Origin: Halorubrum sp. 2020YC2
GTDB lineage: Archaea > Halobacteriota > Halobacteria > Halobacteriales > Haloferacaceae
Direction of reading: 5' to 3'
NCBI RefSeq assembly: GCF_018623055.1
Contig: NZ_CP076019.1
Coordinates: 1 to 64,000, forward strand
Length of the DNA: 64,000 nt
The notes beneath the pieces are model-generated. The model saw nothing but the letters and a program-made list of their open reading frames with translations, searched no databases and was not told where the DNA came from. Shown in pieces: positions 1-64,000 of this stretch; position 1 is the stretch's first letter; each line of letters begins with the position of its first letter. A program made the position numbers and the translations under genes.

Positions 1-2991
1 CTCCGCGAGCGCGTCGCCGGCGAGGTCCAGTTCGACGAGTACGCGCAGGTGCTGTACGCGACCGACGGGAGCGTCTACCAGGCGCGGCCGGCCGGGGTGG
101 TGATCCCGCGCTCGGTCGAGGACGTGCGGGCGACGATGCGGGTGGCGGCCGACCACGGCGTGCCCGTCATCCCGCGGGGCGCCGGCTCCTCGCTGGCCGG
201 GCAGAGCGTCGGTCCGGGCTGTGTCGTGCTCGACTTCTCGACGCACATGGACGAGATAGTCGAGGTCCGGCCCGACGACCGGCGGGCGGTGGTCCAGCCC
301 GGCGTCGTTCAAGACCACCTCGACGACCGGCTGGCCGAGGACGGGCTGAAGTTCGCCCCCGACCCGGCGTCCTCGGCGCGCGCGACCGTCGTCGGCGGCA
401 TCGGCAACAACTCCACGGGCGCGCACTCGGTGCGGTACGGGATCACCGACGCGTACACGGAGCGGCTGAAGGTCGTGCTCGCTGACGGCTCGCTGATCGA
501 GACCCGCGAGGTGGTCCTCGACTCGCCGGAGTACGAGGAGATCGTCTCGAAGGACGACCGGGAGGCCGCGTTATACGAGACGACCCGGAAGCTCGTCGAG
601 GAGAACGAGGGGGAGATAGACGAGAAGTACCCGAACCTGAAACGCTCCGTCTCCGGCTACAACCTCCACAAGGTCGTCTACGAGAACGACGACGGCGAGG
701 CGGTGATCAACCTCACGAAGCTGTTCGTCGGCGCCGAGGGGACGCTCGGGACGATCGTCGAGGCCGAGGTGTCGCTCGTCACCCGCCCCGAGGAGACGGC
801 GCTCGCGCTGTACACGTTCGACTCGCTGGTCGACGCGATGAAGGCGGTGCCCGAGGCGCTGGAGTTCCCCGTGAGCGCGGTCGAGCTGATGGACGACGAG
901 GTGTTCTCGCTGGCGGCCGGCTCACAGGAGTTCGCGCAGTACGCCGAGCCGATCCCGGACCGCGCGGCCGCGGCGCTCATGCTGGAGTGGGACTCCGAGC
1001 TGGTGGACGACTTCGAGGCGGCGATGGCCGACACGACCGCGCACTTCGTCGACGGGGGCGACGCCTTCGACGTGCTGGAGGCGTACACCGACGAGGCCCA
1101 GGCGGACCTCTGGAAGCTCCGGAAGGCAGCCATCCCCCTGCTGATGAGCATGCGGGGCGACCCGAAGCCGTACCCGTTCATCGAGGACGCGACGGTGCCG
1201 CCCGAGGAGCTGGCGGAGTACGTCGGGCAGTTCGAGGCGGTGCTCACCGACCACGACACCTCCGCGGCGTACTTCGCGCACGCCGGGAGCGGCACGCTCC
1301 ACATCCGCCCCATCCTCTCGCTGAAGGAGGAGGAGGGCGTCGAGAAGATGCACTCCATCTCCGAGGACGTCACCGACCTCGTCTTGGAGCACCACGGCGC
1401 CTTCTCGGGCGAGCACGGCGACGGGCTCGCGCGCACGGAGTTCAACCCGAAGATGTACGGCGAGGACCTCTGGTCGGCGTTCCAGGAGCTGAAATCGACG
1501 TTCGACCCCGAGTGGCGGATGAACCCCGGGAAGGTCGTCTACGTCGACGGCGACACCGCGAGCGAGCGCGGCTACCCGGACACCGCCGCCGACACGGACA
1601 TGCGCGAGAACCTCCGGTACGGCCCCGCCTACGAGTCGATCGAGCCGCAGACGGAGCTGGACTTCTCGGAGGAGGGCGGCTTCTCGCACCTCGTCGAGCT
1701 GTGCAACGGCTGCGGCACCTGCCGCGAGACGGACTCGGGCGTGATGTGCCCGACCTACCGCGCCTCCGAGGAGGAGATACAGGCCACCCGCGGCCGCGCG
1801 AACATGCTCCGCGCGGCCATCAGCGGGGAGCTGGACGACGACGAGATCCACTCCGACCGCTTCCAAGAGGAGGTTCTCGGCCTCTGTGTCGGCTGCAAGG
1901 GGTGCAAGAGCGACTGTCCCACCGGCGTCGACCTCGCGAAGCTGAAGGCCGAGGTGAAACACGAGCACCACGAGGCGGAGGGGTCGGGGCTCCGCGAGCG
2001 GCTCTTCCGCGACATCGACCGGCTCTCGGCGCTCGGCAGCACGCTCGCGCCGGTGTCGAACGCGGCCTCGAAGCTCCCCGGCGCTCGGCGGGTGATGGAC
2101 GCGGTCGCGGGGATCGCGCCGGACCGCGAGCTGCCGACCTTCCGGTCGACGAGCTTCGAGGAGTGGTTCGCGGCGCGCGGCGGCTCGACGGTCGACCCCG
2201 CGGAGGCGGTCGACACGGTGACGCTGTTCCCCGACACGTACACCAACTACAGCTATCCGGCGGCCGGCAAGGCCGCGGTCCGGGTGTTAGAGGCGGCGCG
2301 CGTCCGCGTCGAGGTGCCCGACGACCTCGCGCCCTCGGGCCGCGCCGCGTTCTCGACGGGCTTCCTCGATACGGCCCGCGAGCGCGCAGCGACCAACGTC
2401 GAGCAGCTGGCGCCCCGGGTCCGCGACGGCCAGTCGGTCGTCTTCGTCGAGCCGTCGGACGCGGTGATGTTCCAAGACGAGTACCTCGACCTCCTCGACG
2501 GCGACGACGTCGAGGCCGTCTCGGCCGCCGCGTTCGGCGTCTTAGAGTACTTAGACGCCGGCCGCGTCGACGAGCGGCTGGCGTTCGACGCGCCCGCCGA
2601 GTCGCTCACCTACCACGGTCACTGCAACCAGAAGGCGACGAACAAGGACCACCACGCGGTCGGCGTGCTCCGCCGCGCGGGCTACGACGTGGACCCGCTC
2701 GACTCCTCCTGTTGCGGGATGGCCGGCTCGTTCGGCTACGAGTCGGAGCACTACGACATCTCGAAAGCGATCGGTCGGATCCTCTTCGATCAGGTCGACG
2801 AGAGCGACGGCGACACGGTGACCGCGCCGGGCGCCTCCTGTCGGTCGCAGTTGGGCGACCGCGAGGGCGACACCGATGCCCCGCCGCACCCGATCGAGAA
2901 GGTCGCCGAGGCGGTGACCGGATCCGCCCCTGACGCCGTCGCCGACGCCAGCGCCGCCGACGCGACGGCGCCGTCGCCCGCGGACGACTGA
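1..2991 (+). CDS. FAD-linked dehydrogenase / Fe-S fusion protein (D-lactate or glycolate dehydrogenase type), 5' partial
   Basis: The reading frame is already open at base 1, so the true start lies outside the window. The N-terminal half is an FAD-binding type 4 domain of the GlcD/Dld type (PRGAGSSLAGQ near codon 60), followed by the FAD-oxidase C-terminal domain (SGEHGDGLARTEF). The second half is GlpC-like: two ferredoxin-type cysteine clusters (CNGCGTC, about 1702-1722, and CVGCKGCKSDCP, about 1891-1920) and one CCG-type motif (SSCCGMAGSFGYE, about 2705-2745). Such fusions oxidise D-lactate, glycolate or similar 2-hydroxy acids and pass electrons to the respiratory chain. The lactate permease downstream supports lactate as substrate; the exact acid cannot be told from sequence. 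Confidence 0.9.
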   Translation, partial: LRERVAGEVQFDEYAQVLYATDGSVYQARPAGVVIPRSVEDVRATMRVAADHGVPVIPRGAGSSLAGQSVGPGCVVLDFSTHMDEIVEVRPDDRRAVVQPGVVQDHLDDRLAEDGLKFAPDPASSARATVVGGIGNNSTGAHSVRYGITDAYTERLKVVLADGSLIETREVVLDSPEYEEIVSKDDREAALYETTRKLVEENEGEIDEKYPNLKRSVSGYNLHKVVYENDDGEAVINLTKLFVGAEGTLGTIVEAEVSLVTRPEETALALYTFDSLVDAMKAVPEALEFPVSAVELMDDEVFSLAAGSQEFAQYAEPIPDRAAAALMLEWDSELVDDFEAAMADTTAHFVDGGDAFDVLEAYTDEAQADLWKLRKAAIPLLMSMRGDPKPYPFIEDATVPPEELAEYVGQFEAVLTDHDTSAAYFAHAGSGTLHIRPILSLKEEEGVEKMHSISEDVTDLVLEHHGAFSGEHGDGLARTEFNPKMYGEDLWSAFQELKSTFDPEWRMNPGKVVYVDGDTASERGYPDTAADTDMRENLRYGPAYESIEPQTELDFSEEGGFSHLVELCNGCGTCRETDSGVMCPTYRASEEEIQATRGRANMLRAAISGELDDDEIHSDRFQEEVLGLCVGCKGCKSDCPTGVDLAKLKAEVKHEHHEAEGSGLRERLFRDIDRLSALGSTLAPVSNAASKLPGARRVMDAVAGIAPDRELPTFRSTSFEEWFAARGGSTVDPAEAVDTVTLFPDTYTNYSYPAAGKAAVRVLEAARVRVEVPDDLAPSGRAAFSTGFLDTARERAATNVEQLAPRVRDGQSVVFVEPSDAVMFQDEYLDLLDGDDVEAVSAAAFGVLEYLDAGRVDERLAFDAPAESLTYHGHCNQKATNKDHHAVGVLRRAGYDVDPLDSSCCGMAGSFGYESEHYDISKAIGRILFDQVDESDGDTVTAPGASCRSQLGDREGDTDAPPHPIEKVAEAVTGSAPDAVADASAADATAPSPADD

Positions 2992-3117
2992 GGCGGCATC
3001 GGCGCTCGTCGCCCGCCGCCGGCTACGTTCGGAGTCTGTCAGGACGGGCTCGAACTCTTTGACAGCGACGTCTACAAGAGTAATCGCGAACTGACCATAA
3101 TCATTGTTTCCAGCAGA

Positions 3118-3126
3118 TTTAATTAA
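3118..3126 (+). promoter_or_regulatory. Possible TATA box for the lactate permease gene
   Basis: TTTAATTAA stands out in GC-rich surroundings. A start about 27 nt downstream would give a leader of roughly 100 nt before the GTG at 3251. This is inferred from position and composition only. Confidence 0.35.
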
Positions 3127-3250
3127 CGAGATTGCGATACCATTGTCATGCCACCTCGTGGCAAATCCACGGCGCGGGTCCACTCGAGAGTGGGCCTCCG
3201 GGGTATCGGAAGCGGAGAGAACGACCCTGCGGCGACGGGGGGCGGTTCCC

Positions 3251-5035
3251 GTGGCTGACCCGCTGCTCATCCTGTTGGCGTTGCTGCCGCTCGCGGCGAT
3301 CGCGGTCATCATGGTCCTCCTTTACCAGCCGGCGACGATCACGATGCCCATCGCGTGGGTCATCGCGGCCGCGGCCGCGTACATCGGCTGGGAGATGTCT
3401 CCGACGCTGATCGCGGCGGCCTCCATCCGCGGGGCGATGACGGCGACGCGGATCCTCGTCATCGTCTTCGGCGCGATACTGCTCCTGTACACGCTCAAGC
3501 AGTCGGGCGCGTTCGAGGTCATCAACGCGGGCTTCTCCTCGATCAGCGACGACAGGCGCGTTCAGGTCGTCCTGCTCGTGTTCCTCATGGGGTCGTTCAT
3601 CGAGGGCGCGGCCGGGTTCGGGACGCCGGCCGCGATCGTCGGCCCGCTGCTCGTCGGGCTCGGCTTCCCGCCGCTGGCCGCGGTGGTGGTCGCCCTGACC
3701 GGGAACATCCTCGCGATCACCTTCGGCGCGGTCGGGACGCCGCTCATCATCGGGTTCGAAGACGTCGTCTTCGGGCAGGACCCGACCGAGGCCGGCACGG
3801 CGGCGTACCAGGTCGTCCAGACCGGCGGCTTCGAGAGCGTCGGCGCCTACGTCGCACAGATCGGGTTCTGGGCGGCCGTCATCCACGCCATCGTGGGCAT
3901 CGCGATTCCGTTCATCGGCGTGGCGATGATGACTCGCTTCTTCGGCGAGGAGCGCTCGATCAAGCCCGCCATCGAAGTGCTCCCGCTCACGCTGTTCGCG
4001 TGGGGCGCCTTCGTTGTTCCGTACCTCCTGACGGCGTACTTCCTCGGCCCGACGTTCCCGGGACTGCTGGGCGCGATGGTCGGCCTGCTCATCGTCGGCT
4101 CGACGCTCCGCGCGGGCTACTTCCTGCCGGACGAGGAGTGGGACTTCGGGCCCCAAGACCAGTGGCCCGATCACTGGATCGGCACGATCGAGCCCGGAAC
4201 GGGGATGGGCGACTCCAGCTCCGGCCAGCGTGTCGCGACCGACGGCGGAACGAGCCGCTTCGAGGAGCTGCACAGTCAGGACATGTCGCTCGGGATGGCG
4301 TGGGCTCCCTACATCCTCGTCGCCGCCCTGCTGATCGTGACCCGAGTCATCGGCCCCGTGCAGAGCTTCCTCTCGTCGACCGGCGTCATCACGTGGAACA
4401 ACATCCTCGGGACGCCGTTCTCCGAGGGGATCGAGATGCTCTACCTCCCCGGGTCGCTGTTCGTGCTGGTCGCGGTCGTGACGTACGGGCTCCACGGCAT
4501 GGACGCCGAGGGGATCAGGGACTCGTGGAGCGAAGCCGTCTCGAACATCATCCCGGCGGTCATCGCCCTCTGGTTCGCCGTCGCGACGGTGATGATAATG
4601 CAAAAGACCGGCGCGCCCGTCGTGATCGACAACGTCGAGGCCGTCAACCTGGGTATGCTCCAGCTGCTGTCCGACGCCACGGCGAACCTCACCGGGCAGC
4701 TGTTCCCGTTCTTCTCGGGCTTCATCGGCGCGTTCGGCGCGTTCATCGCCGGCTCGAACACGGTCAGCGACATCCTGTTCGGCCTCTTCCAGTTCGAGGC
4801 GGCCCAGCAGATCGGCGCTCCGACCCAGATCGTGGTCGCCGCGCAGGCGGTCGGCGGCGCCATCGGGAACCTCATCGCCATCCACAACGTCGTCGCCGCG
4901 CTCACCGTCGTCGGCCTCATCGGTGAGGAGGGGCGCGTCATCCGACTGGAGCTGATACCGGTGCTGTACTACGGGGTCGCCACCGGTCTTATCACCCTGC
5001 TCCTCGCCTACGTGGTGGTTCCCGCGACCTTCTGA
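3251..5035 (+). CDS. lctP: L-lactate permease family transporter
   Basis: A 594-residue integral membrane protein with many hydrophobic helices, starting with a first transmembrane segment directly after the start ([16 protein letters not shown]). The LctP-family signature region [19 protein letters not shown] and the C-terminal [15 protein letters not shown] motif are both present. The family imports lactate or glycolate with protons or cations. I chose GTG 3251: the frame extends upstream to TTG 3104, but that stretch is hydrophilic, unlike the family, and contains the likely promoter. It lies 260 bp after the Fe-S/FAD dehydrogenase on the same strand, so the two probably form a lactate uptake and oxidation unit. 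Confidence 0.9.
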
Positions 5036-5126
5036 GGGAGCCGCGGACCCGTTTCCCTCGCTCGCGGCGCTTTTCGCGGCCGCCGTCAGCCCGAGGAATC
5101 ATGCCGCTCGCGCCCCTGCTACCCGT

Positions 5127-5810
5127 ATGGACCGAAACGAGGTACGCCGCGCGTGGGACGAGGTGGCCGAGACGTACGCCGCCCGGCGCGACCCCGACGG
5201 CTCGGACGCGGCGCTCGTCGACGACCTGCTCGACTCGCTGGCGAGCGACCCCGCGGCCGACGGCGAGGACCCGCTCGTCCTCGACGTCGGCTGCGGCGAC
5301 GGCGCCCGCACCCTCGCGAACCTCCCGCCGGGCAGCGTCGGGCTGGACGTCTCCCGGCGCGGCCTCGACCTCGCCCGCGAGACCGTCTCCGACGCGCGAC
5401 TGGTCCACGGCGAGATGTCGGCGCTCCCGTTCGCGGCCGACCGCTTCGACGGGCTGACTGCGTACCACGCGGTGTTTCACGTCGAGCGCGAGCGCCACCC
5501 CGCGGTGTACGCCGAGTTCGCCCGCGTCCTCCGTCCCGGCGGCCGGCTCCTCACGACGCTCCCGGGCGGCCGCTTCGAGACGGTCCGCCGGGGCTGGATG
5601 GGCGGCCGGATGTTCTTCTCCGCGCCGGGTCGCGAGCGCACGCTCGACCAGCTCCGCGAGGCGGGGTTCACCGACGTCGAGACGCGGACCGCGACCGACC
5701 CGCTGGGGAGCAGCACCGAGTTCGCCTTCGCGAGGCTGGACCCGGAAGCGGCGACCGGCGGGGACCCGGACGACTCGCGCGCGGCCGATCCGGACCGGAC
5801 CGACCCGTGA
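5127..5810 (+). CDS. Class I SAM-dependent methyltransferase
   Basis: A 227-residue Rossmann-fold methyltransferase. Motif I is LVLDVGCGDGARTLA (around residue 50), and the post-II region YHAVFHV and FARVLRPGGRLLTTLPGG are typical of Methyltransf_11 proteins. The N-terminus (RRAWDEVAETYAARRDPDG) resembles the opening of ubiquinone/menaquinone-type and tRNA-type methyltransferases. The substrate is unknown. Its TGA overlaps the GTG of the next gene (GTGA), so the two are co-translated. The acidic C-terminal tail is probably disordered. Confidence 0.85.
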   Translation: MDRNEVRRAWDEVAETYAARRDPDGSDAALVDDLLDSLASDPAADGEDPLVLDVGCGDGARTLANLPPGSVGLDVSRRGLDLARETVSDARLVHGEMSALPFAADRFDGLTAYHAVFHVERERHPAVYAEFARVLRPGGRLLTTLPGGRFETVRRGWMGGRMFFSAPGRERTLDQLREAGFTDVETRTATDPLGSSTEFAFARLDPEAATGGDPDDSRAADPDRTDP

Positions 5811-6073
5811 CCGCCCCCGACGAGGTCCCGCACGACGTTCGCGCGAGCCTCGAACAGCTGCTCGCGGCGGCCGCGGACGCGGCGGCCGAGGGCGACGCGG
5901 CGACCGCGCGCGCCGCCCTCGACACGGCCGAGACGGTGGCGACGAACAAGCTCCCGCCCGGCGAGCGGCGCGACCGGGTCCGGTGGGGCTGCGCGGCCGC
6001 GCTCGACGCGCTCCCGAACGGCGACCTCGCGGCCGCGTACGCGACGGCGACCGCGGACGCCGTCGACGAGTAA
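5807..6073 (+). CDS. Small conserved haloarchaeal protein, unknown function
   Basis: An 88-residue product starting at a GTG that overlaps the methyltransferase stop by four bases. It is alanine-rich and helical, with a central RAALDTAETVATNKLPPGERRDRVRWGCAAAL segment split over two helices, and no membrane segment or metal motif. Tight coupling implies co-expression with the methyltransferase and perhaps a shared pathway. I do not recognise a function. Confidence 0.7.
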   Translation: MTAPDEVPHDVRASLEQLLAAAADAAAEGDAATARAALDTAETVATNKLPPGERRDRVRWGCAAALDALPNGDLAAAYATATADAVDE

Positions 6074-6108
6074 CGGCCTCCGGCGGCGCCGAACCCGGGA
6101 GCGCGAGA

Positions 6109-6114
6109 TTTTTT
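6109..6114 (+). terminator. Oligo-T terminator
   Basis: A run of six Ts lies 36 bp after the stop of the small gene at 5807-6073 and just before the next small gene. Archaeal RNA polymerase terminates on such U-tracts. Confidence 0.5.
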
Positions 6115-6139
6115 CACGCGAGGCGTGCTGCGGGCGACC

Positions 6140-6325
6140 ATGGAACGCCGAGACGCCCGCTTTATCCTCGTGAGCACGCTGCTCGCGGTCACGCTGTTGA
6201 ACTCGCTCGACGCCCCGACCGCGGAGTGGTTTCGGACGGCGTCGTTCGCGCTGGCGTACGGGGTGCTGCTCTACGTCGGCTACGTGGCCGCGCGCCCCGT
6301 CCTCGCGTGGCTCCCCGCCCGGTAG
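6140..6325 (+). CDS. Small membrane protein, unknown
   Basis: A 61-residue protein with two hydrophobic segments (FILVSTLLAVTLLNSL and SFALAYGVLLYVGYVAA) joined by a short polar loop, predicted as a hairpin with both ends cytoplasmic (RR at the N-terminus, R at the C-terminus). The frame extends to GTG 6125, but ATG 6140 gives a cleaner N-terminus (MERRDARF). It stands alone between a T-tract and the cobalamin-binding-type gene. No family recognised. Confidence 0.6.
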   Translation: MERRDARFILVSTLLAVTLLNSLDAPTAEWFRTASFALAYGVLLYVGYVAARPVLAWLPAR

Positions 6326-6376
6326 CGGCCGACTTCGGACCCCTCACTTTAGTCGACCGAGCGCGTCGCTTCACGC

Positions 6377-7321
6377 ATGCGCGTCGCCTCCCTGCTGCCC
6401 TCCGCCACGGAAACGCTGTTCGCGCTCGGCGTCGAGCCGGTCGGCGTGTCGCACAGCTGTGACCACCCGCCGGCCGCCCGCGAGTTACCGACGCTGACGA
6501 GCACGGTCGTCGACCACGCCGACCGCTCGGCCGCCGACATCGACGAGCAGATGCGCGAGGTCGACGGCGCCGTCTACGACCTCGACGAGGCGCGGCTCGC
6601 GGCCCTCGAACCCGACCTCCTCGTCACGCAGGCCACCTGCGACGTCTGCGCGGTCGACGCGAGCGAGGTCCGCGCGGCCGCCGCGCGCCTCGACCCCGCG
6701 CCCGACGTGCTCGCCTGCGACCCTCACTCCTTCGCGGACGCCCTCGACGACGCGGTGCGGATAGGCGAGGCGGTCGGGGAGGAAGCGGCCGCGAGCGCGC
6801 TCCGCGCCGACCTCCGCGAGCGCGTCGACGCCGTCCGCGAGCGCGCGGCGGCCGCTGTCGCGGACGAGGGTCGCCCCCGGACCGCCGTCCTCGACTGGAC
6901 CGACCCGCCGATCCGGGCGGGACATTGGGTGCGCGACATGGTCGAACTCGCGGGCGGCGACCCGTCGTTCCAGCCGGACGGTCCCTCCGAGCCGGTGGCG
7001 TGGGACGACGTGCGGGCGCACGACCCCGAGGCGCTGGTCGTCGCGCCCTGCGGGTTCGACCGCGACCGCGCCGTCGACGCGGTCGACGACCTCTCCGCTC
7101 GTCCGGGGTTCGACGACCTCTCCGCCGTCGCGGCCGACCGCGCCTACGCGGTCGACGGCAACGGGCTGTTCAACCGGCCGAGCCACCGGCTCGTCGACTC
7201 GCTGGAGGCGCTGTTCGCGTGTCTCCACCCCGACCACGCCGCGACGACGCCGCGCGACCACGACCGGGTCGTGCGGGTCGACCGTGCGCCGTCGCCGTCG
7301 GTGCGCGCCGACGGCGGGTAA
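6377..7321 (+). CDS. BtuF-type periplasmic-binding-fold protein, probable cobalamin-binding
   Basis: A 314-residue protein of the BtuF/FepB substrate-binding fold. It opens directly with MRVASLLPSATETLFALG and contains LEPDLLVTQATCDVCAVD and LDWTDPPIRAGHWVRDMVELAGGDP split by loops, the conserved blocks of cobalamin-binding family members. No signal peptide, lipobox or Tat motif is visible, unlike exported binding proteins, so it may act inside the cell or in corrinoid salvage. No BtuC/BtuD genes are adjacent. The C-terminal 30 residues are charged and probably disordered. Confidence 0.75.
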   Translation: MRVASLLPSATETLFALGVEPVGVSHSCDHPPAARELPTLTSTVVDHADRSAADIDEQMREVDGAVYDLDEARLAALEPDLLVTQATCDVCAVDASEVRAAAARLDPAPDVLACDPHSFADALDDAVRIGEAVGEEAAASALRADLRERVDAVRERAAAAVADEGRPRTAVLDWTDPPIRAGHWVRDMVELAGGDPSFQPDGPSEPVAWDDVRAHDPEALVVAPCGFDRDRAVDAVDDLSARPGFDDLSAVAADRAYAVDGNGLFNRPSHRLVDSLEALFACLHPDHAATTPRDHDRVVRVDRAPSPSVRADGG

Positions 7322-7364
7322 CCCGTCGCGTCGCCGGCGAGCGAGTCGCCGCACGGTCGACGCG

Positions 7365-7835
7365 TCAGGTGTCCGCTCGCTCGCGAAGCCCCGACAGCGT
7401 TGCCGCCTCGCGGAGGTCGTCGACCGTACAGTACCACGCGCCGCGCACGCCGTTCAGGTCGTTCTCGACCGGCCGCTCCAGCGGCACGAGGTCGTCGAAC
7501 TCGAAGACTACGACGACCCGCTCCTCGGAGAACGGGTCGATGAGCGCCTGCCAGTCGTCCTCCTCCATCGGGCCGGAGTCGCCCCGCGTCTGTTCGGTCC
7601 GGTCGACGACCCGGGCGTAGTGGGTCACCGCGGACACCGGCGCGGTCCGGTAGAAGGCCATGTACTCGAACGCCGCGCGGGTGCGGTCGTACGAGCGCGG
7701 CGCGGGGTAGAAGCCGGCGCGGCAGCGCTCGAACGTTTCTGGTTGGGTCGCGACGACGCAGACGCGGGCGTCCCCGGGCGCGTCGTCCGCCGGGGCGTCC
7801 GCGGCGAAGCGGTCGAGGTCCACGTTCCGGTTCAC
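7365..7835 (-). CDS. Conserved haloarchaeal protein, unknown function
   Basis: A 156-residue soluble protein. The conserved-looking core reads CVVATQPETFERCRAGFYPA, then RTRAAFEYMAFYRTAPVSAV, ending in a domain with VVVFEFDDLVPLERPV. GTG 7835 was chosen because the longer frame upstream runs through the palindromic TATA of the divergent ABC operon. The recurring aromatic/charged pattern suggests a nucleic-acid or nucleotide enzyme, but I cannot assign a family. Confidence 0.65.
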   Translation of the reverse strand: MNRNVDLDRFAADAPADDAPGDARVCVVATQPETFERCRAGFYPAPRSYDRTRAAFEYMAFYRTAPVSAVTHYARVVDRTEQTRGDSGPMEEDDWQALIDPFSEERVVVVFEFDDLVPLERPVENDLNGVRGAWYCTVDDLREAATLSGLRERADT

Positions 7836-7843
7836 CGCCGAGC

Positions 7844-7857
7844 GCGGATATATCCGC
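7844..7857. promoter_or_regulatory. Palindromic TATA element in a divergent promoter region
   Basis: GCGGATATATCCGC is a perfect 14-bp palindrome centred 29 bp upstream of ATG 7880, the spacing expected for a leaderless ABC operon. It also sits just upstream of the divergent GTG at 7835. Being palindromic it could set transcription both ways or bind a dimeric repressor. Confidence 0.5.
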
Positions 7858-7879
7858 CGTCGGTGCGTACTGAAAGACG

Positions 7880-8956
7880 ATGGCACGGAGCGCGACGAGC
7901 GCGCGCGGCGGTCCCCGCGAGCGCGACGAGACGGACGCGGCGCGCGGCGACGAGTCCGCCGACGGCGAGACCGGGTCGCCGGCGCTCGCGATAGAGGGCC
8001 TGACGAAGCGATTCGGTGACGGCGACGACGCGGTGGTCGCCGTCGACGACGTGAGCCTCTCGGTCGAGCGCGGGTCGGTCGTCGGCCTGCTCGGGCCGAA
8101 CGGCGCGGGCAAGACGACGCTGATCAAGTGCGCGCTGGGGATCGTGGTCCCGGACGCGGGGTCGGTGCGGGTGTTTGGCAGCGACGTGCGCGACGGCCGG
8201 CGGGCGGCGTACGCCGACGTGGACGCGATGCTGGAGGGCGCCCGCAACGACTACTGGCGGCTCACGGTTCGGGAGAACCTCCGCTACTTCGCGACGATCA
8301 GCGGCGTCGACCCCGACTCCGTGGCGGCGCGCCACGACCGGCTGCTCGACCGCCTCGACCTCGCGGACAAGGCGGACACGCCGGTCCGAGAGCTCTCCCG
8401 GGGGATGAAACAGAAGGTGTCGCTGGCGAGCGTGCTGGCGGGCGGCGCCGAACTCGTCTTCTTGGACGAGCCGACGCTCGGGCTCGACGTCGAGAGCGCG
8501 CGGACGCTCCGGGCGGAGCTGCGCCGGCTCGCGGCCGAAGAGGGGCTCACCATCGTCGTCAGCAGCCACGACATGACGACGATCGAGGCGGTCTGCGACC
8601 GCGTCGTCATGTTATCGAACGGGCGGATCGCCGCGGACGACACGGTCGGGGCGCTGCTCGGCGCGACCGGCAGCGACGTCGTCCGGGTGGCTAGCCCGGA
8701 CCTCGATCCGGAGACGGTCGAGGGGCTCCGCGAGCGGTTCGAGGTCGTCGACGTCGACCGCGACGCGCGCCCGCCCGCGGTGACGGTCGCGGCGGGCGGC
8801 GACCGGCTGTACGACCTGACCGACGCGCTCCGCGCGGTCGGGGTCACGGTCTCGGACATCCGCACGGTCCAGCCCGACCTCGAAGACGTGTTCCTCGAAC
8901 GCACCGGGAGCGCGCCCGGCGCCGCCGGTCCCGAGTCCGGGGGTGAGTCCCCGTGA
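7880..8956 (+). CDS. ABC transporter ATP-binding protein (ABC-2 exporter type)
   Basis: A 358-residue ATPase. Walker A is GPNGAGKTT, the signature is LSRGMKQK (family LSGGQ variant), Walker B is LVFLDEPTLGLD, and the switch histidine lies in VVSSHDMTT. The C-terminal ~100 residues form the extra domain seen in DrrA/NatA-type ATPases. A 35-residue acidic, low-complexity N-terminal extension precedes the ABC domain. It overlaps the permease gene by four bases (GTGA). The pair would export a drug, lipid or other hydrophobic substrate; the substrate is not predictable. Confidence 0.92.
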   Translation: MARSATSARGGPRERDETDAARGDESADGETGSPALAIEGLTKRFGDGDDAVVAVDDVSLSVERGSVVGLLGPNGAGKTTLIKCALGIVVPDAGSVRVFGSDVRDGRRAAYADVDAMLEGARNDYWRLTVRENLRYFATISGVDPDSVAARHDRLLDRLDLADKADTPVRELSRGMKQKVSLASVLAGGAELVFLDEPTLGLDVESARTLRAELRRLAAEEGLTIVVSSHDMTTIEAVCDRVVMLSNGRIAADDTVGALLGATGSDVVRVASPDLDPETVEGLRERFEVVDVDRDARPPAVTVAAGGDRLYDLTDALRAVGVTVSDIRTVQPDLEDVFLERTGSAPGAAGPESGGESP

Positions 8957-9780
8957 GCGCGGACGCGTCGGCCGGGGATCCCGCGGCGCTCGACGACGAG
9001 CCGCGGCCGGCCACCTACTACCACCTGGCGCGGGCGGTGCTGTACCGCGAGTTCCTGATCTTCGTGCGCTATCCGGCAAACGCGATCGGGGGGATCGTGG
9101 TGTCTCTGTTCTTCTTCGCCGCGCTGTTCCTCGGCGGCCAGCTGCTCGCCGGGCAGGCGCTGACGGACTCGATAGAGGGGATCGTCGTCGGCTACTTCCT
9201 CTGGACGCTGTCCGTGGGCGCGTACTCGTCGGTGTCGAACGACATCGGCAGCGAGGTGCAGTGGGGGACCCTCGAACGCCACATCACAACCCCGTTCGGC
9301 TTCGCGCCCGTCGCGCTGTTGAAGGGGGTCGCGAAGGTGGTGCGGACGTTCCTCACGAGCGCGGTGATCCTCGCGGTCATGCTCCTCGCGACCGGAACCC
9401 GCCTGAGCCTCGCGCCCGTAACGGTAGTCGCCGTCGCGGGGCTGTCGATCACGTCGGTCCTCGGGCTCGGCTTCGCCGCCGGCGGGGTGACGGTGCTGTA
9501 CAAGCGGATCGGCAACTGGCTCAACCTCCTCCAGTTCGGCTTCGTCGCGCTGATCTCGGCGCCCGTCTTCGATCTCCCGTGGACGCGCGTCCTCCCCTTG
9601 GCGCACGGCAGCGCCATGCTCCAGCGCGCGATGGTCGACGGGACCCGGCTGTGGCAGTTCCCGGTAGCCGACCTGGCGCTGCTCGTCGCGGTCGCGGTCG
9701 GCTACCTGCTCGGCGGCTACCTCGTGTTCCAGGTGGCGACGCGGCGGGCGCGGCGGCTCGGCGTGCTCGGGGATTACTGA
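8953..9780 (+). CDS. ABC-2 type transporter permease
   Basis: A 275-residue membrane protein starting at GTG and overlapping the ATPase gene. About six hydrophobic segments are visible (for example IGGIVVSLFFFAALFLGG, SVLGLGFAAGGVTVLY and LALLVAVAVGYLLGGYLV). The cytoplasmic element EVQWGTLERHITTPFG between helices 2 and 3 matches the conserved ABC-2 coupling region. It forms the membrane half of the exporter with the preceding ATPase. Confidence 0.9.
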   Translation: MSADASAGDPAALDDEPRPATYYHLARAVLYREFLIFVRYPANAIGGIVVSLFFFAALFLGGQLLAGQALTDSIEGIVVGYFLWTLSVGAYSSVSNDIGSEVQWGTLERHITTPFGFAPVALLKGVAKVVRTFLTSAVILAVMLLATGTRLSLAPVTVVAVAGLSITSVLGLGFAAGGVTVLYKRIGNWLNLLQFGFVALISAPVFDLPWTRVLPLAHGSAMLQRAMVDGTRLWQFPVADLALLVAVAVGYLLGGYLVFQVATRRARRLGVLGDY

Positions 9781-9782
9781 CC

Positions 9783-10232
9783 TCAGCGGCCCTCTTCGGG
9801 TTCCGCCGCGAGCGCCTCGTCGCGGAGTTCGCGGCAGCGCTCGCCCGTGACCTCCAGCTCCGGGACGGGCGTCGGGTTTCCGTCGGCGTCGACGGCGACG
9901 AACACGAAGTACGACTCCGTCGTGAGTTCGCGCTCGCCCGTGCGCGGGGACTCGCGGTACGCGCGGATCCGCGTCCGGAGGCTCGTCCGCCCGACCGCGT
10001 ACACGTACGACTCGATGACGCAGGTGTCCCCCTGCGGCACCGGCCGCTTGAAGTCGAGCCCGTTGATCTTGGCCGTGACGCAGGTCTCGCCGGCGGCGCG
10101 CATGGCCGACATCGCGCCGATCTCGTCCATCCACTTGACGACGTTCCCCCCGTGGGCCGACTCGTAGTTGTTCGTGTGGGTGGGCTGGACGCGCTGGCGG
10201 TTCTCGATGTACGTCTCGCTGACGCTGGACAT
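9783..10232 (-). CDS. Acyl-CoA thioesterase, hotdog fold
   Basis: A 149-residue single hotdog domain of the YciA/BACH type, with the hallmark HGGNVVKWMDEIGAMSAMRA stretch where the active-site Asp and helix lie, and GDTCVIESYVYAVGRTSL on the following strands. It hydrolyses acyl-CoA thioesters. ATG 10232 (MSSVSETY) is the start; the longer frame upstream is arginine-rich and not protein-like. It is convergent with the ABC permease, two bases apart. Confidence 0.88.
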   Translation of the reverse strand: MSSVSETYIENRQRVQPTHTNNYESAHGGNVVKWMDEIGAMSAMRAAGETCVTAKINGLDFKRPVPQGDTCVIESYVYAVGRTSLRTRIRAYRESPRTGERELTTESYFVFVAVDADGNPTPVPELEVTGERCRELRDEALAAEPEEGR

Positions 10233-10430
10233 ACTCGGGGGTGGCGCGGCCGCGGGAAAAACACCCGTCCTCGGTCCGGCGGGCTCCCCGCACTCGGCGG
10301 GCCGGTCGCCCCCGACGCGCCGCGAGCGCCTCCCCGCCGGCCGCCGCCGACCCCGCGTCAAATTATCGACGCCTGTAATTTGGGCTTTAATCATAAATAG
10401 GAGATCCGGCTCCTCACAGACGAACTATCC

Positions 10431-12029
10431 ATGTTGAACGCGATCACCGCGCGGTACGGCCGGCGGGTCGGGGCGGCCGTGGTCTTGACCCTCGGCGTGA
10501 CGCTCGGGTTCATCGCCCTCTTCGCGGGGCACGTCGCGACGGTCGGGACTCCGGCGGCCGCGACGGCGGCGCTGACCGCGGTCGGCGTCGTCGTCACGCT
10601 GAATCTCGGGCTGCTGGGTATCGTGCTGATCGGGAACGTCGCGGTCGAGCTCCGACGGTTGACGCAGACGGCCGAGGCGGTCGGCCGCGGCGAGTTCGAC
10701 GCGAGCGCCGCCTCCGACCGCGGCGACGAGATCGGGCGGCTGTTCGACGCTTTCGACGAGACGCGGCGGTCGCTCCGCGACGCGGTCGCGGAGTCCGAGC
10801 GGGCGCAGTCCGAGGCCGAGTCGGCCCGCGAGGAGGCGGAGGCGATGTCTGACACCCTCCTAGAGCGCGCCGAGGACATCGGCGGCGCCATGGAGGACGC
10901 CGCCGAGGGCGACCTCACGCGCCGGCTCGACGAGGACAGCGAGGTCGACGCCATCGAGCGCATCACGGCGGCGTACAACGAGATGACCGGCGGGCTCTCG
11001 ACGACGGTCGAGGACATCCAGTCGTTCGCGGGCGACGTGGAGGCGACGAGCGAGGAGATGGCGGCGGAGGCGGACCAGGTCGCCGGGATGAACGAGGAGG
11101 TGGCCGACGAGATGCGCGCGCTGGCCGACGAGCTGGACGAGCAGACCGACCGGCTGCGCGAGACGGCCGCCGACACCGACGACTTCTCCGCGACGGTCGA
11201 GGAGATCGCCTCCACCACCGACGAGGTGGCGGGCGACGCGAGCGCTGCGGCCGACCTCGGCGAGGAGGGCGAGCGGCGGGCGACCGAGGCGGTCGAGGCG
11301 ATCGTCGCGATCGGCGACCTGCTGGAGGACCTCGACGGCCTCGTCGCCGGACTCGACGACCGGATGGACGGCGTCGCGGAGACGACCGACGTGATCGCGG
11401 ACATCGCGGAGCAGACCAACATCCTCGCTTTGAACGCCTCGATCGAGGCGTCGCGGGCGGGCGGCGACGGCGACGGGTTCGCGGTCGTCGCGGACGAGGT
11501 GAAGGGGCTCGCGGAGGAGACGCGCGAGTCCACCACCGAGATCGAGGCGACGATCGGCGAGGTGACCGAGGACGTGTCGGCGGTCGCCGGCGAGATGGAC
11601 CGGACGATGACGGAGCTAAACGAGACGACGTCGGCGGTGCGCGCCGCGGGCGACGCGATAGAGGAGCTGACCGGCACCGTCGAGGACGTCGACGTCGCGA
11701 TGGGCGACATCGCGCGGGCGACCGACGAGGGGGCCGAGGGGATCGAGTCGGTCGCGGCGCGCGTCGAGGCGGTCCACGGCTCCGCCACCGACGCCGCGGA
11801 CCGCGCGCGCTCGCTCGCGGAGACCGCGGACGACACCGCCGAGACCGTGGGCGACCTCGCGGAGACGGCGACGGCGCTCGCTCAGCGGACCGCGTCGCTC
11901 ACCGAGCGCCTCGACCAGTTCGAGACGCGGGCAGACGCGGACGCGGCCGCGGTCGACGCCGCGGGGGCGGACGCCGCGGCGGGGGTACCGCCCCGCCGGA
12001 GCCGACCGCGGAGGGCGACGCGGAGGTGA
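10431..12029 (+). CDS. Membrane chemotaxis transducer with HAMP and MCP signalling domains (HtrII-like)
   Basis: A 532-residue transducer. Two transmembrane helices (about residues 14-36 and 42-66, the second containing [14 protein letters not shown]) are separated by a very short external loop, so there is no extracellular ligand domain; this is the architecture of sensory-rhodopsin transducers. A HAMP domain follows ([20 protein letters not shown]), then a second HAMP-like segment and the long coiled-coil MCP domain with its signalling tip [16 protein letters not shown] near residue 330. The C-terminal tail is Ala/Asp-rich then basic. A Shine-Dalgarno-like GGAGGTGA at its end serves the opsin-like gene six bases downstream, so the two are made together. 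Confidence 0.93.
12022..12029 (+). promoter_or_regulatory. Ribosome binding site for the opsin-like gene
   Basis: GGAGGTGA lies seven bases before ATG 12036 and includes the transducer stop codon, supporting translational coupling and fixing the downstream start. Confidence 0.65.
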
Positions 12030-12035
12030 GCGCCG

Positions 12036-12776
12036 ATGATTGAGCCGTCGACGGTGCGGTTCGCCTCCGCGGCGATATACGCGGTGTCGGCCGTCGTGCT
12101 GGTCGCGCTCGCGCGGCGCAAGCCCGCCGAACTGCGCCGGTACTGTTACCCCTTCGTCGCGGTCGTGGCGCTCGCGGGTGTCGGGGTCGCGGGCTGGGGC
12201 GCCGGGATCGGAACGTTCTCGGTCGCGAGCGGAACGTTAGAGGGCGGACAGCTGCTCACCGACTACGTGGCGTACCCGTTCCTGTTCGGCTTCGCGACGT
12301 TCGTCGCGGGGGTGAGCCGGCGGTACGTCGGCGGCGTCGTCGCCGTCACCGTCGCGATGCGGCTCGGCTACGACTTCGCGGAGGTGTTCGAGGGCCCGCT
12401 CGCGACCGCGGGCACCGCTGGCATCCTCGTCGGGTACGCGACGCTGGTCGCGCTGTTCTTCGGGCCGGTGGCGAGCGCGGCGGCCCGGCAACCCCCCGCG
12501 CGGGAGCTGTTCTACAAGAAGACGCGGAACCTGTCGCTGTTCGCGTTCGGCGTGCTGATCGCGTGGGCGATGCTCCAGATCGCCGGGCTGTTCGATCAGT
12601 TCACCGCGACGGTGACCCTGGAGTACCTCGACCTCCTGCTCCGGGTCGGCTTCGCCGGCTTCGTGTTCGCGAACGTGGAGACGCTGGCGGCGGAGGCGGA
12701 GTCCGGGGTCGGGGGGGACGGCGGCAACGTGAGTCGGGACGCGGGCGCGACGCGGTCGGCGTCGAGCGCGGACTGA
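12036..12776 (+). CDS. Seven-helix microbial-opsin homologue lacking the retinal lysine
   Basis: A 246-residue protein with seven hydrophobic segments. Helices E-G match sensory rhodopsin II/bacteriorhodopsin: FGPVASAAARQ, then KKTRNLSLFAFGVL, then LEYLDLLLRVGFAGFV. In helix G the Asp (D199, bacteriorhodopsin D212) is kept, but the Schiff-base lysine position (K216) is Arg203, codon CGG at 12642-12644. In helix C, aligned on Pro81, the R82/D85/W86/T89/T90 positions read Gln72, Thr75, Asp76, Ala79, Tyr80. In helix F, W182/Y185/P186/W189 read Phe171, Leu174, Ile175, Ala178. The retinal pocket is therefore gone while the fold and transducer coupling appear kept. It is placed after the transducer as sop genes follow htr genes. 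Confidence 0.85.
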   Translation: MIEPSTVRFASAAIYAVSAVVLVALARRKPAELRRYCYPFVAVVALAGVGVAGWGAGIGTFSVASGTLEGGQLLTDYVAYPFLFGFATFVAGVSRRYVGGVVAVTVAMRLGYDFAEVFEGPLATAGTAGILVGYATLVALFFGPVASAAARQPPARELFYKKTRNLSLFAFGVLIAWAMLQIAGLFDQFTATVTLEYLDLLLRVGFAGFVFANVETLAAEAESGVGGDGGNVSRDAGATRSASSAD

Positions 12777-12900
12777 GTCGGTGCGGTCGGTTCTGCGCGC
12801 GGGACCGGTCGATTCGGCCGTACTCGGTCTACCCGCGCCATGGGTGGTCCCTGCGGTTCCGTTCATTCCTGCCGAAACTGACGCCGCGGTGTGAGAGCCC

Positions 12901-13133
12901 GTTTCGTCTGTCTCGCGTTCCCGCGCTTTCGGCTTCGATGGGAGGAGAGAGTACATTTCGTCTGTCTTCAGTCGGCCGGCCGGGTGATCGGCCGCGATCA
13001 CTCGACTCAGCGGTCGTTCAGAGAGTGGGTTTCGTCTGTCTCGGCGGGTGTACCGACGCCGACACCGCACCGAACGGCGTTCGGGACAGTCCCCGCTCCC
13101 GACAGGACTACGATTAGCTGAGACAGACGAGAC
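12901..13133. repeat. Cluster of four orc-associated repeats (probable origin recognition boxes)
   Basis: The 407-bp gap before orc holds direct copies of TTTCGTCTGTC at 12902-12912, 12956-12966 and 13030-13040 (the first and third extend as TTTCGTCTGTCTCG), and one inverted copy, GAGACAGACGAGAC, at 13120-13133 beside the promoter. A fifth, inverted copy lies just after the orc gene. An initiator gene surrounded by family-specific repeats, with an AT-rich stretch (13131-13157), is the usual layout of haloarchaeal origins. The repeat is not the canonical main-chromosome ORB, so it may be specific to this Orc lineage. Confidence 0.6.
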
Positions 13134-13147
13134 AAACAAAAACTGGT

Positions 13148-13157
13148 TTTAAATATA
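13148..13157 (+). promoter_or_regulatory. TATA box of orc1/cdc6
   Basis: TTTAAATATA lies about 31 bp before ATG 13184, consistent with a leaderless or near-leaderless transcript, and forms the most AT-rich part of the putative origin. Confidence 0.6.
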
Positions 13158-13183
13158 CCTGCCTGTTTGGCGTGAACAGAGAG

Positions 13184-14383
13184 ATGGCCGGACCGTTCAG
13201 CGACATCGAGCGTTCGATCTTCGCCGCCAAGGAAGTTCTCTCTGAGGACTACCAGCCCGATCAGATACTCGAACGCGACGACGAGATCGACGAGTATCGC
13301 CACGCGCTCGAAGACGTTCTCTTCGGCCGGACCCCACAGAACGTCATGTTGTACGGGCGGGCCGGACTCGGGAAGACCGCTGTGACGACTTACATGACGG
13401 AGGCGCTACGAGACGAAGTTGCGGAGCGTCCCGCCGCGGACGAACTGTTCGTCCACGAGTTGAACTGCAACGGGAAGACGGTGTACTCGGTCGTCCGAAC
13501 GCTGGTCAACGAACTGCTTCCGGAGGCGGCCAGCGACTTCCCAAAACGAGGGCTCAGTACCGCTGACGCGTTCGAGGAACTGTACGCGCAACTCGACCGG
13601 CGGGGTGGGACGCATCTCGCCGTGTTCGACGAGATCGACCACCTCGGCGACGCCGACACGCTCCTGTATGAACTCCCTCGGGCGCGCTCGATCGGTCACA
13701 TCGAAGACTCGAAGGTCGGTGTCATCGGTATCAGTAACAACTACACCTTTCGTCAGGACCTCTCCCCGAAAGTCAAGGACACGCTGATGGAGGCCGAGAT
13801 TTCATTCAGCCCCTACGACGCCAGCGAACTTCGGGCGATACTCGCAGACCGCGCCGACCGCGCGTTCGTCGACGGCGTCTGTGACGACTCGGCCGTCGCG
13901 AGGGCGGCCGCGATCGCAGCGAAAGACGGGGGGAACGCTCGCCAGGCGATCGACCTCCTCCGGGTCGGCGGCGAGGTGGCGAAGAAGCGTGGCGACGACA
14001 GCGTCGACGATTCACACATCGTCGAGGCTCAAGACCTCGTCCAGCGCGGTCGGCTCCGCAATCGAATTCGAGACCAAACCCAACACGCCCGGTTCCTGCT
14101 CGAAACGCTCGCGTACCTCGAAGACCGAGGAGAAACGCCCGCGCGTTCGAAGACGATCAAAACCCGGTACGAGCGCGTGGCGGACTCACACGCGGTGGAC
14201 CCGCTCACGACGCTGAAAAGCATTCAGAACCACCTCTCGGACCTCCACATGCTCGGATTCCTCCATCGAACCGACCGAAATCAGGGCGAGAGCGGCGGCC
14301 GTTATTACGAGTACGGTCTCGACCTCGACTCCGATATCGTCCTCGACATCAGAGGTGAGATCGAGACCGAACGGGACCGGTGA
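13184..14383 (+). CDS. Orc1/Cdc6-type replication initiator
   Basis: A 399-residue AAA+ initiator. Walker A is GRAGLGKT (residues 58-65), Walker B LAVFDEID (145-152), sensor 1 GISNN (182-186) and sensor 2 GNARQAIDLL, followed by a C-terminal winged helix (about 310-395) for origin binding. ATG 13184 was preferred over GTG 13172 because it sits at the expected distance from the TATA box. The protein is expected to bind the repeats on both sides and load the MCM helicase. Haloarchaea carry many orc paralogues, and the adjoining accessory DNA suggests a secondary, lineage-specific origin rather than the conserved oriC1. Confidence 0.93.
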   Translation: MAGPFSDIERSIFAAKEVLSEDYQPDQILERDDEIDEYRHALEDVLFGRTPQNVMLYGRAGLGKTAVTTYMTEALRDEVAERPAADELFVHELNCNGKTVYSVVRTLVNELLPEAASDFPKRGLSTADAFEELYAQLDRRGGTHLAVFDEIDHLGDADTLLYELPRARSIGHIEDSKVGVIGISNNYTFRQDLSPKVKDTLMEAEISFSPYDASELRAILADRADRAFVDGVCDDSAVARAAAIAAKDGGNARQAIDLLRVGGEVAKKRGDDSVDDSHIVEAQDLVQRGRLRNRIRDQTQHARFLLETLAYLEDRGETPARSKTIKTRYERVADSHAVDPLTTLKSIQNHLSDLHMLGFLHRTDRNQGESGGRYYEYGLDLDSDIVLDIRGEIETERDR

Positions 14384-14390
14384 GGAGGGC

Positions 14391-14406
14391 GAAGACAGAC
14401 GAAACG
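14391..14406 (-). repeat. Downstream inverted copy of the orc-associated repeat
   Basis: GAAGACAGACGAAACG is the reverse complement of CGTTTCGTCTGTCTTC and matches the copy at 12956-12969 including the TTC ending. It begins eight bases after the orc stop codon, so repeats bracket the gene in opposite orientation. Confidence 0.55.
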
Positions 14407-14914
14407 TCCTCTCTCACAGCGCGCATCGAGTTCCGCTTCGAGGTCGATCTCTCCTCGAGTTGACGCCCGAAGGGGAATCCCTACGACCCCAGTCACCGGC
14501 ACGTCGTGACGCGTGGCTGTCGCACGGCCTTCTCGCTCGTCGACGAGTACCCGGTCTGCGTCGACGTCGATGGCGTACGCGACGGCCGCGGCCTCGCCGC
14601 GATCGAGTCCCCGTCGCGACCGTTCGCTCACTACGTTCGGTCACGGTCGCGACTGGCCCCACGCTCACTCGCTTCGCTCGTTCGCGTGGATCACGTTCGA
14701 ACTCGGTTCGCAACTCCGTCGGCTCCGGCGAGACCACCCGCATCCCGCCTCGATCGCGGAACGCCTCGATGCGGTCGCGACCGTCGAACCCGGCCGTGAG
14801 TTCGTTCCAGACCGCCGTCGGGACGACGACCGCACCGAACTGGGATTCGACCAGCCGGAGCCGCTCGATGAGTGCCAGGTTCAGCAGGGGTGACGTGTTC
14901 GAAACGACCGTCAT
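14400..14914 (-). pseudogene. Broken PIN-domain toxin (DUF3368 type)
   Basis: The N-terminal half is clean (MTVVSNTSPLLNLALIERL, then VVVPTAVWNELTAGFDGRDR), but the C-terminal half (RGEAAAVAYAIDVDADRVLV, then VTGVVGIPLRASTRGEIDLE) lies in a different frame. The two are separated by inserted sequence around 14620-14700 that encodes no PIN sequence, and the 3' end runs into the orc-flanking repeat, so the natural C-terminus is lost. Its ATG overlaps the stop of the UPF0175 gene as in intact antitoxin-toxin pairs. It should be an inactive ribonuclease toxin. Confidence 0.75.
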
Positions 14915-15159
14915 TCACGGGCGTACTCGACGTCGAGCGCGAGATCATCCGCGGTGTAGTGACGCTCGACCTCGCGCTCGCCGAGCAGCCGATGGAACTC
15001 AGCCTTCGAGAGGCCGGCCAGCTCTCGTGCCTTCCCGAAAGAGAGGTACTCCTCTCGATACAGCGACACGGCGAGCTCCTGCCGGACGATGGGCTCGCGG
15101 TCCGCCGGCGGTGCCGCGATCGCGTCCAGCACCCCGGCGGGCAGATCGATACTACTCAT
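14911..15159 (-). CDS. UPF0175-family antitoxin (copy 1)
   Basis: An 82-residue protein starting MSSIDLPAGVLDAIAAPP. The family core is complete: PIVRQELAVSLYREEYLSFG, KARELAGLSKAEFHRLLGER, then a short C-terminal strand. UPF0175 proteins are small helical DNA-binding antitoxins of DUF3368 PIN toxins. Its partner directly downstream is a pseudogene, so this may be an orphan antitoxin. It is nearly identical to the copy at 19757-20005. Confidence 0.8.
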   Translation of the reverse strand: MSSIDLPAGVLDAIAAPPADREPIVRQELAVSLYREEYLSFGKARELAGLSKAEFHRLLGEREVERHYTADDLALDVEYARE

Positions 15160-15223
15160 ACCTCTCAGTTCGGCACCGCGGAAGTTAATATCGCCACTCA
15201 GGGCGGCGACCCGTAGCACAAAT

Positions 15224-15259
15224 TCAACCACCCTCGTCGTAGTACAGCGGCCGCGTCAT
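15224..15259 (-). pseudogene. Beheaded toxin remnant after DUF433 (copy 1)
   Basis: An ATG overlaps the stop of the DUF433 pseudogene and opens an 11-codon frame, MTRPLYYDEGG, matching the start of the 22-codon remnant at 19197-19265. Genes in this position after DUF433 antitoxins normally encode DUF5615 PIN-like toxins with an early acidic strand. Only the first codons remain. Confidence 0.45.
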
Positions 15260-15486
15260 ACGGCGGCCGGCTCGGAGGACGACGACCGGAAGTCGTCGAT
15301 GTGGTCGTAGCCGTACGCGAGCGCTCGGTGGACGTCGCCCGGCGTGCGGTCGGGGTACAGCCCCGCGATTTCGTCGGGACCCTACCCGCTGTGTTCGGAC
15401 GCCGATGCGACGTCTTTCACGCGGATCCCGGTCGCTCCGACGGTCGGCGCACCGTCGCTATGGTCGCTCTCCCGAACGACTCCCAT
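15256..15486 (-). pseudogene. DUF433 antitoxin with an in-frame stop (copy 1)
   Basis: Aligned codon for codon with the intact copy at 19262-19492 (both 231 bp), this copy has TAG where the other has the Tyr codon of HSGYSPDEI. The flanking residues (GATGIRVKDVASASEHSG before, PDEIAGLYPDRTPGDVHRAL after) are otherwise well kept, so inactivation looks recent. Confidence 0.75.
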
Positions 15487-15645
15487 ACCGGAGAACCGAC
15501 TCGTCCCGAGTTGAAACGTATGGTCCAGCGGATCATCGTCGAGACCCCATCTCGGGCCACTCCCCGGCCACCAAACGGGTTTGTCCCCCGCCGTACTGGT
15601 GTCGGCACGGCGGGAGCGAACCACGGGGAACCGCCCGTCGAGGGC

Positions 15646-16047
15646 GTGGACGTGGCGGCGATTCGGCGGTATCTCGCGGAGACGGACGTCCGCTTCGCGA
15701 TTCTGTTCGGCTCGCGAGTCCGCGGCGACGTCCACGAGTCGTCCGACGTCGACGTCACTCTCCGGTTCCCGGACAACCTGTCTCCCACGGAGCGGTTCCG
15801 TCGCCGGAACCGGATCGACGCGGACCTCCAGGGCCACGCGGACGCCTTCGTCGACGTGAGCGACATCGAGGGGCTTCCGCTCCCGATCGCGCGCGTCGCC
15901 CTCCGGGACGGGATTCGGCTGGTCGGAGACGACCGGGACGTCGACGCCTCTCGCGAACGGGCCGAGGCCGAGTACGAGGAGACCGCCACCGAGCGGGAGC
16001 GGGACCGTCGGGAGTTCGTCGATCGGATCGCGACGGGAAACGTATAG
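15646..16047 (+). CDS. Minimal nucleotidyltransferase (MNT) domain protein
   Basis: About 133 residues. The polymerase-beta-type motif is explicit: AILFGSRVRGDVHESSDVDV, with the GS helix and the paired aspartates, followed by LPLPIARVALRDGIRLVGDD. MNT proteins act in MNT-HEPN toxin-antitoxin systems, usually AMPylating the HEPN partner. No HEPN gene lies next to it, so it may be orphaned. GTG 15646 is preferred; the frame is open further upstream, but that part is antisense to the DUF433 promoter region. A truncated duplicate lies at 19654-19745. Confidence 0.7.
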   Translation: MDVAAIRRYLAETDVRFAILFGSRVRGDVHESSDVDVTLRFPDNLSPTERFRRRNRIDADLQGHADAFVDVSDIEGLPLPIARVALRDGIRLVGDDRDVDASRERAEAEYEETATERERDRREFVDRIATGNV

Positions 16048-16145
16048 ACGGTCGACGAGGCGGTCGTCGCGGTCACTGTCCGGCGTCGAAAAGCGACGTG
16101 AGCCACTCGATCTCCGCCTCCCGGTTATCAACCGATACCGCCCGG

Positions 16146-16598
16146 CTACGTTTCGTCTCCAGTGAACGTGAGCGTCTCCGGAACGAGTCGGGAGACGATT
16201 CCGTCGAAGTCGTCGTCGAAGCTCAACACGCCATCTATCCCGTGGTATTCGACCATCGCGACGGTCATCGCGTCGGTGAAACTGAGATCGTGGTCGGCGT
16301 ACGTCTGGTGGACGGACACGGCGCGATCGAAGAGCGACGGAGACGAGTGGAGCAGTTCGATGGCCGACGGGTATCCCGCGCCGCGAATGCGCCGTCCCAC
16401 TTCGAGACCGGCGTCGACGTCCCCCGTCCGCATCTGTGTGAGGGTGACCGTTTCGTCGTAGACGTAGTCGCTCGTCATCACGTGACCGTATTCCGCCGAC
16501 GAAAGAACCTCATTCAGCGCGTCGGTACCGACCGCGTGTCGGCTGGCGTCGGTGTCGTGATGAGCGTAGAACACGCCGGTATCGACGAAGACGCTCAT
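16146..16598 (-). CDS. VapC-type PIN-domain ribonuclease toxin
   Basis: A 150-residue single PIN domain with all acidic residues in place: Asp6 (VFVDTG), Glu49 (YVYDETV), Asp109 (SFTDAMTVAM) and the C-terminal SFDDDFD at 127-131. VapC toxins cleave tRNA or rRNA unless held by their antitoxin. ATG 16598 overlaps the antitoxin's stop by four bases (ATGA). The pair looks intact and functional, unlike most modules around it. Confidence 0.9.
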   Translation of the reverse strand: MSVFVDTGVFYAHHDTDASRHAVGTDALNEVLSSAEYGHVMTSDYVYDETVTLTQMRTGDVDAGLEVGRRIRGAGYPSAIELLHSSPSLFDRAVSVHQTYADHDLSFTDAMTVAMVEYHGIDGVLSFDDDFDGIVSRLVPETLTFTGDET

Positions 16599-16870
16599 CC
16601 GTAGAGGATGTCGTCGATGTCGTCTTCCGTCGTTTCGACACCGGAAGCGATTTTTCCTTGGTTGAACGCTTCGAGCTCCGTTTCGTTCATGGCCACCGTT
16701 CCGTCCCGGAACGAGTCGATGAACTCAGCGCGGGAGTCGACGGCCGACTGGATCAGTGTCGAGAGGAGCTCCTGTTGGGTGACTTTCTTTCCCGTTTTCA
16801 GCCGGATCTCCGCCTGAAGCTCCTCGAGCTTCGATTTCGCGTCCTCGTCCATCTTTACTGCCGTCGACAT
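16595..16870 (-). CDS. VapB-type antitoxin
   Basis: A 91-residue protein beginning MSTAVKMDEDAKSKLEELQA with a helix-rich middle (KKVTQQELLSTLIQSAVDSR) resembling ribbon-helix-helix antitoxins that read strand-helix-helix; the acidic C-terminus (TTEDDIDDILYG) would wrap the toxin. It precedes and overlaps the VapC gene. A perfect palindrome 9 bp upstream of its start is a likely autoregulatory operator. Confidence 0.85.
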   Translation of the reverse strand: MSTAVKMDEDAKSKLEELQAEIRLKTGKKVTQQELLSTLIQSAVDSRAEFIDSFRDGTVAMNETELEAFNQGKIASGVETTEDDIDDILYG

Positions 16871-16878
16871 AGATGAGA

Positions 16879-16892
16879 GTTGTAGCTACAAC
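16879..16892. promoter_or_regulatory. Palindromic operator before the VapBC-type pair
   Basis: GTTGTAGCTACAAC is a perfect 14-bp palindrome located 9 bp before the antitoxin start, between it and an AT-rich promoter-like stretch. That is where VapB-VapC complexes bind to repress their own operon. Confidence 0.55.
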
Positions 16893-16950
16893 ACAGTTAA
16901 CGTTTCTACCAAAACTCGACACGCTCTCACAGGAGACTCAGGAGGAAGCT

Positions 16951-16973
16951 CACGACTTCAGTCGTGGGTCACT
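16951..16973 (+). repeat. IS200/IS605-type hairpin scar, copy 1
   Basis: CACGAC-TTCA-GTCGTG forms a short stem-loop. The 23-bp block containing it recurs exactly, same strand, at 17998-18020. The GGAAGCT preceding it resembles the flank of right-end hairpins of TnpB-type elements. No transposase gene is next to it. Confidence 0.55.
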
Positions 16974-17089
16974 GACTGACTGACGCTCCGACATAACTGA
17001 AGCGGAACGGATGCCTCGTTCTCGCGCGTAACAGGTGCTCGACCGGACGCGACAGCATATCTATCCGTGGTTCCGACGTAGTGACTCGT

Positions 17090-17386
17090 ATGTCCGGGCT
17101 CGGAGCGGATCTCGATGCCATCGCGGCCGCCGGCGGCTACGACGACACCGACGCCGTGGTCGAGGAGGCCGTCCGTGAGCTGTTGCGTCGGCGTCCGGAG
17201 CTTCGGCTCTCGCTCGCGGTCGAGCAGTACCGCACCGGAGCGGTGAGTTGTAACCGGGGTGCCGAACTGGCCGGCGTCTCGACTGAGTCCTTCGTGCGCG
17301 AACTCGCGGATCGGGGGATCGACCGGGAGGCCGGATTCCTGAGCGAGGCCGCCCGCGAGGATCGCCTGGAGACGTTCCTCGAGTAG
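17090..17386 (+). CDS. UPF0175-family antitoxin (divergent third member)
   Basis: A 98-residue protein. The core AVVEEAVRELLRRRPELRLS, AVEQYRTGAVSCNRGAELAG and VSTESFVRELADRGID follows the UPF0175 plan but is quite different from the two near-identical copies elsewhere in this region, so it was acquired separately. ATG 17090 fits a TATA-like CATATCTA about 30 bp upstream; GTG 17081 is an alternative. The PIN partner downstream is broken. Confidence 0.75.
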   Translation: MSGLGADLDAIAAAGGYDDTDAVVEEAVRELLRRRPELRLSLAVEQYRTGAVSCNRGAELAGVSTESFVRELADRGIDREAGFLSEAAREDRLETFLE

Positions 17387-17916
17387 ATAGACGGCTGGCG
17401 CTCGTCGACAACAACGTCCCGAGTTCCCTCGCGAAGATTGACCGGCTGGAACTGCTCCCGTCGGTGTTCGGAACCATCGAGACGCCCGTGTCGGTCATCG
17501 ACGAACTCGACCGTGCCGCGGCCGAGGGATACGATTTTGTCACGCGTATCGACGCCGTCAAATCGTACAACGACGGCTGGCTCGAAATCGTCGCTCCGAC
17601 GGGAGCCGAACTCGAACTGGCGGACGATCTGGGCGATCACGCGCTTTCCTCGGCCGACGCGCGGTGCCTCGCGATCGCGTCGCAACGTGACGCGCGACTC
17701 GTAACCGACGACGCGCACGTCGGGACACGCGGAGCGCAGATCGGCGTCGAGGTCTGAGATCTCGTCCTGTTTCTTCAGGCGGCGATCCACTACGATGCGA
17801 TCTCCACGAGCGAGGAACTGTCGACGCTCGTTGCGGAACTGCGAGACCGAGACGGCTATCGGTTCTCCGAGGAAGACCGGAATACGCTGTCCGAGACTAT
17901 CGACGCGAACGAGTGA
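17387..17916 (+). pseudogene. PIN-domain toxin (DUF3368 type) with no start codon and an internal stop
   Basis: The PIN sequence begins right after the antitoxin stop (RRLALVDNNVPSSLAKIDRL) but has no ATG or GTG until 17464, past the first catalytic Asp. The body (TPVSVIDELDRAAAEG, HALSSADARCLAIASQRDAR, LVTDDAHVG) is intact until TGA at 17755-17757. The same frame continues with a family-like C-terminus (QAAIHYDAISTSEEL, then RDRDGYRFSEEDRN) to TGA 17914. Both the lost start and the nonsense codon suggest a dead toxin. A truncated 97-residue product from GTG 17464 is possible. Confidence 0.7.
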
Positions 17917-17935
17917 CGCTACTCCCGTCGCAGTC

Positions 17936-17988
17936 GTACGCGAGCGCTCGGTGGACGTCGCCCAGCGTGCGGTCGGGGTACAGCTGCG
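17936..17988 (-). pseudogene. DUF433 gene fragment (third copy)
   Basis: About 53 bp closely match the middle of the DUF433 genes at 15256 and 19262 (encoding LYPDRTLGDVHRALAYD-like residues on the minus strand). It ends abruptly beside the second hairpin scar, so the element and the fragment probably arrived or were truncated together. Confidence 0.6.
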
Positions 17989-17995
17989 TCAGTGC

Positions 17996-18020
17996 CCCAC
18001 GACTTCAGTCGTGGGTCACT
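17996..18020 (+). repeat. IS200/IS605-type hairpin scar, copy 2
   Basis: CCCACGAC-TTCA-GTCGTGGG is a perfect 8-bp stem with a four-base loop at 17996-18015. The 23-bp repeat shared with copy 1 is 17998-18020. The two scars enclose about 1.05 kb carrying the third UPF0175/PIN module. Confidence 0.55.
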
Positions 18021-18064
18021 CACCGGTTCGCCGCTTTCGACTATATGATTCGTCGACACCAGAA

Positions 18065-18072
18065 TTATATAG
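18065..18072 (+). promoter_or_regulatory. TATA box of the HTH gene at 18094
   Basis: TTATATAG is centred 26 bp upstream of ATG 18094, the classic distance for a leaderless haloarchaeal transcript. Confidence 0.6.
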
Positions 18073-18093
18073 TGATCTCTACTATCGACGGAT

Positions 18094-18627
18094 ATGCCCT
18101 CTGACGGTCCAGACCGAGAGTTCGGACTCGCCGAGGGGTTCAGCACGGATCTCGACGCCGAGCCCGCCGACGAGCGCGTGTACCGGGTCGCGCTCCAGCT
18201 GTACGAGCCGGCGGGCGTGTCGGCAATCGCCGAGCGCGCCTCGTGCGCTCCGGACACCGCCCGGCGACATCTCAAGCGGCTGGCCGATATCGGCGTCGTC
18301 GAACGCGTCTCGGAGTCGCCGCTCACGTTCGCCCGCAACGAGTCGTACTTCGAGTGGCGACTTCGGAACCGGCTCGAGGCCCTATCGCGCGACGAGCTCC
18401 ACGAGAGGCTCGCCGAGCTCACCGAGCGCGAGTCCGCGTTTCGCGAGCGCTTCGACGCCGAGTCGCCGACCGACGTGGACGCGTTCGACCACGCGGAGTA
18501 CGACGACGTCGAGACGGTGTGGCTCGCGTTGAGCGAGTGGCACACCGTCAGGGAACGGATCGACCGGCTGGAGGCGGTCCGTCGCGACCGCGGCTCGGAC
18601 TCCGCTCCCGGGGAGAACGCCGCGTGA
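18094..18627 (+). CDS. Winged-helix transcriptional regulator, possible antitoxin (TumA-like role)
   Basis: A 177-residue protein. The DNA-binding domain is clear (VSAIAERASCAPDTARRHLK then RLADIGVVERV), followed by a charged coiled-coil half (ELHERLAELTERESAFRERF) suited to dimerisation. It overlaps the next gene by four bases (GTGA), and the pair is isolated from other operons. HTH regulator plus a small HxH-rich partner is the arrangement of TumA/TumE-type modules, so it may be the repressor/antitoxin half. The regulator call is firm, the toxin-antitoxin role is inference. Confidence 0.75.
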   Translation: MPSDGPDREFGLAEGFSTDLDAEPADERVYRVALQLYEPAGVSAIAERASCAPDTARRHLKRLADIGVVERVSESPLTFARNESYFEWRLRNRLEALSRDELHERLAELTERESAFRERFDAESPTDVDAFDHAEYDDVETVWLALSEWHTVRERIDRLEAVRRDRGSDSAPGENAA

Positions 18628-19061
18628 CCGACTCCGACCCGTCGCGGTCCGCCGACGTGGCGACCCTTCGGTATCTCGGTCGCGCGTTCGGTCGACGGGA
18701 CGAGGTGCGCCAGACGTCGCTGTTCCCGTCGAACAAGCCGGAGAGCCTCGTCGTGACGCTCGACGTCGAGTACTATCCCGAGTCCGTCGACGGCGTCTCG
18801 CTCGAAGTTCGCGCGTACACGAACGGCGACTTTCACGTCTCGTACCACGAGAGACGCGCCGGCGACCGGCGGGGGTGTCGATGGGACCGACACGACCAGC
18901 CGCACAACACGCGGGACCATTTCCATCCGCTGCCGGACGCGGCCACGGACGCTGCGGTCGATCGAAGCTACGCGACCGACCTCACGCGTGTCATCGAGGG
19001 GGCCGTGCTGCCGTGGGTCGACGAGCGGGTCGGCGCGCTGTGGGAGTCGGACACGAGCTAA
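18624..19061 (+). CDS. Unknown protein paired with an HTH regulator, possible DUF6516/TumE-like toxin
   Basis: A 145-residue protein from GTG 18624. The middle has alternating strands (LVVTLDVEYYPESVDGVSLE, VRAYTNGDFHVSYHERRAG) followed by CRWDRHDQPHNTRDHFHPLP. Tryptophan-Asp followed by spaced histidines is reminiscent of the RWDNAPHH and HHLH motifs of DUF6516 proteins, the TumE toxins. Similarity is at motif level only. Coupling to the HTH gene and position in a toxin-antitoxin region support the idea. Confidence 0.6.
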   Translation: MTDSDPSRSADVATLRYLGRAFGRRDEVRQTSLFPSNKPESLVVTLDVEYYPESVDGVSLEVRAYTNGDFHVSYHERRAGDRRGCRWDRHDQPHNTRDHFHPLPDAATDAAVDRSYATDLTRVIEGAVLPWVDERVGALWESDTS

Positions 19062-19196
19062 TTATACGGGCGATAGTATTATTGCGTTCATAAGATTTGT
19101 TCGGGGCAGCGATGACGACCGCTCTCTCGGCACTGCCCGAGGATACCCTCTGAGGCGACGGCCGTCCGCTGTCCCTCCGAGTGTCCCTCGTTCCGA

Positions 19197-19265
19197 CTAG
19201 CGAGGACGGCGCCCGTCGGCAACGGGAATCCAGATACTCTCGTCGCAGTACAGCGGCCGCGTCAT
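19197..19265 (-). pseudogene. Beheaded DUF5615-type toxin remnant (copy 2)
   Basis: An ATG overlapping the DUF433 stop opens a 22-codon frame: MTRPLYCDESIWIPVADGRR, then two residues and TAG. CDESIWIPVADG resembles the first catalytic strand and helix of DUF5615 PIN-like toxins (LDENV.. pattern). The rest of the gene is missing, leaving the DUF433 antitoxin without a partner. Confidence 0.5.
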
Positions 19266-19492
19266 GCGGAGGCCGGCTCGGAGGACGACGACCGGAAGTC
19301 GTCGATGTGGTCGTAGTAGTACGCGAGCGCTCGGTGAACGTCGCCGAGCGTAAGATCGGGGTACAGCTGCGTGATCTCGTCGGGGCTGTACCCGCTGTGT
19401 TCGTACGCTGACGCGACGTCTTTCACGCGGATTCCCGTCGCTCCGACGGTCGGCGCCCCGTCACTATGGTCGCTATCCCGAACGATTCCCAT
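19262..19492 (-). CDS. DUF433-family antitoxin (copy 2, intact)
   Basis: A 76-residue protein starting MGIVRDSDHSDGAPTVGATG. The DUF433 helix-turn-helix core follows: IRVKDVASAYEHSGYSPDEI, TQLYPDLTLGDVHRALAYYY. DUF433 proteins are antitoxins of DUF5615 PIN-like toxins, but only a stub of the toxin remains. The sequence is closely related to the nonsense-mutated copy at 15256-15486. It could still repress its own promoter or neutralise a related toxin elsewhere. Confidence 0.75.
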   Translation of the reverse strand: MGIVRDSDHSDGAPTVGATGIRVKDVASAYEHSGYSPDEITQLYPDLTLGDVHRALAYYYDHIDDFRSSSSEPASA

Positions 19493-19653
19493 ATCGGAAA
19501 GTCGGCTCGTACCGACTTGAAACGTATGGTCCAGCGGATCATCGTCGAGAACTCGCCTCGGACCACTCCGTCGGCCACCAAACGGCTTTGTCCCCCGCCA
19601 CACCGGTCTACGGCACGGCGGGAGCGAACCACGGGGAACCGCCCGTCGAGGGT

Positions 19654-19745
19654 GTGGACGTGGCGGCGATTCGGTGGTATCTCGCGGAGACGGACGTCCG
19701 CTTCGCGATTCTGTTCGGCTCGCGAGTCCGCGGTGACGCCTACGC
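19654..19745 (+). pseudogene. Truncated nucleotidyltransferase (MNT) duplicate
   Basis: Codons 1 to about 31 match the MNT gene at 15646 (VDVAAIRWYLAETDVRFAIL, FGSRVRGDAY) and then stop matching exactly where UPF0175-PIN sequence from the other end of the module begins. The paired active-site aspartates are lost. Confidence 0.75.
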
Positions 19746-19756
19746 GGCGACGACCG

Positions 19757-20005
19757 TCATTCACGAGCGTACTCGACGTCGAGCGCGAGGTCCGCCGCGG
19801 CCCAGTGACGCTCGACCTCCCGCTCTCCGAGCAGCCGATGGAACTCCGCCTTTGAGAGACCGGCCAGTTCTCGCGCCGTCCCGAAGGAGAGGTACTCCGC
19901 TCGATACAGCGACACGGCGAGCTCCTGCCGAACGATGGGCTCGCGGTCCGCCGGCGGTGCCGCGATCGCGTCCAGCACCCCGGCGGGCAGATCGATACTA
20001 CTCAT
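19757..20005 (-). CDS. UPF0175-family antitoxin (copy 2)
   Basis: An 82-residue near-twin of the copy at 14911-15159, with a few changes (AEYLSFGTARELAG, ERHWAAADLALD). The overlapping toxin ATG at 19758-19760 is still there, but the toxin frame reads only MTVVAA before TAG: four genuine PIN codons, then rearranged DNA joined to the MNT fragment. It is therefore an orphan antitoxin created by recombination. Confidence 0.78.
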   Translation of the reverse strand: MSSIDLPAGVLDAIAAPPADREPIVRQELAVSLYRAEYLSFGTARELAGLSKAEFHRLLGEREVERHWAAADLALDVEYARE

Positions 20006-20426
20006 ACCGAGCAGCTCGACGCCGCGGAACGTACTATCGCCGTTCAGAGGGCCCGACCACGAGGTCGGGGGCTCCACGACGATCGCCACCGGTTCGAGCG
20101 CTTCCAGCGGGACGTCGCGGGGTGGCTTCGAGACCGCGACTCGTAGTCCACTCGTACCGAGCCGGGCGAGAATCGTTCAAGCGAACCGAGCCATACGCGC
20201 CCGCCCGCGAACACAAACCCCCAACCCCACCCACCGACACCCGCGCAGCCGACTCTTTTTATACCATTTCGCGACCCCGCCGCCACCCCCGCCGTTCGGA
20301 TCCAATTTCGAAAACGGGCGTCTCACCCGCCTCAGACGCCTGTGGGACGCGTTCACACACTTCGGGGGACCACACAAAGCATTTATACTAACCGCTTTAA
20401 CAGATGGACGCAGCCCCTACCCCATA
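20006..20426. other. Non-coding stretch before the S-layer gene
   Basis: I see no credible gene in these 421 bp. It contains a perfect 7-bp stem, CCCGACC-ACGA-GGTCGGG, at 20052-20069, an isolated TTTTTATACC at about 20256-20265, and the S-layer promoter near its right end. Confidence 0.5.
20382..20389 (+). promoter_or_regulatory. Probable TATA box of the S-layer glycoprotein gene
   Basis: TTTATACT stands about 45 bp before the leader ORF and about 170 bp before the S-layer ATG. A start near 20410 would leave a leader of roughly 140 nt, comparable with the long leaders known for haloarchaeal S-layer mRNAs. Confidence 0.5.
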
Positions 20427-20555
20427 ATGCGACACGACGCGAGTAATCCGAGTCGAGTCCGGTTGCCCTACGACGGCGACGTTGGTGACGACGAACGGGC
20501 GACGGAGACGCGGACAAAGCAAACTGTCGCGACGCAGAACACAACACAACAATGA
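20427..20555 (+). CDS. Possible leader ORF overlapping the S-layer start codon
   Basis: An ATG-initiated frame of 42 codons (begins MRHDASNPSRVRLPYDGDVG, ends QNTTQQ) fills the presumed mRNA leader, and its TGA overlaps the S-layer ATG as ATGA. The peptide is hydrophilic with no recognised domain. It could couple translation to the S-layer gene, or be a chance open frame. Conservation across related genomes would decide. Confidence 0.35.
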   Translation: MRHDASNPSRVRLPYDGDVGDDERATETRTKQTVATQNTTQQ

Positions 20556-23500
20556 CAAACGACAATACCACACGCAAGAAGGCTAACGCGGTCTTCTTCG
20601 CGGCGGTCATGGTTGTTTCCATGGTCGCAGTTGGATTTGCCGCCGCTCCCGCAGCTGCGGTGGCTGGTTCCACCCTAGATATTGGTGCCGGTGATGACAC
20701 CGACCTAACCAATCAGAGTGGAACTCTCAGTGATGTACAAGTTGATGACGATGGAGACACTGACGGTACTCCCGGTATGTACGTCTTCATCGACGAGAAC
20801 GATAACGGCGAGTTCGATGATGGCGAAATAAATGCCACGAACACTAGTACGTACTCGGAAAGTGACACCGACATCGACATCGGTGACCTCGACACGAGTG
20901 GCCTCGATGAGGGTACGTACACTGTCTACGCCGTTGAGGCTGGTAGCCTGAGCGACGGTGACAGCACTTTCGACACGGACGTCGATCTCACCATCGACGA
21001 TTCCTCCGAGGAACTTCGGAAGGCGACTCACTACGTCAGCAACGATTCTGACATCGGTGCGACCATCGAACTCCCCTTCACGGATTCTGTCGACACCAAC
21101 ACGATCTCTGGTGACGACGTCACCGTCGGGATCGGTGGTGACACGTTCGACCTCGACGATTCCGAACTAGGCGTATCCGGCCAGTCGAGTGGTGGACAGG
21201 TCTTCATTAACACGTCGAATACCGTCTACAATAATGTTGAGAACGTGTCTATCTCGGGCATCGAAGACGACGCGGGTAATTCCGTAGTTGAGGACACGTA
21301 CGACGTGACCTACGCCCCGTCGACGGTCGACACTACCGCTGACAACGCCGACACCACGACGTTCGAGGCCTTCTCCGGCGAGAACGTTGTGCTCGAAGGT
21401 GACGCAGATGACACCTTCGACATCGAAGGACCCGGCGTCGACCGGACCCGTGGTTCTGGCTCGAACAGCCAGGTCTACACCCTCGACACGGACGACTTCG
21501 AGTCCGGCGAGTACAATATCACCAACAGCGACGACGAAGAGACGATTCTCGAACTCAGCAGCCTCGGCCTCGAAGTCGAGTCTGACGAGGACGAGTACAC
21601 GACTAACGACGACGTGACGGTGACGGCTACGTCCGACTCCATCGACCGCAGCCTCACGGCAGAGCTGCTCGACGAGGACGGTGACGTTGTCGACGACACC
21701 ACCGCCTCGATCGACAGCGACGGTGAGGCCGCCATCGACTTTGGCGAGCAGGACACCGGCACGTACACCGTCGAAGTGACGGACGACGACGCCGGAATTT
21801 CCGCCGAGACCGGTGAGTTCGACGTCACCGAGGCTCCCGAGGGCGACATCTCCTTTGGGGAGAGCTTCGTGACTGAGCAGCGCGGTGACACTGCGAACAT
21901 CACGCTCGACTTCCAGGGCGACGTTGAGACCGCCTACCTCCGCGTCGGTGACGACGACGAGTCCGGATACGAGTCCAACATCACCGTCGACTCCGGCGGT
22001 GAGGACAGCGTGACCGTCGCGTTCAACACCTACCGCGCTGGCAACGCCAGCGCCTCTGGTGATATCGCGTACGTCGCTGACGAAGACAGCGACGCCGAGA
22101 TTACTGATCAGAACGAATCCGCCGACGACCTCGCGAACATGCTCGCGACGGGTACGTACCCGATGGAGCTGTCTAGTGAGGGCTTCGGTGCGATCGACGA
22201 CGACAACTCCGATTCGGTCGGTGACCTCGAACTCGAAGAGCGCTCCGTCGATGACTTCCAGCTGTGGACGACCTCGTCTGACGTCTTCGATGACGTTGAA
22301 GACACCGACGACATCACGGCCGGTGTCGAGGATGACGAGATCGTCGAGACCGACTCGCTGACCGAGGGCGACGTGCTCGTCCACGAAGTCAGCGCGACTG
22401 GTTTCGAAGGCATCATCGAATCGCAGGGCAGCTTCGAGGATGTCGTCGACAATGATAACGTCAGCGTCAACATCGAACAGACCTCCGACACGACCTCGCC
22501 GAACCGCGACCCGAAGCAGGTCGACATCCAGCAGATGATCGACGACGACGAAGTCTCGTTCATCTCGAGTGAGGGATCGTACTTCATCGCGTTCAACGCG
22601 GACGATGTCCAGCTTCAGGACAGCGACCGCGAGGTCTCCTTCGACGACGCGTACGAAGTGACCGTTGAGGTCCGCGACGAGCGGCTCCTCAGCCCCGACC
22701 GTGACGATCTCGCCGACGCCGACGACGGCCTCGAAGAGTTCTACGAGAGCATCAGCGCTACCTTCGACCTCGAAGAGGCCGAGGGTGAATTCGACACGCC
22801 TGTCGAAGTGGAAGCCACCGAGAACCAGTCTGTCACGGGTACGACCAACGTCGCGCCCGGTCAGGAGTTCACGGTCCGCCTCCGCTCCGACAATGATGTC
22901 TCGCCTGGCTTCGTCCAGTCCGCCGAGGAAGTGACCGTCCAGGCTGACGGCACGTTCGAGGCCGAAGGGCTCGACCTGAGCGACGCCTCGGCGAACGACA
23001 CGTTCACTGTGACCGCGCAGCAGGCGACCTTCGACGCTGAGGAAGACGGCTCTGTGGTCGAAGCGACCGAGGACGGCGAGGCGACCTTCGAGGTCTCCGA
23101 GCTTGACCCGGCCGAGGCCTCCGTGACCGCTGGTGACGACGTGACCGTTTCGGCCACGATCGAGAACACCGGCGACGCGGAAGGCACCCAGTCCGTCGCG
23201 CTCACGCTCGACGGCGAGGAACTCGACTCGAGCGACGTGACGCTCGAATCTGACGGAAGCCAGACTGTCGAGTTCACGGCTAGCACTGAAGGTCTCGACG
23301 CCGGCGACTACACGCACGGCATCGCGACCGACGACGACGAGGCGACCGGCACGCTGACCGTCGAAGGTGACGGTGACGGCTCCGGCGACGGTGACGGCTC
23401 CGGCGACGGAGACGGCTCCGGCGACGGTGACGGCGAAAGTGACGGCGAAGGTGACGGTGACGGCTCCGGCGACGGAGACGGTAACGGCACCGACGAAGGC

Positions 23501-23593
23501 GAGACGGACAGCGAGACGCCCGGCTTCGGCGCGCTCGTTGCCCTCGTCGCGCTCATCGCCGCTGCGCTGCTCGCGACCCGCCGCAACGACTAA
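20552..23593 (+). CDS. S-layer glycoprotein with PGF-CTERM anchor
   Basis: A 1013-residue, highly acidic exported protein. The N-terminus has a Sec signal ([20 protein letters not shown], cleavage probably after APAAAVA near residue 38). The body is made of beta-rich repeats with many N-X-S/T sequons. The C-terminus has a Ser/Gly/Asp low-complexity spacer (about 940-985, GDGSGDGDG units), then PGF at 990-992, a hydrophobic helix and RRND, the archaeosortase ArtA recognition and lipid-anchoring signal. It would form the cell envelope lattice. Codon choice is biased towards -c ending codons as in highly expressed genes. Confidence 0.95.
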
Positions 23594-23777
23594 CGTCGCT
23601 GCACACGGTCGCGACTCGTAGCCTCGCAACCATCGGCCCTCGCGGGCCGACCCACACGCGGTCTTTCTTTATCGCGCTCGCCTCGCCCAGCGGCGGCGCT
23701 CGCGTTCGCGACGCGATGCTCGTCGTGTGCGCTCGGGTCGAGTCTCCGAGTGGGATAACTGTTAAGACTGTCAGCCC

Positions 23778-23791
23778 TGTACGTCCGTACA
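23778..23791. promoter_or_regulatory. Inverted-repeat operator before the RelBE-type pair
   Basis: TGTACG-TC-CGTACA ends six bases before the antitoxin ATG at 23797, the expected site for autoregulation by an antitoxin-toxin complex. A TATA-like GATAACTG/TTAAG stretch lies just upstream (about 23754-23766). Confidence 0.5.
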
Positions 23792-23796
23792 GAACC

Positions 23797-23991
23797 ATGT
23801 CGGCAGACAAGCGCATCCCGGTGACCGAGGAAACCCGGAAGGAACTACACGAACTGAAGGAGCCGGGCCAGACGTACGACGACCTACTGAAGCAACTCGC
23901 ACAGCAGCGCCGGCGGCGCGACCTCGAGCGACGCTTTCAGGAGTTGGAGGACGCGGATCGAGACGAGCTAACGTCCCTCTCGGATGTCTGA
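23797..23991 (+). CDS. Antitoxin of a RelBE-type pair
   Basis: A 64-residue protein, MSADKRIPVTEETRKELHEL onward, with an N-terminal strand-helix-helix pattern (KEPGQTYDDLLKQLAQQRRR) typical of small ribbon-helix-helix antitoxins in haloarchaea, then an acidic tail to embrace the toxin. It overlaps the toxin gene by eight bases. The start is set by the operator immediately upstream; the frame is open back to 23716, but that part is not protein-like. Confidence 0.8.
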   Translation: MSADKRIPVTEETRKELHELKEPGQTYDDLLKQLAQQRRRRDLERRFQELEDADRDELTSLSDV

Positions 23992-24277
23992 GTACGAGGT
24001 CCTGCTTGGCGACGAGGCTCGGGAGTTTCTCGACATCGCCGACGAGAAGACCCGACGGATCTGTTCGGAGAACCTCGGGTATCTTGCCGAGAATCCGTAT
24101 CCGGGACGCGGACGCGGGGACAAAGAGAAGCTCCCTATCGACGGTCGCCGTGACCGGTACCGGCTCCACATCTCGCGATCCTACACCGCGATCTACACCG
24201 TTCTGGAAGATCGAAACGAGGTGCGCGTACTGGAGATCGTCCCCATCGACGAAGCGCACAAACGGTACGGATTCTGA
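23984..24277 (+). CDS. RelE/ParE-family mRNA interferase-type toxin
   Basis: A 97-residue protein with the RelE fold order: SEYEVLLGDEAREFLDIADE (strand-helix), then LAENPYPGRGRGDKEKLPID, GRRDRYRLHISRSYTAIYTV and VRVLEIVPIDEAHKRYGF. The Arg-Tyr-Arg strand and the final basic/Tyr residues are the usual catalytic region of ribosome-dependent endonucleases. It overlaps its antitoxin and appears intact. Confidence 0.88.
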   Translation: MSEYEVLLGDEAREFLDIADEKTRRICSENLGYLAENPYPGRGRGDKEKLPIDGRRDRYRLHISRSYTAIYTVLEDRNEVRVLEIVPIDEAHKRYGF

Positions 24278-24344
24278 TCCGGTCGTTCCTTCCTCGGTCG
24301 ATCGCGAGCCGATTCCTGCCGCGGCCGTTCCGTATCCGACCCGA

Positions 24345-24515
24345 CTACTCCGTCTCGAGTCGCTCGTAGATCGTCGCGTGGCGTTGCCCGTCGATTTCGC
24401 CCATCTCTAAGTCGATTGCTCGGCGTTCCGCGTCCGTCTCGGCCGACTGATACCGCTCGTACAGGCGGCGGACTTCGTCGTCGACCGAAGTCGTGGAATC
24501 GCTACTGGACGCCAT
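24345..24515 (-). CDS. Small protein, unknown function
   Basis: A 56-residue, highly charged, entirely helical-looking protein (MASSSDSTTSVDDEVRRLYE, RYQSAETDAERRAIDLEMGE, then IDGQRHATIYERLETE). The length and amphipathic pattern fit a small regulatory or DNA-associated protein; no family recognised. It is convergent with the RelE-type gene. Confidence 0.55.
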   Translation of the reverse strand: MASSSDSTTSVDDEVRRLYERYQSAETDAERRAIDLEMGEIDGQRHATIYERLETE

Positions 24516-24686
24516 TCGTGTGGTGTTGTTCGTTCCGCACCCCGTTTAGCCGTTGCGGCGCGCACACGTACGAAAATACACGACGGCCGTCGCGACATCG
24601 ACGTCCGATTCGGCAGTCGCAAACCGGTAGAGCAACGCTCGAATCTCGTCGCCTCACTATCCCCGATCGGTCACCATCCCGACCGC

Positions 24687-25141
24687 CTACTCCTCGTCGC
24701 GCTCGATAACGACCCGCCGTCCGGTCAGCGTCTCGGGCGCGAAGCGGTAGAGACCGATGTCCAGATCCGGCTTGTCGTCGGCCCAGATCTCGAAGAGGGG
24801 GCGCTGCGCCTCGCCGTACTGCGCGATCGTCTCGGGGTGAGTTCGTCGAGGTCGACCCGCTCTAAGGTTCCGACGCCGACGACGCTCGCGTACTCGTCCG
24901 CTTCGTCCTCGTACACCACGACCCGAGCCTGCGGCGTCGACGCGAGGAACTCGCGCTTCTCGCTGTCGGGCGTCGACACCAGCCGGAGGTACAACGCGCG
25001 CTCGTCCGCGTCGTAGCCGTAGGAGATCGGAATGGCGTACGGCGCGTCGTCGCGCGCGAGCGCGAGGACCCCCGTCTCGTGACGGGATAAGAGTGCGTCC
25101 ACCTCGGCCGGCGACATCTCGACCTCGCTGTTCGTCGGCAT
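24687..25141 (-). pseudogene. Pyridoxamine 5'-phosphate oxidase-fold protein, frameshifted
   Basis: MPTNSEVEMSPAEVDALLSR, then GVLALARDDAPYAIPISYGY and DSEKREFLASTPQARVVVYE are the flavin-binding split-barrel of the haloarchaeal PPOX family. The frame breaks near 24840, after GTLERVDLDELTP, and continues in another frame as ETIAQYGEAQRPLFEIWADD to VVIERDEE. Restoring one C to the CCCC run there rejoins the protein to about 151 residues. The lesion may be real or a homopolymer error. The function would be flavin- or F420-dependent oxidoreduction or haem binding. Confidence 0.7.
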
Positions 25142-25255
25142 ACCCCGAATTTCTTCGCACGGCGGCATAAAGGGCACGAGACGACGCGGGAGTGGACGTG
25201 CGGGCGACGGGACGCGGCGGGGCGCGGCTGGCGATCGGAGCGGGGACCGGAGGCC

Positions 25256-25414
25256 TCACCCCATCGTCGGCGCGCCGCCGATGTCCTCTTCGGTCACCGG
25301 CGCCCCGCAGACGACGCAGCCCGTCTCGAGCAGCGTCGCCTGCATCGCGTCGTCCACCTCGATCGAGCGCCGACACTCCGGGCAGACGAAGGTGCGGGTC
25401 GGTGGGGGCGTCAT
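25256..25414 (-). CDS. Small zinc-ribbon protein
   Basis: A 52-residue protein, MTPPPTRTFVCPECRRSIEV onward, with two knuckles CPEC and CVVC separated by 22 residues. It is the short single-ribbon type common in haloarchaea, probably a nucleic-acid or protein contact module. ATG 25414 gives the compact form; an upstream ATG is possible but adds unlike sequence. Confidence 0.75.
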   Translation of the reverse strand: MTPPPTRTFVCPECRRSIEVDDAMQATLLETGCVVCGAPVTEEDIGGAPTMG

Positions 25415-25503
25415 GGCTGTGCGTACGATCCCCACGCACATCAAACGAGACTCGGATTCTCGCGGTTTCGGAACGCGATAAACGATCGGTGAACTACCCG
25501 GAC

Positions 25504-26733
25504 CTACTCACTCGCCGCTGGCGTGGCTCGCTTCTTCAGGTCCGGGCTTCCTGTTTCTATGACGCGCTGTACAGGGACCGAATCGGTCCCCATAGGGAGC
25601 GCAGTCTCCGCAGGCGTTGTTTCGGAGTGTCCCGCTCCTAACTGCTCGAGTCCCCGAGAAAGGATATTCCATGCCGCATTCCGGTCTCTGTCGGCGGTGA
25701 AGCCGCAAGAAGGGCAAGAGTGTTTGCGAACCCATAGTGGCTTGTCCGTCTCAACCCCACAGGCAGCGCACTCTTTGCTCGTCCCTGCCGGGTCTACTGC
25801 CACGAAGTGCGTGCCTTCGCGTTTGCACTTGTATTCCAGCATCCGCAGGAACGTACTCCATGCCGCTCCCGCACGGTTGCGCGAGTTCCCCGGCAGCTCG
25901 ATCAGCCCCTTCACGTCGAGATTTTCCACAGCCACGAGGTCATACTCACTCGCATAGTAATTCGACAGCTTGTGAAGAAAATCGCGGCGCTTCCGTTTCA
26001 GGTCGGCGTGACGCCGAGCGACGGTCTTGCGCTGCTCTTCCCAGTTGTTCGACCCGTGTTCTTTTCGGGAGAGGTCACGTTGGGCACGCTCCAACCGCTC
26101 GCGTTCGTCTGAGAGGTCGAGCGACTCGACAACTGTACCATCGGTGTCGCTTGCGTAGTTGAGTATACCGACATCGATCCCGACCGTCTCTGTCAACTTG
26201 TCGGGCTTCTCGGGTGGGTCGTTGGGTGTTTCGAGTTGGAGTGAGGCATACCAGTTGCCAGTCGGCTCGCGTTTGACGACGACCCCTTTCACCTCGGCGT
26301 TGTTCGGAATCTCACGGTGAGCAACAACGGGTACATCGCCGATCTTGTTGAGGTACAACCGATCTTGGCCACTCGTTTTCTTGAGCTCGAAGCCAGATTG
26401 ATTGTACTCAAAAGATTGGTAGTTCCCTTTACCCTTCCACTTCAGTTGCCCGACTGTGTACCCCTTCTCTTTCTTTTTATTGAGATTCGATCGATCGGTG
26501 TAGAGTCGTCGCACGACCATCTGAAGGACCTTTGCGTTGACATCCTGAAGCTCGGTCCACCACTCCTTGAGGTCGGGGAGCCGATTCTGTTCAGACGTGT
26601 ATGTCGGGTTCTCCACACGGTTCATGCGGTGGAGAAAATGATTACGAACTTGCCGACAGGTATCCAACGTCCAGGCTAGTTGCTCCCGCTGGTTGGGCGT
26701 GGGGTTGAGCCGGAACCTGTAGGCGAAGTTCAT
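25504..26733 (-). CDS. tnpB: TnpB RNA-guided nuclease / IS1341-type protein
   Basis: A 409-residue, full-length TnpB. The N-terminal OrfB helix-turn-helix part (YRFRLNPTPNQREQLAWTLD) is followed by a split RuvC domain: Asp187 in VGIDVGILNY, Glu270 in LVAVENLD, the zinc finger CAAC...CPSC (residues 322-343), and Asp350 in DRDRNAAWNIL. All catalytic residues are present, so it should be active with an omega-RNA drawn from its own 3' end and the right end of the element. TnpB promotes retention of the element by cutting the donor site. Confidence 0.92.
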   Translation of the reverse strand: MNFAYRFRLNPTPNQREQLAWTLDTCRQVRNHFLHRMNRVENPTYTSEQNRLPDLKEWWTELQDVNAKVLQMVVRRLYTDRSNLNKKKEKGYTVGQLKWKGKGNYQSFEYNQSGFELKKTSGQDRLYLNKIGDVPVVAHREIPNNAEVKGVVVKREPTGNWYASLQLETPNDPPEKPDKLTETVGIDVGILNYASDTDGTVVESLDLSDERERLERAQRDLSRKEHGSNNWEEQRKTVARRHADLKRKRRDFLHKLSNYYASEYDLVAVENLDVKGLIELPGNSRNRAGAAWSTFLRMLEYKCKREGTHFVAVDPAGTSKECAACGVETDKPLWVRKHSCPSCGFTADRDRNAAWNILSRGLEQLGAGHSETTPAETALPMGTDSVPVQRVIETGSPDLKKRATPAASE

Positions 26734-26739
26734 GCTTTG

Positions 26740-26913
26740 TTACTCTTCGGGTTTGGTAGGCTCGGAGGTACGGACTACTTTCACATTTGCCCCGAGCCAC
26801 CGCTTCGGGATAGTGATATGAGCACCACCACTCCCGAAGGGCTTCACTTCCCGCTCAAGAACCTCTTCGCCTTCAACTGTGAATGACGCCACGCCATCAT
26901 ATATAGTGGACAT
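26740..26913 (-). CDS. DUF2080 transposon-associated protein
   Basis: A 57-residue protein: MSTIYDGVASFTVEGEEVLE, then REVKPFGSGGAHITIPKRWL. FGSGGAHI.IPKRWLG is the AbrB-like swapped-hairpin motif of DUF2080 proteins, which are found next to tnpB in haloarchaea. Its TAA lies six bases before the tnpB ATG. It probably controls expression of the element. An AT-rich TATA-like ATATATAG sits right at its start (minus strand). Confidence 0.8.
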   Translation of the reverse strand: MSTIYDGVASFTVEGEEVLEREVKPFGSGGAHITIPKRWLGANVKVVRTSEPTKPEE

Positions 26914-27051
26914 ATAGAAGGATGCTTCGGTGTTTTAGTCTGTGGCCCGACAGCATCGGAGATATAAACAGGTGATGACGGCGCTGTCTCGCCCCCTACT
27001 CGCTACCTTTGGTTCGATACTTGTCAAAAAAGACTTCGCGTCTGTAAACTA

Positions 27052-27684
27052 TCAGTCGAGCAGCGCCCCGAACAGCTTCCGCTGGGCGGCCGCGAGGTGC
27101 TCCGTGAACGTCGACCGGCCGATGCCCAGCGACGCCGCCACCTCCCCGGCGTTGGCCCCCTTCGGGTGGTCGAAGTAGCCCGCCTCGTGGGCGGCCGCGA
27201 GCACCTCGCGCTGGCGCTCCGTCAGTTCGCTCCGGTCGACGGTGACCAGGTCCGACTCCGTGGGCGTCGTCGTCGACTGGAGCAGGCGCTTCACCTCCAT
27301 GTCCGGGCTCCCCTCGCGGAACGCCTCCAACACCGACCGCAGCGTCGGCAGGTCGCTCGCGTGGAAGGTGATCCGCAACCGGTCGTCGCGGACCACCGCC
27401 TCGGAGACGGGCGTCTCGTGACGGTCGAGCACCGCGAACGGCGAGTCGGCGTCGACCGCCGTCTCGAAGCGGTACGCCGCGCGGCCGCCGTAGTCGAAGA
27501 CGACCTCGACGCCCTCGGGGACCGAGAGGTCGGCGTCTGCGATGAACTCCACGACGACGCGCTCGCGGTCGTCCGCGGGCGTGCAAAGCGAGACCTCGGT
27601 GACCGGGGTCGCTCCGTCGACGACGCCGTCGAACGGGGACGGCGCGGTCGGCAGCGAGACCTCCGCCCGAATTCCCGATCCCAT
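27052..27684 (-). CDS. Bacterio-opsin-activator-type HTH regulator (HTH_10 family)
   Basis: A 210-residue protein. The C-terminal HTH_10 domain is plain: ELTERQREVLAAAHEAGYFD, HPKGANAGEVAASLGIGRST, FTEHLAAAQRKLFGALL. The N-terminal ~150 residues form a beta-rich sensor or bat-type domain without a PAS or GAF signature. ATG 27684 (MGSGIRAEVSLP) was chosen; the frame upstream lacks protein character. It is divergent from another small HTH gene at 27799, so the two may regulate each other. Confidence 0.85.
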   Translation of the reverse strand: MGSGIRAEVSLPTAPSPFDGVVDGATPVTEVSLCTPADDRERVVVEFIADADLSVPEGVEVVFDYGGRAAYRFETAVDADSPFAVLDRHETPVSEAVVRDDRLRITFHASDLPTLRSVLEAFREGSPDMEVKRLLQSTTTPTESDLVTVDRSELTERQREVLAAAHEAGYFDHPKGANAGEVAASLGIGRSTFTEHLAAAQRKLFGALLD

Positions 27685-27798
27685 CTCGTTCGTCCGTACC
27701 CGCCCCGGGCAAAAACGTTGGCGGGCCGCCGCCGCGGTATAAAACCCCCAGCATATGATGGGCCACCGTTCGGGGGGCTGGAGCGGGTACGTACAGGT

Positions 27799-28185
27799 AT
27801 GAAACGCCCCCCGCGAACGGACGACGCCACGACGACGACCGAACGAGACGCGGCGCTCGACGCGACGTTCGAGGCGCTCGCGGACGCCGACTGTCGGGCG
27901 ATCCTCGCGGCCGCGGCGACGCCGAAGACGACGAGCGAACTGGCCGACGACTGCGACATCGCGCTCTCGACCGCCTACCGGAAGGTCGAACTCCTGAGCG
28001 AGACGCCGCTGCTCGCGGAGGGGATCCGGTTCGACCCGGACGGTGACCACGCCGCCGAGTACGTCCGGGACGCCGAGACCGCCGCCGTCGAACTCGACGA
28101 CGACGGCGTCGCGCTCAGCGTCGACGACGAGGGGGCCGACCCCCTGACCGCCGCGCTCGACGCCCCCGGCGTCTCGGCCGACTGA
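27799..28185 (+). CDS. Winged-helix transcriptional regulator (ArsR-like)
   Basis: A 128-residue protein with a compact winged-helix domain: DATFEALADADCRAILAAAA, TPKTTSELADDCDIALSTAY, RKVELLSETPLLAEGIRFDP. An acidic C-terminal half may be a small effector domain. It diverges from the HTH_10 gene, with a GTATAAAA box (about 27737-27744) in the gap. Confidence 0.8.
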   Translation: MKRPPRTDDATTTTERDAALDATFEALADADCRAILAAAATPKTTSELADDCDIALSTAYRKVELLSETPLLAEGIRFDPDGDHAAEYVRDAETAAVELDDDGVALSVDDEGADPLTAALDAPGVSAD

Positions 28186-28289
28186 CGGCGGCCTCCGGAC
28201 GCGACGCCCGGACCCGCACGCGCGGCCGGGTTTTCGAACGTGATAATCACACGGTCAAGGTTATACGCCCGTTCGGAGAGCTACCTGAC

Positions 28290-30074
28290 ATGTCTCGCTC
28301 GCCGGAGCCAGAGACCCTCATCGATCTCGCGCAGGACAAGATCGCGGTGATCGACGAGTCGGGTCGGTTCCGGTATCTCAACGCGGCCACGCGCGACCTG
28401 CTCGGGTTCGAACCGGACGCCCTCGTCGGCACGGACGCGTTCGACCTGATTCACCCGGACGACGTCGACCGCGTCCGCGCGGCGTTCGAGGCGCTCGCCG
28501 CCGACGGCACCCCTCCGGACTCCCCGCTGGAGTACCGCTACCGCACCGCCGACGGCGACTGGGTCTGGTTCCGCACCCGCGTCTTTCCGCCGGCGGAGAC
28601 CGGCCTCGACGGCTACGCGCTGAGCTCCCGCGACATCACCCTCGAAGTCGAGTCCCGTCGGCGCTTAGAGACCATCGCGTCGACGTCGCCGGACGTGTTG
28701 TGGATGTTCAACGCCGACTGGAGCGAACTGCTGTTCGTCAACCGGGCGGTCGAGTCGGTGTTCGGGATCGACCCGGAGACGCTCGACCGACGGCCGCGGC
28801 TGTTCCTCGACGCCGTCCACCCCGACGACCGCCCGGCCGTCGAACGCGCGATGGAGCGGCTCTCCGCGGGGGAGTCGACGAGACTCGACTACCGGATCGG
28901 CTCTCCCGACGGGCCGACGAGCTGGGTCCGGGTGCCCGCGCGCCCGGTGCGGGAGGCCGGGGAGGTCGTCGCTGTCACCGGGTTCGCCCGCGACGTCACC
29001 GACGAGTACCGTCGGGAGCGACAGCTCACGGTGATGGACAACCTGCTCCGGCACACCATCCGCAACGACATGAACATCGTCGACGGCACCGCCGAGCGGA
29101 TCGCCGACCGGATGGACGACGCCGTCGCCGCGGCGTCGACGGAGGCGGACGAGGGCGCTCCGGCGTCCCCGGACACCGACTTGGCCGCGCTCGCGGCCGA
29201 CCTGATCGACCACGCGGAGACGATCCGCGGGGTCGCGGACGACCTGTTGACGACGGCCGAGAAGCAGCGCGGCGTGATCGACCTCCTCCGGCAACACGAG
29301 CCGCCGCAGCCGCTCCGCGTCCCGCCGCTCGTCGAGAGCGCGGTCGCGGACGCCGTGGGGGACCCGAGCGACTCCCCGGTGGCGGTGTCCGTCTCCTGTC
29401 CCGACGACGTGCGGGCGTTCACACACCCCGAACTCGACTACGCGATCGCCGAGCTGATCGAGAACGCGGTCGAACACGCGACGGTGGCGCCGACGGTCGA
29501 GATCGAGGTCACCGCGCCCGCCGACCGCGTCGAGATCGCGGTCCGGGACAACGCGCCGCCGATCCCGCCCGCGGAGCGGGAGCCCATCACCGACCGGTGG
29601 AAGATGGACGACCTCAGACACACCGGCGGGATGGGGCTGTGGCTCGTCTACTGGATCGCGGACCGGTCCGGCGGGGACCTGACGTTCGACACCGGCGCCG
29701 ACGGCAACGAGGTGACGATCTGCGTTCCCGACGCCGACTGCGAACCGTCCTTCCCGGCGGCGGATCGGGGCCTGCCGGCGGTCTCCGACTTCGGGCCGGC
29801 GGCGGCCGAACCGGACGGCGGAGCGGCGACCCCGGCCGCCGGCTCCGGCGTCGTCGACTCCGAGCGGACCGGATCGAAGTCCGTCGCGTCCGACGCGGAA
29901 GCCGACGCGAACTCCGAATCCGACGCGGGCTCCGAATCCGACGCGAACTCCGAATCCGACGCGAACTCCAAATCCGACGCGAACTCCGAATCCGACGCGA
30001 ACTCCGAATCCGACGCGAACTCCGAATCCGCCGCCGGCGCCGACGAACCGTCGCCGGAATCGACGGACGGCTGA
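28290..30074 (+). CDS. Soluble sensor histidine kinase with two PAS domains
   Basis: A 594-residue kinase. PAS1 is about 10-125 (AVIDESGRFRYLNAATRDLL) and PAS2 about 130-245 (VLWMFNADWSELLFVNRAVE), then the H-box NLLRHTIRND with His255 and an HATPase domain (IAELIENAVEHA; GGMGLWLVYWIADRSGGDLTF). No transmembrane segment. The C-terminal ~75 residues are a Ser/Glu/Asp/Asn tail containing a seven-unit DNA tandem repeat. No response regulator is adjacent. GTTATACG 28 bp upstream of ATG suggests a leaderless mRNA. Confidence 0.9.
   Translation: MSRSPEPETLIDLAQDKIAVIDESGRFRYLNAATRDLLGFEPDALVGTDAFDLIHPDDVDRVRAAFEALAADGTPPDSPLEYRYRTADGDWVWFRTRVFPPAETGLDGYALSSRDITLEVESRRRLETIASTSPDVLWMFNADWSELLFVNRAVESVFGIDPETLDRRPRLFLDAVHPDDRPAVERAMERLSAGESTRLDYRIGSPDGPTSWVRVPARPVREAGEVVAVTGFARDVTDEYRRERQLTVMDNLLRHTIRNDMNIVDGTAERIADRMDDAVAAASTEADEGAPASPDTDLAALAADLIDHAETIRGVADDLLTTAEKQRGVIDLLRQHEPPQPLRVPPLVESAVADAVGDPSDSPVAVSVSCPDDVRAFTHPELDYAIAELIENAVEHATVAPTVEIEVTAPADRVEIAVRDNAPPIPPAEREPITDRWKMDDLRHTGGMGLWLVYWIADRSGGDLTFDTGADGNEVTICVPDADCEPSFPAADRGLPAVSDFGPAAAEPDGGAATPAAGSGVVDSERTGSKSVASDAEADANSESDAGSESDANSESDANSKSDANSESDANSESDANSESAAGADEPSPESTDG
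29904..30029 (+). repeat. 18-bp tandem repeat, seven units, in the kinase tail
   Basis: GACGCGAACTCCGAATCC recurs seven times with one or two substitutions (for example GGC for AAC in unit 2 and AAA for GAA in unit 4), encoding DANSES hexads. Copy number is likely to vary by slippage. Confidence 0.9.
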
Positions 30075-30163
30075 CCGAAACCCGATCGATCGTTCACCGT
30101 TGACTCCGATTTCGAAGAACATCCCACCGATCTTAAGCCGTCGCTTCGCGTACTACCGAGTTG

Positions 30164-32326
30164 ATGGGTACGCTCAACGAGCTGTTCGACCCGGACCGGG
30201 TCGCCGTCGTCGGCGCGACCGCCCGCGAGGGCGCCGTCGGCCGCGCCGTCACGTCGAATCTCCTCGACGATTTCGACGGCGACACGGTCCCCGTCAATCC
30301 GAACTACGACGAGGTGCTCGACACGCCCTGTGTCGACGACGTCGCGGACGCGGACGCCGACGTCGCGGTCGTCGTCGTCCCACCGTCGATCGTGTTGGAC
30401 GCCATCGAGGCGTGCGGCGAGGCCGGGGTCCGCAACGTCGTCGTGATCACCGCCGGGTTCGGCGAGACGGGGGAGGACGGAGCGGCGAGGGAGCGTCGCC
30501 TCGCGGAGCTGTCGGACGAGTACGACCTGAACCTCGTCGGTCCCAACAGCCTCGGAATCATGTCGACGCCCTCGGGGATGAACGCCACGTTCGGCCCCGA
30601 GAACGCGCTCCCGGGCGGGCTCTCTTTCATGAGCCAGTCGGGCGCGTTCGTCACCGCGGTCCTCGACTGGGCCAACGACAACGGGATCGGCTTCAAGGAC
30701 GTCGTCTCGCTCGGCAACAAGGCCGTCTTAGACGAGACGGACTTCGTCGACCACTGGGGCGACGACGAGGAGACGGACGTGATCATCGGCTACCTCGAAG
30801 GGATCGAGGACGGCCGCGAGTTCATCGAGACCGCCCGCGAGACGACGGACGACACCCCGATCGTCGCCGTGAAGTCCGGGCGGACGAGCGCGGGCGCGCA
30901 GGCCGCCTCCTCGCACACCGGCACGCTCGCCGGCTCCGACAAGGCGTACGAGGCCGGACTCGATCAGGCCGGCGTCATCCGCGCGGAGTCGGTCGACGAG
31001 CTGTTCGACGCCGCGGGCATCCTCGGGAGCCAGCCGCTGCCCGACACCGACAGCGTCGCCATCGTCACCAACGCCGGCGGCCCGGGCGTGATGGCGACCG
31101 ACGCGGTGGGCGACGCCGACCTCGACATGGCGTCGTTCTCTCGGGAGACGAGCGACGCGCTCGCGGCGTCGATGCCCGAGGAGGCGAACATCCACAACCC
31201 GGTCGACGTGATCGGAGACGCCGACGTCGACCGGTTCCGCGAGGCGCTGGAGATCACCGTCGCGGACGACAACGTCGGGGCCGCCCTCGTGCTGGCCGCG
31301 CCGACCGCCACCATCGACTTCGACGAGTTGGCGGACGCGATCACCGACGTGAGCGACGAGATGGACGCGCCCGTCGCCGCCTGCCTGATGGGCGGCGACC
31401 GGACCCGCGAGCCGAAACAGCGGCTTCAGGCGAAGGGGATCCCCTGTTACTTCGACCCCGCGCGCGCCATCGATAGCCTCGCGACGCTCGCGACGTACCG
31501 CGACATCAAGGCGCGCGAGTACGCCGACCCGATGTCGTTCGACGTCGACCGCGAGCGCGCCCGCGAGATCCTCGGCACGGTGCGCGACCGCGACGACAAC
31601 CGCTTGGGCGTCGAGGCGATGGAGCTGCTCGACGCGTACGGCATCCCCACGCCGGACGGCGAAATCGTCGACTCCCCCGACCGCGCCCGCGAGGTCGCTG
31701 AAGGCGTCGACGGCGACGTGGTGATGAAGATCGTCTCGCCGGACATCCTGCATAAGTCCGACATCGGCGGCGTCGCCGTCGGCGTCGCGGACGACGAGGT
31801 GGCCGACACCTACGAGGACCTGATCACCCGCGCGCGCAACTACCAGCCGGACGCGACCGTGCTCGGCGTGCAGGTGCAGGAGATGGTCGATCTCGACGAC
31901 GGCGTCGAGACCATCGTCGGCATGAACCGCGACCCGCAGTTCGGCCCGCTGCTGATGTTCGGGCTGGGCGGCATCTTCGTGGAGGTGATGGAGGACACCA
32001 CGTTCCGCGTCGCACCCGTCTCGGAGCCCGAGGCCCGCGAGATGACCGAGGAGATCCAGTCGGCGCCGCTGCTGCGGGGCGCGCGCGGCCGCGACCCGGT
32101 CGACGTGGACGCCGTGATCGAGACGATCGGCCGGCTCTCGCAGCTGGTCACCGACTTCCCGGCCGTCCTCGAACTCGACATCAACCCCCTTGTCGCACTG
32201 CCCGACGACGACGGCGGCACGAACGCCGCCGCCGTCGACGTGAGACTCACCGTCGATCCGGAGGCGCTCGACCCGCCGGAGACCGACCCCAAACCGCTCG
32301 ACGCGGAGGAACCCACCGATGACTGA
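30164..32326 (+). CDS. acd: Acetate-CoA ligase (ADP-forming), fused alpha-beta
   Basis: A 720-residue fused ADP-forming acyl-CoA synthetase. Domain order: CoA-binding (DPDRVAVVGATAREGAVGRA), succinyl-CoA ligase-like with the phosphorylated His251 in SSHTGTLAGSD, a second ligase domain (VAIVTNAGGPGVMATDA), then ATP-grasp_5 (about 480-720; DVVMKIVSPDILHKSDIGGV). It converts acetyl-CoA, ADP and Pi to acetate, ATP and CoA, the main acetate-forming reaction in haloarchaea. ATG 30164 was chosen over TTG 30161. It overlaps the Pta-like gene by eight bases. Confidence 0.95.
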   Translation: MGTLNELFDPDRVAVVGATAREGAVGRAVTSNLLDDFDGDTVPVNPNYDEVLDTPCVDDVADADADVAVVVVPPSIVLDAIEACGEAGVRNVVVITAGFGETGEDGAARERRLAELSDEYDLNLVGPNSLGIMSTPSGMNATFGPENALPGGLSFMSQSGAFVTAVLDWANDNGIGFKDVVSLGNKAVLDETDFVDHWGDDEETDVIIGYLEGIEDGREFIETARETTDDTPIVAVKSGRTSAGAQAASSHTGTLAGSDKAYEAGLDQAGVIRAESVDELFDAAGILGSQPLPDTDSVAIVTNAGGPGVMATDAVGDADLDMASFSRETSDALAASMPEEANIHNPVDVIGDADVDRFREALEITVADDNVGAALVLAAPTATIDFDELADAITDVSDEMDAPVAACLMGGDRTREPKQRLQAKGIPCYFDPARAIDSLATLATYRDIKAREYADPMSFDVDRERAREILGTVRDRDDNRLGVEAMELLDAYGIPTPDGEIVDSPDRAREVAEGVDGDVVMKIVSPDILHKSDIGGVAVGVADDEVADTYEDLITRARNYQPDATVLGVQVQEMVDLDDGVETIVGMNRDPQFGPLLMFGLGGIFVEVMEDTTFRVAPVSEPEAREMTEEIQSAPLLRGARGRDPVDVDAVIETIGRLSQLVTDFPAVLELDINPLVALPDDDGGTNAAAVDVRLTVDPEALDPPETDPKPLDAEEPTDD

Positions 32327-33380
32327 CACACCCACCACACTCGTCACCGCGACCGGAGACAGCACCGGAAAGACCGCGATCACCGTCGCCTTAGCGCGGC
32401 TCGCCGCCGACCGCGACCGCAGCGTCGGCTACATGAAACCGAAGGGCACCCGGCTCCAGTCGAACGTCGGCAAGACGCTCGATCAGGACCCCATGCTCGC
32501 CCGCGAGGTGCTCGGCTTGGACGCCGAGATGCACCAGATGGAGCCGGTCGTCTACTCGCCCACGTTCGTCGAGGGCGCGATCCGCGGCACGGAGGACTCG
32601 GACGCGCTCCGCGACCGGATCCGCGAGGAGTACGATCAGATTGCGGCCGACCACGACCAGGTGTTCGTCGAGGGCGGCGGCAGCTGGACCACCGGCGGCG
32701 TCGTCGACCTCACCGACGTCGACGTCGCGGAGCTGCTCGACGCGCGGGTCGTCCTCGTCGCGGAGTACGGTTCGCCCAACGACTTAGACGAGGTGCTGGC
32801 GGCCGCAGACGCCTTCGGGGACCGCCTCGCCGGCGTCGTGTTCAACAAGGTGTCCGACGACGCCTTCGAGTCGCTCGACCAGGACGGGATCCCGTTCCTC
32901 GAATCGAAGGGGATCACCGTGTTCGGCGCGCTCCCGTACGAGAAGGAGCTGGCGGGCGTCACGGTGGGCGAGCTGGCGGACGAGCTGGGCGCCGAGCTGC
33001 TGACCGACGCGCCCACCGACGCGTTCGTCGAGCGGTTCCTCGTCGGCGCGATGGGCGGCGACGAGGCGCTCCGGTACTTCCGGCGCGCCCGCGACGCCGC
33101 CGTCATCACCGGCGGCGACCGCGCGGACGTCCAGACCGCCGCGCTCGACGCCTCGGGCGTGGCCTGTCTCGTCCTCACCGGCGGCCATCGCCCCTCCGGC
33201 GCGGTGCTGGGCAAGGCGGCCGACGCCGGCAAGCCCGTCCTCGCGGTGAACACCGACACGGTCACGGCCATCGACCGCGCCGAGGAGGTCGTCCGCGGCG
33301 GGCGCACGCGCGACGTGCGGACGGTCGACCGGATGGCCGAACTGCTCGGCGACAACGTCGACGTCGACGCGCTCGTCTGA
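32319..33380 (+). CDS. Phosphotransacetylase N-terminal-like P-loop protein (BioD/DRTGG type)
   Basis: A 353-residue protein. The N-terminal BioD-like P-loop (ATGDSTGKTAITVAL, residues 11-25) is followed by VFVEGGGSWTTGGVV and, in the second half, a DRTGG-type domain (AAVITGGDRADVQTAAL). It matches the N-terminal regulatory part of long Pta enzymes without the catalytic phosphotransacetylase domain. Overlap with acd suggests it regulates or partners acetyl-CoA/acetate conversion. Confidence 0.85.
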   Translation: MTDTPTTLVTATGDSTGKTAITVALARLAADRDRSVGYMKPKGTRLQSNVGKTLDQDPMLAREVLGLDAEMHQMEPVVYSPTFVEGAIRGTEDSDALRDRIREEYDQIAADHDQVFVEGGGSWTTGGVVDLTDVDVAELLDARVVLVAEYGSPNDLDEVLAAADAFGDRLAGVVFNKVSDDAFESLDQDGIPFLESKGITVFGALPYEKELAGVTVGELADELGAELLTDAPTDAFVERFLVGAMGGDEALRYFRRARDAAVITGGDRADVQTAALDASGVACLVLTGGHRPSGAVLGKAADAGKPVLAVNTDTVTAIDRAEEVVRGGRTRDVRTVDRMAELLGDNVDVDALV

Positions 33381-33485
33381 GGGCGGGTCTCCCCGTCTGA
33401 CTCGCCCGCAGTTCGCGGTCGCGCTCCGATCGCGACTCGTGATCGTCTGACGTACTGTTTTCACGGTGGACGACATACTCCGCCC

Positions 33486-34537
33486 ATGACCAGTCTCTCG
33501 GAGGCGTACGGCGGACGGGGGCGCTCCGGGGTCGACCCGCGTCGGCTCTATCTCGGTGTGGGGTCGTTCGTCGCGGGCGCGCTGCTCGTCGTCGCGGGCA
33601 TCCTCGTGGCGGCCGAGGTGGTACTGTCGTCGGGGTTCACCTCCGCCACGGCCCGGGAGGTCGGCGGAATCCTCGGCGGCGTCGGCGTCCCGCTCGTGTT
33701 GCTCGGCGTGATGGCCGTCCTCCCGGCCGACCGCAACACCTACGCCGCCGCGGTCGTCGGCGCGGCCGTCATGTGCCTCGGCGTCGCGCTGTTCGCGCAC
33801 GCGTACCCCCAGCAGTGGGTGGGCGGCCCGCGCCCGGAGCTGACCGACCTCACGCTCCCGACCGCCGGCGTCTACTTCCTCGGCGCCGCGACGACGCTGT
33901 GGAGCGTGTTCGTCGGCGTCGCGAACTTCAAGACGCGCAACGACCCCGGCGGCACCGTCACGATGGAGGTGACCCACAAGGGGAGACGAAGGTGGTCGAG
34001 GTGTCCCGCGACCAGCTGGGCGGCCCCGGCGGCGTCGGCCTCCTCGGCGGGACCCCGGACGGCGACGTCGAGACCCAGACCAACCGCCCCGCCGCCGACT
34101 CGGGGAGCGCCCCGTCGGAAGGTGGACCCGGCTCCCCGTCGGGAAGCGGACCCGGCTCCCAGTCGAACGGTTCGCCCGCAACGGCGACCGACTCCGGACC
34201 GTCGAACGCCGCCACGGGGCGACCGAACGGGACGAACCGCTCGGGCGCCGGCGGTCCCGGCTCGGCCGGCGTGAGCGACGGCGGCAGCGCCGACACCGAC
34301 ATCACCTCGCCGCTCGACGACGCCGGGCCGACCGACGGGCCGTCGTCGCCGGCGACGCCGGAGTCCGCGCCCGCGCCCGGCTCCCCCGCCGCCCGCGACG
34401 GCCCCGGAGACGCCTACTGCGGGAACTGCGCGAAGTTCGACTACGTCCGGACGGACGACGGGATGCGCCCCTACTGCGCGCACTACGACGAGCTGATGGA
34501 CGACATGGAGGCGTGCGACTCCTGGACGCCGCGCTAG
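33486..34537 (+). pseudogene. Haloarchaeal membrane protein with C-terminal cysteine motif, frameshifted
   Basis: Four transmembrane segments occupy the first ~155 residues (YLGVGSFVAGALLVVAGILV; ILGGVGVPLVLLGVMAVL; AAVVGAAVMCLGVALFAHAY; LPTAGVYFLGAATTLWSVFV). At about 33981, in AAGGGGAG, one G seems missing: the frame changes and the protein continues as ETKVVEVSRDQLGGPGGVGL, a long Ser/Gly/Pro linker and YCGNCAKFDY...PYCAHYDE, a small cysteine-histidine knuckle. With one G restored the product is 350 residues. I would treat it as a functional gene with a suspected sequence error. Confidence 0.65.
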
Positions 34538-34555
34538 GCGACGGCCTCTTTTGAC

Positions 34556-35665
34556 TTACACCGGCTCCGCCGACGGGAGCTGCGACTCCGCGACCGCGAA
34601 CGCCAGCGTGCTCAACACGCCGATGAGCGTCCCCGCCGCGAGCGCCATCGCCAACTCGGAGAGGCCGAGCGCCGTCACGCCCGGCGCGTCCGGGAGGAAG
34701 AAGCCGGACACCGCGAATAACACGACGGCGATGGACACCACGTAGAACGGCGCGTTGAGGTAGCGCCACCGGAACCGGCCGGCGAGGTACTCGTCGGTGA
34801 TCTGGCCGAGGCTGGAGGTGACGCCCGCGACGCTGAGCCACTGAACGAACCCGTGGACGAACGCCGCGAGCGTCGTCCCGGTCGCGAGCGATCCGCCCTG
34901 AACGCCGCGGACGGCGTCGACAGTGTCGATCCCCTGAACGCCGCCGACGACGATCAGCGCGAGCGCGACGACGTACGTGACGAGCGTCACGCGCCCGGTG
35001 TAGAGGACGTTGCGGACGCTCTCCGCGGCGCCGTCGACGCTCTCTTCGAGTCCCAGCCCGCGGAACAGCGAGTAGAGCCCGACCGCGCCCGAGAGGATGC
35101 CTAACACGGCCGCGCCGGCGACGTCGAAGAGGTTCGCGACGACGACGAGCGGGTAGATCAAAAGGAGGACGCCGAGCGGGATGAGGATCGTCCCGCGGGT
35201 CTCCGGGTCCGCGAGCACCTGCTTGATCGTGTAGTAGAGCGATTCGAGGTCTTGCGCCTGCCGGACGACGACGCGGCGCATCCCGTCGATCGGCATCCGC
35301 GAGCGGATCACGGGGAGGACGGACTCGTCTTGGGCGCCGTCGGTGATCACGACCGCCGAGACCTCCTCGCCGGTCGACAGCTCCGCGAGCACGCGGTCGA
35401 CCTCTTGGCCCACCGCGCGGTTCGCCTTCACGTCGGGACCGTCGACGCCGGTGACGGCCGCCACCTCGACGGCCTCGCCCTCGGCGGCCAGCTCGTCGTG
35501 GACGTTGACGCCCTGGAAGAGGACGTTGACGTCCGAGTCCTCCGGGTCGGCGGTCGCGAGCGCGACCGCGGCCTCCGTGACGTCCTCGTCCCCGATGACG
35601 GGGGTCGGGATCCCCGTCTTGCGGCCGAGGTCGTCGTCGAGGTCGACACAGAGGACGAGCAGCAT
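34556..35665 (-). CDS. DUF373-family membrane protein
   Basis: A 369-residue protein. The N-terminal ~130 residues form a soluble alpha/beta domain opening MLLVLCVDLDDDLGRKTGIP with VVITDGAQDESVLPVIRSRM, followed by about six transmembrane helices. This is the DUF373 layout conserved in archaea; function unknown. It is convergent with the cysteine-motif membrane protein, 18 bp apart, with a TTTT tract between. Confidence 0.88.
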   Translation of the reverse strand: MLLVLCVDLDDDLGRKTGIPTPVIGDEDVTEAAVALATADPEDSDVNVLFQGVNVHDELAAEGEAVEVAAVTGVDGPDVKANRAVGQEVDRVLAELSTGEEVSAVVITDGAQDESVLPVIRSRMPIDGMRRVVVRQAQDLESLYYTIKQVLADPETRGTILIPLGVLLLIYPLVVVANLFDVAGAAVLGILSGAVGLYSLFRGLGLEESVDGAAESVRNVLYTGRVTLVTYVVALALIVVGGVQGIDTVDAVRGVQGGSLATGTTLAAFVHGFVQWLSVAGVTSSLGQITDEYLAGRFRWRYLNAPFYVVSIAVVLFAVSGFFLPDAPGVTALGLSELAMALAAGTLIGVLSTLAFAVAESQLPSAEPV

Positions 35666-35834
35666 CGTTCGGGGCTACGCGAGGCACCGGCATATGTTTT
35701 CGGCTCGCGTTACCGCCTCGCGAACACGCCGACCGCGGCGCCGCGTCGGTCGCCTCCGTCGCCTCGCTTTCGTCGTCGTCTCACCGCTTCGTCCGCGCCG
35801 TCCCGTCGGTCTCGTCGTCTCTTCGCTCGCGCCG

Positions 35835-36557
35835 TCAGCTCTCCTCGTTCGGCTCGTGTTCGACTCCGTTCATCATCCGACGGACGTTCTCGCCGTCGCT
35901 GAACGCGGCCGGGTACGCCGCCAGCGGGAGCACGAAGTCGTCCTCGACGCCGACCGGCTCACCGACGTGAAGCTCCAGCTCGACGCTCGCGCCCGTTCCC
36001 TCTATCTCGCCGTCCGCCGTGTACACGACGACCGCGGCGTCGGAGCCGAGGACCTCGGTCGAGTACTCCGACCCGCGTTCGAGGTCGCCGACCCCCTCGT
36101 AGCGGCTCAGGATGAGGTCGGCGCGCTCGCGGGTGCCCAGCTCGGCGATCGGGTTGAGCGCCCGCCCCAACACCCGGATCTGCGGCGTCGTCACCGCGGC
36201 GAAGACGGCGGCCTGGTAGCGCTCGCCGAACAGCTCGACGGCCTTGTCGTACTCCGCGACGGTGTTCGTCACGCGCACCTCGCGGGTCTGGCCGCCCGCT
36301 TCGACCTCCTGCGAGAGCGTCTCGTCGGACACCTCGTTGAGCGAGTACCCCGTCTCCGAGAGCGTCTCGTCCGCGACGGTCGCCGTGCCGGCGGCGAACT
36401 CCGCCGGCTCGCCGCCGGTGGCGACGTCGAGCGCGGCGCAGCCGGCGAGGCCCGCGAGTCCGACGGCGCCCGCCAGCCCGAGCGCGCCCCGACGGGTCGT
36501 CGCGTCGGTCGTCGAGCGGTTCTCGTCGGCGGAGTCGGACGCCTCACCGGGGTTCAT
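35835..36557 (-). CDS. Tat-exported lipoprotein, DUF6517-like
   Basis: A 240-residue protein. The N-terminus has a twin-arginine pair (TTRRGALGLAGAVGLAG) ending in a lipobox LAGC, so it is exported folded and lipid-anchored at the lipobox Cys (about residue 40). The mature part is beta-rich (VRVTNTVAEYDKAVELFGER; VLPLAAYPAAFSDGENVRRM) without catalytic motifs. This resembles the haloarchaeal DUF6517 lipoproteins of unknown role. It is divergent from the radical SAM gene. Confidence 0.8.
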   Translation of the reverse strand: MNPGEASDSADENRSTTDATTRRGALGLAGAVGLAGLAGCAALDVATGGEPAEFAAGTATVADETLSETGYSLNEVSDETLSQEVEAGGQTREVRVTNTVAEYDKAVELFGERYQAAVFAAVTTPQIRVLGRALNPIAELGTRERADLILSRYEGVGDLERGSEYSTEVLGSDAAVVVYTADGEIEGTGASVELELHVGEPVGVEDDFVLPLAAYPAAFSDGENVRRMMNGVEHEPNEES

Positions 36558-36725
36558 ACCCCTCCGTACCGGCGGCGGGGGTACATACTTTGTGTCCGGT
36601 GCCGAGCCGAACGGCTTCGGCGGTTCGACGGCGTTTATCGCCGGATCGGGGGGCCGTGCCAACGCATCTCTCGGAAACGCGCGGTTCGGACGCTTTTTGA
36701 GGCCGCGGCCGATAGGAAGGGGTAG

Positions 36726-37724
36726 ATGATCTCCAAGGGCTGCGAACAGTGCGCCAAGGGCGGGAAGATGGTGCTTTTCGTCTACGGCTACTGCGACCAA
36801 CGGGACTGCTTCTACTGCCCCCTCGGAGAGAACCGGAAGAACGTCACCGACGTGTACGCCAACGAGCGGAAAGTCGAGTCCGACGCGGACGTCATCGAGG
36901 AGGCCAAGCGCATGAGCGCGCTCGGCACGTCGATCACCGGCGGCGAGCCGCAGGAGGCGATGGCGAAGACGACCCGGTACCTCGAACTGCTGAAAGACGA
37001 GTTCGGCGAGGGCCACCACACGCACCTCTACACCGGGATCACGGGCGGCCGCGAGAACATGCGCCGCCTGAGCGAGGCGGGGCTCGACGAGATCCGCTTC
37101 CACCCGCCGCTGGAGATGTGGGGCGACATGCACGGCACCGAGTGGGAGGAGATACTCCACATCGCCCGCGAGGAGGGACTCACGCCCGCCTTCGAGATCC
37201 CCGGCATTCGCGCGGAGCCGGAGTTCTTGGAGTTCTTAGACGAGGGCGCCGCCGAGTTCTGTAACATCAACGAGTTCGAGATGTCCGACGGGAACTACCG
37301 CCGGATGCAAGAGGAGGGGTTCGAACTCCAAGAGGACCACATGTCCGCGGTCGAGGGGTCGAAAGACGACGCCATCCTCGAAGAGATGGCGAGCCACGAG
37401 AAGGTGTACTTCTGCACCTCGGTGTTCAAAGACGCCGCCCAACACCGCAACCGCCTGAAGCGGATGGCGAAGAACATCCGCCGCGAGTTCGACGAGGTGA
37501 CCGACGACGGAACCTTAGTCTACGGGAAGGCCTTCGCCGACGCCGACCGGTTCGAGGCGCTCGGCGTCCCCGAGGAGTTCTACACCGTCAAGTCGGACCA
37601 CGTCGAGGTCGCGTGGTGGCTCCTCGAGGAGATGGTCGAGGACGGCGACTTAGCCGAGGGCGAAATCGTCGAGCAGTACCCGACCGTCGACGGGACCGTC
37701 GTCGAGCGCACGCCGGTCGCCTGA
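36726..37724 (+). CDS. Radical SAM protein with CX4CX2C cysteine spacing
   Basis: A 332-residue protein with a TIM-barrel-type radical SAM core. The cluster motif is C23-DQRD-C28-FY-C31, one residue longer than canonical CX3CX2C; GTSITGGEPQEA supplies the GGE SAM-binding motif. Two more cysteines (C6, C9) lie just before it. Later motifs HLYTGITGG, IRFHPPLEMWGDM and EFCNINEFEM fit the family. The substrate is unknown, and no peptide or cofactor precursor gene is adjacent. Confidence 0.88.
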   Translation: MISKGCEQCAKGGKMVLFVYGYCDQRDCFYCPLGENRKNVTDVYANERKVESDADVIEEAKRMSALGTSITGGEPQEAMAKTTRYLELLKDEFGEGHHTHLYTGITGGRENMRRLSEAGLDEIRFHPPLEMWGDMHGTEWEEILHIAREEGLTPAFEIPGIRAEPEFLEFLDEGAAEFCNINEFEMSDGNYRRMQEEGFELQEDHMSAVEGSKDDAILEEMASHEKVYFCTSVFKDAAQHRNRLKRMAKNIRREFDEVTDDGTLVYGKAFADADRFEALGVPEEFYTVKSDHVEVAWWLLEEMVEDGDLAEGEIVEQYPTVDGTVVERTPVA

Positions 37725-37784
37725 CTCGGACATTCTCGGTCTTCTGAGTCGCTTTTCGCTTCGTCGTGATTTGTCTCTCGTGTG

Positions 37785-38088
37785 GAGCCACCGGTCTGCT
37801 GTGCGGTGGCGTCGCCGGCGGCAGAGCCGCCGGCTGTAAGAGGCGCAACGCGCCTCCCTGCGCGCCTCCGAGCGGCCGACAGGCCGCGAGGAGCGCGTGC
37901 GAGGTCGCCGGCGCTACGCGCCGGCTGTCACCGGGCGAAGCCCGGTTGCCAGAGGGACGAAGTCCCTCGCTGCCCGTGGCGCGTAGCGCCTCGCGGCTGG
38001 GGCTTTAGCGGTGTTCGCCGCCGATCCACAATCGACCACGTAGAGTCGAGCGACTGGGGCTTCGGAGATGTTCACAGCCGATCAGTCG
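37785..38088 (+). repeat. Structured intergenic repeat element, copy C (partial)
   Basis: The 458-bp gap has no gene. It is a string of small hairpins (CCGGGC-GAA-GCCCGG; AGGGAC-GAAG-TCCCT; GCCGGCGG...CCGCCGGC) followed by two cores about 59 bp apart, GGCTGGGGCTTTAGCGGTGT at 37995-38014 and a weaker GACTGGGGCTTCGGAGATGT from about 38052. The cores match those at 38.5 kb and 60.5 kb; the TTATAAA motifs are missing here. Confidence 0.65.
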
Positions 38089-38182
38089 CCAGCGCGGCCC
38101 GATCCCTCGGTGCCATCGCTCTCTGGTGTGTGTCGTGCCACCTACTACCACAATTATAAGTGATAAACACGTATAGCCGCGC

Positions 38183-38479
38183 ATGGCCTCCGACGAACCC
38201 GTATTCTCTGACGTGAGTATCGGGCAGACGGTGTACGACGAGTCGGGCGAGGAGCTCGGGACGGTCCGCGGGGTCGACGATGCCGGGTTCTACGTCTCCG
38301 CGCCGACCGGGTCGGACCCGCTGGCGCTGACCGACGCCCGCGACGTGTTCGGCACCGCCTACGTGATGTGGCGCTGCTGGGAGTGCGGCGAGATGGGGGA
38401 AATCGGCTCGGAGCTGCCGGCGAACTGCCCGAGCTGCGACGCGCCCCGCGAGGACCTGTACTACTGGGCCGAGGACTGA
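38183..38479 (+). CDS. Zinc-ribbon/rubredoxin-like protein
   Basis: A 98-residue protein. The N-terminal half is a small beta domain (FSDVSIGQTVYDESGEELGT; ISTHRU-like loop absent), and the C-terminal half has CWECG and CPSCDAPRE, a rubredoxin-like double knuckle. Such haloarchaeal proteins are cytosolic; role unknown. AATTATAAG is about 30 bp upstream of ATG 38183. Confidence 0.8.
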   Translation: MASDEPVFSDVSIGQTVYDESGEELGTVRGVDDAGFYVSAPTGSDPLALTDARDVFGTAYVMWRCWECGEMGEIGSELPANCPSCDAPREDLYYWAED

Positions 38480-38519
38480 GACAACGACGGCGGGAACTGT
38501 GTTCGCGTCCCCGTCGTTC

Positions 38520-38909
38520 ATTTATAATTGGTTGACTGTGGATCGACGGCGAACACCACCGAAGCCCCAGCCGGTCGGTTATAAACAACCGTCAGCAGAT
38601 CGACGGCGAACACCACCGAAGCCCCAGCCGGGAGGACTCGATGCGCTCGTTGCGGTCCTCGTCGCTCACTTCGTTCGCTCCTGCGGTCCTTACTTCGCGC
38701 GTCTTCGTCCTCCCGGCTGCCCCTTCGAGTCCCGCCCCGCACAGCACGGCGACCGCACCTCACGCCTCCCCAGCCTCGCGGTTCGCGCTCTCCGAGCGCT
38801 CACCGCGTCCCTCGCACGCGCTCCTCGCGCCCTGCGGGCGCTCGGAGGCGCGCGCCACCGCACGTTTCCTTATAAATAGACCCAACCGCTTCTACAGTCG
38901 CTTATAAAT
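38520..38909 (-). repeat. Structured intergenic repeat element, copy A
   Basis: This fills the 450-bp gap before nreA. On the minus strand it runs: TTATAAA boundary (38902), GC-rich hairpin region including GAGGCTGGGGAGGCGTGAGG, then two cores GGCTGGGGCTTCGGTGGTGT about 57 bp apart (at about 38611-38630 and 38554-38573) separated by GTTTATAAC and closed by AATTATAAA. Same order as copy B at 60.3 kb in the opposite orientation. No gene is evident. Confidence 0.75.
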
Positions 38910-38929
38910 GGTCGTCGCCGGCAGCCGGT

Positions 38930-40258
38930 TCAGTCCGCGTCGACGAAGTCCGCGAGGTTCGCCTGAAGCCCGGCCGCGAGCGTCGACTTCCGGCGGAGGC
39001 GCCCGAGCGAGACCGGGAGGTGGTCCGCGACGCCGCGGACGGCCTCCCCGAACGTCTCCGCGGTCCCGAGTTCGCCCTCGAAGGCGTTCCGGACCGCCTC
39101 GCGCACCTGCCAGACGCCGACCGGGCCCCAGTAGTCGTCGGAGACGTGGCGTAAGACGAGCGCCTTCGCCTGTCGCCCGCGGTCGTTGAGGTGCTCCAAG
39201 ACGCCCAGTCGGGCCGCGTAGTAGGCGCCCGCCGTCTCCTCGACGTAGCCGGTCCGCCCCTCGCGCCCCTCGCTCGCGGCCGCGAGGTAGACGCCCGCCT
39301 CGGGGTCGGGGTTCCAGATCGATCCGGGCGATTTCATCTCGACGAGTTCGTACTCCCACTGTCCCGGGACTAAGATCACCCAGAACGCGTTGCCGAGGTA
39401 CTCGTTGCGGTGGACCTCGATCCGGTCGACCGTCGGGTTGTCGCGGATCGACCCGCGGAGGAACTGCCCGACCGTGTCGTCAACGGCCGTGATCGACCAG
39501 CGCGTCGGGACGAGCCGGCGGTTCTCTCCCCGCCCGAGCGCGCCCGCCGAGAGGATCGTGTTGATCTCGTACACGTCGAACCCGCGGCGGTAGAGGAACG
39601 TCATCGCGCCCTCCGCGCGCCAGTCGTCGTCTTCGAGCGTCTTCTTCACCGGGCGCGGGACGTGCGGGTTCTCGCCCAGATCGGCGGTCCGGGCCGCGGC
39701 GCGCGGCCCGGTCGGCGTCTTGATGTCCTCCGTGCCGACCTCGAAGTCGAGGTCCGGCCGGCCGTCGAGTCCGATCTCCACGTCGACCGGGCGGTCCGCG
39801 ATGGCGACCTCGCGTTGGACGCCGAGCCAGCCGTTCCACGCGTCGTGGACGCTCTCGGCCGGGCCGCCGCCGCCGCCGACCGACTTCACCCCGCCGGTCG
39901 CGCCCGCGTCCGCCACGTCGACGCCGCGCGTCGAGTTGAGCAGGCTCGTCCGGCGGTCGAACACGTCCGAAATAGAGACGCCCTCGTCGTACCACGCCGC
40001 GGAGGTCTCGAACGTCGCGGCGCGCTCCTCGCGGCCGACCGGCGAGAGCAGCCCGGTCGAGACGTTCGGGTAGTCCGCGCGGCCGACGAAGATGGAGGGG
40101 GAGACGCTCCCGACCACGGCGTCGTCGGAGACGTGCTCGTCGAAGCGCCGCTCGAAGGAGTCGAGGTGGTCCAAAATTCCGTAGTCCTTCTCCGCGGCGA
40201 GGCGCCGCCGCTCGGCGCGCTCGTTCGCCTCGAACTCGATGAACTCGTCGAGCCGCAT
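38930..40258 (-). CDS. nreA: NreA-type DNA repair protein
   Basis: A 442-residue archaeal Nre protein with family blocks VGSVSPSIFVGRADYPNVST, EDIKTPTGPRAA, GRGENRRLVPTRWSITAVDD, VDRIEVHRNEYLGNAFWVIL and MKSPGSIWNP. The last residues QANLADFV (432-439) form a PCNA-interacting (PIP) motif. NreA is linked to repair of mitomycin C-type damage through PCNA. No N-terminal cysteine knuckle is seen. The start MRLDEFIEFEANERAE is unambiguous. Confidence 0.93.
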   Translation of the reverse strand: MRLDEFIEFEANERAERRRLAAEKDYGILDHLDSFERRFDEHVSDDAVVGSVSPSIFVGRADYPNVSTGLLSPVGREERAATFETSAAWYDEGVSISDVFDRRTSLLNSTRGVDVADAGATGGVKSVGGGGGPAESVHDAWNGWLGVQREVAIADRPVDVEIGLDGRPDLDFEVGTEDIKTPTGPRAAARTADLGENPHVPRPVKKTLEDDDWRAEGAMTFLYRRGFDVYEINTILSAGALGRGENRRLVPTRWSITAVDDTVGQFLRGSIRDNPTVDRIEVHRNEYLGNAFWVILVPGQWEYELVEMKSPGSIWNPDPEAGVYLAAASEGREGRTGYVEETAGAYYAARLGVLEHLNDRGRQAKALVLRHVSDDYWGPVGVWQVREAVRNAFEGELGTAETFGEAVRGVADHLPVSLGRLRRKSTLAAGLQANLADFVDAD

Positions 40259-40358
40259 TCGGATCTGGGTTGGCGGCGCGGCGGCTTGAACGTTTCCGGC
40301 GAGCGAAAGGGATCAGGCGAGCCGGGAGACGAGACGCGATCGACCGGTCCGGCGTCGC

Positions 40359-41345
40359 CTAACTGTGGATGCCCATCGCCTCGATCTGCTCTTGGTACCG
40401 GTTGCGGATGGTGACCTCGGTCACCTGCGCGACGTCCGCGACCTCGCGTTGGGTCTTCTTCTCGTTGCAGAGCAGCGAGGCCGCGTAGATGGCGGCGGCG
40501 GCGTAGCCGGTGGGCGACTTCCCGGAGAGGAGCCCCTGCTCGGCGGTCGTCTCGATGATCTCGTTGGCCTTCGACTGGACCTCCTCGGAGAGTTCGAGCT
40601 CCGAGGAGAAGCGCGGGACGTACTTCTTCGGGTCGACCGGGCGCATCTCCAAGCCCAGCTCCTGTGAGATGTACCGGTACGTCCGCCCGATCTCCTTGCG
40701 GTCGACGCGGGAGACCTCCGAGATTTCTTCGAGGCTCCGGGGGATCCCCTCCTTGCGGCAGGCGGCGTACAGCGCGGCGGTGGAGACGCCCTCGATGGAG
40801 CGCCCGCGGATCAGGTCCTCGTTGAGCGCGCGTCGGTAGATGACCGACGCGACCTCTCGGACGGACCGCGGGACCCCCAGCGCGCTCGCCATCCGGTCGA
40901 TCTCCGAGAGCGCGAACTGGAGGTTGCGCTCGCCCGCGTCCTTGGTCCGAATCCGCTCCTGCCACTTGCGCAGGCGATGCATCTGCGACCGCTTCTTCGA
41001 GGAGATGGAGCGCCCGTAGGCGTCCTTGTCCTTCCAGTCGATCGTCGTCGTCAGCCCCTTGTCGTGCATCGTCTTCGTCGTCGGGGCGCCGACGCGCGAC
41101 TTCTCCTGTCGCTCCGAGTGGTTGAACGCGCGCCACTCCGGGCCGGGATCGATCTGCTCGTCTTCGATGATCATCCCCGTCTCCTCGTGTATCAGCTCCC
41201 CGTCGGCCGTCCGGGTGAGATCCTCCGGATCGAAGTCCTCGGGGTCCAGTTCGTCGACGTCCTCGATGTCGATCTCGTCTTCCTCGGCGTCCTCGTCCCC
41301 CACGCGCTGCCGGTCGTGATCCCGTTGCCGGGTGGGCCGTGTCAT
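40359..41345 (-). CDS. tfb: Transcription factor B lacking the N-terminal zinc ribbon cysteines
   Basis: A 328-residue TFB. The B-reader/linker ([20 protein letters not shown]), two cyclin folds (about 130-215 and 225-310) and the C-terminal HTH ([20 protein letters not shown]) are textbook. Residues 1-66, where paralogues carry the CPxC...CxxC ribbon that recruits RNA polymerase, contain no cysteine and are acidic ([20 protein letters not shown]). The frame of the lost ribbon can still be traced in [20 protein letters not shown]. Haloarchaea have several TFBs; this one may act as a special regulator. Start ATG 41345 follows an AT-rich promoter. Confidence 0.92.
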
Positions 41346-41486
41346 CGCATTTATATGCTATCGAAATGGTTTAACTTAAAAGTTCGTTACCATGTGGATC
41401 CATACCATTGATGGCGAGCCGCCAGTCGGTCTCGTGCGGACGGCGGACGGACAGCCCTTTGTCCGCCGGGCGCGGAACCCGGACGA

Positions 41487-42083
41487 ATGCCGACGATCGA
41501 CTGCGACCCGGCCGCCGCGCGCGAGCGCCTCGCGGACGCGGGCGTCCGGATCGACGAGGGGAACACGCCCCACGAGCGGTGGCGCGCAGAGCGCGAGGGG
41601 GCCGTCGCGGTCGCGTACGACGACAAGGTCGTCGTCCAGGGGAGCGACCCCACCCGACTGACCGCCCTGCTGCGCGACGGCGGCGGCCGCGCGCACGTCT
41701 ACTTCGACGGCGCCTCCCGCGGGAACCCCGGCCCGGGCGCGGTCGGCTGGTGTCTGGTCACCTCCGACGGGGTCGTCGCGGAGGGCGGCGAGCGTATCGG
41801 CCGCGTGACGAACAACCAGGCCGAGTACGCCGCGCTGATCCGCGCGCTGGAGGGGGCCGACGAGTACGGGTTCGACGCGGTCGACGTCCGCGGCGACTCC
41901 GAACTCATCGTCAAGCAGGTCCGCGGCGAGTGGAACGCCAACGACCCGGCGCTCCGCGAGAAGCGGGTCCGCGCCCGGGAGCTGTTGGAGCGGTTCGACC
42001 GGTGGTCGATCGCCCACGTACCGCGGGAGATAAACGAGCGCGCCGACGATCTGGCGAACGAGGCACTCGATGACGCGAACTGA
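41487..42083 (+). CDS. rnhA: Ribonuclease HI
   Basis: A 198-residue protein with a ~65-residue N-terminal extension and a type 1 RNase H domain: VYFDGASRGNPGPGAVGW (Asp74), TNNQAEYAALIRAL (Glu113), RGDSELIVKQV (Asp137) and ERADDLANEA (Asp187). All four catalytic acids are present. It removes RNA from RNA-DNA hybrids. Its stop overlaps the next gene by 14 bases. Confidence 0.93.
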   Translation: MPTIDCDPAAARERLADAGVRIDEGNTPHERWRAEREGAVAVAYDDKVVVQGSDPTRLTALLRDGGGRAHVYFDGASRGNPGPGAVGWCLVTSDGVVAEGGERIGRVTNNQAEYAALIRALEGADEYGFDAVDVRGDSELIVKQVRGEWNANDPALREKRVRARELLERFDRWSIAHVPREINERADDLANEALDDAN

Positions 42084-42770
42084 CGACGAACCGCCGGAGT
42101 GGGCGAAGGAACGGGCGCGAGAGATGATGGCGGCGGAGGGGGCCGAGGGGGGGACAACCCCGCGGACGCCGCCGAGGAACCCGACCGCGACGACGACCGC
42201 GTCCCGGACGTGCCGGTCGAGGCGGTCGACGAGGCGGAGCGGCTCACGCGGCTCGCCCGCGAGGCCGAGTCCGCGGAGCCGACGCCGGAGATCGAGGAGG
42301 CGGCCGACCAGTACCGGGAGCGGCGCGACGCGCTCGCGGCCGAGTACGGCTACACGGCGCGCGTCCGCGAGGAGGACGACGCGCTCGTGTTGTACCCCGA
42401 CGAGTGGATGGACGAGGGAACCGTTCAGCTCGACCGCGTCGAGGACACCGACCGCGCCGTCGAGGTGTCGCTCTCCGGCCCGGGCGACGCCGACCGCTAC
42501 CGCGAGGTGGCCGCGTACAACGAGACCGTCGCCGAGGAGGTCGCGGAGCGGAAGGCCGAGGTTCACGCGCGCAACGCCGAGACGTTCGCGACGTTCATGA
42601 GCAACCACTACGTCCGGCCGGTGGACGACGCCACCCCGGAGATGCGCGCCGAGTTCCGCGAGGAGTACCTCGTCCGGAACGGGTGGCCCACCGACGAGCA
42701 GCTCGACGCCGTCGACGAGTCGCTGTCCGCGATCGAGTCGGTCGCCGCCGACGTCGACGATCCGACGTAG
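42070..42770 (+). pseudogene. RNase H-linked conserved protein, frameshifted in a G run
   Basis: It starts MTRTDDEPPEWAKERAREMM within the rnhA 3' end, then meets a run of seven Gs at about 42147-42153. Beyond it the conserved protein continues in another frame (DNPADAAEEPDRDDDRVPDV, AADQYRERRDALAAEYGYTA, ETFATFMSNHYVRPVDDATP). One extra G would give a 233-residue continuous product. The family travels with rnhA in haloarchaea; function unknown. It is probably a sequence error rather than a dead gene. Confidence 0.7.
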
Positions 42771-42870
42771 CGGCCGCTCACCGGAGAGAAAACGCGGCTT
42801 TCGCCGCGCCGTGTGCCAAAAGTGTTCGGTCGGATTCGATCCCTCTGGCCGCGCGGGAGCGGGTTTCCCC

Positions 42871-43221
42871 TTACTCCAGCAGTTCGCGGACCTCGTCGGC
42901 GCGCGCCTCGTCGGTGACGAAGCGGTCGAGGACCCACTCAATCTGGCCGAGGACGACGTCGTGGCCCTCGTCGGTCAGCTCGTACTGGTTCGTCCGCTTG
43001 TCCAGTTCGCTCTTCTCGACTAACCCGACGTCGACGAGGTCGTCGAGGTTGGGGTAGAGCCGACCGTGGTTCACCTCGGAGCCGTAGTACGCCTCCAGCT
43101 CGCGCTTGATGGCGAGCCCGTACATCGGCTCCTCGGCCAGGATGGTGAGGATGTTCTGCTGGAACGCCGTGAGATCGCTTGCGGCCGTCGATTCATCAGT
43201 GACTGTTTGTGCCTCTGACAT
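42871..43221 (-). CDS. PadR-family transcriptional regulator
   Basis: A 116-residue protein with the PadR winged helix: LTAFQQNILTILAEEPMYGL, AIKRELEAYYGSEVNHGRLY, PNLDDLVDVGLVEKSELDKR, TNQYELTDEG. PadR proteins are usually repressors responding to small molecules. The start MSEAQTVTDE has a TATAAG-like box about 25 bp upstream on the minus strand. Confidence 0.9.
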   Translation of the reverse strand: MSEAQTVTDESTAASDLTAFQQNILTILAEEPMYGLAIKRELEAYYGSEVNHGRLYPNLDDLVDVGLVEKSELDKRTNQYELTDEGHDVVLGQIEWVLDRFVTDEARADEVRELLE

Positions 43222-43564
43222 ACATAGTAAAAGGGAACCCGAACTTATAGTCTTTCTCAACAATCACTATCGTTGCGATGCCTCATCCCCCACGAACGTC
43301 CGGATCGGCCGGTATCAACGGCCGTCTCGGCGCACGTCCGTCCGATCCGGCGGTACGGGGCGTTCGACCGATCGACTCCGGTCCCGCCGGATACCCGACG
43401 GATCGTCGGCGTGATCCGGAGTTCGGCTCGCGATCGAAACCGTCGGATCGCCGGTTCGCGGGGATCCAGAACGGTCGGTGTCGGTCCCGTGGGCCCCGAT
43501 GCGACCGTGCCGGATCGACGGATCCCGAAAGGACTTTGGGCGCCATCGACGCACCAACGGACAC
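43222..43564. other. Intergenic region between padR and ppa, no gene seen
   Basis: Open frames cross these 343 bp on both strands, but they are arginine-rich and proline-rich without start context or similarity. I see only the padR promoter at the left. Confidence 0.5.
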
Positions 43565-44098
43565 ATGGTCAACCTCTGGGAGGACCTCGAGACGGGACCG
43601 GACGCGCCGGACGAGATCTACGCCGTCGTCGAGTGTCTCAAGGGCGAGCGCAACAAGTACGAGTACGACAAGGACATTCCCGGCGTCGTCTTAGACCGGG
43701 TGCTCCACTCGAACGTCCACTACCCGTACGACTACGGCTTCATCCCGCAGTCGTACTACGACGACGAGGACCCCTTCGACGTGATGGTGCTCGTCGAGGA
43801 CCAGACGTTCCCCGGCTGCGTCGTCGAGGCTCGCCCCGTCGCGCTGATGAAGATGGACGACGACGGCGAGCAGGACGACAAGGTGATCGCGGTGCCGACC
43901 GAGGACCCCCGGTTCGATCACATCGAGGACCTCGAGGACATCCCCCAGCAGATCCTCGACGAAATCGACGAGTTCTTCGCGACCTACAAGAACCTCGAGG
44001 CCGGCAAGGAGGTCGAAACGCTCGGCTGGGAGGACAAGGCGGCGGCGAAAGAGGCGATCGAGCACGCGCAGGACCTCTACGACGAGCAGGTCGCGTAG
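43565..44098 (+). CDS. ppa: Inorganic pyrophosphatase
   Basis: A 177-residue family I pyrophosphatase: KYEYDKDIPGVVLDRVLHSN, VHYPYDYGFIPQSYYDDEDP, FDVMVL (the metal-binding DxxxFD motif) and KVIAVPTEDPRF. It hydrolyses PPi to drive biosynthesis. ATG 43565 (MVNLWEDLETGPDAPDEIYA) matches the normal haloarchaeal N-terminus. Confidence 0.95.
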   Translation: MVNLWEDLETGPDAPDEIYAVVECLKGERNKYEYDKDIPGVVLDRVLHSNVHYPYDYGFIPQSYYDDEDPFDVMVLVEDQTFPGCVVEARPVALMKMDDDGEQDDKVIAVPTEDPRFDHIEDLEDIPQQILDEIDEFFATYKNLEAGKEVETLGWEDKAAAKEAIEHAQDLYDEQVA

Positions 44099-44194
44099 GG
44101 CGGTATAACCGGAGCGCATCCGCCGCCCGCGCCCGGATGCGTTATGCCTATGGGTAATTTTTAGGGTGGCCGTCGCGTGTTCGTTAGTAGAGCC

Positions 44195-44320
44195 ATGAGC
44201 GCAACCACGCCCTCCGTCGGCATCGATCACCCGACGGTCGTGCCCGCGAACTTCGACCCGGACGACGACGCGACGGCCGAGGCGGCCGACGACGAAGCGG
44301 CCGCGAGCGACGACGCCTAG
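44195..44320 (+). CDS. Small acidic protein, unknown
   Basis: A 41-codon frame, MSATTPSVGIDHPTVVPANF followed by an Asp/Ala/Glu tail. It has an AATTTTTAG TATA-like stretch about 35 bp upstream and stands alone between ppa and a convergent regulator. The acidic bias is right for a haloarchaeal protein, but so short a frame may be fortuitous. Confidence 0.4.
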   Translation: MSATTPSVGIDHPTVVPANFDPDDDATAEAADDEAAASDDA

Positions 44321-44338
44321 GGCCTGCAGGCACCGTTC

Positions 44339-45136
44339 TCAGGCGCGTTCGAGGACCGCTGAGAGCCGCGTCGCGTCGGCTCGAAGCGACGCGAACGCGT
44401 CGTCCACCCAGTCGACGACCGTCTGGTCCGTCGATTCGAGCACGCACCGCGGGTTGTTCCGCTGGTCGTACGCGGTCACGCAGCCGACGTCGCCACAGCG
44501 GAGGAGCCCGTACTCGATCGGCTCGGCGCTCACGTACACCTCGGCGTGCTCGTCGTCTAACGCTCGGTCGGTCGCCGGCCCGAACTCCGCGATCGACGCG
44601 TCGGCCACGTCGCGGTCGATTATCAGTTCGACGCTCGCGCCGTCGTCCAGCGCCGCCGCCGCGGCGTCGTTGAACGGCTGGATGACGACCGGGGAGACCG
44701 CCCGGATGTCGGCGCCGCGGCTCTCGTGTAGCAGTCCCGTGAGCCGGTCGACGGCCGCCAGCGGGTTCTGGTCCGACGCGACGGTGAGGTCGCTGTCGGG
44801 GATCCCCTCGGGCGGGAAGTCGACGCCGATGCGCTCGAGGGTCGCGGCGAACCGGCCGTAGCGGTCGCCGCGCTCGACCTCCGTCAGGAGGCTCTCGTAC
44901 GCGTCGTGGACGCGTTCCCCGGTCGGCGTCACGCGGTAGTCCGCGTCACGTTTCACCACCCAGTCGCGCTCGCGGAACCCCGCGAGGATCCGCTGGACCG
45001 TCGTTCGGGTCGCGTCGACCGCGTCGGTCAACTCGGTGGGGCGCCGCGGGTCCTCGCGCAGCGCCCGGAGTATCGCGACCCGAACGGGCGAGCCGGCGAG
45101 GTACTGTGCGCCGTCGTGTCCGTCCTCGGCCCTCAT
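44339..45136 (-). CDS. HTH regulator with C-terminal FilR1-like domain
   Basis: A 265-residue protein. The N-terminal winged helix (SPVRVAILRALREDPRRPTE, LTDAVDATRTTVQRILAGFR) is followed by a ligand-type domain (AVSPVVIQPFNDAAAAALDD; VELIIDRDVADASIAEFGPA; YGLLRCGDVGCVTAYD) of the methanogen/haloarchaeal FilR1 (DUF1724) type. No target is evident; it lies beside the second TnpB element. Confidence 0.87.
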   Translation of the reverse strand: MRAEDGHDGAQYLAGSPVRVAILRALREDPRRPTELTDAVDATRTTVQRILAGFRERDWVVKRDADYRVTPTGERVHDAYESLLTEVERGDRYGRFAATLERIGVDFPPEGIPDSDLTVASDQNPLAAVDRLTGLLHESRGADIRAVSPVVIQPFNDAAAAALDDGASVELIIDRDVADASIAEFGPATDRALDDEHAEVYVSAEPIEYGLLRCGDVGCVTAYDQRNNPRCVLESTDQTVVDWVDDAFASLRADATRLSAVLERA

Positions 45137-45339
45137 CGTACGATCCCTGTGTACGGGTACCGCCCTGTTAACTATTATTAGTCGCTAAGTCTCCCTCTTC
45201 AAAGACCAACGCAGGGAGCGAAGCGACCGAGTAGCGCAATAAGGAGGGGATACAGCACTGTCATGGTCTTCTAAACACTCCGCGACGACATGCCCACAGG
45301 CCTACGGCAATGATAAACTATTTGTATGTAAATTATGGT

Positions 45340-45465
45340 GTGGCAACGCGAAAGACCATTTCTATCCGCGACGACCAAGAAGAATGGATTCAGGACAACC
45401 ACCTGAGTCTCTCCTCGTTCGTCCAAGAGAAACTGGACGAACTCATCGAAGAACGAGAATCGTAG
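45340..45465 (+). CDS. Small ribbon-helix-helix-like protein of the TnpB element
   Basis: A 41-residue frame from GTG 45340: VATRKTISIRDDQEEWIQDN, then HLSLSSFVQEKLDELIEERE and S. Strand (KTISI) then two helices is the RHH fold. Its TAG abuts the tnpB ATG. An in-frame ATG at 45310 would add ten residues but overlaps the AT-rich promoter. It probably represses tnpB. Confidence 0.65.
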   Translation: MATRKTISIRDDQEEWIQDNHLSLSSFVQEKLDELIEERES

Positions 45466-46687
45466 ATGCAGTACAACTACAAGTATCGACTCAACCCAAC
45501 AGAAGCCCTCTCTGAGACGCTCCTGTCCCACGTCGATACTTGTAGGCAACTATACAATCACGTCCTTTATCTGCTCAAGGAGGAAGACGACATTCCCGCC
45601 CGATACAATGTACAGGGGCAACTTCCCGACCTCAAAACGTGGTGGGACGACCTCGGAAACGTTCACTCGAAAGTGTTACAGATGGTCGTCAAGCGCGTCT
45701 ACGACAATCTCTCCACGCTCAAAGCGCAAAAGCAGAACGGACGCGCTGTTGGAATGCTCAAGTGGAAACCACCCCGAGAATATCGTTCACTCACCTACAA
45801 CCAGTCCGGCTTCAAACTCAAGAATACGAGTGGTCGGCCTGTCCTGTGGTTGAGTAAAATCGGTGAGATTCCGATTCACCTCCACCGAGACATTCCCAAG
45901 AACGCGACAATCAAACAGGTCACGATCAAGCAGGAGCCAACTGGCGAGTGGTACGCTACGTTCGGCGTCGACATGGACGAAGCCACACCCGAGAAACCAG
46001 AGATGCCAGAGGAGGTCGTCGGAATCGACGTGGGGATTCTCACGTATGTACACGACACCGACGGCACAGCCGTCGAATCGCTCGACTTGTCCGACGAACG
46101 CGAGCGGTTGGAACGCGCCCAGCGTGACCTTTCACGGAAACAGCACGGGTCTGCGAATTGGGAGAACAACGGGGTCGTGGCCGAGCGCCACGCCGATCTC
46201 AAGCGAAAGCGTCGTGACTTCCTACACAAGCTCTCAAACTACTACGTACCGAGTACGACCTCGTAGCGTCGAAGACTTGGACACGAAGGAAAATCGAACT
46301 CCCGGTAACTCACGGAATCGAGCAGGTGCGGCGTGGGGAACGTTCTTTCGGATGCTTGAGTACAAATGTGAACGCGAAGGAACGCACTTCGTGGCGGTCA
46401 ACCCGAGAGGGACGACCAAGGAGTGCGCGTCATGTGGTGCCTCGACGGACAAGCCGTTGTGGGTTCGTGAACATTCATGCCCCTCGTGCGGGTTTGAGGT
46501 GGACAGAGACGCGAATGCGGCATGGAACATTCTTTCTCGCGGCCTCGAAGAAGTAGGGGTGGTTCACTCCGAATTAACGCCTGTGGAGACTGCGCTCCCT
46601 ACGGACACCGTTGTGTCTGCAAAGCGCGTCGTTGAAACAGGAAGCCCCACTCTCAAGGAGCGAACGGCGCAGGCCGTGAGCAAGTAG
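45466..46687 (+). pseudogene. tnpB: TnpB, broken by clustered frameshifts
   Basis: The first 260 residues are intact and include Asp of VVGIDVGILTY. Between about 46245 and 46300 the frame changes several times: YYV is followed by EYDLVA in frame 3 and then by VEDLDT in frame 2, with more indels before PGNSRNRAGAAW. The C-terminus (CASCGASTDKPLWVREHSCP, DRDANAAWNILSRGLEE) is otherwise intact to TAG 46685. It should be inactive as a nuclease, though the omega-RNA-encoding 3' end persists. Confidence 0.85.
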
Positions 46688-46751
46688 GGTGGGGTAGTTC
46701 ACTCGTACCGCGTCGCGGCCGCGGGGCTCCCACCCGTCTCGGCCGAACGCG

Positions 46752-47000
46752 TCAGTCCCGGTAGCGGAACGACACGACGGTGCCGACGGTGTCCTCGCCG
46801 GCGATGCGCTCCGTGGTCACCGTCACGGCCGCGAGCGAGTCCGCGCCGAGCGCCTCCTCGATCACCGCCCGCAGCGCATCCGGGTCGGCGCCCTCCTGTC
46901 TCACCGGCACGCGGACCTGTCGGCGGTTGACCGCGATGTCGCCGAGGTCGTACTCGGTGTGCTCGAACGCCTCCCGAATCGTCGCTTCGATGTCGGTCAT
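46752..47000 (-). CDS. Small conserved protein, unknown
   Basis: An 82-residue alpha/beta protein: MTDIEATIREAFEHTEYDLG, DIAVNRRQVRVPVRQEGADP, then RAVIEEALGADSLAAVTVTT and VVSFRYRD. The strand-helix-strand pattern and length suggest a ferredoxin-like fold. No catalytic motif; family not recognised. Confidence 0.7.
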   Translation of the reverse strand: MTDIEATIREAFEHTEYDLGDIAVNRRQVRVPVRQEGADPDALRAVIEEALGADSLAAVTVTTERIAGEDTVGTVVSFRYRD

Positions 47001-47190
47001 GGCACGCTACGTTCCGCGCCCGGTAGTGAAAAAACGCGGTCCTCGGTCGAAGGTGCGGAGGCGGGTGTTTCCCCACCCACATTAGTAAAAAAGAAAACGT
47101 CCGGGAACTCGCCGCTTCGACGCCGTGTCAATTTAATACGCTATAAATATACTTTAAATATCGTTTATATCCAACCGCACAACAATCTCA

Positions 47191-47201
47191 ATATTTATTT
47201 A
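47191..47201 (+). promoter_or_regulatory. TATA box of the small peptide gene
   Basis: ATATTTATTTA is centred about 25 bp before ATG 47220, fitting a leaderless transcript. It sits at the end of an unusually AT-rich stretch (about 47127-47210). Confidence 0.55.
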
Positions 47202-47219
47202 TCCTGATACTTTTCGAAT

Positions 47220-47351
47220 ATGCACGAAAGTGTCGCGGACTACGTGGCAGAGCACCCGAAGATGGCCGGCGTCCTGTTCACCGCACTGCTGCTGCTGACG
47301 CAGGCGGCGCCCGCGGCGGCGAATATTGCTAAAACAAACCCCGGACCGTAA
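47220..47351 (+). CDS. Small hydrophobic peptide (DUF7503-like) convergent with the CHAT gene
   Basis: A 43-residue product: MHESVADYVAEHPKMAGVLF, TALLLLTQAAPAAANIAKTN, PGP. A short amphipathic N-terminus, one hydrophobic helix and an Ala-rich signal-peptidase-like site (APAAA) leave only about nine residues after it. Similar ~43-residue AEHP-x-GVLFT-x-LLLTQA peptides recur in haloarchaea. Its stop is six bases from the end of the convergent CHAT-protease gene. It could be a membrane-active peptide, a secreted signal or a protease substrate; none is shown. Confidence 0.65.
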   Translation: MHESVADYVAEHPKMAGVLFTALLLLTQAAPAAANIAKTNPGP

Positions 47352-47357
47352 AATATC

Positions 47358-49547
47358 TTATATAAAGGAAGTATTGTCGCTCCAGTATAATTTCCCGTGA
47401 TAAAAAACCGGCACTGTTTCTAACTCAAGTGCCTCCCGTAACTGGTCCTCACTAACTGAGTCTATTATTGCGTTTGAGGGGACGGTATAGTTTTTAGACA
47501 TGTTTACTATGTTTGGTATATAAAGACTTCCGACACCATATGGTCCATTTGGGAAGGTACGCATCTCAAAATCCCACGAATCTTTTCTTGATTTTATATC
47601 GATTACAACTGCCATCCCGCTCCGACTCTGACAGATAGTCGTTCCCCCGTCCCCGACGACGATGTACTGGTGGCCGGTGATCAGTTCCCGTTTCGCCACG
47701 TGAAGCGCGGTCCGGAGGTTGAACCCGCTGTTCATCAGGCGCGCGATGATCCGGCCGAGCGTCGTCGCGGGCGAGTTCGCCACGTCGGAGAGGGTGACGA
47801 TGCCGCCGCGCGAGCCGCGGTGGACCAGGGCCTCGCCCTGCTGGTAGGACTGGCAGGCGTTGAGCAGAAAGGCGCTGACGCCGATTTCGAGGTCCCCGTC
47901 GGTCAGGTCGAGGTACCCCTCGGCGCACTGCATCCCGCGGTCGTCGACGTGGCCGATGTAGTGGAGGAAGTCGACGTCGGACGCGAGGGCGTCGCGCATC
48001 TCCCCGCGGGAGAGGTCGTGGCGTACCTCGATGTCGAACTGGACCATGTCGCGGAGCCCGTAGAGGTCGGCCACGTCGCCCTCCTCGCGCATCTGCTCGT
48101 CGTTACAGACCACGAGGACGGAGATGCGCGACTGCTCCACCTGCCCCGCTTCGAGCCGGCGGTGGTACGCGTCGAGCGTCGCCTTGTTCGCGTCGAGGGG
48201 GACCCCGTCCCCGACCCACGCGTGCTCGACGGTGTCGACGGGCTCCGGTCGGACGAACTCGGTCTGCGCCGAGACGGCGCCGCGGTCCGCCGAGGCGCCC
48301 GCGCCGCGGGTGGCTCCCGCGCTCGCGGCGCCCGCGCTCCCTCCGCCCCGAACGAACTCGCCGCCGAGGCCGCCGCCGTCGAGTTCGCCGCCGTCCAGCC
48401 CGACGCCCTCGGCCGCGGGCTCCGACTCGGCCGTCGGTGACGAGCTCCGCTCCGTGCCGCCGAAGAACCCGACGCCGACGCCCCCGTCGTCGCCCGCCGG
48501 GGTGACCTCGGTGGGCGAGCGGACGATCGACAGCTCGCCGGCGACGAACGGGAGCATCTCCACGTTCTCCGGGTCGGGACGGACGTCCGTCGTCAGCGTC
48601 CACTGCGGCAGCTCGGGCTCGACCGCCTCGAACGGCACGTCGAGGTACTCTCCGAGGCGCTCCGCGAGCGGGAGGTCGTACAGCCGCCCCCAGTCGAGGT
48701 CGAGGGCGGTCGTCTCGCGCTCGTGGAGGTCGACCGGGTAAAAGCCCTCCGTGCGGGCGAGACAGTCCATGTGGAACGACTGCCTGAGCACCTCCGCGGT
48801 CCGCGTCTCGAACCCCGGTTCGAGCGGGTACGTCCAGCCGTCCCCCTCGATCCGCGGGGCGTCGCCGGGGACGACGTCGGCCGCGAAGTAGTAGGCGAGC
48901 GAGACCACCGGGTAGAGGTAGCGGTACTCCGGCGGGACGACGATCCGGACCCCGCTGTCGACCGGCTCGACCCGCTCGGGGACGCGGAGCTCCTCGCCCG
49001 GTCCGATCAGCGGTGGGTGTCCCCGCAGGGTCGGGAAGGACCGCTCCGGGCTGGTGGTCTGGAGCGCGGAGCCGAGCAGCGAGACGGCGTCCATCAGCGA
49101 CTCCGGGTCAGTCGGAGTGGTGATCGTCCCCGCCGGGGTCTGGTGGAGCGACCGGAAGCCGAGCCCGACCGTGCCCGGCGTGTCGAGGTCGATCCGGGTG
49201 GTCCGGTCGGTCGTCGAGACGGAGAACCCGGAGTCGAAGGTGAGGTAGAGCTTCGTCGGGGCCGGGTTGATCCCGACGTGGTAGGTGCCGCTCGGCATCG
49301 TGTAACAGTCGCCGTGGGTCAGGAGCGTCCCGTCGCCGGCCCGGGTCTCGACGACCGCGACGCGGGGGATCTCGATCGACCCCGCCTCGACCGCGACGCT
49401 GGCGTCCACCGGGAAGTAGTGGTCCGACCCGGGGCGCGAGCGCGGGTCGACCGGGCGGTCGGTGTACACCTCGAACTGCGTGTTCTCGATGTGGTCCGTG
49501 ACGGTGATCCCGTCGGCCTCGCACAGCGGGTCGATATCGATGCTCAT
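47358..49547 (-). CDS. CHAT-domain (caspase-like) protease, large
   Basis: A 729-residue protein. The N-terminal ~330 residues are a beta-rich region (IDIDPLCEADGITVTDHIEN, VPPEYRYLYPVVSLAYYFAA), then a Gly/Ala/Ser low-complexity linker (about 345-430), then a CHAT protease domain. The catalytic dyad is visible as His533 in HYIGHVDDRG and Cys565 in LNACQSYQQG, 32 residues apart. The last ~95 residues (from about 47640 down) are AT-rich DNA and end FYHGKLYWSDNTSFI. CHAT proteases act in caspase-like cell death and antiviral signalling, for instance with gasdermins or CRISPR effectors. Here no such partner is adjacent; the convergent hydrophobic peptide is the only companion. Confidence 0.85.
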   Translation of the reverse strand: MSIDIDPLCEADGITVTDHIENTQFEVYTDRPVDPRSRPGSDHYFPVDASVAVEAGSIEIPRVAVVETRAGDGTLLTHGDCYTMPSGTYHVGINPAPTKLYLTFDSGFSVSTTDRTTRIDLDTPGTVGLGFRSLHQTPAGTITTPTDPESLMDAVSLLGSALQTTSPERSFPTLRGHPPLIGPGEELRVPERVEPVDSGVRIVVPPEYRYLYPVVSLAYYFAADVVPGDAPRIEGDGWTYPLEPGFETRTAEVLRQSFHMDCLARTEGFYPVDLHERETTALDLDWGRLYDLPLAERLGEYLDVPFEAVEPELPQWTLTTDVRPDPENVEMLPFVAGELSIVRSPTEVTPAGDDGGVGVGFFGGTERSSSPTAESEPAAEGVGLDGGELDGGGLGGEFVRGGGSAGAASAGATRGAGASADRGAVSAQTEFVRPEPVDTVEHAWVGDGVPLDANKATLDAYHRRLEAGQVEQSRISVLVVCNDEQMREEGDVADLYGLRDMVQFDIEVRHDLSRGEMRDALASDVDFLHYIGHVDDRGMQCAEGYLDLTDGDLEIGVSAFLLNACQSYQQGEALVHRGSRGGIVTLSDVANSPATTLGRIIARLMNSGFNLRTALHVAKRELITGHQYIVVGDGGTTICQSRSGMAVVIDIKSRKDSWDFEMRTFPNGPYGVGSLYIPNIVNMSKNYTVPSNAIIDSVSEDQLREALELETVPVFYHGKLYWSDNTSFI

Positions 49548-49698
49548 TGGGTGTCACCGCGGCGGTCGTCGGGGGCTGCGGGGACCGGCGCCGCGGCGGT
49601 ACGTGCCACTCCGTAGTGCGATAGCGGCGATAAAGCTTGTGTCGGTCGGATCGCCGCGGACCGAACCGATAAAGTCCCGGCCGCCCCACCTTCGCGTA

Positions 49699-50655
49699 AT
49701 GATAACGCTGGGAACGGCCCGCGCCTCCCCGGGCGAGACGGACACGGGCCGTCTCGAAGTGGGAGAGATGCGGGACGGGAGTCCCGTCCGGCTGCCGGTC
49801 GCCGTCGTCAACGGCGCGGCCGACGGCCCGACGCTGTACGTCCAGGCGGTCAGCGACGGCGACGAGCTGAACGGGTTAGGTGTCGTCAACCGCGTGGTTC
49901 CGCGCCTCGACCCGACGGAGCTGTCCGGCACGGTCCTCGTCGTCGGCATCGTGAACCGCTTCGCGTTCCAGGCGGCGGAACATCGGAACCCGGTCGACGA
50001 CCGGAAGATGAACCGGGGGTACCCGGGCGACGCCGACGGGACGACCAGCGAGCGGATCGCCCACGAGACGTTCCAGGTCGCCAAACGGGCGGATTACATC
50101 CTCGACCTCCATCAGGGGTCGACGAGCCGGATGATAAACGAGACGCGCGTGCGCTGCGGCGTCCGCCACCGGCTCCACGGCGACTGCCTGGAGCTCGCGA
50201 AGGTGTTCGGCTGCGGCCACGTCCTCGACATCAAGGGCCCGGACGGGCAGCTCGCCCGCGCCGGGCCGGAGCACGGCATTCCCACCGTCGACCCCGAACT
50301 CGGCGGCTGCGTCGGCTGGGACGAGGAGTCGATTCAGTACGGCGTCGAGGGCTTGTTCAACGTGCTCCGCCACTACGGGTTCCTCGACGGCGACGCCGCG
50401 CTCGAATCGCAGACCCGCGCCCGCGGCTTCGACCAGTACGGCTCGCCCGCCGGCGGACTGGTCCGCTTCGAGCGCGAACTGGGCGAACGCGTCTCCGCCG
50501 GCGACGTGCTGTTCGAGGTCACCGACACCTTCGGCGCGTTGGAGGGTCGGGTCACCGCCGACACGGACGGCATATTCTGGCGCACCCGCCGGCTCCCGCA
50601 GGTGGCCGCCGGCGAGTACGTCTGCTCGGTCGGCACCAACGTCGACCGGTACTGA
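49699..50655 (+). CDS. Succinylglutamate desuccinylase/aspartoacylase family protein
   Basis: A 318-residue zinc peptidase-type protein. LYVQAVSDGDELNGLGVVNR occupies the place of the usual HGDE zinc motif, FQVAKRADYILDLHQGSTSR carries the second zinc His, and PTVDPELGGCVGWDEESIQY follows; the C-terminus is the beta domain (GGLVRFERELGERVSAGDVL). The first motif reads VSDGDE where HGDE is expected, so the first zinc ligand may be lost or replaced. ATG 49699 is chosen on N-terminal fit (MITLGTARASPGETDTGRLE). It overlaps thrC by one base. Confidence 0.85.
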   Translation: MITLGTARASPGETDTGRLEVGEMRDGSPVRLPVAVVNGAADGPTLYVQAVSDGDELNGLGVVNRVVPRLDPTELSGTVLVVGIVNRFAFQAAEHRNPVDDRKMNRGYPGDADGTTSERIAHETFQVAKRADYILDLHQGSTSRMINETRVRCGVRHRLHGDCLELAKVFGCGHVLDIKGPDGQLARAGPEHGIPTVDPELGGCVGWDEESIQYGVEGLFNVLRHYGFLDGDAALESQTRARGFDQYGSPAGGLVRFERELGERVSAGDVLFEVTDTFGALEGRVTADTDGIFWRTRRLPQVAAGEYVCSVGTNVDRY

Positions 50656-51857
50656 TGGGCGACCCAGACGCCCCGGAGCGGGGACCGCACGCGCCCCGTC
50701 GCCTCCGCTGTCCCGAGTGCGGGGAGACGTACCGCGATCGGTGGCGCTGCCGGTGCGGCGCCCCCCTCGACTTCGCGGACCCCCCGACGCCCGCGGGCGA
50801 CGCGCCCGCCCCCGAGTCGTTCGACGCGCGCGGCGGGCTGTGGGCGTTCGACGACCTGCTCGCCGTCGGTAACGACCCCGGCGACCGGGTGACGCTCGGC
50901 GAGGGGACGACCCCGCTCGTCGACGCCGACGAGGGCCGCGAACCCGCCGGGGACGGGGAGACCGAGGTCCCGCCGTGGAACGCGTCGTTCAAGCTGGAGT
51001 ACGTCTTCCCGACGGGCTCGTTCAAGGACCGCGGCGCGACCGCGACGCTGACCCGGGCCCGCGAGCTGGGCGTCGAGCGCGTCGTCGAGGACTCCTCCGG
51101 CAACGCGGGCGCCGCGATCGCGACGTACGCCGCCCGCGCCGGGATCGCGGCCGAGATATACGTCCCCGCCGACGCCAAGGAGTCGAAGCTCCGCGCGATC
51201 CGACGCGCCGGCGCCGACCCGATCCGGATCGAGGGAAGCCGAGGAGACGTGACGGACGCGTGCGTCGCGGCGCTCGACGCTGCTGCGGATACTCCTTCGG
51301 GGACCGACGCCTGGTACGCCAGCCACGCCTGGAACCCGGCGTTCTTCGAGGGGACCGCCACGGTCGCGTACGAGACCGCGCTCCAGCGCGGCTGGGACGC
51401 GCCGGACGCCGTCGTGACTCCGCTGGGCCACGGGACGCTCTTCCTCGGCGCATATCGGGGGTTCCGGCGGCTCGAACGCGCCGGGTGGATCGAGTCCGTT
51501 CCGCGGCTCTACGGCGCGCAGGCGGCCGGCGTCGCGCCGATCGTCCGCGCGCTCTACGGCCCGGAGGCGGCCGACCCGGAGGGAGCCCGCAACGACGCGG
51601 CCGACGGGATCCAGATCGCCAAGCCGGTCCGAGACCGGGGGATCCGGGAAGCGATCGACGCCACCGGCGGCGACGCGCTCGCGGTCACCGAGGCGACCGC
51701 GACGCGCGAACTCGACCGCCTCCACGCCGCCGGCTTCTACACCGAGCCGACCTGCGCGGTCGCGCCCGCCGCGCTGCGAACCCTCCGCGAGCGCGGCGAG
51801 ATCGGTCCCGACGAGGACGTCGTCGTGCCGCTGACGGGGAGCGGGCTGAAGAGCTGA
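50655..51857 (+). CDS. thrC: Threonine synthase
   Basis: A 400-residue PLP enzyme. A four-cysteine zinc-ribbon-like N-terminus (CPECG...CRCG, residues 19-34) precedes the fold-type II domain with Lys124 in TGSFKDRGA, the phosphate loop region SSGNAGAAIATYAA, and PLGHGTLFLGAYRGF. It converts O-phosphohomoserine to threonine. Some haloarchaeal paralogues of this family have other substrates, but the sequence fits ThrC well. The start ATG overlaps the preceding stop (TGATG). Confidence 0.9.
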   Translation: MGDPDAPERGPHAPRRLRCPECGETYRDRWRCRCGAPLDFADPPTPAGDAPAPESFDARGGLWAFDDLLAVGNDPGDRVTLGEGTTPLVDADEGREPAGDGETEVPPWNASFKLEYVFPTGSFKDRGATATLTRARELGVERVVEDSSGNAGAAIATYAARAGIAAEIYVPADAKESKLRAIRRAGADPIRIEGSRGDVTDACVAALDAAADTPSGTDAWYASHAWNPAFFEGTATVAYETALQRGWDAPDAVVTPLGHGTLFLGAYRGFRRLERAGWIESVPRLYGAQAAGVAPIVRALYGPEAADPEGARNDAADGIQIAKPVRDRGIREAIDATGGDALAVTEATATRELDRLHAAGFYTEPTCAVAPAALRTLRERGEIGPDEDVVVPLTGSGLKS

Positions 51858-51928
51858 GCCGGGGCGCCCGGGTCTCGGGACCGAACCCACCGGTACCCCT
51901 ATTTCGGTCGACGCGCGTGGTACTACGC

Positions 51929-52825
51929 ATGGAGGTGCTCGTCTACGGCGCCGGCGCGCTCGGGAGCCTCGTGGGGGGGCTGCTGGCGCGCGAACACGAC
52001 GTGACGCTCGTCGGGCGCGACCCGCACATGCGGCGGATCCGCGGGGACGGACTCCGGATCGACGGCGAGGTCGACGTCCGCGTCCAGCCGCGCGCGCTCA
52101 CCGACGGGACGCACCGAGCGGCGGACCTCGCCCTCGTCACGACCAAGGCGTACGACACCGACGCGGCCGCCCGGGCGCTCGCGACCGGCGAGTACGAGGT
52201 GGTCTGCTCGCTCCAGAACGGACTGACGGAGGAGCGGCTGGTCGCCGCGCTCGACGCGACGGTGCTCGCCGGCACCGCGAGCTACGGCGCCCGGTTCGCG
52301 GAGCCGGGCCGCGTCACCTGTACCGGCGTCGGAGAAGTGGTCGTCGGGCCGCTCTCCGGCGGCGCCAGCCCCGCGGCCGCGCGGGTCGGCGCCGCCTTCG
52401 ACGCGGCCGGCGTCGAGGCGGTTGTCGCCGAGGACATGCCGGTGCGCCGCTTCGAGAAGCTCGCGGTCAACGCCGGGATCAACGGTCCCTCCGCGCTCGC
52501 GCGGACCGAGAACGGGGAGACGCTGGGGGGTCCCGCGGGCGACGTGTCGCGCGAGGCCGCCCGGGAGACGGCCCGCGTCGCCCGCGCGGTCGGCGTCGAC
52601 CTCCCGGACGAGCGCGCGGTCGCCGCCGTCGAGCGCGTCGCCGCCGACACCGCCGCCAACCGGTCGTCCATGTACGAGGACGTTGAGAACGGGCGGCGGA
52701 CCGAGGCCGACGCCGTCTACGGCGCCGTCACCGACCGGGCGGACCGGCACGGCGTGGCCGCGCCGACGTGTCGGACGATCGGATCGCTGATCCGCGGCTG
52801 GGAGGCGGCGCGCGGGCTTCGGTGA
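51929..52825 (+). CDS. panE: Ketopantoate reductase (2-dehydropantoate 2-reductase)
   Basis: A 298-residue ApbA/PanE protein: Rossmann motif VYGAGALGSLVGGL (residues 5-18), LALVTTKAYDTDAAARAL, SLQNGLTEE, then the helical C-terminal domain with RRFEKLAVNAGINGPSALAR, carrying the catalytic Lys, and EDVENGRRTEADAVYGAV. It reduces ketopantoate with NAD(P)H in the archaeal coenzyme A pathway. It follows thrC on the same strand with a 71-bp gap that contains its own promoter space. Confidence 0.9.
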   Translation: MEVLVYGAGALGSLVGGLLAREHDVTLVGRDPHMRRIRGDGLRIDGEVDVRVQPRALTDGTHRAADLALVTTKAYDTDAAARALATGEYEVVCSLQNGLTEERLVAALDATVLAGTASYGARFAEPGRVTCTGVGEVVVGPLSGGASPAAARVGAAFDAAGVEAVVAEDMPVRRFEKLAVNAGINGPSALARTENGETLGGPAGDVSREAARETARVARAVGVDLPDERAVAAVERVAADTAANRSSMYEDVENGRRTEADAVYGAVTDRADRHGVAAPTCRTIGSLIRGWEAARGLR

Positions 52826-52888
52826 ACCGGGAACGCGGCGGCGCTACGGCGGGAAAAAGAACTCAGCCCCGCCAGCGACCGGCGCGGC

Positions 52889-53110
52889 TCAACACCACTC
52901 CTCGAGGACGGTCGCGTCGGTCTCGTCGACCGACACCCACGCGTCCTCTCGCGAGACGTCCGCGATGACGAGCTCCGGCCGCGACGACGAGGAGTCGATG
53001 GACGCCATCACGTCCGGCGCCTCGGCGGCGTCGAGCGCCGGGTCCGTCGGCAGCGCCGTCCGACGGCGGTCGGGGTCCGGGTCGTCCCAAGGGGTGGAAC
53101 TCCGTGACAT
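52889..53110 (-). CDS. Small haloarchaeal protein, unknown
   Basis: A 73-residue protein: MSRSSTPWDDPDPDRRRTAL, PTDPALDAAEAPDVMASIDS, SSSRPELVIADVSREDAWVS, VDETDATVLEEWC. The C-terminal half resembles the small conserved haloarchaeal families that end in a tryptophan-cysteine tail. The promoter region upstream has GTATAAGC on the plus-strand notation (53133-53140). No function known. Confidence 0.65.
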   Translation of the reverse strand: MSRSSTPWDDPDPDRRRTALPTDPALDAAEAPDVMASIDSSSSRPELVIADVSREDAWVSVDETDATVLEEWC

Positions 53111-53352
53111 GGTTGTGAATAGTTCACAGTACGTATAAGCGTTGCGAACCGGACCGAGATCGGCCGTCGTATCCCAGATTTCGGGGACGCTCCGCCGACG
53201 CATCGCCCGTCGAACGGGCCCTCGAACGACGATCCGCCGAAACGTGTCGGGTTTCTCATCGGCCCGACGGGTCCGCGGCCCCCCGGCGCACCGGGTCGGC
53301 CGCCGCCGTTCCGATCTCACGGGCCGGCGGTCCGGCTCCGCACACCTTCGCA

Positions 53353-53359
53353 GTATACA
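53353..53359 (+). promoter_or_regulatory. TATA box of the CBS-glyS operon
   Basis: GTATACA lies 28 bp before ATG 53385, the right distance for a leaderless transcript carrying the CBS gene and glyS. Confidence 0.55.
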
Positions 53360-53384
53360 AGAGGTGTCACGCTGAACAACGGGC

Positions 53385-54233
53385 ATGAACGTCGCAGACG
53401 CCATGACGCCCCGCTCGGAGCTCGTCGTCGTCGAGATTCCCGGGAGCCGGAACGACGTGTTGGAGTTCATTCAAGAGCACGGGTTCTCGTCGGTCCCGGT
53501 CGTGAAGGACGTCGACGGCGACGAGGTGTACCGCGGGCTGGTCACGCGCGATGACCTGATCGACCAGCCGGACGAGGACCAGCTGGCGCTGCTGATGCGC
53601 GAGGTGCCGACCGCGGCGGCCGACGACGACATCGTCGACGCCGCCCGGACGATGGTCGCGGAGGGCTCGCGCCGCCTCCCCGTGGTCGACGGCGACGAGC
53701 TGGTCGGCATCCTCACGGTCACGGACGTGGTGCGGGCCATCGCCCGCGGCGAGGTCGACGGCGAGACCCGGGTGGGCGAGCTGGCGACCAGCGCGGTCAA
53801 CGCGACCCACACCGAGACGCCGCTGCCGGTCGCGGAGCGGGAGATCGGTCTCTCCGGGGTCCCGTACGCGGTCGTCCTCGACGACGAGGCCGCGGTCGCG
53901 GGGATGCTCACCGAGGTCGACATCTTGGAGGTCGCCCGCGTCGTCGAGGGCGAGGCGAGCACCGGCGACTCGATCGCGGAAGAGGACTCCGAGTGGTCGT
54001 GGGAGGGGATCAAGGCGACCGGCGCGCGCTACCTCCCCACCCGGAACGTCGAGATACCCGCCGAGGCGGTCCGCCACTTCATGACGGCGGACCTGATCAC
54101 GGTCAACGCCACGCGGACGGCCAAGGAGGTCGCACAGGAGCTCATCAGCAACGACATCGAGCAGGTCCCGCTCGTCTCGGGCACCGACCTCGACGGCATC
54201 GTCCGGGACGTGGACCTGCTGGAGGGGCTGTAG
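53385..54233 (+). CDS. Four-CBS-domain protein
   Basis: A 282-residue protein made of four CBS repeats in two Bateman modules: MTPRSELVVVEIPGSRNDVL, VPVVKDVDGDEVYRGLVTRD, LPVVDGDELVGILTVTDVVR, then TSAVNATHTETPLPVAEREI and MTADLITVNATRTAKEVAQE with VPLVSGTDLDGIVRDVDLLE. CBS modules bind adenine nucleotides or SAM and regulate partners. Its stop TAG is directly followed by the glyS ATG, suggesting a conserved regulatory link to glycyl-tRNA synthetase. Confidence 0.92.
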   Translation: MNVADAMTPRSELVVVEIPGSRNDVLEFIQEHGFSSVPVVKDVDGDEVYRGLVTRDDLIDQPDEDQLALLMREVPTAAADDDIVDAARTMVAEGSRRLPVVDGDELVGILTVTDVVRAIARGEVDGETRVGELATSAVNATHTETPLPVAEREIGLSGVPYAVVLDDEAAVAGMLTEVDILEVARVVEGEASTGDSIAEEDSEWSWEGIKATGARYLPTRNVEIPAEAVRHFMTADLITVNATRTAKEVAQELISNDIEQVPLVSGTDLDGIVRDVDLLEGL

Positions 54234-56036
54234 ATGGCGGCCGACGCGCTCGCGGAGCTCGCGAAGCGTCGCGGGTTCTTCTTCGGCTCGAACGGCGCGT
54301 ACGGCGGCACCGCCGGCTTCTACACGTTCGGGCCGCAGGGCGCCGCCCTCAAGCGCAACGTCGAGGACGCGTGGCGAGACCGGTTCACCATCCGCGAGGG
54401 GAACCGCGAGATAGAGGCGCCGACGGTGATGCCCGAGGCCGTCTTCGAGGCCTCCGGCCACTTGGAGGGGTTCGACGACATGCTCGTCGAGTGCCCCGAG
54501 TGCGCCGAGTCCCACCGCGCCGACCACCTCGTCGAGGACGCCACCGCGATCGAGGACGCCGAGGCGCTCCCCGGCGAGGAGGTCGCGGAACTCATCGCCG
54601 ACAACGAGATCGCCTGCCCCGCCTGCGGCACGCCGCTGGCCGGCGAGCCGGTCGAGGCGTTCAACCTCATGTTCGCGACCGACATCGGGCCCGGCGACGC
54701 CCAGCCCGGCTACCTCCGCCCGGAGACCGCACAGGGCATCTTCGTCGAGTTCCCGCGGCTGAAGGAGTACGCCCGCGGGAACCTCCCGTTCGGCATCACC
54801 CAGATCGGCCCCGCCTACCGCAACGAGATATCGCCCCGCGGCGGCCTCCTCCGCCTCCGGGAGTTCACGCAGGCCGAGTTAGAGCAGTTCATCGACCCCG
54901 AAGAGGACGAGCCGCCGCTCGACCGCGTGCGCGACGTCGAGGTCCGGCTGTACCCCGCGACCGAACAGGAGGCCGACGACGGCGACTACCTCGATACGAC
55001 GGTCGGTGAAGCCGTCGACGAGGGAGTCATCGGCTCCCCGTGGGTCGGCTACTACCTCGGCGTCGCGCAGGAGTGGTACGAGCGCGTCGGCGTCGACACC
55101 GACCGGTTCCGGTTCCGCCAGCACCTCGCGGGCGAGCGCGCCCACTACGCGGCCGACTGCTGGGACGCCGAGAGCGAGGTCAACGGCGACTGGATCGAGA
55201 TCGCCGGCTTCGCGTACCGCGGCGACTACGACCTCTCGAAGCACGGCGAGTACGCCGACGACGCGTTCACGGTGTTCAAGCGCTACGACGAGCCGAAGAC
55301 GGTCGAGCGCGCGACCGTCGACCCCGACATGTCCGTCCTCGGGCCGGAGTTCGGCGGTGACGCCGCCGCGGTCGCTGCGGCCCTCGAAGCGCTGGCCGAG
55401 CGCGACCCCGACGCCTTCGACGGCGAGACGGTCGAGGTGACGGTCGGAGAGGGCGCCGACGCGGAGACTCACGAGGTCGACGCCGACGTCGCGAACTTCT
55501 CGGTCGAGGAGGTGACCGAGAGCGGCGAGCACATCACGCCGCACGTCGTCGAGCCCTCCTTCGGCGTCGGGCGGACCGTCCAGACGCTGCTCGCGCACGC
55601 GTACAGCGAGGACGAGGTCGACGGCGAGGAGCGGACGTACCTCTCGCTCGACCCCGAGATCGCCCCGCAGGACGCCGCCGTCTTCCCGCTGGTGACCAAC
55701 GACGACCGGCTCACCGCGCTGGCCGACGAGGTCGCGGCCGACCTGCGGGCCGCGGGGCTCGCGGTCGCGTACGACGACTCCGGCTCGATCGGCCGCCGCT
55801 ACCGCCGGCAGGACGAGGTCGGCACGCCGTTCTGCGTCACGGTCGACCGCGACGGCATCGAGGGCGACGGGCCCGACACCGTCACGCTCCGCGAGCGCGA
55901 CTCCGCGGCGCAGGTCCGGATCCCGGTCGCGGACCTGGCCGACGAGCTGACCGCGCTGCGGGAGGGCGAGCCGTTCGAGTCCGTCGCCGCCCGGTACGAC
56001 GCGGTCGACACCGATGTCGACACCGCGGGGAGCTGA
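54234..56036 (+). CDS. glyS: Glycyl-tRNA synthetase
   Basis: A 600-residue alpha2-type class II synthetase. Motif 1 region GPQGAALKRNVEDAWRDRFT; zinc-like knuckles CPECAESHRADH and CPACGTPLAG in the insertion; motif 2 FGITQIGPAYRNEISPRGGL; motif 3 VEPSFGVGRTVQTLL; then the anticodon-binding domain (about 480-600; VFPLVTNDDRLTALADEVAA). It charges tRNA-Gly. It starts right after the CBS gene stop with no gap. Confidence 0.96.
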   Translation: MAADALAELAKRRGFFFGSNGAYGGTAGFYTFGPQGAALKRNVEDAWRDRFTIREGNREIEAPTVMPEAVFEASGHLEGFDDMLVECPECAESHRADHLVEDATAIEDAEALPGEEVAELIADNEIACPACGTPLAGEPVEAFNLMFATDIGPGDAQPGYLRPETAQGIFVEFPRLKEYARGNLPFGITQIGPAYRNEISPRGGLLRLREFTQAELEQFIDPEEDEPPLDRVRDVEVRLYPATEQEADDGDYLDTTVGEAVDEGVIGSPWVGYYLGVAQEWYERVGVDTDRFRFRQHLAGERAHYAADCWDAESEVNGDWIEIAGFAYRGDYDLSKHGEYADDAFTVFKRYDEPKTVERATVDPDMSVLGPEFGGDAAAVAAALEALAERDPDAFDGETVEVTVGEGADAETHEVDADVANFSVEEVTESGEHITPHVVEPSFGVGRTVQTLLAHAYSEDEVDGEERTYLSLDPEIAPQDAAVFPLVTNDDRLTALADEVAADLRAAGLAVAYDDSGSIGRRYRRQDEVGTPFCVTVDRDGIEGDGPDTVTLRERDSAAQVRIPVADLADELTALREGEPFESVAARYDAVDTDVDTAGS

Positions 56037-56040
56037 GGGC

Positions 56041-56664
56041 GTGCGCCTCCCGGCCGCGTCGTGGCGCGAGCGCGTGGAGTTCGAGCGGCGGCTGGTGCAC
56101 GCGAGCGGCACCCTCTACCCGGTCCCGTTCCTGTTGGGCTGGGTCTCGTGGGAGACGACGGGCCGGCTGCTGATCGGCAGCGTCGCGGTCGCGGGCGCCC
56201 TCGAAGCGCTGCGGCTCTCCGGCTCCGCGGGGCCGCTCGACCCGCTGTACGACGCGCTCGTCCGCGAGTACGAGGCCGACGGGGTCGCGGGCTACGCGCT
56301 GTATCAGGTCGGGATGGCCGCGGTCGCGCTCCTGTTCGCGCCGGTGTTCGCCGTGCCGGCGATGTGGATGCTCTCGATAGGGGACCCGATAAGCGGCGGC
56401 CTCGGGGAGAACGCGGCGACCGAGCCGAAGCGGCTCTCCGTGGTGGCGGCGATGGTGTTCGTCTGCTTCGGGATCGCGGTCCCGTACGCCATCCCCGAGT
56501 TCGGGCCGGACCCGGGCGTGATCGTCGCGCTCGCGGGGGCGGTCCCCGCGGCGGTCGCGGACGGCCTCCCGCCGCTGATCCGCGGCGTCGCCGTCGACGA
56601 CAACCTCACCATCCCGCCCGCGGCCGCGAGCGGGATGTTCCTCGCGGCGTCGCTGATCGCGTAG
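56041..56664 (+). CDS. Dolichol-kinase-like membrane protein
   Basis: A 207-residue membrane protein with about five hydrophobic segments. RRLVHASGTLYPVPFLLGWV is the conserved opening of archaeal dolichol kinase/phosphatidate cytidylyltransferase-like proteins, and MLSIGDPISGGLGENAATEP with KRLSVVAAMVFVCFGIAVPY holds the GDP...K motif that binds CTP/metal. The frame also opens at ATG 56014 inside glyS; GTG 56041 fits better. Its last codons are within a 26-bp triplication. Role: polyprenol phosphorylation for glycosylation. Confidence 0.8.
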   Translation: MRLPAASWRERVEFERRLVHASGTLYPVPFLLGWVSWETTGRLLIGSVAVAGALEALRLSGSAGPLDPLYDALVREYEADGVAGYALYQVGMAAVALLFAPVFAVPAMWMLSIGDPISGGLGENAATEPKRLSVVAAMVFVCFGIAVPYAIPEFGPDPGVIVALAGAVPAAVADGLPPLIRGVAVDDNLTIPPAAASGMFLAASLIA

Positions 56665-56716
56665 TCCTCGCGGCGTCGCTGATCGCGTAGTCCTCGCGGC
56701 CGCGCTGATCGGGTAG
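56639..56716 (+). repeat. 26-bp tandem triplication at the end of the dolichol-kinase-like gene
   Basis: Unit TCCTCGCGGCGTCGCTGATC (plus GCGTAG) occurs at 56639-56664, 56665-56690 and 56691-56716, the third with two substitutions. Each unit contains the same stop codon, so the protein's end is copied downstream without changing the gene. Confidence 0.9.
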
Positions 56717-56786
56717 CGCGGCCGGGCGGGTAAAACTCGTCTCGGACGCGACGGCGCCGCGGCTCACCGAACGGGACTGAGAGAAG

Positions 56787-56871
56787 CGCCGAGGCGGAGA
56801 TTTGAACTCCGGTGTCCGAATGGACAGTAGATTTCGAATCTACCGCCTTGGCCAGGCTAGGCTACCTCGGC
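56787..56871 (-). tRNA. tRNA-Ser (anticodon CGA)
   Basis: On the minus strand the acceptor GCCGAGG pairs with CCTCGGC, with discriminator G. The anticodon stem GTAGA/TCTAC closes the loop TT-CGA-AA. A long variable arm (TGTCC-ATTC-GGACA) marks a class II tRNA, and the T arm is CGGAG-TTCAAAT-CTCCG. The 85-nt length and variable arm identify tRNA-Ser decoding UCG. CCA is not encoded and no intron is seen. Confidence 0.93.
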
Positions 56872-56997
56872 TCGTGTCGACGTTGGCCGGTTCCGCTGTT
56901 ATGCGTTTCGATCGCGCCCGCGGCGCGGTCCCGGAGTCTCCGCCCGTCGGCCCGTGCTCCCGGCAACGCTTTTCGGCTCGGCCCCCCTGCGGTCGGT

Positions 56998-57960
56998 ATG
57001 GACGTCCCCGAAGCGGCCGACGTCTGCGCCCGCGTCGTCGACGAGGTCGGCGGCGCGGTCGTGGCCGACCGCGAGTTCCTCGACCGCGTCACCCTCGGCA
57101 TCCTCGCCCGCGGCCACGTCCTCTTGGAGGACGTGCCCGGCACCGGCAAGACCCTCTCCGCGCGCTCGTTCGCGACCGCGCTCGGCTTAGAGTTCTCGCG
57201 GGTCCAGTTCACGCCCGACCTTCTCCCCGCCGACGTCACCGGGACCAACGTGTTCGACGAGCGCGACGGCTCCTTCGCGTTCTCGCCCGGCCCGATCTTC
57301 GCGAACGTCGTGCTGGCCGACGAGATCAACCGCGCGCCGCCGAAGACGCAGGCCGCGCTGCTGGAGGCGATGGAGGAGGGGCAGGTGACCGTCGACGGCG
57401 AGACCCACGACCTCCCCAGCCCATTCTACGTGATCGCGACGCAGAACCCCGTCGAGAGCGAGGGCGCGTTCCCGCTGCCGGAGGCCCAGCTCGACCGGTT
57501 CACGATCAAGACCTCCATCGGCTACCCCGACGAGGACGGGGAGCTGGAACTGCTCCGCCGCCGCGCCGGTCGCGTCGAGCAGTCCCCCGCGGTCGACCGC
57601 GTGCTCGACCCCGACTCCGTGGCGGCGCTGCGGGAGGTGCCCGAGTCGGTCCGCGTCGACGACGACCTCCTGCGCTACGCGGCGTCGCTCGCGCGGGCGA
57701 CCCGCGAGGACCGCCGCGTCGAGGCCGGCGTCTCTCCCCGGGGGACCCAGCGCCTCTTCGAGACGGCCCGCGCGGCCGCGGTGATCGCCGGCCGCGAGTT
57801 CGTCACGCCCGACGACGTGAAGCGCGTCGCGGAGCCGACGCTCGCCCATCGCCTCGTGTTGACCCCGGACGCGGCCGTCAACGACGTCGACGAGCGCGAC
57901 GTGATAGCCGACGTGCTCGGCCGCATCGCGGTGCCGACGGTGGAGGCGCCCGGGGCGTAG
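56998..57960 (+). CDS. MoxR-family AAA+ ATPase
   Basis: A 320-residue ATPase: Walker A EDVPGTGKT (44-52), Walker B VVLADEINRAPPKTQAALLE, sensor 1 FYVIATQNPVESEGAFPLPE, then AQLDRFTIKTSIGYPDEDGE and the C-terminal AAA lid. MoxR proteins act as chaperones for vWA-domain partners or metal insertion, but no vWA/DUF58 gene follows here. ATG 56998 (MDVPEAADVCARVV) is used; the frame upstream overlaps the tRNA. Confidence 0.92.
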   Translation: MDVPEAADVCARVVDEVGGAVVADREFLDRVTLGILARGHVLLEDVPGTGKTLSARSFATALGLEFSRVQFTPDLLPADVTGTNVFDERDGSFAFSPGPIFANVVLADEINRAPPKTQAALLEAMEEGQVTVDGETHDLPSPFYVIATQNPVESEGAFPLPEAQLDRFTIKTSIGYPDEDGELELLRRRAGRVEQSPAVDRVLDPDSVAALREVPESVRVDDDLLRYAASLARATREDRRVEAGVSPRGTQRLFETARAAAVIAGREFVTPDDVKRVAEPTLAHRLVLTPDAAVNDVDERDVIADVLGRIAVPTVEAPGA

Positions 57961-57987
57961 CTCGGAGAAGCGGTTCGGCCTGCCGAG

Positions 57988-58542
57988 CTACTCCGCGCTC
58001 TCGTCCCGCTCGGCCAACAGCTCCGTCGCCGTGAGCAGCGACTCCAGCTCGACGTCGTGTTCGGCCAACAGCTCCGCCGCGCCCTCCTCGCGGTCGACGA
58101 CGACCAGCACGCGGTCCACGGTCGCGCCCGCCTCCCGGAGCGCCTCGACGGCGTCGACGGCGGACTGGCCGGTGGTGGCGATGTCCTCGATGACGACGAC
58201 CTCCTCGCCCTCGTCGAGCCGCCCCTCGATCCGGTTGCCCGTGCCGTACTCCTTCGCCTGCTTGCGCGCGATGACGTACGGGCGCCCCAGCTCCGCGGCC
58301 GTGACGGCCACGAGCGGGACCGCGCCCAGCGCCACGCCGGCGAGCTTCGCGTCGGTGTCGGCCAGCCGGGCGGCGAACGCCTCGCTCACGAGCGTCAGCG
58401 CCTCCGGGTCGGTCTCGAACAGGTACTTGTCGACGTAGTAGTCGCTCGTGCCGCCGTGCGACAGCTCGAACTCGCCGAACCGGACGGCGTCGGCCGCGGT
58501 GAGCGCGGCGATCAGCTCCCGTCGTCGGTCGTTGTCGGTCAT
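57988..58542 (-). CDS. pyrE: Orotate phosphoribosyltransferase
   Basis: A 184-residue type I phosphoribosyltransferase. [19 protein letters not shown] and [20 protein letters not shown] are the orotate-side motifs, and [18 protein letters not shown] (116-133) is the PRPP-binding loop. It makes OMP in de novo pyrimidine synthesis. ATG 58542 ([14 protein letters not shown]) is the start; the frame upstream of it is arginine-rich noise. Confidence 0.94.
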
Positions 58543-58691
58543 ACGCCGAGAACGGCCGCCACCGACAATAAACGGGTCGGAACGCGGCAGCGGGCCGGCG
58601 GTCCCCTCGCGGTTCTCCGAGGCTTCCCCTCGGATCCGTCGCTGCGGTCGTCCCGACACGATTTAGGCGGCCCGCTCACAACGGGCCGGTA

Positions 58692-60179
58692 ATGAGCACG
58701 CAGGCCGCGACGGCGGACCGGACAGTCGTGATCGGGCTGGAGGTCCACGTCCAGCTCGAGACCGACACGAAGATCTTCTGCGGCTGCTCGACGGAGCCGG
58801 CCGAGGGTGAGGAGCCGAACACGCGCACCTGTCCGACCTGCCTCGGGCTGCCGGGCGCGCTCCCCGTCCTCAACGAGGCCGCCGTCGAGGCCGCCGTCAA
58901 GGTGGGGAAGGCGATCGACGCCGACATCCCCGAGACGACCACGTTCCACCGGAAGAACTACTACTACCCCGACCTCCCGAAGAACTTCCAGCTCACCCAG
59001 TACGACGCGCCGATCTGCCAGTCGGGCGAGCTGGAGGTCCGCGTCGACGGCGACCCGCGGACGATCGGGATCACCCGCGCGCACCTCGAAGAGGACCCCG
59101 GCAGCCTCCAGCACGCGGGCGGCTCCATCGAGTCCGCGACCCACACGCTGGTGAACTACAACCGCGCGGGCACCCCCCTCATGGAGATCGTCACGGAGCC
59201 GGACTTCCGCTCGCCGGCCGAGACGCGCGCGTTCCTCGCGAAGCTGGAGGAGGTCCTCGAATACCTCGGCGTGTTCGACCCCGGCCGCGACGGGAGCTTA
59301 CGCGTCGACGCCAACGTCTCCCTCGTCCCCGCAGAGCACGTCGACGACGACGGGACGATCGACGACGCGGCCCTCGACGACGTGAACCGCGCCGAGGTGA
59401 AGAACATCTCCAGCCACAGGGGCGCCGAGCAGGCGCTCGCCTACGAGGTCACTCGGCAGGAGAACGTCCTCCGGCGCGGCCGCGAGATCGAACAGGAGAC
59501 CCGGCACTGGGACGAGGACCGCGGCGTCACCGTCGGGATGCGCTCGAAGGAGGCCGAGAAGGACTACCGCTACTTCCGCGAGGGCGACCTCCCCGCCTTG
59601 GAGGTGGCCGACTGGAAAGATCGGATCGCGATCCCGGAGCTCCCCGACGCCCGCCGCGAGCGCTTCCGCGAGGAGTACGGGGTAGACCGCGAGGCCGCCT
59701 CCAAGCTCACCTCCACGAAGGCGGTCGCGGACTTCTTCGAGGACGTGGCGAGCGAGTTCGACCCCGACCTGGCCGCGACGTGGGTCGCGGACAACCTGCT
59801 GGGCGAGCTGAACTACCGCGAGATGGAGATAACCGACGTCGAGGGCCGGCTCGACGAGTTCACGCGCCTGATCGAGCTGGTCGCGGCCGACGAACTGACG
59901 GTGAAGAACGCCGAGGAGGTCGTCCTCCGCGAGATGCTCGACGAGGGCGACGACCCCGAGACGGTCATCGACCGCGAGGGGCTCGGGAAGGCCGAGAGCG
60001 GCGAGGTCGAGGCCGCCGTCGCGGCCGCCATCGACGAGAACCCAGACGCCGTGAGCGACTACCACGACGGCGACGAGGGCGCGATCAACTTCCTCGTCGG
60101 GCAGGTGATGCAGGCGACCGGCGGCAGCGCCGACCCCGGACAGGTGAACGGGCTGCTCCGCGAGGAGCTGGACGGCTGA
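58692..60179 (+). CDS. gatB: Asp-tRNA(Asn)/Glu-tRNA(Gln) amidotransferase subunit B
   Basis: A 495-residue GatB. The opening VVIGLEVHVQLETDTKIFCG with CSTEPAEGEEPNTRTCPTCL contains the zinc cysteines; then KNYYYPDLPKNFQLTQYDAP, IGITRAHLEEDPGSLQHAGG, YNRAGTPLMEIVTEPDFRSP and the C-terminal YqeY tail domain (about 400-495). It amidates misacylated tRNA with GatA and GatC, the route for Asn-tRNA where AsnRS is absent. gatA and gatC are not in the window. The start follows GGGCCGGTA. Confidence 0.96.
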   Translation: MSTQAATADRTVVIGLEVHVQLETDTKIFCGCSTEPAEGEEPNTRTCPTCLGLPGALPVLNEAAVEAAVKVGKAIDADIPETTTFHRKNYYYPDLPKNFQLTQYDAPICQSGELEVRVDGDPRTIGITRAHLEEDPGSLQHAGGSIESATHTLVNYNRAGTPLMEIVTEPDFRSPAETRAFLAKLEEVLEYLGVFDPGRDGSLRVDANVSLVPAEHVDDDGTIDDAALDDVNRAEVKNISSHRGAEQALAYEVTRQENVLRRGREIEQETRHWDEDRGVTVGMRSKEAEKDYRYFREGDLPALEVADWKDRIAIPELPDARRERFREEYGVDREAASKLTSTKAVADFFEDVASEFDPDLAATWVADNLLGELNYREMEITDVEGRLDEFTRLIELVAADELTVKNAEEVVLREMLDEGDDPETVIDREGLGKAESGEVEAAVAAAIDENPDAVSDYHDGDEGAINFLVGQVMQATGGSADPGQVNGLLREELDG

Positions 60180-60268
60180 GACGGTCGGTCGCTGAACGGT
60201 TTCGGGAAGAGACGAATCGGAGCGGCGGCGGCGACGTGATATTTAAACTCCGTTAGCGGCGGCGACGA

Positions 60269-60640
60269 CTATTTATAAAGAACGACGTGGTCGGCGCGTG
60301 CCGACGAGCGGCCGGAGGCCGCGAGTCGCACGCGCGAGGGAGTCAGTCGCCGGAGCGAAGCGACGGCGACTGACGAGGCTGGGGAGGTGTGAGGCTGCGG
60401 TGCTGTGCGGTGCGGGGTGGGACTCAAAGGGGCAGCCGCGAGGGCGAAGCACGCCGCAGTAAGCACCGCAGCGAAGGAGCGGTAGCGACTGAGGGAGGCG
60501 CGCAGCAAGGCGCGCGAGCCCTCGCGGCTGGGGCTTTGGTGGTGTTCTCCGTCGATCCGCAAGTGACTATTTATAAACGAGCGATTGGGGATTCGGCGGT
60601 GTTCGCCGCAGCGACATCACTCGCTTATTTATAAAAGCCA
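60269..60640 (+). repeat. Structured intergenic repeat element, copy B
   Basis: This occupies most of the 532-bp gap after gatB. It begins with ATTTATAAA (60270-60278), has a perfect 11-bp stem GTCAGTCGCCG...CGGCGACTGAC (about 60342-60374), the GAGGCTGGGGAGGTGTGAGG block shared with copy A, then two cores GGCTGGGGCTTTGGTGGTGT (60526-60545) and a second at 60581-60610, each followed by ATTTATAAA. No gene is seen. On the rest of the gap (60180-60268, 60641-60711) I see nothing. Confidence 0.75.
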
Positions 60641-60711
60641 CGTCGCAAATCCGATTCACCCATCCCAACGACTGACTGTTTTTATTCCAATCGCCTGACG
60701 TACCTCCACGC

Positions 60712-61029
60712 ATGGCCCTCCCCGCCACCCTCCTGTCCGCGTTTCCGATCGGCCTCTGTCTCCTGCTCGCGTGGGCGATCCGGCGCCGCGGGAAGGTCGG
60801 CCTGATCGCCGGCTACGACGGCGACCTCTCGCCCGAGCGCGAGGCCGAACTCGCTCGCGACGCGGCCCGGGTCCTCGCCGTCGCCGCGGCCGCCACGAGC
60901 CTCCTCGTCGTCGACGCGTGGACCGGCGCCGTCCCCCGCCCCGGCCTGTTGGTGACGCTCCTGATCGCCGGCGCGGTCGGGTGGTTCCTCTGGAAGCGGA
61001 ACGTCCGCGCGGAGCGCCCCGCGAAGTGA
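60712..61029 (+). CDS. Small three-helix membrane protein (DUF3784-like)
   Basis: A 105-residue protein with TM segments LSAFPIGLCLLLAWAI, AARVLAVAAAATSLLVVDAW and LVTLLIAGAVGWFLWK. Between the first two lies RRRGKVGLIAGYDGDLSPER, a cytoplasmic loop with the LIAGY sequence of DUF3784-type membrane proteins. Function unknown. A TTTTTATTCC box is about 30 bp upstream. Confidence 0.7.
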   Translation: MALPATLLSAFPIGLCLLLAWAIRRRGKVGLIAGYDGDLSPEREAELARDAARVLAVAAAATSLLVVDAWTGAVPRPGLLVTLLIAGAVGWFLWKRNVRAERPAK

Positions 61030-61083
61030 CGCTTCCCCCGCCGAAACCGTGCGATTGACGCCCGCCCGCCCGCTACCGCGCTC

Positions 61084-61302
61084 ATGGACGTGACCGTCGA
61101 GGTCGTCGGGGAGGGGACCGAAGAGCACAGCCTCGCCGCCGACGCAACGTACGACGACCTGATCCGCGCCGCGGGCTACCACCCCCAGGAGGCGTCGGCG
61201 CTGGTCGACGGCTCGCCGGTCCCGGGCGACCGCGTCGTCGACGCCGACGAGGTCCGAGTCCTGCGACTGATAAAAGGCGGCGCGACGGACGGCGGCGCGT
61301 GA
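61084..61302 (+). CDS. SAMP2-like ubiquitin-like modifier with C-terminal extension
   Basis: A 72-residue beta-grasp protein: MDVTVEVVGEGTEEHSLAAD, ATYDDLIRAAGYHPQEASAL, VDGSPVPGDRVVDADEVRVL, then RLIKGGATDGGA. The sequence closely follows SAMP2, used for protein conjugation and tRNA thiolation, whose mature C-terminus is the di-glycine of LIKGG. Here GG is at 65-66 but six residues follow, so activation would need trimming. Its stop overlaps the GNAT gene by four bases. Confidence 0.85.
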   Translation: MDVTVEVVGEGTEEHSLAADATYDDLIRAAGYHPQEASALVDGSPVPGDRVVDADEVRVLRLIKGGATDGGA

Positions 61303-61775
61303 CCGGGGAGCGCGGCCCGTCCGATCCCTCCGCCTCCCGTGACCTTCCCGACCCGCCCGAGGACGTGATCGTCGATCAGGCCAGCCCCGACGACCGCCTC
61401 GACGTCCTCCGGGTCCTCGACGCAGCGATGCTGGAGACCGACGCGGACGCCGTCGACGACCGGATCGCGGCCGGCGACGCCCTCGTCGCGCGCTCGACGC
61501 GGACCGGCGGGGTCGTCGGCGCCCTGGTCGCCATGCGGCCCGACCCGGATCGGCTCCACGTCGACGCCGTCGCGGTCAGGCGGGCGCGTCGCGGTCAGGG
61601 GATCGGCTCCGCGCTCGTCGCGGCGGCGGTCCGGCGCGGCGAGTCGGACCCCGCGGTCGAGGGCGTCACCGCGGCGTTCGACGCCGACTTGGCCGCTTTC
61701 TACGAGGCGTTGGGGTTCGCGGTCGACGACGGCGGCGCGGGCGAGGGGCGACGCGTCGGCCGGCGCTCGGCGTAA
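61299..61775 (+). CDS. GNAT-family N-acetyltransferase
   Basis: A 158-residue protein from GTG 61299. RLHVDAVAVRRARRGQGIGS (acetyl-CoA-binding R-x-x-G-x-G loop) and FDADLAAFYEALGFAVDDGG are the GNAT hallmarks. Coupled to the SAMP-like gene, it might act in the same process; substrate unknown. Confidence 0.88.
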   Translation: MTGERGPSDPSASRDLPDPPEDVIVDQASPDDRLDVLRVLDAAMLETDADAVDDRIAAGDALVARSTRTGGVVGALVAMRPDPDRLHVDAVAVRRARRGQGIGSALVAAAVRRGESDPAVEGVTAAFDADLAAFYEALGFAVDDGGAGEGRRVGRRSA

Positions 61776-61853
61776 CTCCCCTCGCGGTCCCCGCGAACCG
61801 GCGGCTTCCGGCGAACGACGCCGATAAACGGCCGGCCGGCCTACGAGCCGCCA

Positions 61854-62660
61854 ATGAGTGGAAAAGACGACTATTACAACCGGTCCAAACAGCAGGGGTA
61901 CCGCGCCCGGTCCGCCTACAAGCTGAAACAGCTCGACGAGGAGGCGGACCTGCTCGCCCCCGGCGACACCGTGGTCGACCTCGGGGCCGCGCCCGGCGGC
62001 TGGCTCCAGGTCGCCGCCGAGGAAGTCGGCGAGGGCGGCACCGTCGTCGGCGTCGACCTCCAGCGCATCGACGACCTCGACGACCACGAGGCGGAGACGA
62101 TCCGCGGGGACGTGACCGAGGAACGCACCCGCCACTACCTGCGGGAGGCGGTCGGCGAGAGCGGCGCGGACGTCGTCCTCTCGGACATGGCGCCGAACAT
62201 GACCGGCGAGTACAACCTCGACCACGCCCGGTCGGTCCACCTCGCGCGGCAGGCGTTCGACGCCGCCGACGAACTGCTCGCGACCGGCGGCGACTTCGTC
62301 GTGAAGGTGTTCCAAGGCGAGGACCTCGACGCCTTCCGCGACGACGTGAGCGAGGCGTTCCAGTACGTCCGGACCGTCTCGCCGCCCGCCTCGCGCGACG
62401 CCTCCTCCGAGGTGTACCTCGTCGCGAAGGGGTACACCGCGTCGCCCGTCTCCGAGGGCGACCGGGTCGAGGTGACGGTCGAGGAGGAGGGCGACGAGGG
62501 CGACGGCATCGCCTACGTCGACGGCTACACCCTCTTCGTCGACGCCGACGTGGGCGAGAGCCTCGCGGTCGAGGTCACCGACGTCAAGCCGCGGTTCGGC
62601 TTCGCGGAGCGCGCCGACGGGAAGCGTGCCGACGAGGACGAGCCGACGCGGTCGGCCTGA
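61854..62660 (+). CDS. rlmE: 23S rRNA 2'-O-methyltransferase (FtsJ/RlmE type) with TRAM domain
   Basis: A 268-residue protein. YYNRSKQQGYRARSAYKLKQ carries the first catalytic Lys, VDLGAAPGGWLQVAAE is the SAM motif, DVVLSDMAPNMTG the catalytic Asp and GDFVVKVFQG the second Lys, giving the KDKE set of FtsJ enzymes. After residue ~200 a TRAM-like RNA-binding domain (VTVEEEGDEGDGIAYVDGYT, LFVDADVGESLAVEVTDVKP) is added, usual in archaeal homologues. It methylates U of the 23S A loop. Confidence 0.92.
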   Translation: MSGKDDYYNRSKQQGYRARSAYKLKQLDEEADLLAPGDTVVDLGAAPGGWLQVAAEEVGEGGTVVGVDLQRIDDLDDHEAETIRGDVTEERTRHYLREAVGESGADVVLSDMAPNMTGEYNLDHARSVHLARQAFDAADELLATGGDFVVKVFQGEDLDAFRDDVSEAFQYVRTVSPPASRDASSEVYLVAKGYTASPVSEGDRVEVTVEEEGDEGDGIAYVDGYTLFVDADVGESLAVEVTDVKPRFGFAERADGKRADEDEPTRSA

Positions 62661-62769
62661 GTCGACGCGGTCAGTCTGAGCCGACGCGGTCGGCCGATCT
62701 CTTGCGCCACCGCCCGGCGCCCGCACGTCTTCGCGACCGGTATCAAGCGAGATAATTCGACTCTCGGTC

Positions 62770-62777
62770 TTATATAC
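62770..62777 (+). promoter_or_regulatory. TATA box of the soluble transducer gene
   Basis: TTATATAC is centred 27 bp before ATG 62800, predicting a leaderless transcript. Confidence 0.55.
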
Positions 62778-62799
62778 CCCCGTAGGCGAGTGGCGACAA

Positions 62800-64000
62800 A
62801 TGGACGGCGACGACGCGAGCGACCGGTCCGGTCCGGGTCCCGCAGGCGGGGACCGTTTGACGGCATCGACAGGCGCGGAGGCGACCGCCGACGGCGGGGT
62901 CGCGGCCGAGGAGACGGCGGCCCGCGGGACGGTCGCCGGAGGCGACGTTCCGGTCTCGGCGTTCCGCGAGACCGCGGAGCGGCTCGCGGAGGGCGACCTC
63001 GGGGCTCGGTTCTCGGCCGACGAGATCGACGGCGAGGCGGCGGCGCTGGCGGCGGCGCTCAACGAGTTCGTCGACGGGGTCGCGGAGACGGTGTCCGCGG
63101 TCGACGGCTTCGGCGACGAGGTCGCGGGCGCGACCGAGCACGTCCGATCGAACGTCGACCGCGCGAAGGCGCAGAGCGACGAGGTGTACGCCGCGGTCGA
63201 CGACATCGAGTCGGCGGCGGCCCGCCAGCGCGACGACATCGCGGCCGCGACGAGCGAGCTTCAGACCGTCTCGGCGGCCACCGAGGAGGTCGCCGCCTCC
63301 GCGGACCAGGTGGCCGAGACCGCGGCCGGCGTCGCCGAGCGGACCGACGAGGGGACCGACGCCGCGAGCGCCGCAATCGAGGACCTCCGCGTCGTGGACG
63401 AGCGGACCGAGGAGGCGCTCGAACGGGTCGAGACGCTGGAGTCGGAGGTCGCGGCGATCGAGGACGTCACCGACCTGATACAGGACATCGCGGACGAGAC
63501 GAACATCCTCGCGCTCAACGCCTCGATCGAGGCGGCCCGCGCCGGCGAGGCCGGCGCCGGCTTCGAGGTGGTCGCGGAGGAGGTCAAGAGCCTCGCGGAG
63601 GAGGCCCGCGACGCGACCGGCGAGATCGAGTCGTCGATCCGGTCGGTGCGCGCGGAGACGGACGCGACCGTCGACGAGATGACCGAGATGCGCGAGCGCG
63701 CCGACGAGGGGATAGCCACCGCCGAGGCGGCGCTGGAGGCGTTCACCGACCTCGCGGCCGACGTCGAGGAGACGACGAGCGGGGTCGCGGAGATCCGCGA
63801 CGCCACCGACGACCAGGCGACCTCGATCGAGGCGGTGGTCGACGCGGTCGAGTCGGTGGGCGACTTAGCCGAGGAGACGGTCGCGGACGCCGGCGACGCC
63901 ACCGCGGTCGCGCACGCGCAGAAGACGTCGCTGGCGGAGGTGGCCGCCGGCGCCGCGACGCTCTCCGACCGGACCGGCACCCTCGACGACGCGCTCGACG
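62800..64000 (+). CDS. Soluble methyl-accepting-type transducer, 3' partial
   Basis: At least 400 residues, running off the right edge. No transmembrane helix is present. After a ~45-residue low-complexity start, a HAMP-like stretch (VSAFRETAERLAEGDLGARF) leads to a full MCP coiled coil with the signalling tip [20 protein letters not shown] and GAGFEVVAEEVKSLAEEARD. It is probably a cytoplasmic Htr-type transducer. It has no sensor domain visible in the window, and no relation to the opsin-like module other than family. Confidence 0.9.
   Translation, partial: MDGDDASDRSGPGPAGGDRLTASTGAEATADGGVAAEETAARGTVAGGDVPVSAFRETAERLAEGDLGARFSADEIDGEAAALAAALNEFVDGVAETVSAVDGFGDEVAGATEHVRSNVDRAKAQSDEVYAAVDDIESAAARQRDDIAAATSELQTVSAATEEVAASADQVAETAAGVAERTDEGTDAASAAIEDLRVVDERTEEALERVETLESEVAAIEDVTDLIQDIADETNILALNASIEAARAGEAGAGFEVVAEEVKSLAEEARDATGEIESSIRSVRAETDATVDEMTEMRERADEGIATAEAALEAFTDLAADVEETTSGVAEIRDATDDQATSIEAVVDAVESVGDLAEETVADAGDATAVAHAQKTSLAEVAAGAATLSDRTGTLDDALD

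Follow-up and report, generated by a model that had tools for sequence, protein, structure and literature searches.

Within the window, i.e., the whole stretch of 64,000 nucleotides from Halorubrum sp. 2020YC2, two adjacent genes encode an HtrII-like transducer and an opsin homologue (Table 1). A sequence-only reading had described them as a two-gene module with clean frames, and both frames are indeed open and intact, with 532 and 246 amino acids, respectively. The transducer matches the Pfam families HAMP (9.5e-10) and MCPsignal (7.3e-39). Also the start of the opsin homologue six bases behind the transducer, together with its ribosome site, was read correctly, since GGAGGTGA precedes the ATG by 6 nt. 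The neighbourhood consists of an ABC ATPase, an acyl-CoA thioesterase, the transducer and the opsin-related protein (ORP). Just downstream of the pair an Orc1/Cdc6 gene is located (13172-14383). A gene for CheA is present in the same genome.

Table 1. Features of the transducer-opsin locus in the window.
Feature	Position	Strand	Basis
HtrII-like transducer with two N-terminal TM helices and a short loop, HAMP (aa 66-117) and MCP signalling domain (aa 283-449)	10431..12029	+	Open frame, Pfam, orthologue alignment; TM helices read from sequence only
Transducer tail, frame shifted relative to relatives	11985..12029	+	DNA alignment, translated tails of relatives
Shine-Dalgarno-like GGAGGTGA	12022..12029	+	6 nt before the opsin ATG, read from the sequence
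Opsin homologue of ORP group A; seven helices, SRII-like, no retinal lysine	12036..12776	+	phmmer, AlphaFold, Foldseek, tree
Thr75-Asp76 codons (D85/W86 positions of bacteriorhodopsin)	12258..12263	+	Alignment, residue table
Arg203 codon CGG at the retinal lysine position (K205 of SRII, K216 of BR)	12642..12644	+	Alignment; synonymous codons in orthologues

The coupling of both genes is a general property of the relatives. A survey of whether a transducer precedes the lysine-less opsin, as the sequence-only reading had proposed, revealed a transducer directly upstream in 61 of the 64 group A loci, and in 55 of these both genes overlap, by either 8 or 4 nt. Of the three remaining loci, one lies at a contig end. 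The gap of 6 nt is therefore a local peculiarity. Here, the last ~15 codons of the transducer are out of frame compared to its relatives, and the other frame yields an orthologue-like end, ...GDAEVSADD*. The divergence of the transducers correlates with that of the opsins (r=0.96, without a correction for shared ancestry). A conserved third gene around the pair, which might hint at a ligand, was sought and none was found; the neighbours vary by lineage. The unit thus consists of the transducer and the opsin alone.

On sequence level, the nearest solved relatives of the opsin homologue are sensory rhodopsin II structures (phmmer against the PDB, E 2.3e-7 to 2e-6). The Pfam profile Bac_rhodopsin gave no match to it at E<=1, so opsin searches based on Pfam miss such proteins. 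An AlphaFold2 model of the opsin as a single chain, i.e., not in complex with the transducer, was calculated with 32 orthologues as input and displays seven helices and the B-C hairpin at a mean pLDDT of 86.5. Its top Foldseek matches in the PDB are SRII molecules from SRII/HtrII complexes, with TM scores of ~0.8-0.88. The seven-helix fold of microbial rhodopsins is thus present.

The retinal site, however, is largely dismantled within this fold. The alignment to SRII bears out the exchanges noted before: Arg203 aligns with K205 of SRII and K216 of BR, and the Schiff-base lysine of helix G is absent. Thr75 lies at the position of the D75 counterion, which is absent as well, and Asp76 at that of W76. 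In helix F, Phe171, Leu174 and Ala178 are found in place of W171, Y174 and W178. Furthermore, Gln72 replaces Arg72 of SRII. These findings support the conclusion that the opsin homologue cannot form the usual Schiff base. The claim that D212 is kept holds for the window protein, where Asp199 aligns with D201, but not for the group, in which this position is Asn, Ser, Gly or Ala in other members; Arg203 is nearly invariant. Among 32 sequences with 31-88% identity to the window protein, the invariant columns include Tyr80, Lys162, Arg164, Asn165, Tyr197 and Arg203 and do not include Asp199. Of these, Tyr197 corresponds to the SRII signalling residue Y199.

A reading error at the Arg203 codon, which had been named as a possible flaw, is ruled out, since all 19 close orthologues encode Arg at this position, using the three synonymous codons CGG, CGC and CGT. 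This invariance, together with a median dN/dS of 0.28 in the core in comparison to 0.75 in the C-terminal tail (same 19 orthologues), answers the suggestion to look for selection on Arg203: the opsin homologue is under purifying selection. With its SRII-like fold, its HAMP/MCP partner and this selection, the view of a seven-helix, transducer-coupled receptor that cannot form the common Schiff base is supported.

In contrast, the idea of an undescribed system, with no established transducer-linked example in haloarchaea, did not hold. The window pair is an instance of a described class, the group A ORPs; the class, its residues, its gene order and the hypothesis itself were published by Becker et al. 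2016 (PMC4915679), who also tested retinal binding. In that study 80 haloarchaeal genomes were surveyed and 48 lysine-less opsin-related proteins were found. Group A occurs mainly in Halorubrum and carries the exchange of Lys to Arg as well as W76D, Y174L and W178A; 15 of the 16 group A ORPs adjoin a HAMP/MCP gene. An ABC ATPase and an acyl-CoA thioester hydrolase are given as neighbours in a supplementary legend. Transcripts of ORPs were detected, mass spectrometry of the native hosts failed to detect ORP protein, and taxis to a stimulus other than light was proposed. An expressed ORP of H. distributum showed no band at 480-580 nm with retinal. Later functional work on haloarchaeal ORPs was sought as well, and no functional study was found in the literature collection searched.

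Beyond the main text of Becker et al. 2016 are the covariation of a charge pair, described below, and the wider structure of the clade. All lysine-less haloarchaeal opsins fall on one side of a branch with a support of 100/100 and split into five groups that each occupy a single branch; two of these groups were named in that study (PMC4915679). Group A, likewise separated at 100/100, combines Arg203 with an acid at 75/76, and the window protein clusters with Halorubrum sequences. Matches are present in 26 of the 52 Halorubrum genomes and in many other haloarchaea, far beyond the genus within the order; H. distributum harbors an orthologue with 85% identity to the window protein. Group B displays Leu, Val or Phe at 203 and Gly75-Tyr76.

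Three further groups were observed. A third one has Arg203 and keeps Asp/Glu75-Tyr76 as well as Tyr174 (L199, L210-L212, L214, L217-L219, L222-L224, L226, L228). The transducers of this Arg203-Asp/Glu75 group are ~750 aa long, their HAMP begins near residue 300 and their large N-terminal region lacks a Pfam match. A fourth group contains His203 with Asp75 (L235, L238, L243), and here the transducer gene lies downstream rather than upstream. The fifth group carries Val or Thr at 203 (L109 at G041:C14, L220); a search for a transducer within the 7.5 kb surroundings of the L109 opsin gave no match.

Taken together, we consider it likely, with a probability of about 80%, that the group A ORP and its cognate HtrII-like transducer represent a chromophore-free receptor for taxis to a non-light stimulus, which arose from the sensory rhodopsin lineage. 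Mechanistically, a small molecule, an ion or a proton would enter the emptied retinal pocket and perturb a buried Arg203-Asp76/75 pair at the former site of Schiff base and counterion. A movement of helices F and G would then be passed on to TM2 and the HAMP domain of the transducer, further to CheA and finally to the archaellum.

It is also conceivable that the transducer itself is the sensor, e.g., of the osmotic or membrane state via its TM helices and HAMP domain, and that the opsin is a structural partner holding or tuning it in the membrane. This would fit to the translational coupling of both genes and to the fact that they hardly ever occur apart. Furthermore, an extracellular loop is nearly absent from group A transducers, and if they sense anything, this would have to take place in the membrane or the cytoplasm. 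Nevertheless, the residues Asp76, Tyr80, Arg203, Leu174 and Ala178 deep in the pocket are conserved beyond the needs of a scaffold, which renders this explanation unlikely.

Less probable still is a role as photoreceptor, with retinal or another chromophore held non-covalently or at another site. An alternative chromophore was left open by Becker et al. 2016 (PMC4915679), and the genome of Halorubrum sp. 2020YC2 encodes two Brp/Blh homologues and three canonical opsins. However, the aromatic pocket is dismantled, a conventional photoreceptor was rejected, and the ORP lacking the 480-580 nm band stems from the same species as the 85% identical orthologue. Moreover, six carriers outside the genus (G073, G133, G257, G289, G333, G431), at least 97% complete, contain neither Brp/Blh nor a canonical opsin, and in two of them (G257, G431) the Bac_rhodopsin matches are solely their own lysine-less proteins. 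Carriers without retinal synthesis or canonical opsins strengthen the assumption of a stimulus other than light, which had been reasonable already when made from the sequence. The argument from an absent retinal pathway was made before by Becker et al. 2016 (PMC4915679); our carriers were picked independently, and some genomes may overlap with theirs. For Halorubrum sp. 2020YC2 itself, we infer the independence from retinal from these relatives.

An additional observation concerns the canonical HtrII gene of this genome, which lies beside SRII (G000:C1, about 355,842; L118, near position 5845) and displays a frame change shortly past the HAMP region. In contrast to the opsin-related pair, which is intact, the transducer of ordinary phototaxis thus seems to be either broken or mis-sequenced.

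Some copies of the pair are degraded. One is an in-frame fusion from the transducer start to the opsin end (L097 in G025). In another the opsin is frameshifted next to an intact transducer (L102 in G179). Stops occur in L174 and L194, and G033 contains an additional opsin fragment (G033:C69:23047-23262). The least probable explanation is that the gene arose by duplication of SRII and is decaying, as these few broken copies might suggest. A pseudogene was rejected, because the majority of copies, spread over many genera, are intact, Arg203 is invariant, the core dN/dS is low and the transcription of a relative has been published (Becker et al. 2016, PMC4915679).

Positions 203 and 75/76 covary. 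When lysine opsins are counted as well, 83 opsins carry an acid at 75/76 together with a basic residue at 203, 34 contain neither and two only the basic one (a halorhodopsin and L191). The acid hence accompanies the basic residue in 83 of 85 opsins, and both are absent in all 34 others. Within group A, the acid at 76 has been lost in five lineages with R203, four of which retain an acid at 75; the only branch lacking Arg203 (L116, L117, L121) has lost the acid as well. The two to three independent pairs, from approximately three independent changes of residue 203, are too few for significance in a sign test. This pattern among aligned residues is suggestive, with few independent changes, of a buried basic/acid charge pair that may replace the Schiff base and its counterion. 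A salt bridge is unmentioned in the main text of Becker et al. 2016 (PMC4915679).

That specifically the Arg203-Asp76/75 pair acts as the switch is possible, but the odds are somewhat against it. Equally tentative is the wider proposal that in one lysine-less haloarchaeal clade the switch of protonated Schiff base and Asp counterion was replaced by one made of amino acids only, a buried pair of Arg/His203 and Asp/Glu75/76 gated by a ligand, an ion or a proton in the emptied pocket. If true, a different mode of sensing would be expected for the subclades that have given up the pair, i.e., for group B and the Ser/Tyr203 branch.

The linkage of lysine-less opsins to taxis transducers points to chemoreception as a further role open to the microbial opsin fold, comparable to that of GPCRs but in prokaryotes. 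Concrete mutants and clean strains for testing the stimulus are provided by the charge-pair pattern and by the carriers that lack retinal and canonical opsins.

In comparison to known systems, the window pair has its fold, the gene pairing, the Tyr199 position and a HAMP/MCP transducer in common with SRII-HtrII of Natronomonas pharaonis. It differs from this SRII by the absence of the retinal lysine, the D75 counterion and the pocket aromatics and by Gln72 at the position of Arg72, at an identity of 21-22%. Lysine-less microbial rhodopsins are also known from bacteria, namely Rh-noK and the freshwater FArhodopsins (PMC10308929). Unlike the window opsin, these are linked to a proton-pump paralogue or flotillin and have no transducer. 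The group B ORPs of Natrialba and relatives are lysine-less haloarchaeal opsins as well and often transducer-linked, but contain Leu, Val or Phe at 203 and Gly75-Tyr76 and form a separate clade. With the group A ORPs (PMC4915679), finally, the window pair shares the genus, the exchange of Lys to Arg, W76D, V108M, Y174L, W178A and the conserved Tyr199 position, as well as the adjacent HAMP/MCP transducer, the ABC and thioesterase neighbours and an intact gene, and no feature separates the two.
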